Assembly (NCBI GenBank): GCA_025354985.1 | Contig: JANXLU010000076.1 | Location: 1 to 44,207, forward strand | Direction of reading: 5' to 3' | DNA length: 44,207 nucleotides | From: Chloroflexota bacterium | Lineage (GTDB): Bacteria; Chloroflexota; Anaerolineae; J036; Brachytrichaceae | Shown: positions 1 through 44,207 of the stretch, piece after piece | How positions within the stretch are numbered: the first letter of the stretch is position 1 | How the letters are laid out: each line of letters starts with the position of its first letter | Translations under genes and position numbers: made by a program | The notes under the pieces: generated by a model | The model's database searches: none | Told to the model about the DNA's origin: nothing | Seen by the model: the letters and a program-made list of their open reading frames with translations, nothing else

Positions 1-518
1 TTCAAGTCCATGCCGTAATGGTCCGGACCCACCGCCTCGACTTTGGCCACGATGGTCGACATCTCGTCACGTTCAAACGCGTCGGCCGCGGCATTCATAA
101 ACTCAAACATATTGTTGACAAGCGCCACGTGCGGACAACCGGCACCACGGGCAATGGCCGCGAGATCAGTTACACCTGCGGTCGTGTGCGAGGCAAACCC
201 GCCCGTACTCAACAGGCTGCCATTGTCAAAAATAATATGGGTCAAGTTTGCAGGTCGGTATCGTGCCAACGTTGGAAGCGTGCCCAAGTTCATGAGAACC
301 GAACCATCGCCGTCCATCACAACAACTTTTTCACTTGGTGCGTTAAGGGCAATACCAAGCCCAATTGAAGACGCCAGACCCATGGCATGTTCAAGATAGA
401 AAAAATTTTCGCGATGCCCAAGGTCGTAAAGTTCCTGCGCACACGCGCCCATGATCGTCACAACCACACGGTTGTGCAGCTCGGGATAGAGCGCCTTGAT
501 GCAATCTGCTCTTTTCAT
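1..518 (-). CDS. Thiamine-diphosphate-dependent 2-oxoacid decarboxylase, C-terminal (beta) subunit, partial
   Basis: The gene starts at an ATG at 516-518 and runs off the left edge of the window, so only about 172 N-terminal residues are visible. It carries the ThDP-binding signature: Gly70-Asp71-Gly72-Ser73 followed 26 residues later by Asn99, after a stretch typical of this fold (GLASSIGLGIA near residues 47-57). This is the pyrophosphate/Mg-binding half of a decarboxylase. The gene upstream on the same strand encodes the other half, so the enzyme is split in two, as in sulfopyruvate decarboxylase (ComD/ComE). Phosphonopyruvate decarboxylases have the same two domains fused. The gap to the upstream stop is 42 bases, consistent with one operon. 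The exact 2-oxoacid substrate cannot be read from sequence. Sulfopyruvate or phosphonopyruvate is favoured by family resemblance. Confidence 0.85.
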   Translation of the reverse strand, partial: MKRADCIKALYPELHNRVVVTIMGACAQELYDLGHRENFFYLEHAMGLASSIGLGIALNAPSEKVVVMDGDGSVLMNLGTLPTLARYRPANLTHIIFDNGSLLSTGGFASHTTAGVTDLAAIARGAGCPHVALVNNMFEFMNAAADAFERDEMSTIVAKVEAVGPDHYGMDL

Positions 519-560
519 CGGAGTGCCATCACGCTAGTACGCATTTTGCCCGGCGTTGCG

Positions 561-1070
561 TCAGTCTTCCATCAAGTCACGCGTCAGCAACAGCGCAACC
601 GGCGAGAGCGAACTTTCGCTAAATGTCACGGCTTCCTTTATCTGGCGGCCAACCTTTTCAGGGTCACGCGCGTATTCAAAGGGAATTCCCAAGCTTCGTA
701 AAACAGGCTCGGTGTGAATACCACCCTGGGTGTGCCAGGGGTAGGGCTCACCCCAATGACCGCGCAGGGCAATCAGCATCACCAAGGGAATTCGATACGA
801 CATGGCCAGCGAGACGATCCCGTTGATACTGGAAAGGAACCCATGGTTCTGCATTAATAGCAGATTTGGTTGACCCGCAAACCAAGCCCCCGCGGCGACG
901 CCAATGGCTTCTTCCTCCTTGGCCACCTCAACCAGCGTAATGGATGGATCATCGTCCGCCAACTGCAGCAAATAAACCAGCCAGGTTTCGGGAAGCGCAG
1001 AAATGAACTTTACGCCGGCATCCTTGATGCCCTTGTAGACGGCGAGTGAGTTCGGTCGCGAGACTGTCAT
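561..1070 (-). CDS. Thiamine-diphosphate-dependent 2-oxoacid decarboxylase, N-terminal (alpha) subunit
   Basis: A protein of 169 residues starting at the ATG at 1068-1070. An in-frame ATG at 1154 would add 28 residues with no resemblance to the family and would overlap the divergent reductase gene, so the shorter start is preferred. It is the pyrimidine-binding domain of a ThDP enzyme: the acidic KEEEAIGVAAGA stretch near residues 49-60 carries the expected cofactor-activating Glu, followed by an MQNHG motif and a GHWGEPYPWH loop. MQN-[SH]-G and an RG-containing loop recur in sulfopyruvate and phosphonopyruvate decarboxylases. The partner domain lies immediately downstream. Together they would decarboxylate a substituted pyruvate. 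No phosphoenolpyruvate mutase or ComA/B/C homologue is in the window, so the pathway remains open. Confidence 0.82.
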   Translation of the reverse strand: MTVSRPNSLAVYKGIKDAGVKFISALPETWLVYLLQLADDDPSITLVEVAKEEEAIGVAAGAWFAGQPNLLLMQNHGFLSSINGIVSLAMSYRIPLVMLIALRGHWGEPYPWHTQGGIHTEPVLRSLGIPFEYARDPEKVGRQIKEAVTFSESSLSPVALLLTRDLMED

Positions 1071-1121
1071 CGAGATGACCGAGTATAGGCCAGTCTGCTG
1101 CCGTGTCAAATGCGCAGCGTA

Positions 1122-1127
1122 TAAAAT
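1122..1127 (+). promoter_or_regulatory. -10 box of a probable leaderless promoter
   Basis: TAAAAT (within TATAAAAT, 1120-1127) lies exactly 6 bases before the ATG at 1134. Transcription starting about 7 bases downstream would begin at the start codon. No consensus -35 hexamer and no Shine-Dalgarno sequence are visible. Confidence 0.45.
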
Positions 1128-1133
1128 GCGCAG

Positions 1134-2102
1134 ATGAAAGCCATTCGTGTCCACACTCCGGGAGATGTCAACGCGTTAATTATGGAAGATTTGCCTGTGC
1201 CAGAGCCTGGCAAAGGCGAAGCCCGACTCAAGGTCAGTGTTGCCGGCTTGAACTTTATTGATATTTACCATCGCACCGGTGTTTATAAGTTGCCCTTACC
1301 AATGATTCTGGGACAAGAGGCCGCTGGCACGGTTGACAAGGTGGGAGAGGGCGTCACCGGTCTCCAGCCAGGTGATCGCGTTGCCTGGTGTATGAATGGC
1401 TCCGCCTATGCCGAATTTGCCATATGCCCGGCTTGGAAACTTGCACCAATCCCCGAAGGTATTTCAAATGAGATGGCGGCTGCAGTGCCACTGCAAGGAA
1501 TGACGGCTCACTTTCTGGCCAGGAGCACATATCCACTGAAACTGGGTGATACCTGCGTGGTCCACGCTGCGGCCGGCGGAGTCGGACACGTGCTTGTGCA
1601 AATCGCAAAGTTGTGCGGCGCACGGGTCATTGGCACGTGTAGTACCCCGGAAAAGGCCGAGCTCGTGTTAAAGGCGGGTGCGGATGAGGTAATCCTGTAT
1701 TCAAAAGTAGATTTTGAAACCGAAGTCAAGCGTCTGACCGACGGTAAAGGTGTGGACGTGGTCTATGATTCGGTTGGAAAGACGACGTTTATGAAGAGCC
1801 TGAATTGCCTCCGTCCACGTGGATATGGTGTGCTCTATGGCGGTGCAAGCGGCCAAGTGGATCCATTCGACCTTCAGATTCTAAACGCCAAGGGGTCGCT
1901 CTTTGTGACCAGGCCATCACTTGGAGCGTATTGTCAGACGCGAGAAGAGTTGCTTGGTCGCATGAATGATCTTTATGGCTGGATCGCGGCGGGCAAATTA
2001 GACGTGCGGGTTGACCGCGCATTTCCATTGGCGCACGCCGCCGAGGCACATAAATATATGGAGGCACGCGAAACCAAAGGGAAGGTGGTGTTGGTGGTTT
2101 GA
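1134..2102 (+). CDS. Zinc-free NADPH:quinone oxidoreductase-like medium-chain reductase
   Basis: 322 residues, a standard length for the quinone oxidoreductase branch of the medium-chain dehydrogenase/reductase superfamily. The N-terminal GroES-like domain (about 1-120) lacks the zinc-binding Cys/His set of alcohol dehydrogenases. The Rossmann domain has the nucleotide loop AAAGGVG at 145-151. A GQEAAGTV motif near residue 60 and a C-terminal GKVVLVV are typical of Qor/zeta-crystallin proteins. It would reduce quinones or activated enones with NADPH in the cytosol. The gene is divergent from the decarboxylase genes and is followed 61 bases later by a luciferase-like oxidoreductase. The likely leaderless promoter sits directly upstream. 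The physiological substrate is unknown. Confidence 0.9.
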
Positions 2103-2163
2103 GTGGAATTACTCCGCAAGAAACCGAGTTACGGAAGAGGGAGAGACCGTTAGAGTTGGACAA

Positions 2164-3123
2164 ATGAACACCAAACACCCATTCCGCTTCGGTTTGATGA
2201 ACGAAACGATGCTGCCCGCGCGACAGTGGAAGGACCACGCTCGCAAGGTGGAGGACATCGGATTCGCGGTATTCCTGATTCGCGATCATTTTGTTTCGGA
2301 TTTTTTTGGCGACAGTTATGCACCGTTTTCCGCGTTGATGAGCGCAGCCGATGTGACCAGCACGTTGCACGTTGGAACGCTGGTCGTGTGCAACGACTTT
2401 CGACATCCGGCCGAGATTGCCAAGGAGTCTGCGACGCTTGATGTTCTTAGCGAAGGCCGATTTGAATTGGGCATGGGTGCGGGTTGGTTGCTGAACGAAT
2501 ATCAGAAGCTTGGCGTTGGTTACGATAAGCCGGGGATTCGGATAGAACGGCTGGGCGAATCGGTTCAGCTCATAAAACGGCTCTGGGCGACCGCGCCCGC
2601 AGTTCAGCACGGCAAGTATTACAACGTCGAAGGGCTGGATAACTTTCCCAAGCCATTCGCCCACAATCACATACCGATTTTGATCGGAGGTGGTCATCAA
2701 CGGATACTCACGATGGCCGGACGTGAAGCAAGTATTGTGAGTTTTTTAACCACGCAAGTAGGTAGTGGAGTCGTTGTGGACGATCCGATGGACAAGCTCC
2801 CGGAGCAGTTTCTAAAAAAGATTGGCTGGGTAAAGGATGGGGCTGGGGACCGATTTGACCAGATCGAACTGAATGCCTTTGTTTCACTCATAATTACGGA
2901 TGACCGAGAACGTGCGACAGACGCCTTTCGGGTGGCCAGGGGTTGGCATCACATCAGCAACGAAATGGTTTGGTCAATGCCGTCAGTTGCAATTGGTTCC
3001 GTGGACCAGATCGTGGATGACATGATCACGCGTCGTGAGCTTTATGGTCTTTCGTACTATGTAGTTGACGATAGCCTGATGGGAAAAATTGCACCAATCG
3101 TTGCCCGCCTGGCCGGCATGTGA
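2164..3123 (+). CDS. LLM-class F420/FMN-dependent oxidoreductase
   Basis: 319 residues from the ATG at 2164. The open frame extends back to 2011, but that part overlaps the reductase gene and looks non-coding. The protein matches the bacterial-luciferase-like TIM-barrel family, closest in pattern to the probable F420-dependent MSMEG_2516-type group: an early F-x-FG strand, WKDHARKVEDIGF, a RDHF motif, NDFRHPAEIAKE, SEGRFELGMGAGW and a GGGH loop before the second half. These residues form the flavin/deazaflavin pocket. It is probably a cytosolic oxidoreductase or monooxygenase of small organic molecules. It lies between a Qor-like reductase and an SDR, all on plus, so the three may form one catabolic operon. 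The cofactor (F420 or FMN) cannot be decided here. Confidence 0.88.
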   Translation: MNTKHPFRFGLMNETMLPARQWKDHARKVEDIGFAVFLIRDHFVSDFFGDSYAPFSALMSAADVTSTLHVGTLVVCNDFRHPAEIAKESATLDVLSEGRFELGMGAGWLLNEYQKLGVGYDKPGIRIERLGESVQLIKRLWATAPAVQHGKYYNVEGLDNFPKPFAHNHIPILIGGGHQRILTMAGREASIVSFLTTQVGSGVVVDDPMDKLPEQFLKKIGWVKDGAGDRFDQIELNAFVSLIITDDRERATDAFRVARGWHHISNEMVWSMPSVAIGSVDQIVDDMITRRELYGLSYYVVDDSLMGKIAPIVARLAGM

Positions 3124-3142
3124 CGCGTCAGACAGGTAGTTT

Positions 3143-3901
3143 ATGAATCAGAGTGTCATTATTGTTACGGGGGCCGGTAGCGGTATCGGCGCACACATGT
3201 GCGAGGCGTTATCGCAGATTGGACATGCGGTTGCGTGTGTTGACATCGTCGAGTCAGCCGCCGTGCAAACGGCAGCCCGGGTGGTTGCGTCAGGTGGAAA
3301 GGCGGTGGCAGTGACCGCAAATATAGCCAGCCAGGCATCAAGCGTGTCAATGGTCGAAGAAACTGTTGCCCAACTGGGAGGGGTGACCGGTTTGGTGAAC
3401 TGTGCAGGTATCAGCAAGCCGGGGGACTCATTGACATATGCGTCAGCCGATTGGGAGCGGATGATTGATATTCAGCTTAACGGCGCGTTTTACGCGGCGC
3501 AGGCCGTTGGCGCGCGGCTGGTTGCAGATCGCATGCCCGGTTCACTCGTGATGATTTCATCCACCAATGCCGAGGCGGCGTTTCCGCGTCGTGCGGCATA
3601 TTGCGCGGCCAAAGCCGGCGTAGCCATGCTGGTCAAGGTGCTGGCAATTGAATGGGCCATACATGGAATTCGGGTGAATGCAATTGGACCGGCCTATGTC
3701 GAGACCGAGATGACCCGCAGAAACATCGAGGCCGGCAATGTTGATCGGGCTCAGATTGAACGTCGGATTCCGTTGGGGCGCCTGGCCCAACCCGCGGATG
3801 TTTCGGATGCGGCCACGTTTTTGCTCAGCGACAAAGCCAGCTTCATAACCGGGCAATCGCTTTACGTTGATGGCGGCTGGTTGGCATACGGATATTTTTA
3901 G
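3143..3901 (+). CDS. Short-chain dehydrogenase/reductase (classical SDR)
   Basis: 252 residues with the complete classical SDR set: nucleotide loop TGAGSGIG at 9-16, NCAG at 86-89, catalytic Ser139/Ser140, Tyr153 and Lys157 (YCAAK), and a C-terminal FITGQSLYVDGGW segment. It would oxidise or reduce a hydroxyl/keto group using NAD(P). Asp34 at the end of the second strand (ACVDI) favours NAD(H). It starts 19 bases after the luciferase-like gene, so co-transcription is likely. Its stop overlaps the stop of the convergent flavoprotein gene by 4 bases (TTAG, 3898-3901). The substrate cannot be predicted. Confidence 0.9.
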   Translation: MNQSVIIVTGAGSGIGAHMCEALSQIGHAVACVDIVESAAVQTAARVVASGGKAVAVTANIASQASSVSMVEETVAQLGGVTGLVNCAGISKPGDSLTYASADWERMIDIQLNGAFYAAQAVGARLVADRMPGSLVMISSTNAEAAFPRRAAYCAAKAGVAMLVKVLAIEWAIHGIRVNAIGPAYVETEMTRRNIEAGNVDRAQIERRIPLGRLAQPADVSDAATFLLSDKASFITGQSLYVDGGWLAYGYF

Positions 3902-5187
3902 TGGTGCGTGATCGTTCGATTGTTGAATCGGTCAGGTGCGACAAGCGTTAGGTCTACGGCAGGCACTTCATCTGACAGCACTTGAGACATTAGGAGACCG
4001 GTAACCGGTGCAAGGCTCAGACCCATCATGGCATGACCGGCGGCAACGGATACATTTTTGTGACCGATGAGACGACCAATGTATGGAAGTCCATCTGGCG
4101 TGCATGGGCGCAATCCGCACCACGGGGAGATACCATCAAATATGTTCGGGGTGTACTCGGGAAAATATCTGGTAACGCTCTTGGTGATTCCAAGGACACG
4201 TCGGTGGTTGATTTGCTCATCCAGTCCGGTAATTTCCATGGTCCCACCAAACCGTACGGTATTTCCCATTGGCGTAACCGCGACGCGATCCTCAACCAGA
4301 ATGCTGCAGACCCGAGGTTGTTTGGGAAGGTTGGGCACGGTAAGTGAATATCCCTTGCCGGCCTGCATTGGCAAACGAGCTGAAAGCTGTCTGGCGATTT
4401 GTGGTGTCCACACACCTCCGGCAACCACGAACTCGTCGGCCTCTATGAACCCGGACGTGGTTTTTACGCGGTCCATGGCGCCGGCTTTGTTCGCCTCCCA
4501 ACTCGTGACTTCGGTATTCCACTGAATTGTTGCTCCTTGGGCCTGAACTTCCCGGGTGAGCTTGTGCACCAAATCTGCTGGAGACAAGTGGCAATCGTTT
4601 GGAAAGAAGACCGCGCCATTGATATTCATGGCAAGCCCGGGATCAATACGCGCAGCCTCGTCCGGAGTCACGATATCCGCCGGGATGCCCAGCGCATGAG
4701 CCTGCAACGCGGCACGCTTTTCATCTTCAAAGGCATGGCTGGTTCGGGTCAGCATCAGCAACCCTCTTTGCACCAAACCGAAGGAATTGCCAAAGTCGCG
4801 CGCCAGCTCGACATAGCAGGCGCGGCTGAGCATGTTTAGATCGCGCAAAATGGGCGCCGATCGCGCAACGTGCTCGGCGGTGGCTGACCGCATAAATTTC
4901 AGTCCCCAAGCGATCAAATCGCGATCGAGTCTTGGTCGCACGTAAAACGGACTTTCAGGGTTCCACATTGTGCGCAATCCATAGCTCACCATTCCAGGCG
5001 CGGCTAACGGAACAAAGTGGCTGGGCACAACCATCCCGGCGTTGCCCAGCGATGCCATGTCATGTTCGGGGTTGCCCCGTTCAACAATGGTAACTGTGTG
5101 ACCCTTTTTGAGCGCGTAATGAGCGGTGCACAGGCCAATAATCCCCGCGCCCACAATGACGACTGATTTTTTAGAACGTGATTCCAT
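3898..5187 (-). CDS. FAD-dependent D-amino-acid dehydrogenase/oxidase (DadA-like)
   Basis: 429 residues from the ATG at 5185-5187; an upstream in-frame ATG at 5214 would add nine residues. The N-terminus is a dinucleotide-binding fold ([10 protein letters not shown], residues 9-18) followed by an acidic strand end (VER). The body matches the DAO/DadA family, ending with [15 protein letters not shown] and [13 protein letters not shown], typical FAD-contacting elements near the C-terminus. It would oxidise a D-amino or cis-hydroxyproline substrate to the imine. The start lies inside the 3' end of the proline racemase/epimerase gene (17-base overlap), so the two are translationally coupled. This favours cis-4-hydroxy-D-proline as substrate, as in LhpB-type enzymes, but plain D-proline is possible. 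Confidence 0.86.
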
Positions 5188-6133
5188 GGGCGAAAGGATC
5201 GGATGGATCAGCAATGAGATCGGCCTCTGAAACCACCCAGGCCTGACCGGTTATTGTTGGGATGATCAGGTCATTTTCGAATTCAACACTGCCCTGATAT
5301 ATGCTGCCTATGATGCTTTCTTGATTCCAAATTTGGCCCGGTTCAAGCAGTCCATCAGCAACGAGACATGCAAGCTTGGCGCTCGTACCCGTTCCACAGG
5401 GCGATCGATCGTACGCCGCGCCGGGACACAGCACAAAATTTCGACTGTCCACGCCGGTGACGGGGGAGTGATCGAACAGTTCAATATGATCAATGTCAGC
5501 CCCGGCGACGCCAGTGATGCCTTGGCGCAAGAGCGCTTTTCGAACAAGCTCACAGAACGCAGTCAGCGTTTTTATGTTGGAGGCTTCTAAGACCTGATGG
5601 TGGTCGCCAATAAGGAAGAACCAGTTTCCGCCCCAGGCAACGTCTCCATGAACGATAGTTTGACCCGGCAGTTCCAATGCGATGTTGTGCAGGTGGCGAA
5701 AGGCCGGGACATTTCGCACGCTTACCCGACCATCTTCATGCATCGTTGCCCGCACTGAGCCGGCCGGCGTCTCGATACCATGTGACCCGGGTTGCAGTTT
5801 CCCAAGGTGGCCAAGCGATGTGACCAGCCCAATGGTGCCATGACCACACATGCCAAGATACCCAACATTATTAAAGAAAATGACACCCGCCGCGTTCGAC
5901 GGATCATGCGGATTGCACAACAGTGCGCCCACCACCGCGTCACTACCGCGTGGTTCATTTACCACCAAGCTCCGGAATTGGTCGTAGTTGCTGCGAAAAA
6001 CGGCAAGTCGCTCGGCCATTGTGCCGTCTCCCAAGTCCGGTCCACCGGCGATAACCAGGCGCGTTGGTTCGCCCCCGGTGTGTGAGTCAATAATCCTGAT
6101 GCGCGTTGGAGCTGGACGACTGGTGCGATACAT
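5171..6133 (-). CDS. Proline racemase family protein, probable 4-hydroxyproline 2-epimerase
   Basis: 320 residues from the ATG at 6131-6133; an upstream ATG at 6208 would overlap the divergent gene. Both catalytic cysteines of the family are present: Cys96 in MCGHGTIG and Cys246 in [10 protein letters not shown]. Having both argues for a racemase/epimerase rather than trans-3-hydroxyproline dehydratase, which has Thr at the first position. [11 protein letters not shown] at the N-terminus is the family opening motif. It would interconvert trans-4-hydroxy-L-proline and cis-4-hydroxy-D-proline by two-base deprotonation at C2. The next gene in the operon is a DadA-like flavoprotein, which could oxidise the product. 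Genes for the later steps are not in the window. Confidence 0.9.
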
Positions 6134-6143
6134 TGCACCCCGG

Positions 6144-6149
6144 ATTGTA
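6144..6149 (-). promoter_or_regulatory. -10 box before the epimerase/flavoprotein operon
   Basis: TACAAT on the minus strand, 10 bases before the epimerase ATG. There is no Shine-Dalgarno sequence in between, consistent with a leaderless or near-leaderless transcript. Confidence 0.4.
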
Positions 6150-6162
6150 GGACAATCACGGC

Positions 6163-6825
6163 ATGCGTTCGCATAGAAATACCTCTGGTTGCGGATCGTT
6201 TGTCGCAATTCTTGTCGGCTTGCTACTTTTGACCATCGGTGCGACCGCTAACTTTGTTGCGCCGACCTGGATAAATCGGGAGAACGTGCGGCTTGCCGCT
6301 TTGCCCCGGCTGACGGCCGCAACTCTTGGCATTGCCGGCGTGGCCGTTGAAGCCTCGCTCGAGGGTGTAATCGATCCGACACAGGCGCGCCAATATCGCG
6401 ATTTCGTCGCGTTCGTTCGCGAGCAAGCCAGTATGGGACGTGACCCCGCCGGGCAATGGGTGGAAGTGGGGCGCGTGACGCCACCGCTCCAAGTGTTGAC
6501 AAGCTCGGGCGCGGTTGTGCACGTGTTTAACAACAACTACGATATTCGCAATCCGATCACGACATTTACGGACAGTGTGCTCGTTACCAACGGCACCACC
6601 CGCTATCGTGGTTTTGAGGTTGGTCACCGGGTGCTCGTGGTTGGCAGAACCGCGCGCGAGGGCGGAGCAATGGGGTTGGATGCGGATTTCGTCGCGGCTG
6701 GGACAATGGAAGACTACACGCAGGGACAATCGGACTCGCTGTTTATTGCGCGGGTGATTGGCGGCATATTAGCCCTTGCAGGCACTCTGATGATTGTCGT
6801 CGCCGCCATCGCAATGCGTCGTTAG
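6163..6825 (+). CDS. Hypothetical membrane protein with two transmembrane segments
   Basis: 220 residues, not assigned to a named family. A hydrophobic segment spans about residues 12-33 and a second about 192-217, close to the C-terminus. Between them lies a soluble region of roughly 150 residues rich in beta-type sequence ([20 protein letters not shown] near 143-162). This resembles the OB-fold-like middle of GIDE/E3-type membrane proteins, but the likeness is weak. The middle part probably faces one side of the membrane, anchored at both ends. The gene is divergent from the epimerase (29-base gap), and its stop overlaps the stop of the convergent peptidase gene by 4 bases (TTAG). Confidence 0.72.
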
Positions 6826-7946
6826 TCGATCGGTTGACCGATGATGCCTTGTATGGCGTGCGTCAGGACGCGTACGCCGCGCTCAAACTCACCAACTTCA
6901 ACGCTTTCGATTGGAGTGTGATCCAGGCTGCTGTCCCCCGGTCCATAGGCGATTATCGGGATATTCCATACCGGGCCGACGACATTCATGTCGCTGGTGC
7001 CGCTTTTGTCCAGAAACCGCGGACGCAATTTTTCGTTACGGATCCCATCGAGAAATGCATAGGCGAGCGGAGTATCGCGGCGTGATTTGTAGGCAACCTC
7101 CCGGCCCCGAAAATTCAGCGTTAAACCATACTCTGTCTGAACTTCAAATTCAAACTCTTCCTTGTGTTCGGTTTTCGCGCTGTGTACGTAACTGGTCACG
7201 GCTTGCTCCAACTCCTGAGGCGTAAAGCCAGGCGGCAGGCGAACGCCCACAAAAAATTCACACCACTCATTCAGGCCATCGTCACCGGTGGCGATTCTAC
7301 GAAGTGAAGGCATGATGTGATCAAAGGCCTTCTTCTTGCCTTCGTTGTAAAAAACGGCAAACTGTTTTACCCAGTTCCAAACTGTTACCGCGCGTTCGCT
7401 GGCACTGGGCGCCGGGAGCGCCGTGTGTTGAACAGTCTGATTGATCCTGCCTTCAAGCAATACGCGGCCCTTGTATCCGAGCGTGATACCGTCACTGCCG
7501 CTTGGTTCGCCAATAATGCACATGTCCGGACGATACGATTTGGCCACATGCCTGGCGCCCTTGGAGGTTGCAGCTTCCTCCTCCACGGCACCGATCACCA
7601 CCACCTGCCAACCGCTGGCAAGAATGGCCTCTCGCGCAGCTTCGACCGCCAATAGAAAAGCGCAGAGCGGACCTTTGGCATCCACCGTGCCCCGACCAAA
7701 TAACCGACGCGCACCGGTCGCATCAGTTTCATAGCGAACCGCGACATCTCCGCCAACCGTATCCATGTGACCAAGCAGCACAAGCTGCCTGGGACCTTTG
7801 CCAATGATTCCGACGGCGTTACCCGCAACGTCCAAGTAGGCACTCAACCCGCGGGCATCCATCTCATCCCGCAAAAAAGTTGCAACCTGTTGCTCGTGGC
7901 CGCTTAGCGAGGTAATTCGGACACATCTTTCTAATAACTCAATCAT
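6822..7946 (-). CDS. lysK: M20 family metallohydrolase, LysK-like ([LysW]-lysine hydrolase)
   Basis: 374 residues from the ATG at 7944-7946; further in-frame ATGs upstream (to 8003) give an N-terminal extension without family resemblance. Di-zinc peptidase residues are visible: His60-x-Asp62 (GHMDTV), Asp89 (GTVDAKG), the Glu122-124 cluster with the catalytic base, Glu147 (GEPSG), and a C-terminal LDHTP histidine. The KSGTSDMN motif is characteristic of the LysK/DapE-lys-deacetylase group, which releases lysine or ornithine from the LysW carrier. No lysW, lysX, lysZ, lysY or lysJ is nearby, so it either serves a pathway encoded elsewhere or acts as a related amidohydrolase. Confidence 0.85.
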   Translation of the reverse strand: MIELLERCVRITSLSGHEQQVATFLRDEMDARGLSAYLDVAGNAVGIIGKGPRQLVLLGHMDTVGGDVAVRYETDATGARRLFGRGTVDAKGPLCAFLLAVEAAREAILASGWQVVVIGAVEEEAATSKGARHVAKSYRPDMCIIGEPSGSDGITLGYKGRVLLEGRINQTVQHTALPAPSASERAVTVWNWVKQFAVFYNEGKKKAFDHIMPSLRRIATGDDGLNEWCEFFVGVRLPPGFTPQELEQAVTSYVHSAKTEHKEEFEFEVQTEYGLTLNFRGREVAYKSRRDTPLAYAFLDGIRNEKLRPRFLDKSGTSDMNVVGPVWNIPIIAYGPGDSSLDHTPIESVEVGEFERGVRVLTHAIQGIIGQPID

Positions 7947-8105
7947 GTTAAGGCTGTGAATTCTACGCATCATCGGCATAACGACGAAGTGAGACGGGCG
8001 CACATGTTTTTGGAGGCCACAATTTGACTAAAGTATTATTTCAACCATGTGCCACGTATCACGTGCATAAACACAATAGGAAGGCATAACAATTCGCGAG
8101 AAAAA

Positions 8106-8894
8106 ATGACCAAGATTGCAACGCATACCTGGAACCCGGGCGAATATGATCGATTCAAGGTTGAACGTTCTCAACCCTTTTTTGACCTGGTCGCCCGCAT
8201 CCCTGAAAGACCGATTGAGCACATCGTAGATATGGGTTGTGGAACGGGTACATTGACGGCAACACTATTGAACAGGTGGCCCACGGCTCACATTTCGGGA
8301 GTTGATCAGTCGCAGAGCATGCTGGCCGAGGCTCGAGCAGGCATTTCAAATTCACAGATCACATTTGTTGATGGTGACATGGAATCGTGGCAGCCAAACC
8401 ATCCGGTTGATCTATTGATCAGCAACGCTGCGTTGCAATGGGCAACTGACGATGTTAAAACGCTTGGAGGCTGGGTGTCGCTTTTGTCTGCGCACGCGAT
8501 ACTTGCAGTGCAAATGCCAAACAACGGGTCGTCGGAGGCCTATCGTGTGCATTCCCGCATGGTTCGCGAGCTGGAATGGCAATCAAAATTAAACGGCTTG
8601 CGACCCAATTCGGAGGATCGAAAGCCTGTGGCCACTTATGCCGAATTGCTTCTTGATCATGGCTTGCAGGTCTCGGCCTGGGAAACATATTACCAAATTC
8701 GGTTGGCCGACGTAGCTGATATCGTCACCTGGATGCGGTCGACCGTGATGGGGCCCACGTTGGCAGCGCTGGCCCCCGAGGATCAAGCGCGCTTTTTGGA
8801 TGAGTTCACGCTTCAGGTTGAGCGCGTGACGGAGCCCGGGCGTCATGGTGTTTGGTTCCCGTTTAGGCGAATGTTCCTGGTGGCATGGCGCTAA
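8106..8894 (+). CDS. tam: Trans-aconitate 2-methyltransferase-like SAM-dependent methyltransferase
   Basis: 262 residues from the ATG at 8106. The open frame reaches back to 8049, but the MTKIATHTWNPGEYDRF start matches the family. Class I Rossmann methyltransferase motifs: VDMGCGTGTL near 42-51 binds SAM, VDQSQSML follows at the acidic ribose-binding position, and DLLISNAALQW is the motif IV/post-motif region typical of Tam. Tam methylates trans-aconitate, a spontaneous inhibitor formed from cis-aconitate. Length agrees with E. coli Tam (about 250 residues). Its last 10 bases overlap the start of the mechanosensitive-channel gene, so the two are coupled. Substrate assignment is by family only. 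Confidence 0.85.
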   Translation: MTKIATHTWNPGEYDRFKVERSQPFFDLVARIPERPIEHIVDMGCGTGTLTATLLNRWPTAHISGVDQSQSMLAEARAGISNSQITFVDGDMESWQPNHPVDLLISNAALQWATDDVKTLGGWVSLLSAHAILAVQMPNNGSSEAYRVHSRMVRELEWQSKLNGLRPNSEDRKPVATYAELLLDHGLQVSAWETYYQIRLADVADIVTWMRSTVMGPTLAALAPEDQARFLDEFTLQVERVTEPGRHGVWFPFRRMFLVAWR

Positions 8895-9682
8895 TCAAAG
8901 AGCTACTCCCATCACTGCCAAGTCTGGTTGCAGTCGGATGGAACATCCTGTTGGCGTTGGGGCTGTGGTTCGCCGGGCGCTGGCTGATTGGCGCCGCAGT
9001 GCGCATGTCACGATCAGCAATGAATCTGCGCAAATTAGATCCAACGGCAGTTCGCTACTTGTCCTCGAGTTTGTCGGTTGTGCTCACGCTGGCCCTGGTT
9101 GTCGCGATGTTGGGGCACTTTGGCGTGCAAACGACCAGTTTTGCCGCGTTGTTTGCCGGCGTTGGTGTTGCCATTGGAGTTGCCTGGGCCGGATTGCTGT
9201 CCCACTTTGCCGCCGGTCTTTTTCTACTGGCCTTCCGGCCATTTAAGGTTGGTGATGATGTTATGGCGGGCGGAGTTGTCGGGCGCGTTATTGAAATTGG
9301 GTTGTTTGGCACCACGCTTAACACCGTGGACAATATTTGGACTGTCGTTGGTAATAACCGAATATTTGGCGATACGATTCAAAACTTCTCGACCAACCGG
9401 TGGCGTTTTGTGACAATTAAAGTTGAAATTGATGCAGCGCATGACCCGGATCAGGCAATGGAAAGCTTGTTATGCATGGTGAGACTATTGCCGAATGTGT
9501 TGAGTGACCCGCCTCCCAACGCCGAGATTGTCGAGTTTCGCGCGGGCACCATCATCGCGGTATCGGCGGCATGTGCCAATCAAAACTATGTGTCGGTGCT
9601 TACCGCACTTAACCGCGCCATACGCTCGATGCTGATTGATCAAAAATATGCCGCGCCGGTGCCAAGTGTGGGGCATATTTAG
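8885..9682 (+). CDS. MscS-family mechanosensitive ion channel
   Basis: 265 residues. Three hydrophobic segments lie in the first 110 or so residues. The third, Gly/Ala-rich ([14 protein letters not shown]), is the pore-lining helix of MscS-type channels. It is followed by the beta domain with [19 protein letters not shown] and an [13 protein letters not shown] segment, both conserved in the family. It opens under membrane tension to release solutes on osmotic downshock. Length is that of a minimal MscS (E. coli 286). It overlaps tam by 10 bases and is followed 5 bases later by nadE, forming a three-gene operon with no obvious shared function. Confidence 0.92.
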
Positions 9683-9687
9683 CAGTT

Positions 9688-11703
9688 ATGAATAGCAAAT
9701 ACTTTACACATGCGCGGTTGGGGCTGGTTCGCGTCGCAGTCGTATCGCCCGAGCTGCGCGTGGCTGACGTGGCATTTAACACGCAGGCGATCATCGCAAG
9801 TTTGCTTCAGGCCAAAGCCGGAAATGCTCGCCTCGTGGTATTTCCCGAACTTTGTATTCCCGGTTATACATCGGGAGATTTGTTTTATCAGGTCAGCCTT
9901 ATTGAGGCCTGCAAACGTTCGCTAATAGAACTCGCGAATGCGGCTAGGGACAATCAAGTCAGCTTACTGGTTGGCTTACCCTATGAATACCGATCACGGA
10001 TATTCAACTGCGCCGCATTAATAACGTGCGATGGAGCAATCAAAGGGGTCGTCCCAAAGCAATATTTACCCAACCGCTCTGAATTTTATGAAGATCGCTG
10101 GTTTGTGCGCGGCGGCGGAATAGTAAATACCTATGTGGACATCGCGCCGGAGCACGCCCAGGTGCCCTTTGGAACTGATCTGGTCTTTGATGCGGTTGAT
10201 CTGCCAGGTTGTTCGATTGGAATTGAGATTTGCGAAGACTTGTGGGCGGTTGAACCACCCAGCGGCACGTTGGCCCTGGCCGGCGCCACGTTGATCTTGA
10301 ACGGGTCGGGAAGCCCGGATCAACTCACCAAAGGTGAGTATCGGCGGGATTTGGTGAGGCTGCAAAGCGCGCGGTGCATATGTGCTTATGCATATGCTGG
10401 AAGCGGCCCAAGCGAGAGTACTGCCGATGTCGTATTTGGCGGCCATTCGCTGATTTGCGAGAATGGATCGCTTTTGGCCGAAACACAGCGGTTTGAACTG
10501 ACAACACAGTTTGCACTGGCCGATTTGGATTTTCAGCGACTGGCACATGAGCGTTGGAATAACAGCAGCTTTGCAGCTGCCATTGTCCCCGTAATGCGGC
10601 ACGTGCCCATACAACTGAATCTCAAAGGTGGACCCGTTGTAGCTTTGTCCGAGGGCCGGCTGTTGCGTCCGTTGGCACGGTTACCGTTTGTTCCCATTCC
10701 TGCAGATATTCGCGCTCGGAGCTGTGAGGAGGTTTTTGCGATACAGTCGACTGGTTTGGCCAAACGCCTGAAGCACACGGGTGTCAGGACGGTTACCATC
10801 GGAATTAGCGGGGGATTGGACAGCACCCTGGCCTTGCTGGTCACGATTCGAGCGTTTGACAAGCTCGGCTTGCTCCGTTCCGGCATATGCGCGATTACGA
10901 TGCCGGGCTTCGGCACGACGTCGCGGACATATGACAATGCGGTTGGACTGATGAAAAGCCTGGGCGTAACCGCGCGGGATGTTTCAATTGTCGCCAGTGT
11001 TCGCCAACACTTCGCGGACATCGGACATGATGAAAGCCATCATGACGTTACATACGAAAACGCCCAAGCTCGCGAGCGAACCCAAATTTTGATGGATTCG
11101 GCAAATGAGCTGGGTGGATTTGTAGTGGGTACGGGTGACCTCAGCGAGACCGCGCTGGGATGGATGACGTTTAACGGCGATCACATGAGCATGTATCACG
11201 TGAACACCGGCGTGCCAAAAACACTCGTGCGCTATTTGATCGATTGGTGCGCTGACAGCGTGTTTGATGGCGAGACAACCAGAATTCTGCACGACATTGC
11301 CGCAACGCCTATATCACCCGAATTGTTGCCATTGGATGCCGCGGGCGCCCAGCAGCAAAAGACCGAAGACACAGTTGGGCCATATGAATTGCATGATTTT
11401 TTTCTCTTTTATGCAATTCGCTATGGATTTGCACCAGCCAAGGTGTATTTCCTTGCTACGCAGGCATTTTCAAGTTCAGTCGATGATGGTTCAACAGGCG
11501 ACGTAGCGTTTACCAATGAAATTATTTTGAAGTGGTTGCGCGTGTTCTATGCACGTTTCTTTAGTCAGCAATTCAAACGGAATGCCATGCCGGATGGGCC
11601 GAAGGTCGGCTCGGTTGCACTCAGCCCGCGTGGTGATTGGCGGATGCCGAGCGATGCTTCGTGGCAGGTGTGGCGAGCCGAACTGGACGAAATCGCAACG
11701 TAA
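9688..11703 (+). CDS. nadE: Glutamine-dependent NAD+ synthetase
   Basis: 671 residues, the two-domain glutamine-hydrolysing form (M. tuberculosis NadE 679). The N-terminal nitrilase-type glutaminase has the Glu-Lys-Cys triad: Glu54 (FPELCIPGY), Lys124 (PKQYLPN) and Cys182 (EICEDLW). The C-terminal synthetase has the ATP pyrophosphatase loop SGGLDS at 374-379 and a [12 protein letters not shown] segment. It makes NAD+ from deamido-NAD+, ATP and glutamine-derived ammonia carried through an internal tunnel. It begins 5 bases after the mscS-family gene. It is convergent with the MFS gene, with a 13-base gap between stops. Confidence 0.96.
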
Positions 11704-11716
11704 GTACGTCAATTTG

Positions 11717-13039
11717 CTATTGCAGCTGCTCGACGTGGGGCAGGCGCAAGCTGGCCAATAACCCCACACCCACTGCCACCGAGGCAATGGCAAAAACAAC
11801 CGTATAAGCGCCAGAGCCAAGCCGTGCGCCTAGAAGCGCGTCTATGATAGCCCCACCGACAACCGGCATAAGCGCGCCCAGCCCGCCAAGCGTATTGATG
11901 GCGCCTACATACGCCGACCGTTCGGTGGAGGGCGCCAATGACTGGGCATAACTCATGGCACCCAGCAGGCCACTGCGACTGGTCGCGCCATTAAACATCA
12001 TCACGATAAACAGGGTTCCGTATCCAAGCCACGCCAGCCCGGAACCCGGCAACGCAACCAAGGATACGATCAGGGCCAAAACCGGGGACAGAAACTGCAG
12101 GGTGCCGGCAAAGTTAATGACCCGACGTGAGCCGAATCTGCCGAAGATCCAGCCAAAGATGGTTGTACCGGCAAGCCCGCCAATCACGATAGCGGTCGTA
12201 AAGATGCCAACGGCTGAATCCGACAACTGTAAGCGTTCGCGGGCAAATACTATGTAAAAGGCGGCAGCCATGCTTTCAACGGCCAAAAGCACGCGCACCA
12301 GCAACATGCGTCGCAGCGCCGGGTCTTGGCGGACAAGCGACACGATGTGATTTGCAAAGTTAGCGGACGGTCGGTTTTCGATCGGGACGACGTGGACGGC
12401 TGGACGTTCCTTGATTCTGAGAAAGAACAGAAAAGAGGTGGTGAAACAGACGTTGCCCAGGATTATTACGTAGGCGTAATTATCTGGAAAGGAGATGGCG
12501 TCTGATCCCAGGATTAGGCTGACAACAAGGCCGACAAAAATGCCGCCAACCGAGGATGCCAATCCACTTATTGTGATCACCCGACCCTTTATGCGGGGAG
12601 AAAAAATGCGCCCGAGCATGTCAAACCATCCTGCAGTAGCCAGGCTGTCAGCCAACATAAACATCGTCAGCGACAATATCAACAACCACACTGTTAGCGT
12701 TGGATTGGCAGCCTTGGTCACCAATAACCAGACGGGAAACAATAGCAAGAACGGACGCAGCACCATGATTGGAATAACACAATACGGTTTCGTTCGGGCC
12801 TTTCCGCGAATAATTCGGGCGGCAAGAAGCTGCGGCAACAGGAAAGCAGCCTGCCACGCAAGCGAAACAAGACCGATGATCACCTTGTCATCCGTCAAAT
12901 ACGATGCCAGGGACGTGAGCACCGTGCCAACGGAAATGAAGTATGCGCCAATGCCAAATAGCGCGGAATCCGTGCCGACTGACCACTGATTTCTTGGGAG
13001 ATCTATTGGGGGGATGTGGTCTTCGATCCTGGCTTGCAT
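11717..13039 (-). CDS. Major facilitator superfamily transporter
   Basis: 440 residues with about twelve predicted membrane-spanning segments arranged as two six-helix halves and a hydrophilic loop near residues 205-235 (LRIKERPAVHVV to DPALRRMLL). GRIFSPRIKGRVITISG in the first half corresponds to the MFS loop between helices 2 and 3 or 4 and 5. GWIFGRFGSRRV in the second half is a clear RFG-[SR]-R motif A copy. The substrate cannot be predicted. A TACAAT box 8 bases before the ATG suggests a near-leaderless transcript. It is divergent from an S51 peptidase gene. Confidence 0.88.
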   Translation of the reverse strand: MQARIEDHIPPIDLPRNQWSVGTDSALFGIGAYFISVGTVLTSLASYLTDDKVIIGLVSLAWQAAFLLPQLLAARIIRGKARTKPYCVIPIMVLRPFLLLFPVWLLVTKAANPTLTVWLLILSLTMFMLADSLATAGWFDMLGRIFSPRIKGRVITISGLASSVGGIFVGLVVSLILGSDAISFPDNYAYVIILGNVCFTTSFLFFLRIKERPAVHVVPIENRPSANFANHIVSLVRQDPALRRMLLVRVLLAVESMAAAFYIVFARERLQLSDSAVGIFTTAIVIGGLAGTTIFGWIFGRFGSRRVINFAGTLQFLSPVLALIVSLVALPGSGLAWLGYGTLFIVMMFNGATSRSGLLGAMSYAQSLAPSTERSAYVGAINTLGGLGALMPVVGGAIIDALLGARLGSGAYTVVFAIASVAVGVGLLASLRLPHVEQLQ

Positions 13040-13047
13040 AGACTCCC

Positions 13048-13053
13048 ATTGTA
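13048..13053 (-). promoter_or_regulatory. -10 box before the MFS transporter
   Basis: TACAAT on minus, 8 bases before the ATG at 13039. The intervening bases contain GGGAG, which could also serve as a weak ribosome site. Confidence 0.4.
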
Positions 13054-13088
13054 CGAAGCAGCCATAGCAATTACCGGATCGGATTCAT

Positions 13089-13094
13089 TACAAT
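13089..13094 (+). promoter_or_regulatory. -10 box before the S51 peptidase
   Basis: TACAAT on plus, 11 bases before the ATG at 13106. No -35 consensus is seen. Confidence 0.35.
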
Positions 13095-13105
13095 TGAAAG
13101 CGTTT

Positions 13106-13822
13106 ATGCGACAAATTATTACCCTGGGTGGCGGCGGATTTAGCATGGAGCCGGAAAATCTGGCACTTGACCGCTATATTCTGTCGCAATGTGCCACGAA
13201 CAGGCCAAACGTGTGCTTTGTGCCTACCGCGAGCGGTGACAGTGAGCGTTACGTTGCAAATTTCCATCGTGCCTTCAGTACCCTAAGCTGTATTCCGACA
13301 ACGTTGAATCTATTCCCAATGCCGCCAACCCGGGATTTGGAGGGCTTTGTACGGAGCCAGGACGTAATATACGTCGGCGGTGGAAGCACGCGTAACCTAA
13401 TCGCGCTCTGGAAGGAGTGGCACCTGGATGAAATTATTAAGAAGGCCTATCAATCCGGGGTGATTTTGGCGGGAATTAGCGCAGGAATGAACTGCTGGTT
13501 TGAACAATATTTGACGGATTCCATCTCACCAGAGCTCGATCCCATGTTTGGTCTCGGGTTGATTGGTGGGTCGGCTTGCCCGCACTATCGCGGCGAAACA
13601 ATGCGCAAACCGAGGTTTCGAGCCTTGATTGAATCCGGCGACCTAAAGGCTGGCGTCGCCGCGGATGACTCTTGCGGGATTCATTGGATCGACGAACAGA
13701 TAAGAGCGGTTGTCGCATCCAAGGTTGATGCACAAGCATATGCGTGCGGGATGAATCAGGGTGCTTTTGTGGAATCCGTCTTGCCCGCGCGACTTCTTGA
13801 TCCGGAAAATCGTACTGTTTGA
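13106..13822 (+). CDS. Peptidase E-like serine peptidase (family S51)
   Basis: 238 residues from the ATG at 13106; the frame is open from 13016 but that part overlaps the divergent transporter start. It begins with ITLGGGGFS, a typical opening of S51 peptidases. It has a GGGST loop at 91-95 and the nucleophile elbow GISAGM with Ser125. The family includes dipeptidase E, which cleaves Asp-X dipeptides, and cyanophycinase. Length matches peptidase E (about 230) rather than cyanophycinase (about 270 or more). A cytosolic role in peptide turnover is likely. It is followed by 165 bases without a recognised gene, then the PH-domain protein. Confidence 0.88.
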   Translation: MRQIITLGGGGFSMEPENLALDRYILSQCATNRPNVCFVPTASGDSERYVANFHRAFSTLSCIPTTLNLFPMPPTRDLEGFVRSQDVIYVGGGSTRNLIALWKEWHLDEIIKKAYQSGVILAGISAGMNCWFEQYLTDSISPELDPMFGLGLIGGSACPHYRGETMRKPRFRALIESGDLKAGVAADDSCGIHWIDEQIRAVVASKVDAQAYACGMNQGAFVESVLPARLLDPENRTV

Positions 13823-13975
13823 GCCGTATCCTCCACCAACGGTGCAACCCCAACTAGCAGCAATCGTTAAGGTTGTTCCGCCCGTAAATTGAATCAGTTG
13901 CTGGATACAAATGATCAGGCCGCATCACCAGTGATTCACACAGAATTTGTTAACCTTCAAAACGCGGATTTGGTC

Positions 13976-13981
13976 TAAACT
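13976..13981 (+). promoter_or_regulatory. -10 box of a probable leaderless promoter
   Basis: TAAACT (TANNNT type), exactly 6 bases before the ATG at 13988, with no Shine-Dalgarno sequence between. The rest of the 13823-13987 intergenic stretch shows nothing further. Confidence 0.35.
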
Positions 13982-13987
13982 TGCGGC

Positions 13988-14701
13988 ATGGCATATACAC
14001 AACAATTGCTTTCGACCAACGAAAATATTCTGATCGAGCGCCGGCAGCACTGGATTGGCTTGGTAGGGCCGTTTTTCAGCATGCTCATTCGAATTGCCTT
14101 TATTGGATTGCTCGTCGCTTTATTGTCAAGTGCCGAGGTGCCAGGTGCGTTGGGAATACTTCGTCGGGTGGGATTTATTCAAGCGCTGGAAGCAGTTACC
14201 AATGAGATACCCAGAACCTGGATTGTTCTGACAGGGCTGGCGTTGATTGCCCTTACCCTACTGGGATATGTGAACCAGCTTGTGCTGTGGTTGAACAAGA
14301 CTTATGTATTGACATCTCGTCGCGTAATTCAGATAACCGGTGTGCTGAGCAAGCGGTCCTTTGATTCTTCGCTGGAGAAGATCAACGACATTAATTTGAC
14401 TCAGAGCTTTTTCGGCCGATTGCTCGGATATGGCACGCTATCGATCATGACGGCGAGTGAGATAGGCTTTTCATCAATGCACAACCTTGCCGATCCTGCA
14501 GGATTCAAACGCGCGATGTTGGACGCCAAAAATCATCTGGGAGATGGCACTTCACCAATAGTTCAAACGAGCACGGGTAACGCGCAGCCGGCACTATCTC
14601 TCCAAGAGCGGTTGGCCAGGCTCGATCAGTTAAAGAGTCAGGGGGTGATCAGTGCCGAGGAATTTGCCGCGCGACGATCTGAAATCTTAAAGGAACTGTA
14701 A
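13988..14701 (+). CDS. Membrane protein with bacterial PH domain and C-terminal SHOCT motif
   Basis: 237 residues. Two hydrophobic segments (about 24-46 and 76-98) precede a YVLTSRRVIQITGVLSKR stretch, the first strands of a bacterial PH (bPH2/YdbT-type) domain. This continues through SFDSSLEKINDINLTQSFFGRLLGYGTLSI. The last 35 or so residues (LQERLARLDQLKSQGVISAEEF onward) form a SHOCT motif, a short helical oligomerisation element. The function of such proteins is unknown. They are usually membrane-anchored with the PH domain in the cytosol. Its stop codon abuts the stop of the convergent permease gene (14701/14702). Confidence 0.88.
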   Translation: MAYTQQLLSTNENILIERRQHWIGLVGPFFSMLIRIAFIGLLVALLSSAEVPGALGILRRVGFIQALEAVTNEIPRTWIVLTGLALIALTLLGYVNQLVLWLNKTYVLTSRRVIQITGVLSKRSFDSSLEKINDINLTQSFFGRLLGYGTLSIMTASEIGFSSMHNLADPAGFKRAMLDAKNHLGDGTSPIVQTSTGNAQPALSLQERLARLDQLKSQGVISAEEFAARRSEILKEL

Positions 14702-15694
14702 CTATTTTCTCGCGCTTGGGTCAAGCGCATCGCGCAGGCCATCGCCCATAAAGGTGAATGCGATTACGAGGATCGAAACAACGATTGCAATACTTGCGAG
14801 GAAATTTGGATTTCCGTTGACGTTGGCATAGGCATCCAGAAACAAGCGACCCCAGCTTGCGACAAAGAAATCCTTGAGATCCAGCGCGGGACGCAGGCCA
14901 ATTCCTATGAAGCCTAAAATGGCTTCCGCAATAATTTGACGGGGCACGGCAAAAGCCGCCCAAACCATAATCAGCCCCAGGCTATTTGGAAAAATGTGGC
15001 GGAAAATAATGTGCCAATTGCTGGCGCCCATGCTGCGTGCAGCATCGACGAATTCGCGCCCCTTGATCCCAAGTGCTGAACCGCGCATTAGGCGCGAAAG
15101 ACCCGACCAAGACACGATAGCGATGCCAATTATGTATAGCAAGACGCCGTTCCAAACGCGCCCCAACGGGGTGTCGCCGATCGTAATAAAAATCAAAATG
15201 AGGATCAGTTCGACGGGCAGCGCGTAAAACACATCCGTGATCCGCATCAATGCGTTGTCGGTACCGCCACCGCGCAATCCGGAAATAAATCCGACCATGG
15301 TGCCAATAGCAAGTACGACAACCGTCGGCAGCAGCCCCACAACGATGGAAGTACGGGTGCCATAAATGATTCGGCTCAGCAAATCTCGACCGGACCCGTC
15401 AGTTCCAAGAATAAAGGCTGCTTCGCCCGACTTACCGTTAATGCTACGGGTCACCCAAAATGGCGGCAGGCTGTCGTGGCCACTGTTGTCTTCAATTGGA
15501 TTATGAGGCGCGATCACCGCGGCGAGCACCGCGACCAGGATATAAGCCAGCACAATGCCGATGCTAATAAGCGCTATCCGATTCCGTTTAAGACGCTTCC
15601 ACGCTTGCGCCCACTGACTTTGCGAGGGCGCCTGAATTTGCAGCCGCGGTTCGCTCGCTACCGGACCACCCAAAACACGAGTTGCTTGTGCCAT
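14702..15694 (-). CDS. oppC: Oligopeptide/dipeptide ABC transporter permease, OppC type
   Basis: 330 residues. The N-terminal OppC-type segment (WKRLKRNRIALISIGIVL) contains the first membrane helix, followed by a periplasmic loop. Five further helices contain the EAA loop (REFVDAARSMGASNWHIIFRHIFPNSLG) that docks the ATPase. A GTDGSGRDLLSRIIYGTR motif is diagnostic of OppC/DppC. It forms the membrane channel with OppB. The start lies 3 bases after the oppB stop on the same strand. It is the last gene of the cassette: no OppD/OppF ATPase genes follow in the window, so the energising subunits must be encoded elsewhere. Confidence 0.94.
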   Translation of the reverse strand: MAQATRVLGGPVASEPRLQIQAPSQSQWAQAWKRLKRNRIALISIGIVLAYILVAVLAAVIAPHNPIEDNSGHDSLPPFWVTRSINGKSGEAAFILGTDGSGRDLLSRIIYGTRTSIVVGLLPTVVVLAIGTMVGFISGLRGGGTDNALMRITDVFYALPVELILILIFITIGDTPLGRVWNGVLLYIIGIAIVSWSGLSRLMRGSALGIKGREFVDAARSMGASNWHIIFRHIFPNSLGLIMVWAAFAVPRQIIAEAILGFIGIGLRPALDLKDFFVASWGRLFLDAYANVNGNPNFLASIAIVVSILVIAFTFMGDGLRDALDPSARK

Positions 15695-15697
15695 TAT

Positions 15698-16702
15698 TTA
15701 TTCCACCCGTATGCGCGGATCGGCCACGCCATACAGAATATCCACACTGAGATTGGCGATAACGATCAAGAGCGCATAGAACAACGTGGTGCCCATGATC
15801 ATTGAATAATCCCGATTTCCGATGCTGCGAATGAAATCAGTACCTACACCTGGGATGCCAAAAACCTGTTCCATCACGATGCTTCCTGTAATTAGTGCCG
15901 CCATTGCAGGGCCCAACGTGGTGATCACCGGGATCAAAGCATTGCGCAGCATGTGGCGCCAAATCACAGAGCTCTCCCATGCGCCTTTTGCACGGGCCGT
16001 GCGCACGTAGTCTTGCTTCATGACCTCGAGAATTGAAGCGCGCGTCAGGCGGGCAAACGACGCCATGGTTCCAAAACTAAAGACGGCAGCCGGCAACAGC
16101 CAAGGTGATAGACCATCCCACGACTGCTGGCGTACTGGTATTACGCCCAGGCCAACGGCGAGGACCAGAATAGCAAAAAATCCCGCGACGAAGCTGGGCA
16201 CCGAAATGCCGACATTTGTCACAAACGTGATGGTCAGATCAATCCAGGAATTATGTTTTAGCGCCGATATCACGCCGGCTGGAATTCCAACAACAATCGC
16301 CATAATTAACGCGAGCAGACCCAACCTGAGGGAATAGCCAAACTTGGAGTCAATGAACCCCTTGTCCTCGTCGAATGGTTTGAAGAGAATGTCCTGAACC
16401 ATTCGTCCACGTTGGCGGTAGGAAGGTCCCAAATTGCCACAAATTGCTCCACACCGAAATGAACCATTGTCACCGTTGAAATCACCAAAAATGTACCCGG
16501 TGTATTGGCGCCATATTGGTTTGTCCAAGCCAAACTGTTGATTGAGAAGGGTTTGGGTTTTCGCGTCGATCTGTTTGCCGGCGTCGGTGTCACGGTCCCA
16601 TGGACCACCGGGTGCATAGTGCATCAAGCCAAAGGTGACGATCGAAATGATGAGTAGCACCGGGATAGTGTAGAAGAATCTGCGAACAATGAGTCCAGCC
16701 AT
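15698..16702 (-). CDS. oppB: Oligopeptide/dipeptide ABC transporter permease, OppB type
   Basis: 334 residues starting with a first helix (VRRFFYTIPVLLIISIVTF), then HYAPGGP and FGLDKPIWRQY, both typical of OppB/DppB. A large external loop contains two Cys (RCGAICGN). The EAA motif (VMKQDYVRTARAKGAWESSVIWRH) contacts the ATPase, and GIPGVGTDFIRSIGNRDY precedes the last helix. It lies downstream of the peptide-binding protein and is separated from it by a terminator-like hairpin whose U-rich tail directly abuts this start codon. The gene may therefore be expressed at a lower level than the binding protein. Confidence 0.94.
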   Translation of the reverse strand: MAGLIVRRFFYTIPVLLIISIVTFGLMHYAPGGPWDRDTDAGKQIDAKTQTLLNQQFGLDKPIWRQYTGYIFGDFNGDNGSFRCGAICGNLGPSYRQRGRMVQDILFKPFDEDKGFIDSKFGYSLRLGLLALIMAIVVGIPAGVISALKHNSWIDLTITFVTNVGISVPSFVAGFFAILVLAVGLGVIPVRQQSWDGLSPWLLPAAVFSFGTMASFARLTRASILEVMKQDYVRTARAKGAWESSVIWRHMLRNALIPVITTLGPAMAALITGSIVMEQVFGIPGVGTDFIRSIGNRDYSMIMGTTLFYALLIVIANLSVDILYGVADPRIRVE

Positions 16703-16748
16703 ATAAAAATAAACCCGTCCTCATTGGTTTATGAATGAGGACGGGTTT
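16703..16748 (-). terminator. Intercistronic hairpin with U-rich tail between the binding protein and oppB
   Basis: A perfect 14-bp stem (16711-16724 with 16735-16748, loop 10 bases) is followed on the minus strand by ATTTTTAT and then immediately by the oppB ATG. It has the form of an intrinsic terminator. In this position it could attenuate permease expression or protect the 3' end of the binding-protein message. Confidence 0.7.
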
Positions 16749-16796
16749 GCAATTTCAATAGGTCACGTTACGGCGCGATTGTGAACTTCAGCCTGA

Positions 16797-18653
16797 TTAG
16801 GGGCCGATCGTAATGGTCGCGGGAACGACGTCGCCCGGGAACATGCCGTCTTGTGGGGTGGTTTTCACACCCTTGACGGAGGGCTTCACAAGGAAGCTAT
16901 TGACGTTGTTCCAGAACATGGCCACCGGCACGTCATCTATCAGGGCATCCTGCGCCGCCTGATAGAGGTCTGCGCGCTTCTTGGGATCAGCCTCGACGTC
17001 AGCTGCAGCAACGGCCTTGTCGAGCTTGTCACCCTTGTATCCAACGCGATCAGCAAATGTGGTCTTGCTCTGCCAATAGACGCTCAACCAGTTCTGGGGA
17101 TCCGGGTAGTCTGCGCACCAGCCTCCAAGGAACATCTGCAATCCGCTTTTCTTATCCTTTTGCAGGGCGGTGTAGGCGGTGGGTTCCACCGGCTTGAGGT
17201 CGACTTTAATGTCGGCGCCAAACACTTCCTTAAAGCGCTGTCCGAGCCATTCGTTGCGGGTTCGGTTGCGTGGTGTGTCGGAGAAGGTCAACACAATGGG
17301 CGGGAGCGACTTCACATCCTTGTAGGTGCTCTCGCTGATCGCCTTGAGTGCATTGTCCTTATTGAATCCCCAGCGGGTTTCTCCCTGCTTATAGCCGGGA
17401 TACCCTGGTGGAATCCAGGTAAGGGTGGGGGCACCCAGACCCTTCTGAACGTCCTTAACCCAGCGCTCGCGGTCAAGTGCCATGCTAAATGCCTGGCGAA
17501 CTTTTGGATCATCGAACGGCTTGGCGAATTGGCGGAACTGGAGTGCAGTGGTGCAGCTACCCGCGTAAATATTGGCTTCCTTACTTAGGGCGGGATCGGC
17601 CTGAACAGTCGCGAGATCCTCCGCGGCAAGAGGAACGACGTCGAATTCGTTGTTCTTATAAGCCTGGAAAGCTACAGCGCTATCGGTGATATAGCTGTAT
17701 TCCATGTTGTATGCGGGCTTGTCACCATAATAGTTTGGATTAGGTGCAAACTTGCCCTTTACAAATGGTTCGAGGCTGCTCATTGCAAATGGACCGTTGC
17801 CGACCTGAAACTTGGCATAGTTGTACCAATCGGTATATTTGCCGTTTTCAATGTTCTCCTCTTTTGCAGGGAACATAACCCAAAGTGCCATCAGAGTTGG
17901 CCAATAGGGCGTGGGATGGCTGAGCTTTGTCTTGAAGGTCAGGCAATCTTCCTGTGCATAATCCTTGCAAGGCTTGCCGTCCGCACCCAAAGCCTGGGCA
18001 CTGGCGCGAACCAGTTCTTCGCCTTTCTTGGCTGCGGCTTCGGCCTTGGTCTTGTCTGCGGCAGTGGCCTTGTCGTCGTTGGCAATAGCGTAGTTATCCT
18101 GCCAGTCACCGGCGCCGCTTAGATCGTTTGTTACCGTGCCATACTCACCCGCGGTCTTCGGGTTGATATTGCGGATCAGGCTATATTCGAAGCGCTTGGC
18201 ATTTAGTGGCGTCCCGTCGCTATATTTCAGGCCCTTGCGCAAAGTGAACGTGTATTCCGTAAGGTCGGCATTGTGGTCAACTTTTTCCGCACTGCCGGGA
18301 ACAGTTGCAAGCGCCGCGTCAAACTTCATCAGTCCCTCGTAAAAAAGCTTGAGGTGTCCAATTTCATTGACGAAGCTCGATTTCTGGGGATCAATTGTGT
18401 CAGGAAATGCACCTGTGTTTACCCGCAGCACCTTGGGCCCGGCGGGCTTGGGAACCGCAGTAGGTGCGGGAACTGCGGTCTGTTGCACCACCACAGTCTG
18501 TTGCACCACCTTTTCCACAACTTGTGGTGCGCTGGTCACAACGACTTCCTTTACCTTTTCCACCGTGATCGGGGTTGGTGAGGCGCAGGAGGCCAACACC
18601 ATGCTAGCAGCGGCTAGTGCGCTACTTGCGACGTAGAGACGTCTCTTATCCAT
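16797..18653 (-). CDS. Oligopeptide ABC transporter substrate-binding lipoprotein
   Basis: 618 residues from the ATG at 18651-18653, supported by AAAGGAGAAC at 18661-18670 as ribosome site. An in-frame upstream ATG at 18695 lacks one. The start MDKRRLYVASSALAAA leads into a lipobox ending LASC with Cys23. A Val/Gln/Ala/Pro-rich linker follows, then a family 5 (OppA/DppA-type) binding fold: VNTGAFPDTIDPQKS, FTLRKGLKYSDGTPL, VGNGPFAMSS, QAFSMALDRE and a DVPVAMFWNN end. It captures peptides outside the membrane and delivers them to OppBC. The first gene of the cassette, it has its own promoter and a hairpin-capped leader. Confidence 0.95.
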   Translation of the reverse strand: MDKRRLYVASSALAAASMVLASCASPTPITVEKVKEVVVTSAPQVVEKVVQQTVVVQQTAVPAPTAVPKPAGPKVLRVNTGAFPDTIDPQKSSFVNEIGHLKLFYEGLMKFDAALATVPGSAEKVDHNADLTEYTFTLRKGLKYSDGTPLNAKRFEYSLIRNINPKTAGEYGTVTNDLSGAGDWQDNYAIANDDKATAADKTKAEAAAKKGEELVRASAQALGADGKPCKDYAQEDCLTFKTKLSHPTPYWPTLMALWVMFPAKEENIENGKYTDWYNYAKFQVGNGPFAMSSLEPFVKGKFAPNPNYYGDKPAYNMEYSYITDSAVAFQAYKNNEFDVVPLAAEDLATVQADPALSKEANIYAGSCTTALQFRQFAKPFDDPKVRQAFSMALDRERWVKDVQKGLGAPTLTWIPPGYPGYKQGETRWGFNKDNALKAISESTYKDVKSLPPIVLTFSDTPRNRTRNEWLGQRFKEVFGADIKVDLKPVEPTAYTALQKDKKSGLQMFLGGWCADYPDPQNWLSVYWQSKTTFADRVGYKGDKLDKAVAAADVEADPKKRADLYQAAQDALIDDVPVAMFWNNVNSFLVKPSVKGVKTTPQDGMFPGDVVPATITIGP

Positions 18654-18680
18654 TTCTTCTGTTCTCCTTTTATAAAATTT

Positions 18681-18720
18681 GTCCCCGCCAAACACGGCTG
18701 AATGCAGGTCTGACGGGGAC
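18681..18720 (-). promoter_or_regulatory. Stem-loop in the 5' leader of the binding-protein operon
   Basis: GTCCCCG (18681-18687) pairs with CGGGGAC (18714-18720), a 7-bp GC-rich stem extended by two more pairs across a mismatch. It begins about 5 bases after the expected transcription start and ends just before the ribosome site. A 5'-terminal hairpin of this sort may stabilise the message. Confidence 0.5.
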
Positions 18721-18731
18721 TGGATTTAAAG

Positions 18732-18737
18732 ATTATA
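18732..18737 (-). promoter_or_regulatory. -10 box of the peptide ABC operon promoter
   Basis: A perfect TATAAT on minus, about 80 bases upstream of the binding-protein ATG and downstream of the previous gene's terminator. No clear TTGACA is seen 16-18 bases upstream of it. Confidence 0.5.
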
Positions 18738-18826
18738 GCCCCATCGTTTGTTAGAGGTTCGCAGTTTGGAGGTACATTTATTTAAGCTGAGGTGCAAATC
18801 AGGTCCGTGCAACAATACATGGGGAA

Positions 18827-18865
18827 ACAAAAAGACCCGTTCAAGAAATTTCTGAACGGGTCTTT
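18827..18865 (-). terminator. Intrinsic terminator of the phosphofructokinase gene
   Basis: AAAGACCCGTTCA (18831-18843) pairs with TGAACGGGTCTTT (18853-18865) in a 13-bp stem, followed on minus by further T residues (TTTTTGTTT across the stem end). It lies 27 bases after the phosphofructokinase stop. Confidence 0.85.
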
Positions 18866-18891
18866 CGTAGGCACTGATCGGTTGCCAGGTT

Positions 18892-20028
18892 CTAATACAG
18901 GAACATGGGTTTCCCGGCGACGCTCCTAACCATTGGTTTGTAATGCTCTGAATCATAAAGAGCATCAACATCCACCTTGCGTGCACCGCCCTTGACTTCG
19001 CTAAATGGCACGGTTGCGTAACGACCCTCGCGCAGCGCGACCATGTATCCAAACTGCTTTGCCATCACCAGGTCGGCTGCGTAGCTTCCGTAGTTTCTCC
19101 CAACCATTTGATCAAGTGCATCCGGAGGGCCGGAGCGCATGAGATACGCCACATTTTGGTAAATGATGTCCTCACCGGTCTTCTTCTTTACCATGTCACC
19201 CAACCACTGGCCGATCCCGCCCAGCTTCTTGTGACCATAGGCATCGGAGTCTCCGCCTTGCATGATATCTCCTCCGAGAGGTACGGCGCCCTCGGAAATT
19301 GTAACCATGGCGTATTTGCTGGGGTTGCGCCTCTTGTCTTCCACAATCAACTTGCAAAATCGATCCAGGTCAAAGGGCACTTCGCTGATGAGACAGCGGT
19401 CGACATTTGCCAGATGTGCGGCGATGAGCGAGGTTTCACCGCTATTGCGACCAAATAACTCAACGACGGCAATCCGTTCATGACTACCCGTGCTTGTTCG
19501 CAGGTTTGTGATGAATTCGACCGAGCGCGAAATAGCAGTGGAGAATCCGATGCAATAATCAGTACCTTTGACATCGTTGTCCATCGTTTTGGGAATTGCA
19601 ACAACTGGAAAACCCGCCTCGTGTAAATGCACGGAGTAGCTCAATGTGTCGTCGCCGCCAATCGTGATGAGCGCATCCAAGCCCAGATGTTTTAGCACGC
19701 GCAATACATGTGGTGTGTAGTCCGCCCCATCCTGGGGCGTAAGGAACTTCGGTGCGTCTTTGGCTGCAACCCGGGCCGGATTGGTGCGACTCGTGTGGAG
19801 AAACGTTCCACCTGACCGGTCGATCGTACGGACAGCCAGTGCATCAAGCGGCATTGTGAGCTCATGAACGGTCATCGGGTCGTCGGGATTTAGGTGCAAC
19901 AGTCCAGCCCAACCTCGTCGAATGCCGAGCATTTGGTGTCCGGCAGACACAAGTCTTAGCGCGGCAGCCTGTATGCCCGGATTCAGGCCTGGTACATCGC
20001 CGCCACCTGTCAAAATTCCAATTTTCAT
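18892..20028 (-). CDS. pfp: 6-phosphofructokinase, predicted pyrophosphate-dependent
   Basis: 378 residues with the phosphofructokinase fold: [10 protein letters not shown] at 7-16, GGDD at 124-127, PKTMDND at 146-152 with the catalytic Asp, and a GRNSGE motif. At the two positions that separate donors, ATP enzymes such as E. coli PfkA have Gly104 and Gly124. Pyrophosphate enzymes have Asp and Lys, and this protein has Asp127 and Lys147. A pyrophosphate-dependent, reversible fructose-6-phosphate 1-kinase is therefore predicted. No Shine-Dalgarno consensus precedes the ATG, only AAAGAAGAAAAC. It is a single-gene unit with its own terminator, divergent from a lipoprotein gene. Confidence 0.9.
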
Positions 20029-20158
20029 GTTTTCTTCTTTGTGTCAAATATACAAGAATGCAGTTTCAATTCTAGCGTATAGAGCCCGTCATACAATGCC
20101 ATGTGTTAAGCTGGTCAGTTGTCACACTAGGTGCAAGCATGATGCCAGGGATTTATTT

Positions 20159-21022
20159 GTGAACCTCCCAAAGACAACAGTTTTTCTGCGCCCACGCCTG
20201 ATAAGCATCATGGTGCTGGCGTCGGCTTGCGGGGCGCCGGTTCCGGCAACCGTGCAGTTTCAACCTAACGTCATAATTTATTCCCCAACGAACACGCCTG
20301 TCCCCAGCGTGACGGTGGGAATCAAACTGACCTCACCGCCGACACCTACTATTCGAGGCGTTCAGACCGCCACGCCAAGCGGCGCACTTGCTCTCATTGC
20401 TTCACCAACTCCGGGCAAATTGGCGCCAACGTCGGTCAGCACGCCTACTCCGACATCGAGCCCCGGGGTTACTCAAACGGCCGTTCAACCTAGCGAGACC
20501 AAAGCTGCCATTGCCGTGGTCAGCGTCGTTGACGCCGCCACGCAGACGCCAACGCTCACCCTCGACAGAGCAACCACAACTCCTGACGATGCATCCACTC
20601 CCACACCAACGGTGATCAAGCCCGCTGCAACCCGTCTTGTCAGCGCACCCACTGTCAGCGCAACCACCAGTGCATCAGGGCTTGTGTATGACACCCCTCA
20701 GTTGCTTGGTCCTCTATTTGGTGAGCGGTTTACTGGGATCGACGGGCCGCCCATACATTGGGTGGCTTCAACAAAACCTCTTGCCGCCCTTGATTTTTAC
20801 GCGGTCACTATTCATCACAATTCGGGTTGGGATATGCGGTGCTATAAGGGCATCACCGCCCAACCCGCGCAATACCTGCCGATGTTGCAACCAAAGAGTG
20901 GATTCGACACATTTGTTACAGTGGTCCGGTTAAATACGGTCGTCGGTGAAGGCGCCTCTTGCGACGGCATCGCGGTGTCACCGCCATCGGCAACCACCAA
21001 TTTTTACTGGACACGCGGTTGA
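20159..21022 (+). CDS. Thr/Pro-rich lipoprotein with C-terminal beta-sandwich-like module
   Basis: 287 residues from a GTG at 20159, preceded by AGGG nine bases upstream. The longer frame (to 19922) overlaps the divergent phosphofructokinase gene. The N-terminus is a lipoprotein signal (FLRPRLISIMVLASAC) with Cys24. About 150 residues of low-complexity Thr/Pro/Ala linker follow, of the kind common in Anaerolineae cell-surface proteins. The C-terminal 110 residues are folded-looking, with a PPIHW strand, DFYAVTIHH, and an ending SPPSATTNFYW. This end resembles the C-terminus of the LysM protein at 23317-24594. The function is unknown. It is probably anchored outside the membrane. Confidence 0.7.
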   Translation: MNLPKTTVFLRPRLISIMVLASACGAPVPATVQFQPNVIIYSPTNTPVPSVTVGIKLTSPPTPTIRGVQTATPSGALALIASPTPGKLAPTSVSTPTPTSSPGVTQTAVQPSETKAAIAVVSVVDAATQTPTLTLDRATTTPDDASTPTPTVIKPAATRLVSAPTVSATTSASGLVYDTPQLLGPLFGERFTGIDGPPIHWVASTKPLAALDFYAVTIHHNSGWDMRCYKGITAQPAQYLPMLQPKSGFDTFVTVVRLNTVVGEGASCDGIAVSPPSATTNFYWTRG

Positions 21023-21119
21023 GTTAGGAAATCGCGGGCGGCAGGACTTTTTTCAGCAGCACGCGAAATTGGAACAATCGTGCGACAACTGAACTTCGCG
21101 AACGTTAAATTGGGTGTGT

Positions 21120-21125
21120 TACATT
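21120..21125 (+). promoter_or_regulatory. -10 box of a probable leaderless promoter
   Basis: TACATT, exactly 6 bases before the GTG at 21132. This supports 21132 rather than 21114 as the start of the CAP-domain gene. Confidence 0.35.
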
Positions 21126-21131
21126 AGAAGC

Positions 21132-22106
21132 GTGGTTCTGCGATTTTGGGCAGGGCGCATTCTGGGTGTGTTGATTTGTTTTGTGATCAACGTGATTCCG
21201 GGGAGTCGCCCGCAGTCAGAGGCAACTTTGACGAGCTTTCAAGGTACATTTTACGAAGCGGCGTTGAATGTTGAACGACGTGCCGTGGCCGTGGCATATC
21301 CAACGGAAACATCCGCACTCGTGCTCGAAAAGGCGGAACTGGTTGTTACGGCAACCGCGGCAGTGGATGCGCCATCTGGCGCACTTGTTTCGCGAAGTGA
21401 AAGGTTTGAGTTAGCCAATGGAAGTACGGCAACTCAACGGCCGCCGCCAGTCGCGACCGAGAGCGCCAACCCCCCGGCTAACGTCGTTCTATCGGCAACG
21501 GATGCTCCAACTGCCAAGCCGACATTGTCAGCCCTAGCCATATTGCGCAGTCTTCCGACTGCACCAGTACCTGTACCAAGTGTGGTCGTCAGGCCCGAAG
21601 TGCTAACCGTGACACCGTCAATTGTCATGGCTCGCGCTGCGATTGCCAGCCCAACGAGTTTCGCTACTCCGGCTGTAACTGCGGGCCCGATTGCCATTGC
21701 TACGCAACGGTTTGCGGAAACGTTGCTCGCGTTGCACAATGCAGCCCGGTTGCAGGCGGGATTGCCACTTTTGACGCTAAGCGCGCCCTTGCAACGCGCC
21801 GCCCAGCTTCATGCCGAGGATAACGCTCGTGTCGTACATGGCGGTCATTTTGGTAGTGATGGGAGTACGCTTTCGGTTCGTCTCACGCGTCAATCCGTAG
21901 CCACCACGTTTATAGGAGAAGACTGGGCCTATGCGCGTACACCGGAGGATGCTTGGAAACTCTGGTTTATCGACGAGTCACTTGGGGGACCACATCACGA
22001 TAACATCCTGCGAGCCGGCTTTCGGCATGTGGGGTTTGGGATTTCGAGCGGCGGGCCCTTCGCGGCTTATGGACTTGTCTATTTCATCGCTGACTTTTCA
22101 GACTAG
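21132..22106 (+). CDS. Secreted CAP/SCP-domain protein
   Basis: 324 residues from the GTG at 21132; a GTG at 21114 would add six residues. A hydrophobic N-terminal segment (RILGVLICFVINVIPG) serves as signal or anchor. A long low-complexity Ala/Thr/Pro region follows. The last 135 or so residues are a CAP (SCP/PR-1-like) domain: LLALHNAARLQAGLPLL, LQRAAQLHAEDNA, HGGHFGSDG, GEDWAY and a GPHHDNILRAGFRHVGFG end. The two His plus Glu of the CAP cavity are present. Bacterial CAP proteins are extracellular and of mostly unknown activity. It directly abuts the next gene, and the four genes to 24594 look co-transcribed. Confidence 0.87.
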   Translation: MVLRFWAGRILGVLICFVINVIPGSRPQSEATLTSFQGTFYEAALNVERRAVAVAYPTETSALVLEKAELVVTATAAVDAPSGALVSRSERFELANGSTATQRPPPVATESANPPANVVLSATDAPTAKPTLSALAILRSLPTAPVPVPSVVVRPEVLTVTPSIVMARAAIASPTSFATPAVTAGPIAIATQRFAETLLALHNAARLQAGLPLLTLSAPLQRAAQLHAEDNARVVHGGHFGSDGSTLSVRLTRQSVATTFIGEDWAYARTPEDAWKLWFIDESLGGPHHDNILRAGFRHVGFGISSGGPFAAYGLVYFIADFSD

Positions 22107-22709
22107 ATGAGACGCGTTTTCCTGCTACTTGCCCTTATGGCAGCATTGGTTGCCTTGGGAGCGCGCGTAATTGTGGCGATGTATGCCCGACAACACGTTT
22201 GGCACAGTATTGATGCCGCCCAGGCGACTAATGTAGCAATTGTATTTGGCGCCGGTGTGCGCAATGGCCTTCCGACCGCAATGTTGTATGACCGCGTTGC
22301 GGCGGCGACACAGCTATACAAATTGGGAAAAGTTGAAACGTTGTTGATGAGCGGCGAAAACGCCGGACCACAACATGATGAAACCGAGGTCATGCGTAGA
22401 ACTGCGTTGCAGCTTGGTGTGCCTGAAAAGGACATTATGCTGGACGGAAATGGGCTGAGCACATTCGATACCTGTTTGCGCGCGCGGGATGTTTTTGGCT
22501 TGCGCGGTCAGCGAATTACGCTGGTAACCCAAACTTTTCACTTGGATCGCGCCGTGTTCGTCTGCAACGCGCTGGGTATGCCAGCAGAAGGATACCCCGC
22601 CGACTTGCGTCCATACGCAGGCGTGTGGTTCAATCACCTACGTGAGATTCCCGCAACGTTTAAGGCGATTTATGACATTGCGGTTTGGCGTGCCGGAGGA
22701 TTTAAATAA
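22107..22709 (+). CDS. SanA/YdcF-like DUF218 membrane protein
   Basis: 200 residues. A single N-terminal membrane helix (FLLLALMAALVALGARVIV) precedes a DUF218 (ElyC/SanA/YdcF) domain: AIVFGAGVRNGLPT, YDRVAAATQLYKLGKV, LLMSGENAG, STFDTCLRARDVF and TQTFHLDRAVFVCNALG. SanA is linked to envelope barrier function and vancomycin resistance in enterobacteria; the reaction is unknown. The ATG follows the CAP gene stop with no gap (TAGATG), and its own stop abuts the HD gene ATG (TAAATG). Tight spacing and envelope association suggest a shared cell-surface role with its neighbours. Confidence 0.9.
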   Translation: MRRVFLLLALMAALVALGARVIVAMYARQHVWHSIDAAQATNVAIVFGAGVRNGLPTAMLYDRVAAATQLYKLGKVETLLMSGENAGPQHDETEVMRRTALQLGVPEKDIMLDGNGLSTFDTCLRARDVFGLRGQRITLVTQTFHLDRAVFVCNALGMPAEGYPADLRPYAGVWFNHLREIPATFKAIYDIAVWRAGGFK

Positions 22710-23306
22710 ATGCAATCTATTGTTCCAAACACTCGTGCAAGTGCTTGGGCCCTGGTTCAAGAGTGGACTACGGACCCGGCGTTGATTCGCCACATGTTAT
22801 CGGTGGAGAGCGCCATGCGCGCATATGCTCCGACGTATCAGGGTGATGTAGAAACATGGGCAGCCGTTGGACTGATCCACGATTTCGACTATCAGCGCTT
22901 CCCAAATTTGACCGGAGACGAATGTCACCCGGTTAGTGGCTGTCGATATTTGACGGCCAACGGATGGAGTTCAGAAATTGTGGACGCCATACTCGCGCAT
23001 GCAACGGAGCGCACCGGAGTTGAACCAACCACCAGCATGCAAAAAGTATTGGTGGCGGTCGATGAACTGACAGGTTTGATTGCGGCTGTGACGTTCGTCC
23101 GTCCAAGCAAAAACATAGCGGACGTAGAACTAAAATCCATAAAGAAAAAGTGGAAAGAGAAGGCATTTGCCGCTGGTGTGCATCGTGAGGAAATCGAGCA
23201 CAACGTCGCAAAGTTGGGCGTGCCGCTGGATGATCACATCCAATTTGTTTTGAGCGCCATGCAGCGGGACGCCGTGACCCTGGGATTATCCGGTGTGTTC
23301 GCTTAG
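22710..23306 (+). CDS. HD-domain phosphohydrolase-like protein
   Basis: 198 residues. HD superfamily residues are visible: His28, the His57-Asp58 doublet (GLIHDFDY), His94 in the later ILAHA motif, and Asp117 in VAVDELTGL. This pattern matches the HDIG-type group annotated as predicted metal-dependent hydrolases. Substrates of this group are not established. It is cytosolic, with no signal or membrane segment. Start and stop positions tie it to the SanA-like gene upstream (no gap) and the LysM gene 10 bases downstream. Confidence 0.88.
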   Translation: MQSIVPNTRASAWALVQEWTTDPALIRHMLSVESAMRAYAPTYQGDVETWAAVGLIHDFDYQRFPNLTGDECHPVSGCRYLTANGWSSEIVDAILAHATERTGVEPTTSMQKVLVAVDELTGLIAAVTFVRPSKNIADVELKSIKKKWKEKAFAAGVHREEIEHNVAKLGVPLDDHIQFVLSAMQRDAVTLGLSGVFA

Positions 23307-23316
23307 CGATCCATAA

Positions 23317-24594
23317 ATGCTGTTGCCAGAACCTTCTGCAAAGCGCGTTATGCGCCGTTGCCCGGCATGTAGCGCCCGAGTCGAGCTGAGTGCGCTTGAA
23401 TGTCCAATTTGCGGCCATGAATTTGGAACAACTGAGCCGTCTTCCCCGCTGGCGCCACCACCCGCCGTGGGTGCTCGATCCGAGTCCGACGAATTATTGC
23501 AGGACCGGGAATCTGCGCAGTTTGATCCTCAGACAGAATCGAACGTTGCCCATCGGTTCGCGGAACGAGCCACCCAAATTCTTCAACGTTTACCCTGGGG
23601 AGTCCTTGGCGTAGTTGCCATGGTCATTGTGCTTGGGCTGGGCGCAAATACGCTATTGCAGAATGGATCGGTGCTTGGATCCTTAAGGCCGACTGCAACG
23701 CCGGCCGGCAAATCATCTGCAACGCCCGCGAGCGCCGTGCGCGCAGCCACGAGTACGGTGCTTCCGGCCACAATAACGCCAATTCCAATTCCACCTACCC
23801 GAACACCCGTGCCACCGGTCGACTATGTAGTCAAACCAAATGATACATGCGCGAGCATTGCCGAAGGTGCAAAGGTTAGCACGCGCGACATCATGGTGCT
23901 CAATGGCCTGGACTCTGACTGCTTCATTATTGCCGGAAATAAGATCAAACTCCCGCCGCCCTCGCCTACGCCGGGTCCCACGCCTACGCTTGACGCTCGT
24001 GCGCCGATAGCAACGAGCACACGACCGCCCCAATTAGCATATGAAGTTAAAGATGGGGACGTCTGCGGAATTATTGCGGACAGGTTTGGCATTTCCGTGG
24101 ATCAAATCATTAGTCAAAACAAGCTTGACGAGGACTGTACGATACGCTTAGGGCAGTCGCTGGTGTTAAATTTCGCTGCCAGTTCTGGAGATTCTGCGGC
24201 TGGCCCAACTGCTCAACCCCGCGTGGCGGTCCTGCCGACGCCTCGAACCGGCTATAGTGCGCCGCTTATGATTAGCCCGGCAGATCGTGCTACCTACTCG
24301 TCCACGCAAGATGCGTTGACATTGCAATGGTTGACGGTGGGGCTGCTTAAAGACAATGAGTGGTATGTCGTGCAAATTCAGCCCGAGGGGACGGAGCTCG
24401 TGCCTATTTTCGAGACGAAAGCCACCTCGCTTAAAGTTACATTAAATCTGCTCGGTGGCCAAAATGATCGAAAGTTTACGTGGTGGGTTCAGGTAAAGCG
24501 GCTGTTGAGCTCGGGTGCCGACGGGGGCAATCGCGTTTATGAAAATCTTAGCCCACCAAGTGAACCCAGGCTATTTCGCTGGACCTTGAGCTAA
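23317..24594 (+). CDS. Membrane-anchored zinc-ribbon and double-LysM protein
   Basis: 425 residues. A zinc ribbon lies at the N-terminus (Cys15-x2-Cys18 and Cys29-x2-Cys32), then a single membrane helix at about 88-110. A Thr/Pro linker leads to two LysM modules (about 168-213 and 239-283), each with internal Cys residues (NDTCASIA and DGDVCGIIA). The C-terminal 110 residues form a beta-sandwich-like module ending SPPSEPRLFRW. The ribbon should face the cytosol and the LysM modules, which bind peptidoglycan or chitin-type glycans, the outside. A later ATG at 23350 would keep the ribbon and is an alternative start. It is the last gene of the envelope cluster. Confidence 0.87.
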   Translation: MLLPEPSAKRVMRRCPACSARVELSALECPICGHEFGTTEPSSPLAPPPAVGARSESDELLQDRESAQFDPQTESNVAHRFAERATQILQRLPWGVLGVVAMVIVLGLGANTLLQNGSVLGSLRPTATPAGKSSATPASAVRAATSTVLPATITPIPIPPTRTPVPPVDYVVKPNDTCASIAEGAKVSTRDIMVLNGLDSDCFIIAGNKIKLPPPSPTPGPTPTLDARAPIATSTRPPQLAYEVKDGDVCGIIADRFGISVDQIISQNKLDEDCTIRLGQSLVLNFAASSGDSAAGPTAQPRVAVLPTPRTGYSAPLMISPADRATYSSTQDALTLQWLTVGLLKDNEWYVVQIQPEGTELVPIFETKATSLKVTLNLLGGQNDRKFTWWVQVKRLLSSGADGGNRVYENLSPPSEPRLFRWTLS

Positions 24595-24628
24595 GCTTTT
24601 CAATGGCGGCAACTAACCGGAACGCCTA

Positions 24629-24650
24629 AAGCGATTTAGTCGCTTAAAAT
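24629..24650 (+). terminator. Weak hairpin after the envelope cluster
   Basis: AAGCGA (24629-24634) pairs with TCGCTT (24640-24645), loop 5, followed by AAAATTT. It is short and lacks a strong T tract. It may be a weak terminator or nothing. Confidence 0.25.
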
Positions 24651-24707
24651 TTATGCTACTGCGACGTGCGCAAGCGTCGTTGAAATGCCAAGAGGAAAAG
24701 TAAAATA

Positions 24708-26882
24708 ATGGAAGTTGAAGTAAAGCAACTTTGTGCGTTGCTGCCATCGAAGCTGTCGAAACTAGGCGAAATTGCCTTTAACCTGTCGTGGACCTGGAGC
24801 CGGGACGCCCAACTATTGTTTGATGACCTGGATCCCGTTTTATGGGAAAGCTGTGGTCATAATCCGGTGCGGTTTTTGAAGACCGTGGTACCTGACAAAT
24901 TGCAAAAAGCTGCCAAGGACAAGCGTTATCTGGCGCACTATGCTTCCGTGGTTGCCGACCTTGCCCAGTACATGTCCGCGGCAACTGGTATAACCTCCAA
25001 AAAGTCGACAGTCCGAGGCACGACAAAAGCGAAAGACGTAATCAAGACTTGGTTTAGCCAAACGCACGGTGCATGGCAGGGCCCGGTGGCCTATATGAGT
25101 TTTGAGTTTGGCCTGCACGAGTGCCTTCCGATGTATGCAGGTGGTCTGGGTGTGCTTGCTGCGGACCACTTAAAGGAAGCCAGTGATCAAGGTTTGCCAT
25201 TGGTTGGCGTGGGCTTTTTCTACTTGCAAGGGTATTTTACCCAGCGGATTACGGAAGATGGCTGGCAGGAAGCGGATTACAGTGACTTGGATGTCTCTTC
25301 GCTACCGCTCACACGGGTGCGGGGAAAAGACGGTCTGCCTGTCATCATCAGCTTTGATACGCCCACCATGCGGGTCAATTTCCAGGTTTGGAAGGCGCAG
25401 GTTGGACGTGTGTCGCTGTTGCTTATCGACACCGCGGGCGTTTCCGAGAATGCACCTTACGTTAAAAGCTTGACCCAGCGTCTGTACAACAGCGACCCGG
25501 ATATGCGGATTTCACAGGAAATCGTGCTTGGTATTGGCGGCGTCAAAATGCTGCGCGCGTTGGGAATAAATCCGGTTGTATGGCATATGAACGAGGGCCA
25601 TCCGGCGTTTAGCACGCTTGAACGGGCGCGCGAACTGGTTGGCACTGGCAGCACATTTGAACAGGCAGTCGCGACTTTGCGTGAAAACACCGTGTTTACC
25701 ACGCACACGCCGGTACCCGCCGGTAATGATCGCTTTGCCATATGGCAGGTGGACCGACAACTAAACGGAGTTTGGACTGAGCTTGGGCTGACGCGCGACG
25801 CGTTTATGAAGCTGGCCGTTGACAATGAAGGTCTATATGGCATGACGGTACTGGCGCTGCGTATGGCGCGCAAGAGCAATGGCGTAAGCAAACTTCACGG
25901 TGAAGTGGCAAATGGCATGTGGGCATGGATGGGCTCTGATATTCCCAAAATCGGCTACATCACCAACGGAATTCACGCACCAACCTGGATCGCCCGACGG
26001 ATTGGACGCGTGTATGCCCGACACCTGGGCGCCGACTGGCAGCAGCGGATCGACGACGCCAAATTGTGGCAAACCGTCCCCTCGATTCCGGACGAGGAGT
26101 TGTGGGAGGCGCGTCGGCACTATAAGCGTTTGCTGACTGAATTTATGCGTGATCGGGCACGAACCAAATGGAGTACCCATACGCGCCATCCGGTGCAGAC
26201 GATTGCAAGCGGAGTGCTGCTGGATCCCCATGCCCTGACGATAGGTTTTGCCCGCCGATTTCCAACGTACAAGCGTGCGACGCTTGTGTTGCGTGATGCG
26301 AAACGGCTCGTTCGCATATTAAACAATGCAACGATGCCGGTGCAAATTGTGTATGCGGGCAAAAGCCACCCTAATGACGAGCCTGGCAAGCAACTTATCC
26401 AGCAGCTGTATCGGATGATCAAGAATGCTGATACATCGGGCCGCATGGTCTTTATTGAGGACTATGATACGAGCGTTGCACGTCACCTTGTGTGGGGCGT
26501 CGATGTCTGGATGAACACGCCTCGGCGACCGTATGAGGCCAGCGGCACCAGTGGCATGAAGGCCGCCCTAAATGGCGCTTTGAACTTCAGCATTCTCGAC
26601 GGTTGGTGGCCTGAGGCCTACAACGGCTCCAACGGCTGGGCGATTGGAACAGAACAGAACTATACAGATCTCGAGGCTCAGGATACCGCCGATATTTCCT
26701 CGTTGTTTGGATTGCTGGAAAGTCAAGTCGTACCGCTGTACTATGATCGCGACGCAGATGGCATTCCACGAAAATGGCTGAGCCGGGTAAAGCAAAGCAT
26801 CATGACCTGTGCCCCGCAATTCAGCACCGCGCGCATGGTCAAGCAATATGTCAACGAAATGTACGCGCCCTTGGTGAAGTGA
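24708..26882 (+). CDS. glgP: Alpha-glucan (glycogen/maltodextrin) phosphorylase
   Basis: 724 residues with a good ribosome site (AGAGGAAAA about ten bases before the ATG). It matches the shorter bacterial/archaeal phosphorylase branch rather than the E. coli GlgP/MalP branch: IAFNLSWTWSRDAQLLF at the N-terminus, MSFEFGLHECLPMYAGGLGVLAADHLK, WHMNEGHPAF, TTHTPVPAGNDRF, and the PLP site EASGTSGMKAALNG with Lys618 as Schiff-base residue. It releases glucose 1-phosphate from alpha-1,4-glucans using phosphate. It is transcribed alone, followed by a terminator. With the pyrophosphate-type phosphofructokinase upstream, it indicates storage-glucan use linked to an energy-saving glycolysis. Confidence 0.96.
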   Translation: MEVEVKQLCALLPSKLSKLGEIAFNLSWTWSRDAQLLFDDLDPVLWESCGHNPVRFLKTVVPDKLQKAAKDKRYLAHYASVVADLAQYMSAATGITSKKSTVRGTTKAKDVIKTWFSQTHGAWQGPVAYMSFEFGLHECLPMYAGGLGVLAADHLKEASDQGLPLVGVGFFYLQGYFTQRITEDGWQEADYSDLDVSSLPLTRVRGKDGLPVIISFDTPTMRVNFQVWKAQVGRVSLLLIDTAGVSENAPYVKSLTQRLYNSDPDMRISQEIVLGIGGVKMLRALGINPVVWHMNEGHPAFSTLERARELVGTGSTFEQAVATLRENTVFTTHTPVPAGNDRFAIWQVDRQLNGVWTELGLTRDAFMKLAVDNEGLYGMTVLALRMARKSNGVSKLHGEVANGMWAWMGSDIPKIGYITNGIHAPTWIARRIGRVYARHLGADWQQRIDDAKLWQTVPSIPDEELWEARRHYKRLLTEFMRDRARTKWSTHTRHPVQTIASGVLLDPHALTIGFARRFPTYKRATLVLRDAKRLVRILNNATMPVQIVYAGKSHPNDEPGKQLIQQLYRMIKNADTSGRMVFIEDYDTSVARHLVWGVDVWMNTPRRPYEASGTSGMKAALNGALNFSILDGWWPEAYNGSNGWAIGTEQNYTDLEAQDTADISSLFGLLESQVVPLYYDRDADGIPRKWLSRVKQSIMTCAPQFSTARMVKQYVNEMYAPLVK

Positions 26883-26889
26883 ATCGGGT

Positions 26890-26928
26890 TAATCTGACAG
26901 GCGAAAGAACATGCTTCCTGTCAGATTA
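26890..26928. repeat. 12-bp inverted repeat between convergent glgP and asd
   Basis: TAATCTGACAGG (26890-26901) and CCTGTCAGATTA (26917-26928) form a perfect hairpin with a 15-base loop. No T tract follows on either strand, so it is not a classical terminator by itself. It may help end or protect transcripts. Confidence 0.6.
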
Positions 26929-26938
26929 GGTTTCGTCC

Positions 26939-26966
26939 CGGCCGGTGCGTTCCTCGGCCGCTTTTT
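26939..26966 (+). terminator. Intrinsic terminator of glgP
   Basis: CGGCCG (26939-26944) pairs with CGGCCG (26955-26960), then CTTTTT. It lies about 60 bases after the glgP stop, just before the convergent asd stop. Confidence 0.6.
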
Positions 26967-26974
26967 ATCCGGAC

Positions 26975-28057
26975 TTAGAACAGTTCTTTGCGGACCACCA
27001 TTTCGGCGTTCAGAACGCTTCCCCCGGCCGCTCCCCGAATGGTGTTGTGGGCAAGCGTGATGAACTTAACGCCATACTTCCCAAACAACGGTTCAGGACG
27101 AACGCGTCCGACTACAGCGCTCATGCCATGCCCGGTGTTTCGATCACGCCGCGGCTGCGGACGGTCGGGTTCGGTGCGGACGACAACAGGCTGATCCGGC
27201 GCGGTTGGCAGACCGGCCACCGCGGCACAGCGCCAGTCGTGCATTGCTGCAGCGCATTCTTCGGGGGTTGCCGCCGTTGCCAACTCAACCGACATCGTAA
27301 CCAGGTGCCCATCCATGACGGCGACTCGGTTGCAATGGGCACTGACGTCGATAGCAGCATCATTGATTGAACGGTTACCCAATGTGCCCAATAGCTTGCA
27401 GGTTTCAGCCTGCAGTTTTTCTTCCTCACCCTTTATGTACGGTATGGCGTTGTCAATTAGATCAAGCGAAGCAACACCGGGATAGCCTGCTCCGCTTGCC
27501 GCTTGCATGGATACCGCAAACACACGTTTCACTCCAAATTGCTCGTGCAAAGGCTTTAAGCTGAGCGCCGGTCCACTAACAGTGCAATTAGTATTGCAAA
27601 CAATTCCGCCGGCCCAGCCACGCGCGATGCGTTGATGGCGCAACAGATTCAAGTGGTCATGGTTTACTTCGGTGATTACCAGTGGTACGTCCAGTGCCAT
27701 CCGATATTTGCTGGCGTTGCTAAAAACCAACATTCCAGCTTTTGCAAACGCCGGCTCGGCTTGCTCGGCAGATTCGTTTGGCAGCGCGCTAAACGCAAAT
27801 CGAATCTCAGGGTTTTGTGAATGAACCATGGCTGCGTCCGTTGCTTGAAGGGCCAGTCCACGGACGCCTGCAGGTATATCGGTATCCAGAATCCAATGCA
27901 CGGCTTCGTCGTAGCGCTTTCCTTCCGAGCGGTCACTGGCGCACAGGGCGGCAATCTCAAACATCGGATGGTTGTGCAGCAGGCGGATGAATTGTTGACC
28001 CACGGCACCGGTTGCACCCAATACTGCGACCTTTATTTTTTGACTTGTCATTGCCAT
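26975..28057 (-). CDS. asd: Aspartate-semialdehyde dehydrogenase
   Basis: 360 residues. The NADP-binding loop is GATGAVG at 14-20. The catalytic cysteine is Cys158 in NTNCTVSG. GEEEKLQAET and SAHCNRVAVMDGH in the second half mark the archaeal/fungal-type branch of the family. It reduces aspartyl phosphate to aspartate semialdehyde, the branch point to lysine, threonine, methionine and diaminopimelate. A strong intrinsic terminator ends only 15 bases before the ATG and there is no Shine-Dalgarno sequence. The 28058-28230 leader is therefore likely to control it. Malonyl-CoA reductase is a related alternative, but the sequence fits Asd better. Confidence 0.93.
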   Translation of the reverse strand: MAMTSQKIKVAVLGATGAVGQQFIRLLHNHPMFEIAALCASDRSEGKRYDEAVHWILDTDIPAGVRGLALQATDAAMVHSQNPEIRFAFSALPNESAEQAEPAFAKAGMLVFSNASKYRMALDVPLVITEVNHDHLNLLRHQRIARGWAGGIVCNTNCTVSGPALSLKPLHEQFGVKRVFAVSMQAASGAGYPGVASLDLIDNAIPYIKGEEEKLQAETCKLLGTLGNRSINDAAIDVSAHCNRVAVMDGHLVTMSVELATAATPEECAAAMHDWRCAAVAGLPTAPDQPVVVRTEPDRPQPRRDRNTGHGMSAVVGRVRPEPLFGKYGVKFITLAHNTIRGAAGGSVLNAEMVVRKELF

Positions 28058-28072
28058 TGTTATTTACACAAC

Positions 28073-28104
28073 AAAAAAAGCCCTCCCGTTTTGTCGGGAA
28101 GGCT
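28073..28104 (-). terminator. Intrinsic terminator immediately upstream of asd
   Basis: A 10-bp stem with one G-U wobble (28079-28088 with 28095-28104, loop 6) is followed on minus by seven T residues (28079-28073). It ends 15 bases before the asd ATG. It terminates either osmC transcripts or, more interestingly, the asd leader. Confidence 0.85.
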
Positions 28105-28204
28105 TGCTAACTTTGCGATTTTTTCTAGCTCAAACCCATCCCAACGTGCGACAGTTGGTCACTGTAGTCTCCGATCGGCTTAACGCGGCTGTTGGTTTGG
28201 AGCT
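28105..28204 (-). promoter_or_regulatory. Structured asd leader, candidate riboswitch/attenuator
   Basis: On the minus strand a closing helix forms between 28194-28204 and 28127-28136 (10 bp with one bulged base at 28200). It encloses AAC/GTT and GCG/CGC pairings (28143-28150 with 28184-28193), a hairpin ACAGT/ACTGT (28151-28165) and a small CCG/CGG element (28171-28178). The 3' arm of the closing helix (28131-28142) can alternatively pair with the 5' half of the terminator (28096-28106), which would release asd. I do not recognise a named class: lysine, SAM and T-box signatures are absent. Confidence 0.5.
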
Positions 28205-28230
28205 CATAGTACGGCGCATCCAGGACTAAT

Positions 28231-28653
28231 CTAGTTCTTGAGGGTCGTGTGCAGGACGATCTCGCCAACGGCGGCAAGCGCCTTGCTTACAGGACAGCCG
28301 GCCTTGCTGAATGCAACCAACTCGTCGAATTTAGCCTGATCGATGCCTGGAACAAGTGCTTCACAGTTCAGCTCAATTTTGCTTATGGTCGGGCCGTCGG
28401 TAAGATGAACGTGGGCGGTAGTATGGATTGTCGTAGGAGGAAACCCCGCCTTGCCAAGCTGGGCACTGAGGAACATGCTGAAGCAACCAGCATGCGCGGC
28501 GCCCATAAGTTCCTCGGGATTTGTTTTATGCTCATCCGCAAACCGTGAGGCCCAGGTAAACGGCATGTCGCCCCCCGCACTCCCTAATTTCATGCTGCCT
28601 GCGCCTTCTTTTAGCGTGCCCTTCCAAGTTGCTTCTGCATTCTTTATTGCCAT
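28231..28653 (-). CDS. OsmC-family peroxidase
   Basis: 140 residues, the size of OsmC/Ohr proteins. Both redox cysteines are present: Cys57 (HAGCFSM) and Cys120 (KAGCPVSKAL), with a Glu48 (NPEELMGAAHAG) typical of OsmC. It reduces organic hydroperoxides through a thiol cycle in the cytosol. A strong ribosome site (AGGAGAAA, about 12 bases before the ATG) is present. It is transcribed towards the asd leader, so part of asd expression could come from read-through of this gene. Confidence 0.94.
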   Translation of the reverse strand: MAIKNAEATWKGTLKEGAGSMKLGSAGGDMPFTWASRFADEHKTNPEELMGAAHAGCFSMFLSAQLGKAGFPPTTIHTTAHVHLTDGPTISKIELNCEALVPGIDQAKFDELVAFSKAGCPVSKALAAVGEIVLHTTLKN

Positions 28654-28770
28654 TATTTCTATTTCTCCTGATTAGTTTTGAAACTTCGTTCTTAATCCGG
28701 GTTGACTGGACTGTTGATTGCCACGGCGCATTCATGATGCAATCGTGCGGCAAGCGGACCGGTCCACTAA

Positions 28771-29988
28771 TTATCTCGCTTCAGCCACATGGCCGTTGGA
28801 ATCTACCGTTAAGCGTCTGGCCTGACCATTCTTGCCTTCGTTGGAAACGTGCCAATTGGACTCGTCCATTACTTCTTCAAGCGATGGTGCGGTCAGCTTC
28901 TGGCGCTCACGCATCTGACGTTGTGCGATTCGTCCGAGCCGTTCATGGTGTTGCAATGCCTTGAGTTGGGCTTCGCGCGCCTTTGGATAGGTGGGCTGTA
29001 GGTTGCGAATATCCCAGTATTTCATCAGTTCGTCAATGACCTGGGTATAAAACTCGGCCGGTCCATAGTGCGCGTGTTTGCTGATGATGTCCATGCGATG
29101 CGCATAGTCCGGCATTCCGACACCCGGCATTTCAAACTTCAACATCACCTCGGTTACCATCTCAACGAGGTTCGGATTCATTTCCAGGTGGGCCTTGGTT
29201 ACATCCCGATAAAACGTGTAATGCAGGGTCTCATCGCGCGCCAATCTGCGCAGTACGCGGGCCAGACCGGCGTCCATCGATTCGCAAGCCTGAGCCACAT
29301 TCAAATAAAACACCATGGTTGCACGCTCTTGAATGCTCGTATAGACCATGGTTTCGAGTGGCGTCTGCAACCCGGTTTCAAAACCACCTTCAGTGACTAA
29401 TTTTCGATTCTTGTGCCGCTGCCAAGCATCGCCATTATCGGTGAGCAGGAGATAGGTGTCTAGCAATACGCCATGTTGATCTTCCTCGCTGGTCCAAGTG
29501 CGCACAAAATCGACCAAAACCTGAAGGCTACCCTTAAACGTATTGTGCAGTTCAGTTGTAAACCATGGCAGGTTTACCTCGGTCAATATGGCCGTTTCTA
29601 CAGCGAGATAAATCTCTGGAGTCAACTTGCGTTGAAACGTTGGATCCAAGGCCAGGACGTTTGATTCAAAAACATCGCGTCGATCCCACGCCTGCTGCGG
29701 ATCATTGGGTATGTCTGGCAGCCTGGCCTTTCGAACAAGCGGCAAAAATTCATGATAGCTCCAGTCAATCTTTGCGGAGCGTTCCTTGTGTAACTTGTAC
29801 AGGTCCTTGAGTTTGCTCTCAAGGCGCTGGTCTACTTGTCCAAATGAAGGCATATGATGATACGGAAAATTGTAATTGGGTGGATCGCTTAGTGCGCGGC
29901 TATCGGAGTGTGTCAGTAACCCGGCTTGCTCAACTCTCGCACTCTGGGCGCGATCCTTTGCCCGATTGGGAGAGTGTGGTGCGGTCAC
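28771..29988 (-). CDS. Soluble acyl-ACP desaturase (ferritin-like di-iron)
   Basis: 405 residues from a GTG at 29986-29988. An ATG at 29851-29853 gives 360 residues and begins where family similarity starts (PSFGQVDQRLESKL), so it is an alternative. Di-iron ligands are visible in two EX2H-type motifs: SEEDQHG (about 167-173) and RDETLHYTFYRD (about 251-262), with further Glu residues at ETAILTEVNLP and IQERATM. This is the fold of plant stearoyl-ACP and mycobacterial DesA desaturases. It would introduce a cis double bond into acyl-ACP using O2 and reduced ferredoxin. The preceding gene on minus encodes a small membrane protein 17 bases upstream, a likely operon. Confidence 0.9.
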   Translation of the reverse strand: MTAPHSPNRAKDRAQSARVEQAGLLTHSDSRALSDPPNYNFPYHHMPSFGQVDQRLESKLKDLYKLHKERSAKIDWSYHEFLPLVRKARLPDIPNDPQQAWDRRDVFESNVLALDPTFQRKLTPEIYLAVETAILTEVNLPWFTTELHNTFKGSLQVLVDFVRTWTSEEDQHGVLLDTYLLLTDNGDAWQRHKNRKLVTEGGFETGLQTPLETMVYTSIQERATMVFYLNVAQACESMDAGLARVLRRLARDETLHYTFYRDVTKAHLEMNPNLVEMVTEVMLKFEMPGVGMPDYAHRMDIISKHAHYGPAEFYTQVIDELMKYWDIRNLQPTYPKAREAQLKALQHHERLGRIAQRQMRERQKLTAPSLEEVMDESNWHVSNEGKNGQARRLTVDSNGHVAEAR

Positions 29989-30005
29989 TTTGTGACACTA
30001 CGATC

Positions 30006-30599
30006 CTAACATCGCAACACAATCACGCGGCACGTGCGAACCATTCCTTGACGGGCCAAGCCCAGTGTGCCAGAGCCCGGCATCGCGGGTGCGAATGCGG
30101 GAATAAGGTCCACCGCCAGCGCTGGCAATGTAATACGAAGCCATCGCGCCAGCGAGTTTAGGAGAGAAGCAAACTGGGGCAGTTCAAACTGGGGAAGGAA
30201 TTCCGCAACGCGGACACTGTCCACCCATTCGCGTGCCCGACTTAACCAGACTGTAATTTGGATACTCAACTGATAGGCGAGCGGGTGCTTGAGCAGGGCA
30301 AATTCTATTTTTATTGCGCCCAGCTTTGGGAGTGTGAGTGTTAGGCTGGCCTGACGCAGGCGTAGCGCAACAATCGCCAGGGCTGCGAGCGGGAGGATAC
30401 CGGTATGAAAGCTGGACACCCTTAGTTCGCCAAGAATTGGCAGCGTAACCGCGAACGCGACAAAGGTAAGCACATACAGCGCCAGATGCGTAAGTTTTAG
30501 CACTTTGCTGAACTGCTCCGCCGCCAGCGATTGTTCACGCCACAACGCACGGGCGTCGCCCAGCACCTTTTCAACGCTCATCATGTTGCGCTCAAACAT
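30006..30599 (-). CDS. Hypothetical membrane protein
   Basis: 197 residues, family not recognised. A helical, charged N-terminus (about 1-35) is followed by two hydrophobic segments (about 38-58 and 64-80). A mixed region follows, then a weakly hydrophobic stretch (ITLPALAVDLIPAFAPAM) near 155-172. The gene precedes the desaturase with a 17-base gap. It has a perfect TATAAT nine bases before its ATG. A role with the desaturase in membrane lipid adaptation is possible but unproven. Confidence 0.6.
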   Translation of the reverse strand: MFERNMMSVEKVLGDARALWREQSLAAEQFSKVLKLTHLALYVLTFVAFAVTLPILGELRVSSFHTGILPLAALAIVALRLRQASLTLTLPKLGAIKIEFALLKHPLAYQLSIQITVWLSRAREWVDSVRVAEFLPQFELPQFASLLNSLARWLRITLPALAVDLIPAFAPAMPGSGTLGLARQGMVRTCRVIVLRC

Positions 30600-30608
30600 T
30601 GAAACCTA

Positions 30609-30614
30609 ATTATA
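30609..30614 (-). promoter_or_regulatory. -10 box before the membrane protein/desaturase pair
   Basis: Perfect TATAAT on minus, 9 bases before the ATG at 30599. No Shine-Dalgarno sequence lies between. It is consistent with near-leaderless transcription. Confidence 0.45.
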
Positions 30615-30655
30615 AGTTCGATTGACCAATATGGCACAATCCTTCCACGGTTGAG

Positions 30656-31066
30656 TTGCGATTTATCGTCAGACTGGGTATCGTGCTGTTTCTGATGCTC
30701 GGCTGTGAACCCGCTGGTCCGGGCGCGCTTGATAAATCCGGTTACTACGTCATGGTTGACAAAGTTTGGCAGAAGCCTCGTTTCCTTGACGCTGCATATT
30801 TGCTTCAGGCAGATGCCAGCCGTTTTGCGGAGTTGTCTGCGGGGTATGCGCGTGATTCGCGTCATGTATGGCTAAAAGGTCACTTGTTGCCGGATGCGGA
30901 GTCCGCGACGTTTGTGTCGGATCAGATTACCCAGTTTCCGTTCACCATCGTCCTAATCACTTTGATATCAAGAATTTCTGCAGGTTTCACTGCGCTTAAG
31001 TCCCGGTCAAGCACAACAATGTCTGCAAATTTTCCCGGCTCGATGCTTCCGACTTCGGTTTCTTGA
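30656..31066 (+). CDS. Small lipoprotein with DKNYY-type repeats, 3' end overlapping the convergent gene
   Basis: 136 residues from a TTG start at 30656. The lipoprotein signal RFIVRLGIVLFLMLGC ends at Cys17. Residues 26-90 carry two DKNYY-like units (YYVMVDKVW with LQADASRF, then YARDSRHVW with LPDAESATF), a repeat seen in surface lipoproteins of unknown function. From about residue 90 the frame runs 145 bases antisense into the amidohydrolase gene, and that tail looks non-native. The gene may have lost its original end. Start codon choice and C-terminus are both uncertain. Confidence 0.5.
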   Translation: MRFIVRLGIVLFLMLGCEPAGPGALDKSGYYVMVDKVWQKPRFLDAAYLLQADASRFAELSAGYARDSRHVWLKGHLLPDAESATFVSDQITQFPFTIVLITLISRISAGFTALKSRSSTTMSANFPGSMLPTSVS

Positions 31067-32520
31067 TACCCTGCGTACGCGGCCCCTAACGTGTAATAGT
31101 AAATCGTGTCCTTGATACCGATTCGTTCTGCAGGGAAGAATCCTTTTGGCCCGGGGGTGCCGTCCAACCGTCGCCGTGTGACCGCAGCATACATGCAGGC
31201 AAACGGGTCAAAACTTTCAACGGGTGAATCGGTGCCAAAAGCCAATCTGGCGCCACTTTTCTTAAGTGTCGCAAAGGCATAGGTTGTTGCACATCGCTCC
31301 TGTCCAAGTCGCGGGAATGCCATGGGGAAATCCTGAGTCGCGTGAATCGGTTGCACGCTTGCAATAACATTTAGCGCCGCCCAACGATCAAGGTCGGCCG
31401 GGTGTATGTGTTGACTATGTTCTATGCGGTCTCGCAGTAAAGCATTTGTCTCTTTGGAGTTGTTATGTCGGCTAAATTCAATTGCGTCCAAAACGTCACG
31501 GTTGGCCTTGTCACCGATCGCGTGCGTTAGCGTGCTGAGCCCGGCACTGTGACAGCGTATGAAATCTTCGGCGAGCTGTTCCTGTTCATACGTACTGATG
31601 CCATGGTTTCCAGGGTCATCCGAATATTCTTCCAGCATGAGCGCACTCCGAGGGCCGAGTGCGCCGTCCTTGAAGAATTTTACGCCGCCGATTTTCAGCA
31701 TGGGACCTCCAAATCCGCTGCGCAATCCCGCGCCTAAAATTGCAGACAGGTCTTGAGCGGGAAGGTTCTTGACCACGCGAAGCGTAGCCTTTTTTGCGTC
31801 CAGCACGCGTTGATAGGTATTAAACGTTCCAATTCCACCAGCACCGTCCATGCAGTGCACGCTCGTCAGCCCAACCTTGTTCATGGCGTGCATGATGTCG
31901 ATGGTTACCTGTTCTTCGTGGGTCTGACTTGCGGGTGGAATACGGCCATATACTAGCGCCATCGCGGCCTCATGCAGGATACCGTTGGGGTTGCCGTTCT
32001 CATCATGATCTATCTGACCGCCTTCAGGATTGGGCGTGTCTCGGTTAATGCCACATTTCTGCAGCGTGGCACTGTTTACCCATAGTGCGTGTCCACTTTT
32101 GTGGGTCAGTACAACCGGGTGCTCGGTTGTTGCGAGGTCCATATCGTGTGCAATCGGAAGTCGGTCGGGGGTCCAAACGGCCTGCAACCAGCCTCTGCCA
32201 CGCAACCAATCACCCTTTGGCGTCTTTGCAGCCCGGGCCTTCACCCTTTTGATTGCCTCGGCCACGCTGGGCACTTCAAATAGATCCACCATTCGCAACC
32301 AAAAGCCGCTCATCTGCAAGTGCACGTGGGCGTCAATTAACCCAGGCATGATGAATGCGCCTTTCATGTCGATCAGCTTGGATGCGGGAAGTTTGACACT
32401 CTTGATGTCGACGTCTTTGCCCACGGCGATGATTTTGTCATTGGCAATGGCAAGTGCGGTTGCCCGCGGCTGTTTCCGGTTTACCGTGTAGACATTTGCG
32501 TTGAAGAGTATCGTGTTCAT
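30922..32520 (-). CDS. Amidohydrolase of the YtcJ-like family
   Basis: 532 residues. Metal-binding His65 and His67 lie in LIDAHVHL. Further elements are HKSGHALWVNS, a HAIGDKAN motif, an EHSQHI motif and FGTDSPVE carrying the late catalytic Asp. The C-terminal SIEPGKFADIVVLDRDL closes the beta sandwich. This matches the amidohydrolase_3/YtcJ group of predicted zinc-dependent hydrolases with unknown substrates. No signal peptide is seen. A TACAAT box 9 bases before the ATG suggests its own promoter, overlapping the first LexA box of the divergent lexA gene. LexA might therefore also affect it. Confidence 0.92.
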   Translation of the reverse strand: MNTILFNANVYTVNRKQPRATALAIANDKIIAVGKDVDIKSVKLPASKLIDMKGAFIMPGLIDAHVHLQMSGFWLRMVDLFEVPSVAEAIKRVKARAAKTPKGDWLRGRGWLQAVWTPDRLPIAHDMDLATTEHPVVLTHKSGHALWVNSATLQKCGINRDTPNPEGGQIDHDENGNPNGILHEAAMALVYGRIPPASQTHEEQVTIDIMHAMNKVGLTSVHCMDGAGGIGTFNTYQRVLDAKKATLRVVKNLPAQDLSAILGAGLRSGFGGPMLKIGGVKFFKDGALGPRSALMLEEYSDDPGNHGISTYEQEQLAEDFIRCHSAGLSTLTHAIGDKANRDVLDAIEFSRHNNSKETNALLRDRIEHSQHIHPADLDRWAALNVIASVQPIHATQDFPMAFPRLGQERCATTYAFATLKKSGARLAFGTDSPVESFDPFACMYAAVTRRRLDGTPGPKGFFPAERIGIKDTIYYYTLGAAYAGYQETEVGSIEPGKFADIVVLDRDLSAVKPAEILDIKVIRTMVNGNWVI

Positions 32521-32529
32521 ATATGTGAA

Positions 32530-32535
32530 ATTGTA
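32530..32535 (-). promoter_or_regulatory. -10 box before the amidohydrolase
   Basis: TACAAT on minus, 9 bases before the ATG. It lies within 15 bases of LexA box 1. Confidence 0.35.
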
Positions 32536-32541
32536 GGGGAC

Positions 32542-32569
32542 TTGACACTGAACATTCGTTCGGTATAAT
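32542..32569 (+). promoter_or_regulatory. lexA promoter with consensus hexamers
   Basis: TTGACA at 32542-32547 and TATAAT at 32564-32569, spacer 16 bases. Both are perfect sigma70-type hexamers. Transcription should start near 32576, inside LexA box 2. Confidence 0.85.
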
Positions 32570-32582
32570 CGAACATTAGTTC
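32550..32582 (+). promoter_or_regulatory. Tandem LexA boxes
   Basis: GAACATTCGTTC at 32550-32561 and GAACATTAGTTC at 32571-32582 share the GAAC-N4-GTTC core of the Gram-positive-type SOS box and ten of twelve positions or better. They are 21 bp apart, two helical turns, and flank the -10 box. Bound LexA would block its own promoter. Confidence 0.8.
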
Positions 32583-32625
32583 AGAGGAATATATAAAGGA
32601 AATATTGCTGATTACGGAGTGCAGT

Positions 32626-32685
32626 ATGAGTAATCATGGCGAAAACCAGCGAGGTGAATCATGCGAACAAAGGAAAATCGAATAA
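32626..32685 (+). CDS. Possible 19-residue leader peptide overlapping the lexA start
   Basis: An ATG at 32626 with GGAG five to six bases upstream opens a 19-codon frame ending at 32685, 25 bases inside lexA. It lies in the lexA transcript and has a better ribosome site than lexA itself. It might couple or tune lexA translation, or be chance. Confidence 0.2.
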   Translation: MSNHGENQRGESCEQRKIE

Positions 32686-33311
32686 CGGATACCCAGGAAA
32701 TGATGTTGGCGTTCATTGAGGATTACATTCTCACCAACAGCCGACCACCGACGTTTCGTGATATTCAACGGGGTGTCAAGATCAGTTCGCTCAGCATGGT
32801 GAGCCATCATTTGGATGCACTTCAGGAAGCAAAGCAAATTGAATTTAGCGAAGGCAGCTCGCGCGGCGTATGGGTGAAGGGTTTGCCGAAGCCGGGTGAC
32901 TTCGTGCGCGTCCCGATGGTCGGTGTTATTACATGCGACGGCGAGCATGGCGTACCTACTCCGGAGGCGGATGTTTTGCGCAGCGCAGATGATTGGATTC
33001 CAGTGGCCCGGTCGTTGGTCGGTAATGTAAAGCCGGAAGAATTGTATGCCTTGAAAGCCAGTGGTGAATCCATGATCGACGCGATGATCAACGATGGCGA
33101 TCTGGTGATCATGCGCAAGAGCTTTGAGTATAAGGATGGTGGCCTGTATGCGGTCCTGATCAATGGCAAAGACACCACGCTCAAACGCGTGTTCAAGGAA
33201 GGCAAACGATTTAAGCTAAAGCCTGAAAACCCGGGTATGCAGCCGTTTTATGTTGACGCTAAGAACGCCCAGCTTCAAGGTCGCGTAGTTTGTGTTGTTC
33301 GGGCGATGTAA
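32661..33311 (+). CDS. lexA: LexA SOS repressor
   Basis: 216 residues. The winged-helix DNA-binding domain covers residues 1-72, with TFRDIQRGVKISSLSMVSHH as the recognition region. The S24 self-cleaving domain has nucleophile Ser137 (ASGESMID) and general base Lys175 (TTLKRVF). The segment that normally carries the Ala-Gly scissile bond (after VPMVG) reads VITCDGEHG, so Ala-Gly is absent and the bond would have to be Asp-Gly (93-94) or Cys-Asp. Two LexA boxes in its own promoter indicate autoregulation. GAGGTG four bases before the ATG is a closely spaced ribosome site. It overlaps the convergent fusion gene by 37 bases. Confidence 0.95.
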   Translation: MRTKENRITDTQEMMLAFIEDYILTNSRPPTFRDIQRGVKISSLSMVSHHLDALQEAKQIEFSEGSSRGVWVKGLPKPGDFVRVPMVGVITCDGEHGVPTPEADVLRSADDWIPVARSLVGNVKPEELYALKASGESMIDAMINDGDLVIMRKSFEYKDGGLYAVLINGKDTTLKRVFKEGKRFKLKPENPGMQPFYVDAKNAQLQGRVVCVVRAM

Positions 33312-36300
33312 CCGTCGTTTTGTGTGGTTTTGGACGGCGCCTCCGCTGATAATCGGCCGGACATAAGCCCTGCCCAAAGCATAAATACATACGACAGATC
33401 CACCAGAAAGATAGATTGGTCAACTAGTCCGTGCCCGAGCATGTATACCGATACTCCAATAGCGGCAATGGAGGCGGCCCGTTCAGGCGCGGCTCTGCTT
33501 AATCCATACTTTGCGGCATGGGTGAATCCAATTGCCAAGAGTAACAGCGCGGCAAGACCGAAGGTGCCGAGTCTTGATGCAAAATCCATGACCATGTTGT
33601 GGGGATGCGATAGATTGGGTTCTTGCCAGGCGGCGGGCAGAATATAGTGGCTGCGATAGGCATACAAAAAGTTATCCGGGCCTACACCGAACCATGGATG
33701 ATCCTGCCACATTGATGCGGCGCTTTGCCACAGATTGATTCTAAAAAAGCCCGTACCCTGAGTTAGATCGAGCGCATTGGCCAATCGTGTGCCGGCCAGC
33801 ACCCTTGTAGCTGTGCCCGTGGTCAGTGTCAGCAAGGCCAGCACCAATCCGATTAACAAAAGTGTTCCGGGCAGGCGCCATCGTCCGCCTAGTGCGAGGC
33901 ACATCGCTGAAACCGCAAGTGGTAGACCAAGGAGCAAGGCACCCCGACTCTGACTAAGCACCAGAGCCACGAACAGGATTAACCCGGTGCCAACCGCTGC
34001 AAATCTTGGGAGCCAGCGTATGCGTGTTTGTTGCGCACCACCTGTCCGGCCCCGCAACCGTGATTGAACGCTTGCCATGATTATGCCGAGTAGCGCAACG
34101 AAGGCGCGGCCCAAATACAGTGCATCATTGTTTGGAGATCCGAAGACGCTTTTGATTCTGGCGATGCCAGACTCAGCCTCAAACACGTTCCCGCGGGCAT
34201 AGTTCAACAGGCCAATGCCGGCTACTGTAAGCGCTCCTGCAAAATATGCCTGCATCATCCTTGTACGTTCGATGCGTGAAAACGAGATGGCTCGTAGCGC
34301 AGCGTACAACAGTGCGGGCTCAACAATGATAAGCCTAAGCTCGCGAAACGCCTCCACGCGTTGTTGCGCCTGGATGGCCGAGAGCGCGGAAACGATCACG
34401 AACGCAGCCACAGCGCAATCAAGCGGAAACGCAGGCTGGCGGAATAGAGTGCGCATCCCAAAGTGCCGATCTTGTCGTCTGATCAATCCGCGTGCGATCC
34501 GAATGGCTGCGCTCACAATACACAAGATCATCAGCAACTCCACCATTGCAATGGAGTAGGCGAACAGGCGCTGAGGAACGATGTAAAACGGGATGAAGAA
34601 GGCCACCAGAGCGAGACCAATATCCAGGCGCATTACGACAACGATCGACAAAATCACGAGGCACAAAAGGCTGAGCGTTGTTGTTGGAACCCACACCAGT
34701 ATCGCGCTGGTGAAGGCGCCAAGGACCAATGAAGCGGGAGTTCCAAAATTACGAAATGCAAAGGCGGCATCCTGCGCCCAGCTCACGAACGAGGTAGCCC
34801 ACAAGATCATCATTGTTGCAACTGCTACGGGGGCAAACCGTTGGTTGTTGGAACCTGCAAACGCCGCTGTCCAAGTTGCATGGCGCACTGCAACTACGAG
34901 TCCGATGATGCAAATTGTCAGAAGTATCGCGACAATTGTGCGCGGAACTGCGTTGCTTTCCACTGGCTGGTTTGAGCTACTCCAGCCAATCAGCGGCCAT
35001 TGGTTCCAACCCCGTTCCACAGACACACGGGCCGTGTGAACACCGTCGGCTAGATGGCTGGCTACCTCAATTTGCTCAATTCTGGGTGCCAGATCTGGTG
35101 ACCACATGGGTAAAAACGCGCCCCGTGGCTCTATTTGGAGCGCATTTGCCGGCTTGCCGTCTACGGTGACAAACGTATTGGCTCGGTAGTCTCCCCGCCG
35201 AACCAGTAGCGATAGCCGAATGCCGCTAAATTTGAATTCCACGCTGGGCTCGCCCGGGTCTTGGGCAAGAGCCTGAGCAGACGTGGGTTGTGGAGGATCT
35301 GCACCTTGTTCACTGAATCGCCAGCCATCGCTAAATATCGCAATCTGGGTTGGTCGATAGCAACCGCCTAGGGGCATTGGGCGCGAAGGGCCAGGTGTGA
35401 ATTCACACGGCGCGAAAAGATGACCGCGCGTGGCCGCATCTGCCGACCTTACCGAATCTGTTAGCGCGTCAAGCGCCGGTTTTGCAATTCCGTTTGAAAT
35501 AAGGTCAAACCCGGAACGTGGATCAGTCGGTCTGCCGGACTCAAGATCGGCGGCGAACATACCGCCGACCCAATACCATTCGCGTGCTGCACGTTCTACG
35601 GCCTGTCTTGTATAGTCGGCCTGTTGTTTTTGGGTAACCTGACCCCAAACGCTCGGCGCGCCGGACCAATTCGGGGCTAGTGAATTCCACCCAAACTGGG
35701 TGAGCCAAATCGCCTTGCGCGTGTCACCCTTGACGATCATGGTTTCGTAAAGCAGGATGACATTGCTGAAATTTAGCACAGCAGGATCAACGCGTCGATC
35801 CTCCGGAGGATTGTCAAATCCATACGGCTTGGCGGCGACTATGTCAAACGCGTCGGCACCGCCGAGGTCATAAAGTGCGGCCAAGTATTGCTGAGGCGCC
35901 AGGTTGACATCGCTCTGTTCAACCGTTGGCGCCAGACCCGCCAACACGATTGTTGCCATTGGATGCACGTGGTGTATCGCCTCACCAGACGCACGCAACA
36001 GGCGGAGGTAGCCGATCGGATTGATGAGCCCATTGCCCCAGGCCGCACTTAGGTTGGGTTCATCCCAGATCTGGTAGGCCAGGATTGGTGAAAGCGCGCG
36101 ATTCTGAGTGCCTGATTGAGGCGGGTCGTATCTTTCAGCAAACTTGCCGGCGAAATTTGCAAAGTCGTCTGGTTGGCGTGGTGGTGTGGTCGGACTTGGC
36201 GGTGCCGAAGCGTTGCCAGTTTCGGTTCGTGCCCAGACCGGAGTGTCTTGCAACACTGCGAGCACGCGCATGTCATTGGCTGCGAGTGCGCGGAATATTC

Positions 36301-36616
36301 GATCACTGGATTGCCAGTCAAATAGTCCGGGGGTTGATTCGATTGCACTCCACCGAAAGCTTTGGCGCACTGTTGTAATGCCGCGGCGCTTAAGTTCGGC
36401 CAGTCGTGCGGCCAAGGTCTGATCGTCATATTGTTCCAGCGATGCGTTTACGCCAATGATCAACTGATCTGCGCCTTGAACCGGGGGTGGAAAGCCGGAC
36501 ACTGTGCCACGCTCCGTGGCGCGTTGTGCTTGGGGCAATGCCACAAGCACAGCCGCGCACATCAAGACTACCGCGAGGAGGACGACTGAAAGAATGCGCC
36601 ATGTGCGCAGGGGCAT
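33275..36616 (-). CDS. Glycosidase-like domain fused to an O-antigen ligase/polymerase-type membrane protein
   Basis: 1113 residues. A membrane anchor at about 8-28 is followed by a TIM-barrel glycoside-hydrolase-like domain (about 52-400). It shows LKRRGITTVRQSFRWSAIE, an acid/base Glu186 in YQIWDEPN, and WLTQFGWNS, where the clan-A nucleophile Glu is replaced by Gln307. A beta-rich region (about 410-550, with Cys402 and Cys413) leads to a membrane segment near 558-575. A multi-helix part then carries an O-antigen-ligase (Wzy_C) signature loop region with GVGPDNFLYAYR and SHPHNMVMDFASRLG. It probably handles polysaccharide outside the membrane. The barrel may bind rather than cut glycan. Confidence 0.85.
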   Translation of the reverse strand: MPLRTWRILSVVLLAVVLMCAAVLVALPQAQRATERGTVSGFPPPVQGADQLIIGVNASLEQYDDQTLAARLAELKRRGITTVRQSFRWSAIESTPGLFDWQSSDRIFRALAANDMRVLAVLQDTPVWARTETGNASAPPSPTTPPRQPDDFANFAGKFAERYDPPQSGTQNRALSPILAYQIWDEPNLSAAWGNGLINPIGYLRLLRASGEAIHHVHPMATIVLAGLAPTVEQSDVNLAPQQYLAALYDLGGADAFDIVAAKPYGFDNPPEDRRVDPAVLNFSNVILLYETMIVKGDTRKAIWLTQFGWNSLAPNWSGAPSVWGQVTQKQQADYTRQAVERAAREWYWVGGMFAADLESGRPTDPRSGFDLISNGIAKPALDALTDSVRSADAATRGHLFAPCEFTPGPSRPMPLGGCYRPTQIAIFSDGWRFSEQGADPPQPTSAQALAQDPGEPSVEFKFSGIRLSLLVRRGDYRANTFVTVDGKPANALQIEPRGAFLPMWSPDLAPRIEQIEVASHLADGVHTARVSVERGWNQWPLIGWSSSNQPVESNAVPRTIVAILLTICIIGLVVAVRHATWTAAFAGSNNQRFAPVAVATMMILWATSFVSWAQDAAFAFRNFGTPASLVLGAFTSAILVWVPTTTLSLLCLVILSIVVVMRLDIGLALVAFFIPFYIVPQRLFAYSIAMVELLMILCIVSAAIRIARGLIRRQDRHFGMRTLFRQPAFPLDCAVAAFVIVSALSAIQAQQRVEAFRELRLIIVEPALLYAALRAISFSRIERTRMMQAYFAGALTVAGIGLLNYARGNVFEAESGIARIKSVFGSPNNDALYLGRAFVALLGIIMASVQSRLRGRTGGAQQTRIRWLPRFAAVGTGLILFVALVLSQSRGALLLGLPLAVSAMCLALGGRWRLPGTLLLIGLVLALLTLTTGTATRVLAGTRLANALDLTQGTGFFRINLWQSAASMWQDHPWFGVGPDNFLYAYRSHYILPAAWQEPNLSHPHNMVMDFASRLGTFGLAALLLLAIGFTHAAKYGLSRAAPERAASIAAIGVSVYMLGHGLVDQSIFLVDLSYVFMLWAGLMSGRLSAEAPSKTTQNDGYIARTTQTTRP

Positions 36617-36649
36617 TTGAGACAGTGTTTTCAGATTTGCCTCGGTAGA

Positions 36650-37615
36650 TCAGGTAGCGCGGACGGTTTGGACGCGTGTGACGTCCAAAATCAGTGCAGT
36701 ATTGGGCTCAGCCAGCGCACTGGCGACCAACCAAATATAGGCAATCCAAACGCAATCTGCCAGGAGTAGATGCGCAAGTTGGAGAGGTATTGGGGCAAGC
36801 AGCGCAATGTTAAGAAGCCCAAGGCCGCACTGCACACAAAACAAACCCAAATGAATCCAGGCAAGATTTCTAGTCCGGCGACTGCCGGCCCGACGTGCCA
36901 GGAAAAGGGCCATCGCACAGGCGAAAACCCCCATAAATACAGCAAACAATGGGTGCAGCACTCGAAGACGAATTAGGAGACTCACGGCCAAAGACAAATC
37001 CACCTGGAGACCTTGTGCCACAGATGTCGCGGGAAACAGAGTGTCGCCCAGAGCCGCGACGGCACCGCTTGAGCCCAGCAGTGCGAAACCAATGGCACCA
37101 CCAGCGAAGAGTGCAGTTTGAGCGGGATGCTGTCGCCATTGCCAACTCTTACCTCCGCCCGCCCACCAGGTCGTCAGCACAATGGCACCCAGGAGTATCA
37201 GCGTATTTACCAAGTGCAATGCAACTACCAATGCCCGCATGGTTGAGGTGTTGTTACCGGTGAAGTTTGCCAGGACAATCAATGCGCCCAACGCTGATTC
37301 CACAATGATGGAGAACATGGCAAGGCCGGCTGACTTTCGCGCAAGGTGCCCGGCAGAGAATGCGCGCGATACGCCTATGAACAAGCCAACCACCAGCAAG
37401 AGGGCCAATCCGCTTGTAGCCCGATGCGCCAGCTCGATCAAGGTGCCGGCCTGCGATGCCAGCGGAACAAGCTCGCCGTTGCACAGAGGCCAATGATCGC
37501 CGCATCCTGCGCCACTTCCGGAGGCCCGAACATAGGCGCCCCAGACGACCACGGCCATATTGATCGTGAGCACCAAGCGGGAGAACAAACCGAACTTTTT
37601 CTGCCTTTCTTTCAA
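36650..37615 (-). CDS. ctaA: Heme A synthase (CtaA/COX15 family)
   Basis: 321 residues from a TTG at 37613-37615. A longer frame to 37765 runs under the divergent gene and lacks family likeness, and no ATG lies before the first helix. Eight membrane helices are expected. Signature elements are VVVWGAYVRASGSGAGCGDHWPLCNG, with the loop Cys pair of Bacillus-type enzymes, then ELAHRATSG, VVALHLVNT, LHPLFAV and LQLAHLL. These supply the four conserved heme-binding histidines. It oxidises heme O to heme A for cytochrome oxidase, so the organism likely respires oxygen. No ctaB or cox genes are adjacent. The TTG start is an inference. Confidence 0.87.
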   Translation of the reverse strand: MKERQKKFGLFSRLVLTINMAVVVWGAYVRASGSGAGCGDHWPLCNGELVPLASQAGTLIELAHRATSGLALLLVVGLFIGVSRAFSAGHLARKSAGLAMFSIIVESALGALIVLANFTGNNTSTMRALVVALHLVNTLILLGAIVLTTWWAGGGKSWQWRQHPAQTALFAGGAIGFALLGSSGAVAALGDTLFPATSVAQGLQVDLSLAVSLLIRLRVLHPLFAVFMGVFACAMALFLARRAGSRRTRNLAWIHLGLFCVQCGLGLLNIALLAPIPLQLAHLLLADCVWIAYIWLVASALAEPNTALILDVTRVQTVRAT

Positions 37616-37647
37616 CCCTCTAATTTTATCCGTTGTGGTGAGGCGCG

Positions 37648-37653
37648 TAGAAT
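37648..37653 (+). promoter_or_regulatory. -10 box of a probable leaderless promoter
   Basis: TAGAAT exactly 6 bases before the ATG at 37660. No Shine-Dalgarno sequence is seen. Confidence 0.4.
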
Positions 37654-37659
37654 AATTCC

Positions 37660-38613
37660 ATGTCAATACGTACATTTTCAATAGCGGGTCTTTCAACCGA
37701 ATCGGGCACACGGTCCGCACAGGTGCTGGACCTGACGTTCGCCGGCGTGTCAACCAAGTTCCCATTATTTGTTTTATGTGGTGAACAAAGCGGTCCCACG
37801 GTCGTTATTACTGCGGGTATCCATGGAGCAGAGTATGTCGGCATTGAAGCCGCCATGCGACTGGCCAAAGTGACGAATGTGGCTGAGCTGCGGGGTACAC
37901 TCGTCATCGCCCCCGTCAGTAGCATGACTTCATTTGCAAAACGAGCCATCTACCTGGCACCACCGGACAATAAGAACCTAAACCGTTGTTTTCCGGGTCA
38001 GTCTGATGGATCATTTGCAGAGCAACTCGCCAATTGGATTTTCGAAAACCTAATCAAACGCGCAGATGCGTATTTGGACCTTCATGGGGGTGACCTGAAT
38101 GAGGCTCTTGAGCTATTTAGCATTATCAGCATCACCGGCAATGCAGCGCTGGACGATCGATCCATGCAGTTGGCCGCGGCGTTTGGATTGCCAAGCATCA
38201 TTACATCAGAAGTAAAAGGCAGCACAATATCGGCCGCGGGTCGTGCGGGAATCCCGGCAGTGCTGGCCGAGGTTGGCGGGCAAGGCATGTGGCCGGAGAC
38301 AGACGTGCAACTCATGGTTGATGGTCTGCATGGTGCGCTCGCATCCATCGGTATGGTGACTCTTACACTTGAACGCAAGCCGACACGGATTATGGAACAA
38401 ATGAACTGGCTTAGGTCGGAAAATGACGGAATGTTTTATCCAAAATGCAAAGTTGGGGAGACTGTCGTCAAGGGTCAAATAGTTGGCTCTATAACCGACT
38501 ATTTGGGGAATCCAGTTCAGACGGCCACAGCACCGATCGATGGAACGGTAATGTTCCTCGTGACGACTCTGGCGATAAATAAGGGCGATCCGCTGCTGTC
38601 AGTTGGCGCCTAA
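37660..38613 (+). CDS. Succinylglutamate desuccinylase/aspartoacylase-family (M14-like) zinc hydrolase
   Basis: 317 residues. Zinc ligands His55 and Glu58 (GIHGAEYVG) and His142 (DLHGGD), plus a later catalytic-type Glu (AVLAEVGGQG near 202), match the AstE/AspA family. NKNLNRCFPG is the substrate-carboxylate motif (NLNR-x-FPG). The C-terminal 75 residues form a small beta domain with lipoyl-like character (GMFYPKCKVGETVVKGQIVG and TAPIDGTVMFLV). It probably deacylates an N-acyl amino acid in the cytosol. It is divergent from ctaA with a 44-base gap between starts. The structured leader of the four-GNAT gene begins just after its stop. Confidence 0.9.
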   Translation: MSIRTFSIAGLSTESGTRSAQVLDLTFAGVSTKFPLFVLCGEQSGPTVVITAGIHGAEYVGIEAAMRLAKVTNVAELRGTLVIAPVSSMTSFAKRAIYLAPPDNKNLNRCFPGQSDGSFAEQLANWIFENLIKRADAYLDLHGGDLNEALELFSIISITGNAALDDRSMQLAAAFGLPSIITSEVKGSTISAAGRAGIPAVLAEVGGQGMWPETDVQLMVDGLHGALASIGMVTLTLERKPTRIMEQMNWLRSENDGMFYPKCKVGETVVKGQIVGSITDYLGNPVQTATAPIDGTVMFLVTTLAINKGDPLLSVGA

Positions 38614-38632
38614 TGGTCGGATTGGCCGGCAT

Positions 38633-38638
38633 TATAAT
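38633..38638 (+). promoter_or_regulatory. -10 box of the four-GNAT leader
   Basis: Perfect TATAAT, 20 bases after the upstream stop. A transcript from about 38645 would begin with the GTGCCA/TGGCAC hairpin. No consensus -35 at the usual spacing. Confidence 0.45.
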
Positions 38639-38645
38639 GAAATGA

Positions 38646-38825
38646 GTGCCAGGGTTTGGCACAAGTGATGGAAATTACAACGTGTTTTAGTAGTGGCGAC
38701 GGCATAGCCGTTTATGTGGCCCTTTCGTCTTTCAAAGGGGCTCACCCTCGTATTGCGCCAGTTTTCCTTAGGCTTGAAACGTAGCTTATTGACCAAGGAC
38801 CAATCCTTTTGAAAACCGCGGGCGC
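38646..38825 (+). promoter_or_regulatory. Structured leader of the four-GNAT gene, candidate riboswitch/attenuator
   Basis: Elements in order: a perfect hairpin (38646-38651 with 38657-38662); a three-way junction closed by TGGCG/CGCCA (38694-38698 with 38756-38760); two arms inside it, ACGGC/GCCGT (38699-38711) and GTG..CCCTTT/AAAGGG..CAC (38716-38745); a small AAGGA/TCCTT hairpin (38795-38808); then a terminator. The strand 38755-38766 can leave the junction and pair with the terminator's 5' side (38811-38816 and 38821-38825), giving mutually exclusive structures. No named class was recognised. Confidence 0.55.
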
Positions 38826-38850
38826 ACCAAGCACCCGCGGTTTTTTGTTT
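38812..38850 (+). terminator. Intrinsic terminator directly upstream of the four-GNAT gene
   Basis: AAAACCGCGGG (38812-38822) pairs with CCCGCGGTTTT (38834-38844), 11 bp. A T6-G-T4 tail follows from 38841. Only about 13 bases separate the tail from the ATG at 38864, leaving no room for a conventional promoter. Confidence 0.88.
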
Positions 38851-38863
38851 TGCAGACACCGAA

Positions 38864-40912
38864 ATGGAGAATCAATCAACCACCAACCACACGATAGATG
38901 GCTTGAGGTTTCGCTACTTTGCGGGGCCGGAGGACTATGCCGCAATTGCACAGGTAATGAATGCCTCCTGGCAGGCAGATGCTATTGATTACGTCGATGA
39001 GCCTGATGACATCGTCAATAATTGGTCCGAACTTGCCAATTTTGAGCCGGACGAAGATGTGCTGATCGCGGAAATTCGCGGCGAGCCCGTTGCCTGGTGT
39101 ATGAACAGCATCTTTGTCATGGACGACAGCAACACACAATGTATCAGGGTCGATGGCTTTAGCAAACCTGGCGCACGGCGAATTGGAATTGCCGGTCTGT
39201 TTATGCGCTGGCAACTCGATCGCGCCAGCATTCAGTTTCAGAAATATCCGCATCACGGCCCACGCGAACTGCGTAGTTGGAGCTATGACAAGATGGTGGG
39301 GCGGGAGCAGTTGTTGCAAGGCTTTGGGTTTGTGCCGTTTCGCCATGGTTACATGATGATTCGGACCTTGGAGGGCCAAATCTGCCAAGAGGAAATGCCA
39401 GATGGGATTCAGTTGCGGCCGATGACGCCTGATTTGTTGGAGGTCTATTTTTGGGCCAAAAATGAAGCGTTTCGGGATCACCATGGTTATAGGGTTGCAA
39501 CACAACGTGAACTGCAAGCGTTTTTGGAAGCTCAGCGCGGCAAGCCAATGGATGGTTGGCAGGTCGGGTTTGATCTTGCAACCGGTGAGATTGCCGGCGC
39601 TGTTGACGTATACATTTCGGATCAGGAGAACCGTAGGTTTGTCAAAAAGCGTGGATGGACTGATCCGATTTTCGTGCGCAGACCGTGGCGCAAACGCGGT
39701 CTGGCGCGCGCCTTGACAACCCGGGCGCTGCAGTTTTTGCAGGACGCAGGCATGACGGAGGCGTGCCTAACTGTTGACGCATTGAACCCAAACGGCGCCC
39801 TCAAACTATACGAAGGGTTGGGATTCAAACCAGAATTCAAATCGCAATCATGGCGACGAGCGGTTCCCGCTGCTCACTCCGATTCAAGAGGCGGCGCTCA
39901 CATCGGGTTGGAAACACTGACGTTTCAGGTTGGATTGAGAGAGATCGACTATGCGCGGGCGGCAACCCTCAGCAACCTTTCCAATGTGTATGACGGTATT
40001 GACTGGACATTTAGTGAAGACTTGATTCGGGAAACATGGCCGAGGCTGGACAACACTGCTCCCGACCGCGATTTCATACGCATCGAGACCGATAAAGGCG
40101 AACTTGCAGCAATTGCCCGTTACAACTGGGAGACTCAGCTTGGTGGCACTCGTGTACACCGCCATAACGTGCATATGCATCCGGATTGGCGTAGAAAGGG
40201 CATTGGAACATGCTTGATGAAGTGGTTGGACGCGCGCGTGGCAGAAACGGACGCGACACATGTGACCGAGCACAGTACGGTCGTGCACATCGACGGTCCG
40301 GATTCCAACGTTGGATTGGCTGCGTTGCTTCCTTTAAAGAGATTTATGCCGGTGCGGCACGAGTACATCATGATCAATCATGAGCTGAGCACTGCGCCGG
40401 ATTTTCCACTGCCACAAGGATTTGAGATTCGACCCGTGAACCGAGCGCACATGCGGGAGATTTGGCAAGCTGGGAATGAAGCATTTGCAGACCATTGGGG
40501 CGCGACGGTACCATCGGAAGTGCAGTTTGAACGCTGGCGCAAAGATCCCCTGGTGCGGCCAGAATACTTCTCGGTGGCGTTTCACGTCGCATCGGGCCAA
40601 GTGGCGGCACAAGTTCAGGGATTTATTAACGAGTCGGAAAATGCATTGTTTAATCGCAAGCGCGGATGGACAGAGGACATTTCGACCAGACGAGCGTATC
40701 GACGCTTGGGTCTTGCCCGGGCACTTATTAGTCACTCCATTCGCATGTTTCGCGCCATGGGTATGACCGAAACCGCACTGTCGGTTGACACCCAGAATTC
40801 AACCGGTGCACTGCGGGTATATCAGGATTGTGGCTATCGCGTGGTGATGCGCGAGACAACGTGGGAGAAAGTGACCCAACAGGCCATGACAAGCATATTT
40901 GACAACAAGTAG
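38864..40912 (+). CDS. Protein with four GNAT acetyltransferase domains
   Basis: 682 residues, apparently two copies of a double-GNAT unit. Acetyl-CoA-loop motifs recur four times: about residues 102-112 (ARRIGIAGLFMRW), 275-283 (RKRGLARAL), 442-450 (RRKGIGTCLM) and 612-620 (RRLGLARAL). The second and fourth domains end in matching LTVDALNPNGALKLYEGLGF and LSVDTQNSTGALRVYQDCGY segments and share a KKRGWTDPI/RKRGWTEDI element. The domain order resembles mycothiol synthase (two GNAT domains) duplicated. Substrate unknown. The N-terminal domain of each pair looks degenerate. It is controlled by a terminator-ended leader and followed 14 bases later by an ABC-F gene. Confidence 0.88.
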   Translation: MENQSTTNHTIDGLRFRYFAGPEDYAAIAQVMNASWQADAIDYVDEPDDIVNNWSELANFEPDEDVLIAEIRGEPVAWCMNSIFVMDDSNTQCIRVDGFSKPGARRIGIAGLFMRWQLDRASIQFQKYPHHGPRELRSWSYDKMVGREQLLQGFGFVPFRHGYMMIRTLEGQICQEEMPDGIQLRPMTPDLLEVYFWAKNEAFRDHHGYRVATQRELQAFLEAQRGKPMDGWQVGFDLATGEIAGAVDVYISDQENRRFVKKRGWTDPIFVRRPWRKRGLARALTTRALQFLQDAGMTEACLTVDALNPNGALKLYEGLGFKPEFKSQSWRRAVPAAHSDSRGGAHIGLETLTFQVGLREIDYARAATLSNLSNVYDGIDWTFSEDLIRETWPRLDNTAPDRDFIRIETDKGELAAIARYNWETQLGGTRVHRHNVHMHPDWRRKGIGTCLMKWLDARVAETDATHVTEHSTVVHIDGPDSNVGLAALLPLKRFMPVRHEYIMINHELSTAPDFPLPQGFEIRPVNRAHMREIWQAGNEAFADHWGATVPSEVQFERWRKDPLVRPEYFSVAFHVASGQVAAQVQGFINESENALFNRKRGWTEDISTRRAYRRLGLARALISHSIRMFRAMGMTETALSVDTQNSTGALRVYQDCGYRVVMRETTWEKVTQQAMTSIFDNK

Positions 40913-40926
40913 CAGGCAAATTCAAC

Positions 40927-43053
40927 ATGTCGATTCTTACAGCAAAAAATTTGAGCCAATCCGTTGGCAGTGTGGACGTCTTCGAGGGTATCAGCGTGGC
41001 GATTGATCACGAAGACAAGATAGGACTAATTGGTCCGAACGGGGTGGGTAAGACCACGTTGTTGCGCGTTCTGGCCGGTCTTGAGAAACCGACCGTGGGT
41101 GAGACGATTCTGGCGCGAGGCAAACGCATCGGTTATGTGCAGCAGGAGGCAATGACCGCGTTTGAGGGGCGCACACACTCGGTACATCAGGAAATGCTTG
41201 AGGCGTTTTCATATGTGCGCGGGTTGGAAGCGCGGATGCGCGAGATTGAAACCTTGCTGGGTGCTGTGTCATCTGAGGACTCGAGCCGCCTGCTGGATGA
41301 ATACGGGGTGCTGCAGGAAGGTTTTGAACATGCGGATGGTTACTCGTACGAGGAGCGCATTATTCCGATGTTGCGCGGACTGGATCTTGAGGCGCATGCC
41401 GAAACCGCAATTCACCATCTGAGCGGTGGTCAAAAGACGCGAGCCATGCTTGCCAAAGCCCTGCTGTCCAAGCCGGACTTGCTGATTCTTGATGAGCCAA
41501 CCAACCACCTGGATATCGAGGCCATTGAATGGTTGGAACAATTGCTTGGAGCATGGAAGGGTGCATTGTTGATTGTCAGCCATGACAGGCGGTTCTTGGA
41601 CGTGGTGGTCAACAAAATCTGGGAAATGAGCACCAATCGCATTGACGTGTATCGCGGGAATTACAGCGCATATGGTGTGCAGCGCGAGCAGCGGTTTGCG
41701 CATGAGTTGTTCCTGTGGGATCAGGAAAAGGCCAGGCTGGAAAATGAGATGCGTCTGGTTAAGATTGAACTGGACAAGGTGAAGGGCGGGAATGATACGG
41801 ACGTCAGCTGGGCCAAGGGCAAGCTTAAGCGGATTACCCGCGATGTGATTGTGCTTGAGCAGCTGGGTGTGGGCGCTTTGAAGGGTGAGAACTGGCTGGA
41901 TCTGAGCCAGCAGATTGAGGGCAGTACGCGACCCTGGGGATATGAGGAAGCCGATCGACATCTGCGGAGTTTGCGCAGACCGGCACCGCCCACCAAGATG
42001 AACCTGCGTATCAACGCGCCAAACCGAGGCAGCAACATTGTGCTGGCGGCGGAGCAGCTTGTGGTTGGCTATCCACCGGCGGCCAAACTATTCTCTGTTG
42101 AAGAACTAACGCTTGAACGCACCCACCATACCGCGTTGATAGGTTCAAACGGCAGCGGCAAGACCACGTTTATTCGCACGATGCTTGGGGAACTGCCCGC
42201 GCTGGAAGGTGGGATAACCGTTGGTCCAAGTGTGTCGATCGGTTACTTTTCACAAGCGCATGATGAGCTGCGCGCCGACACGCGCTTGCGGGACGAACTG
42301 CTGCGGCACAAGCCCACGATGAAAGAACAGGACCTGCGGTATCACATGGCGCAGTACCTCTTTCGCGATGATGACCTTGACAAATTTGTAAGCGGCCTGA
42401 GTGGTGGCGAACGTGCGCGTCTGGCGTTGGCGGTATTGGCGTTGCGCGGTTTCAATTTTCTGGTGTTGGATGAGCCGACCAATCATTTGGATATTTATGC
42501 GCTTGAAGTATTGGAGAATGCCCTGGCTACGTTTGATGGCACGTTGCTGATCGTGAGCCATGACAGGGCGCTGATCAGCAAATTGGCAATCCGCATCTGG
42601 CATATTAAAGAGGGCAAGCTCGACGCCTTTCGAGGTAATTACGATGAATGGCGGAACAGAGATCGGGATCGCGTGAGTGCCCAGTCGGTCAATGGCCGCA
42701 GCGAAGCGCAAGCGTCTGTAAAAGTTGACGATGCCACAAAGGGAACGAAGCCCGCCAACAGAATTCAGAAGCCGGCCGCAGGTGCAAAGGCGGCCGTCAA
42801 ACCCGGTAAAAGCAATGATTCAAATGAACAGGCAAGCAAAAATGCGCACAAACGCACGGCACAGTTGGTTGTTGAGGCGGAGCAACGCGTGGCGAAGCTT
42901 GAGGAGCAGGTCGCGACGTTGACCGAGCAATTGCAACTCACCACTGATTTTGCAAAGATCAAGGCCACCAGCGACCAAATCGCCCGGGCGCAGGAGAAGC
43001 TGGACGCCGCCTTGGTCGAATGGGAGCGCGCGATCATGGTTAGGGCACCATGA
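40927..43053 (+). CDS. ABC-F family ATPase
   Basis: 708 residues with two nucleotide-binding domains and no membrane segments. Walker A loops lie at 36-43 (GPNGVGKTT) and about 406-414 (GSNGSGKTT). Signatures are LSGGQKTRA and LSGGERARLAL. Walker B pairs are LLILDEPTNHLD and FLVLDEPTNHLD. The interdomain linker is helical and charged. After the second domain comes a basic Lys/Ala-rich stretch and a C-terminal coiled coil (about 640-705), as in Uup/YdiF-type members. ABC-F proteins act on ribosomes during stalled or antibiotic-inhibited translation. The stop overlaps the next ATG by 4 bases (ATGA), so the transporter gene is coupled. Confidence 0.95.
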   Translation: MSILTAKNLSQSVGSVDVFEGISVAIDHEDKIGLIGPNGVGKTTLLRVLAGLEKPTVGETILARGKRIGYVQQEAMTAFEGRTHSVHQEMLEAFSYVRGLEARMREIETLLGAVSSEDSSRLLDEYGVLQEGFEHADGYSYEERIIPMLRGLDLEAHAETAIHHLSGGQKTRAMLAKALLSKPDLLILDEPTNHLDIEAIEWLEQLLGAWKGALLIVSHDRRFLDVVVNKIWEMSTNRIDVYRGNYSAYGVQREQRFAHELFLWDQEKARLENEMRLVKIELDKVKGGNDTDVSWAKGKLKRITRDVIVLEQLGVGALKGENWLDLSQQIEGSTRPWGYEEADRHLRSLRRPAPPTKMNLRINAPNRGSNIVLAAEQLVVGYPPAAKLFSVEELTLERTHHTALIGSNGSGKTTFIRTMLGELPALEGGITVGPSVSIGYFSQAHDELRADTRLRDELLRHKPTMKEQDLRYHMAQYLFRDDDLDKFVSGLSGGERARLALAVLALRGFNFLVLDEPTNHLDIYALEVLENALATFDGTLLIVSHDRALISKLAIRIWHIKEGKLDAFRGNYDEWRNRDRDRVSAQSVNGRSEAQASVKVDDATKGTKPANRIQKPAAGAKAAVKPGKSNDSNEQASKNAHKRTAQLVVEAEQRVAKLEEQVATLTEQLQLTTDFAKIKATSDQIARAQEKLDAALVEWERAIMVRAP

Positions 43054-43895
43054 ATCCATCCGGCATTATTGGAGCGGCGCTGGCCGTGGCGTCTGCCCTG
43101 GTGTGGGGCAGCGGGGATTTTTCAGGGGGTTTGGCCGCCCGCAAGTTATCACCATGGCAGGTCACGTCTGCTGCGGCATTTAGCGGGCTGGCCAGCCTGC
43201 TGATTCTGATGGTTTTGCGGGCTGAGGCGTGGCCCGATGGGATGGGTGCCGTTTGGAGCGCCTTGGCTGGGCTGGCCGGCGCGCTTGGAATTGCGTGTCT
43301 GTACAGCGGGCTGGCAACGGGTGGGGTGGCGATCACGGCGGCGATCTCGGGAGTGATCAGTGCGGCGATCCCGGTCGCCTTTGGTGCAATTTCCGAAGGC
43401 ACTCCGCCGCCGTTAAAACTAATCGGCTTTGCGCTCGGGTTGGTCTCGATAGCGCTCGTGTCACAGACCGGCGCCAACCAAACACGATCACGGCGGGCAA
43501 CTATTGTTCTGGCCACGTCTGCCGGGATCGGTTTCGGCATGTTCTTCGTGCTGATTTCAAACGTGAAAGGCACGATTGTGTTCTCACCACTTGTGATTGC
43601 GCGTGCCACTATGCTCGTGGCTTCGCTATTGCTAATGGTGATCAAGGGTGAGCGATTCCCGAATCTTGCGGTGCATCCGATTGCGATCCTAGCGGGCGTT
43701 TTGGACGCGGGTGGCAATGTGTTGTTCTTGTTTGCTCGACAATTCACACGGCTCGATGTCGCATCGGTGCTTTCGTCGCTATATCCGGCCAGCACAATCC
43801 TGTTGGCGCGAATTTTTCTTCACGAGCGCCTGCGTCGTATTCAGATCGCGGGCGTGATGGCGAGCCTGGTCGCGATTGCCCTGATCGTGGTATGA
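43050..43895 (+). CDS. DMT-superfamily (EamA-type) transporter
   Basis: 281 residues with about ten hydrophobic segments in two five-helix repeats, the EamA layout. The first repeat begins ALAVASALVWGSGDFSGGLAAR. The second ends with SSLYPASTILLARIFLHERL near the C-terminus, the position of the conserved P-x-x-[TS]-x2-[LW] and E-R segment of EamA repeats. It exports or imports small metabolites; the substrate is unknown. It is translationally coupled to the ABC-F gene through an ATGA overlap and followed by a strong terminator. Confidence 0.9.
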   Translation: MNPSGIIGAALAVASALVWGSGDFSGGLAARKLSPWQVTSAAAFSGLASLLILMVLRAEAWPDGMGAVWSALAGLAGALGIACLYSGLATGGVAITAAISGVISAAIPVAFGAISEGTPPPLKLIGFALGLVSIALVSQTGANQTRSRRATIVLATSAGIGFGMFFVLISNVKGTIVFSPLVIARATMLVASLLLMVIKGERFPNLAVHPIAILAGVLDAGGNVLFLFARQFTRLDVASVLSSLYPASTILLARIFLHERLRRIQIAGVMASLVAIALIVV

Positions 43896-43900
43896 AACAA

Positions 43901-43934
43901 GGGTGCCAAATTTAAGTTTGGCACCCTCGTTTTT
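43901..43934 (+). terminator. Intrinsic terminator after the transporter gene
   Basis: GGGTGCCAAA (43901-43910) pairs with TTTGGCACCC (43917-43926), then TCGTTTTT. On minus the stem is followed by TTGTTTC, so it may also serve the convergent gene ending at 43956. Confidence 0.9.
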
Positions 43935-43955
43935 GCAATAAACCCGACGTATTAC

Positions 43956-44207
43956 TTACATCATTCGTGAACTATCGGTGATGCCGCGGGCGCTCAAGCG
44001 CAGATCATCCGAGTCGCCGGGCATGAGTAGATTAAATCCGCCTTCCGCATCTTCAGCGAGCGTTCCAGTCAGGATGTGATCGGTGTCGCTGATTGAATCG
44101 GATGATTCAGACGGCATGGTGAAGGTGTGGCTGATTCCAATGTGCCAGTCATCCGAACCACGGTAACCGGTGATGGTGCGCGTGAATTCGATGTGCATAT
44201 CATCCGA
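43956..44207 (-). CDS. Hypothetical acidic protein, C-terminal part
   Basis: The frame is open from the window's right edge to a TAA at 43956-43958, giving at least 83 residues. It is acidic and Ser/Asp-rich (SSDSISDTDHILTG), with a leading segment of alternating hydrophobic residues (HIEFTRTITGYRG) suggesting beta strands. An ATG at 44198 exists, but codons continue in frame to the edge, so the true start is probably outside. No family was recognised. The terminator at 43901-43934 lies just downstream. Confidence 0.5.
   Translation of the reverse strand, partial: SDDMHIEFTRTITGYRGSDDWHIGISHTFTMPSESSDSISDTDHILTGTLAEDAEGGFNLLMPGDSDDLRLSARGITDSSRMM

Follow-up and report, generated by a model that had tools for sequence, protein, structure and literature searches.

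The 250-nt leader that precedes a multi-GNAT acetyltransferase gene in the window (the whole 44,207-nucleotide stretch of DNA analysed here) is, on comparison with related leaders, very probably a member of an Anaerolineae/Chloroflexota family of ribosome-mediated transcription attenuators, in which early stalling of a ribosome in a short leader ORF would lead to read-through into the operon. A sequence-only reading of the stretch had described this region as a candidate riboswitch/attenuator. Of these two labels, attenuator is supported, by an unusually strong terminator (z -5.4) and by an antiterminator that covaries in related leaders, and riboswitch is not. Since the leader stands before acetyltransferase, ribosome-protection and transporter genes, it probably activates them when protein synthesis is disturbed.

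Organisation of the leader and the operon

The elements named in the sequence-only reading, that is a TATAAT, a 5' hairpin, a three-way junction and a terminator with a T6 tail, were all recovered by sequence inspection and folding, and GCGCC-A-GTTTTC (38755-38766) is indeed complementary to GAAAAC (38811-38816) and GGCGC (38821-38825). What had been overlooked is that the three-way junction and the antiterminator 5' strand lie inside a 38-codon ORF (38668-38784). The features of the leader and the operon are as follows:

38633-38638, + strand: -10 hexamer TATAAT (from sequence)
about 38645, + strand: predicted transcription start
38646-38662, + strand: 5' hairpin GTGCCA-GGGTT-TGGCAC (from folding, z -2.8), adjoining the leader ORF start
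38668-38784, + strand: leader ORF (uORF), ATG to TAG, 38 codons, MEITTCFSSGDGIAVYVALSSFKGAHPRIAPVFLRLET
38694-38760, + strand: three-way junction, with P1 38694-38698/38756-38760, P2 38699-38711 and P3 38716-38745
38743-38760, + strand: motif codons CAC CCT CGT ATT GCG CCA, encoding H-P-R-I-A-P, a motif common to about 27 other leaders
38755-38766, + strand: region 1, the antiterminator 5' strand (GCGCCAGTTTTC), within the leader ORF (from sequence)
38811-38825, + strand: region 2, the antiterminator 3' strand and terminator 5' arm
38811-38851, + strand: intrinsic terminator T1, stem 38811-38845, with T-rich tail (T6)
38864-40912, + strand: gene 1, 682-aa multi-GNAT acetyltransferase (Pfam Acetyltransf_1, 6e-31, three stretches)
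40927-43053, + strand: gene 2, ABC-F protein (433 bits against the 380-bit NCBIfam cut-off for 'ribosomal protection-like ABC-F')
43050-43895, + strand: gene 3, EamA-family transporter, overlapping the ABC-F stop

The leader ORF has alternative in-frame starts at GTG (38665) and TTG (38656); no clear Shine-Dalgarno sequence was found before it, and a promoter scan matched no -35 hexamer upstream of the TATAAT, and hence no two-hexamer promoter. Two other uORF candidates (GTG 38646-38690 and ATG 38642-38668) were dropped because the motif shared with other leaders occurs only in the frame 38668-38784. Within the junction, P1 consists of TGGCG/CGCCA, with a probability of 0.84-0.89 when partial transcripts are folded, and the P2 arm of ACGGC-ATA-GCCGT; by holding region 1, the junction may play an anti-antiterminator role. 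T1 begins 26 nt past the leader ORF stop and ends adjoining the GNAT start. The GNAT and ABC-F genes are separated by 14 nt, and the ABC-F and EamA genes overlap. The operon thus includes, as its second gene, an ABC-F gene of the ribosome-protection type, and control by leader-ORF attenuation is well documented for ABC-F genes (vmlR, PMC9226507; cplR, PMC10201436; msrD, PMC10314930).

The terminator is far beyond chance, none of 1000 shuffles equalling it; the three-way junction stands out only slightly (z -2.0, equalled by 3.4% of shuffles), and the leader minus its terminator is unremarkable (z -0.8). The antiterminator duplex has an energy of -15.0 kcal/mol against a shuffled-leader mean of -15.9 kcal/mol, with 62% of shuffles as good, so that comparative evidence is needed to decide. 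Taken alone, the window sequence offers a terminator adjoining a start codon and little else.

Related leaders in Anaerolineae and Chloroflexota

GNAT and ABC-F homologues were gathered from related genomes and their upstream regions scanned. Three loci (L014, L156 and L157) share the order promoter, ORF, twin terminators and gene, their ORFs ending in TACPCRSVPFARLSQ, FVHPRSAPARR and TAMPCRITPLERLE, respectively, directly before the stop, and the window frame 38668-38784 ends in GAHPRIAPVFLRLET. More generally, relatives in Anaerolineae/Chloroflexota have a short ORF ending in [HP][PC]R[SI][AVT]P, followed by one or two terminators and then by a GNAT, ABC-F, ABC transporter or HAD gene. The ORFs are about 27-41 codons long, with R-[SI]-[AVT]-P at most 14 codons from the stop; some leaders carry other residues before R-S-A-P (PSRSAP, PYRSAP, KGRSAP). 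Most relatives have a promoter of the TTGACA-TATAAT type and an in-frame ORF, many of them with an AGGAGG-type Shine-Dalgarno sequence.

The motif was first noticed in four leaders and tested afterwards, and the scanned loci are biased, many having been fetched as GNAT/ABC-F neighbourhoods. When the pattern [HP][PC][RC][ISV][ATVS]P near a stop and upstream of a terminator was compared with five permuted motifs, it gave 9 matches against 0 for all five in 1.2 Mb, and 23 matches against 0, 0, 0, 0 and 1 in 2.2 Mb. These controls, together with an unbiased scan of genome contigs, partly answer the selection bias. A twin-terminator pattern and a scan of 84,980 species added further members; in the species scan, 115 stretches across many phyla fitted the DNA pattern; among the matches listed, the in-frame motif with stop and terminator occurred only in Anaerolineae, Anaerolineales or Chloroflexi records. 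In total, about 28 distinct leaders were collected.

Membership of the window leader is suggested by its motif (expected by chance near a stop about 0.0003 times in a leader of this size), by the position of the motif before a terminator, by a shared CGTATTGCGCC and by a matching operon. Three matches (L100-L102), which precede ABC-F genes from the window's own family, have CGTATTGCGCC in common with the window (L101 with one change). An interpretation of this likeness as transporter coding sequence was dropped, the other frame being that of the leader motif. In L236, the leader is directly followed by the ABC-F gene; in L100-L102, a small ORF lies between the two. The window leader is a divergent member, with no -35 hexamer, no Shine-Dalgarno sequence, weak 1:2 pairing of its own (defined below) and a single terminator where most relatives have a second; L301 likewise lacks a second terminator. 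The closest genomes of the window's genus have neither the leader nor the four-GNAT gene order, so that there is no close orthologue for comparison. In same-genus genomes (L093-L095), a convergent tRNA-like gene (GCGGGTGATGGGATTTGAACCC) lies upstream of the ABC-F orthologue, before which no attenuator leader is present, so that neither the leader nor the gene order of the window is common to the genus.

When the window's own genome was searched for a second copy of the motif pattern, 41 matches were obtained against 14 for a backward control, and no further leader was established. DNA similarity searches with the 250-nt leader within the family returned chance-level matches only, and a protein-based scan of genome contigs with the window GNAT protein detected no relative. 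Repeated 17-nt matches in one related genome (G025) proved to be REP-like palindromes (GGTGGGCGACGGCATTGCCGTCGCCCACC), of which that genome carries at least nine dispersed copies (L062-L070). We found no description of this leader family in the literature searched, whose coverage excluded most subscription journals; the family is apparently undescribed.

Constraints on the peptide and on the RNA

Across the family, the Arg codons of the motif vary (CGC, CGT, CGG), as do the third positions of the Pro codons, and the Arg and Pro residues are kept. Motif codon 5 invariably ends in G and codon 4 nearly always in T, which suggests an additional constraint at the RNA level. On sequence comparison, this constraint is pairing with the first terminator: the motif codons (region 1) pair with its 5' arm and loop (region 2), and changes on one strand are matched on the other. 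The matched combinations are CGC/CTGCG, CGT/CTACG (L014), CGG/CTCCG (L149, L156, L236), TGC CGC/CTGCGG (L218, L233) and GTGCC/GGCA (L237). Region 1 paired with its own T1 gives a mean energy of -23.05 kcal/mol versus -19.46 kcal/mol (sd 0.58) with swapped partners, a difference reached in 0 of 50,000 permutations, and likewise in 0 of 50,000 for 16 non-redundant leaders. In an ungapped alignment of 13 leaders, four pairs show two-sided changes; the cells with such changes number 5 versus 1.2 expected (0 of 500 shuffles), and standard pairs are far fewer at every slid register. The pairing of 38755-38766 with the terminator 5' arm, which the sequence-only reading had called an antiterminator, thus has covarying equivalents in related leaders. 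Covariation in homologues, a check named there, is seen for this antiterminator; of the three-way junction, no other copy was found in the window's own genome or in 396 genomes of the class. The window's own 1:2 pairing is neither above chance nor above that of swapped partners.

Two further pairings are seen in the family. The Shine-Dalgarno/start region of the ORF pairs with the motif codons (own versus swapped partners, fraction 0.00025), and the 3' arm of T1 pairs with the 5' arm of T2 (permutation fraction 0.0028). The first terminator was mis-assigned for L218 in the 1:2 test and for L307 in the 3:4 test, and both errors oppose the reported result. Together with the 1:2 pairing, these helices give most members a relay 0:1 / 1:2 / 2:3 / 3:4 / 4:5, in which 2:3 and 4:5 are the terminators; in the window, the antiterminator of the sequence-only reading corresponds to 1:2 and its terminator to 2:3. 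The leader ORF family, its motif, its terminators and the covarying 0:1, 1:2 and 3:4 pairings are thus established at the level of sequence comparison. No clear equivalent of the helix between ORF start and region 1 was established in the window, where the 3' arm of the 5' hairpin would, by its position, occupy the place of the relatives' Shine-Dalgarno/start region that pairs with region 1.

Proposed mechanism

The conserved peptide motif with its synonymous changes, the promoters, the Shine-Dalgarno sites and the helix joining ORF start and ORF end point to the ribosome as the sensor. Judged by comparison only, namely by the conserved in-frame motif, the synonymous changes and the promoters and Shine-Dalgarno sites of the relatives, the leader ORF appears to be translated. 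We propose the following hypothetical sequence of events: (i) RNA polymerase would transcribe the leader ORF, the last codons of which (region 1, HPRIAP-VF) can pair with the terminator 5' arm; (ii) during normal translation of the leader, or while upstream RNA holds region 1, the 1:2 pairing would not arise, the terminator would form and the operon would be off; (iii) a ribosome stalled near the start of the leader ORF would disrupt the upstream structure and expose region 1; (iv) region 1 would then pair with the terminator 5' arm, allowing the polymerase to continue into GNAT - ABC-F - EamA. In relatives with two terminators, the freed T1 3' arm would pair with the T2 5' arm and disarm the second terminator. 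Constrained folding of the window leader agrees with this sequence of events. When 38645-38683 (the leader start) is blocked, the antiterminator is the minimum-energy fold before the terminator 3' arm is made, and when the leader stop is blocked, the terminator remains; termination is thus modelled as dependent on the position of the ribosome in the leader ORF. According to this scenario, early stalling in the leader ORF would be the ON signal. The genes that accompany the leaders (ABC-F, GNAT, ABC transporter and HAD) suggest an antibiotic as the stress, and the inducer is probably a ribosome-targeting antibiotic or another block of translation.

With less than even confidence, we further hypothesise that the R-S/I-A-P coding stretch is both a stress sensor acting through the nascent peptide and the middle strand of a five-segment RNA relay, and that this relay controls an acetyltransferase/ABC-F/exporter regulon. 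Under the same tentative hypothesis, the stretch would have two alternative partners, its own start site and the first terminator; in the latter case, the other arm of that terminator would disarm the second one.

Alternative explanations

Alternatively, R-x-x-P could be an intrinsic arrest peptide, the arrested ribosome covering region 1 and keeping the operon off until a stress that relieves or prevents arrest turns it on. The placement of R-[SI]-[AVT]-P at most 14 codons from the stop fits such a role, and RAPP motifs stall ribosomes (PMC10951233), as does the related arrest peptide SecM (PMC10951299). However, the sequence is neither RAPP nor RAGP, and several of these codons are already constrained by the RNA pairing in itself (such as the invariant G at position 3 of codon 5). 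We regard this as unlikely, although it is the alternative that survives best. Somewhat less probable still is that the ribosome senses a shortage of charged tRNA, that is amino-acid starvation as in trp/his/ilv-like systems, rather than an antibiotic. In its favour, the ilvB and metG genes of this genome are preceded by leader ORFs in which the relevant codons abound, and the Arg and Pro codons of the motif are near-invariant, but no leader of the family contains a run of a single amino acid, and the downstream genes encode acetyltransferases, ABC-F proteins, ABC transporters and HAD proteins, none of them biosynthetic.

That T1 is the ordinary terminator of an upstream gene, or leaky insulation without regulation, is very unlikely. 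In this genome, strong terminators often lie just before a start codon, with 15 of 41 terminator-like sites in 444 kb lying at most 60 nt upstream of a same-strand start. However, several of these starts carry a -10-like sequence between terminator and start codon, as expected of leaderless genes, and the GNAT gene has none: a sequence scan detected no -10-like TANNNT between terminator and ATG, so that transcription must cross the terminator. A promoter at this place, which the sequence-only reading had named as incompatible with its proposal, is thus not indicated. Moreover, the window leader has its own TATAAT, 225 nt upstream of the GNAT start, and the family motif. The distant TATAAT and the lack of a -10 sequence after the terminator group the GNAT gene with the leader-type genes (ilvB, metG, valS), which make up other sites among the near-start terminators.

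Rfam 15, searched with gathering and E-value thresholds, gave no match for the window leader, in agreement with the sequence-only reading, in which no known class was recognised, and none for 16 related loci; for a T-box in particular, there was neither an Rfam covariance match nor a AGGGTGGNACCGCG-like sequence in the window leader. In the window's own genome and 396 genomes of the class, a one-sequence covariance model of the three-way junction, which is a weak test, detected only the junction itself. The least probable explanation is the metabolite riboswitch of the sequence-only reading, in which the three-way junction would bind a small molecule and select antiterminator or terminator without a ribosome: mutually exclusive structures are present and the junction folds slightly better than shuffles, but the supposed aptamer is coding sequence with no further copy in these genomes, and what is conserved instead is the peptide motif and the helix between ORF start and ORF end.

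Comparison with characterised attenuators

Most leader-peptide attenuators known to respond to antibiotics come from Firmicutes and Actinobacteria. The attenuator papers used here for comparison concern Bacillus, Clostridioides and Streptomyces. The proposed ribosome-mediated attenuator resembles that of vmlR in Bacillus subtilis, where a short leader ORF lies in an anti-antiterminator and stalling in this ORF prevents the anti-antiterminator, so that the antiterminator forms before an ABC-F gene (PMC9226507). However, vmlR-type leader ORFs have few codons (uORF4u consensus MIN; PMC10201436) compared with about 27-41 in the Chloroflexota family, in which the conserved C-terminal R-x-x-P motif is itself the antiterminator strand, most members have two linked terminators, and GNAT and ABC-transporter genes are also controlled. 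The longer translated leader peptide and the alternative stem-loops are shared with bmrB-bmrCD of B. subtilis, in which an antibiotic-responsive ABC transporter is under ribosome-mediated transcription attenuation (PMC4191407). In contrast to the Chloroflexota family, where the terminator follows the leader stop, the bmrB-bmrCD terminator lies inside bmrB; the two also belong to different phyla, with no common peptide motif established.

Like trp/his/ilv attenuators and the ilvB leader of this genome, the family combines a leader ORF with alternative antiterminator and terminator, but it has no regulatory codon run and precedes resistance-type rather than biosynthetic genes. With the RAPP/RAGP arrest peptides ApdA, ApdP and SecM (PMC10951233, PMC10951299), it shares an upstream ORF with a conserved Arg...Pro motif at the C-terminus; its motif is, however, R-[SI]-[AVT]-P, its downstream genes are not concerned with protein localisation, and arrest is only putative in Chloroflexota. 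A conserved family in Chloroflexota would identify the GNAT, ABC-F and exporter genes of this phylum as translation-stress inducible and would allow the regulon to be traced by sequence, and its motif is a short, conserved candidate ribosome-stalling sequence. The window's four-GNAT protein, whose role is otherwise unassigned, becomes a candidate resistance or ribosome-associated enzyme.

Further observations in the window's genome and related genomes

Small basic or membrane-like ORFs of about 47-90 aa are located directly before the ABC-F gene in L100-L102, L092 and L096, with the recurring C-termini GVFVIL, GVFAI, GVFVF, GVMLI and EVLLI. In the 444-kb sample of the window's genome (G000; the window and L106-L125), the frequency of TANNNT has a peak 6-9 nt before ATG, which indicates that leaderless promoters are numerous. 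Two more strong terminators of the window also stand close to genes, that at 28078-28105 (-) 21 nt upstream of a 360-aa ORF and that at 16711-16748 (-) 9 nt upstream of a 334-aa ORF, and each may be followed by a leaderless promoter.

The same genome carries three other leaders. Before valS (L113), a T-box-like GGTGGTACCACGC precedes the terminator (G000:C19:152629-152663, -), with no Rfam T-box match at the gathering score. The leader ORF before ilvB (L107; MRLGIVVVVGIDLLLVLSGLERKSFRTASR) is rich in branched-chain codons, and the terminator (G000:C19:30154-30185, -) lies 3 nt before the called start; this leader has no Rfam match. Before metG (L117), the terminator (G000:C20:59001-59024, no Rfam match) lies 48 nt upstream of the gene and follows a short ORF (MTANLGSSMMMPGETIARADEQ) with three consecutive Met codons; this leader is likely a Met-responsive leader-peptide attenuator.
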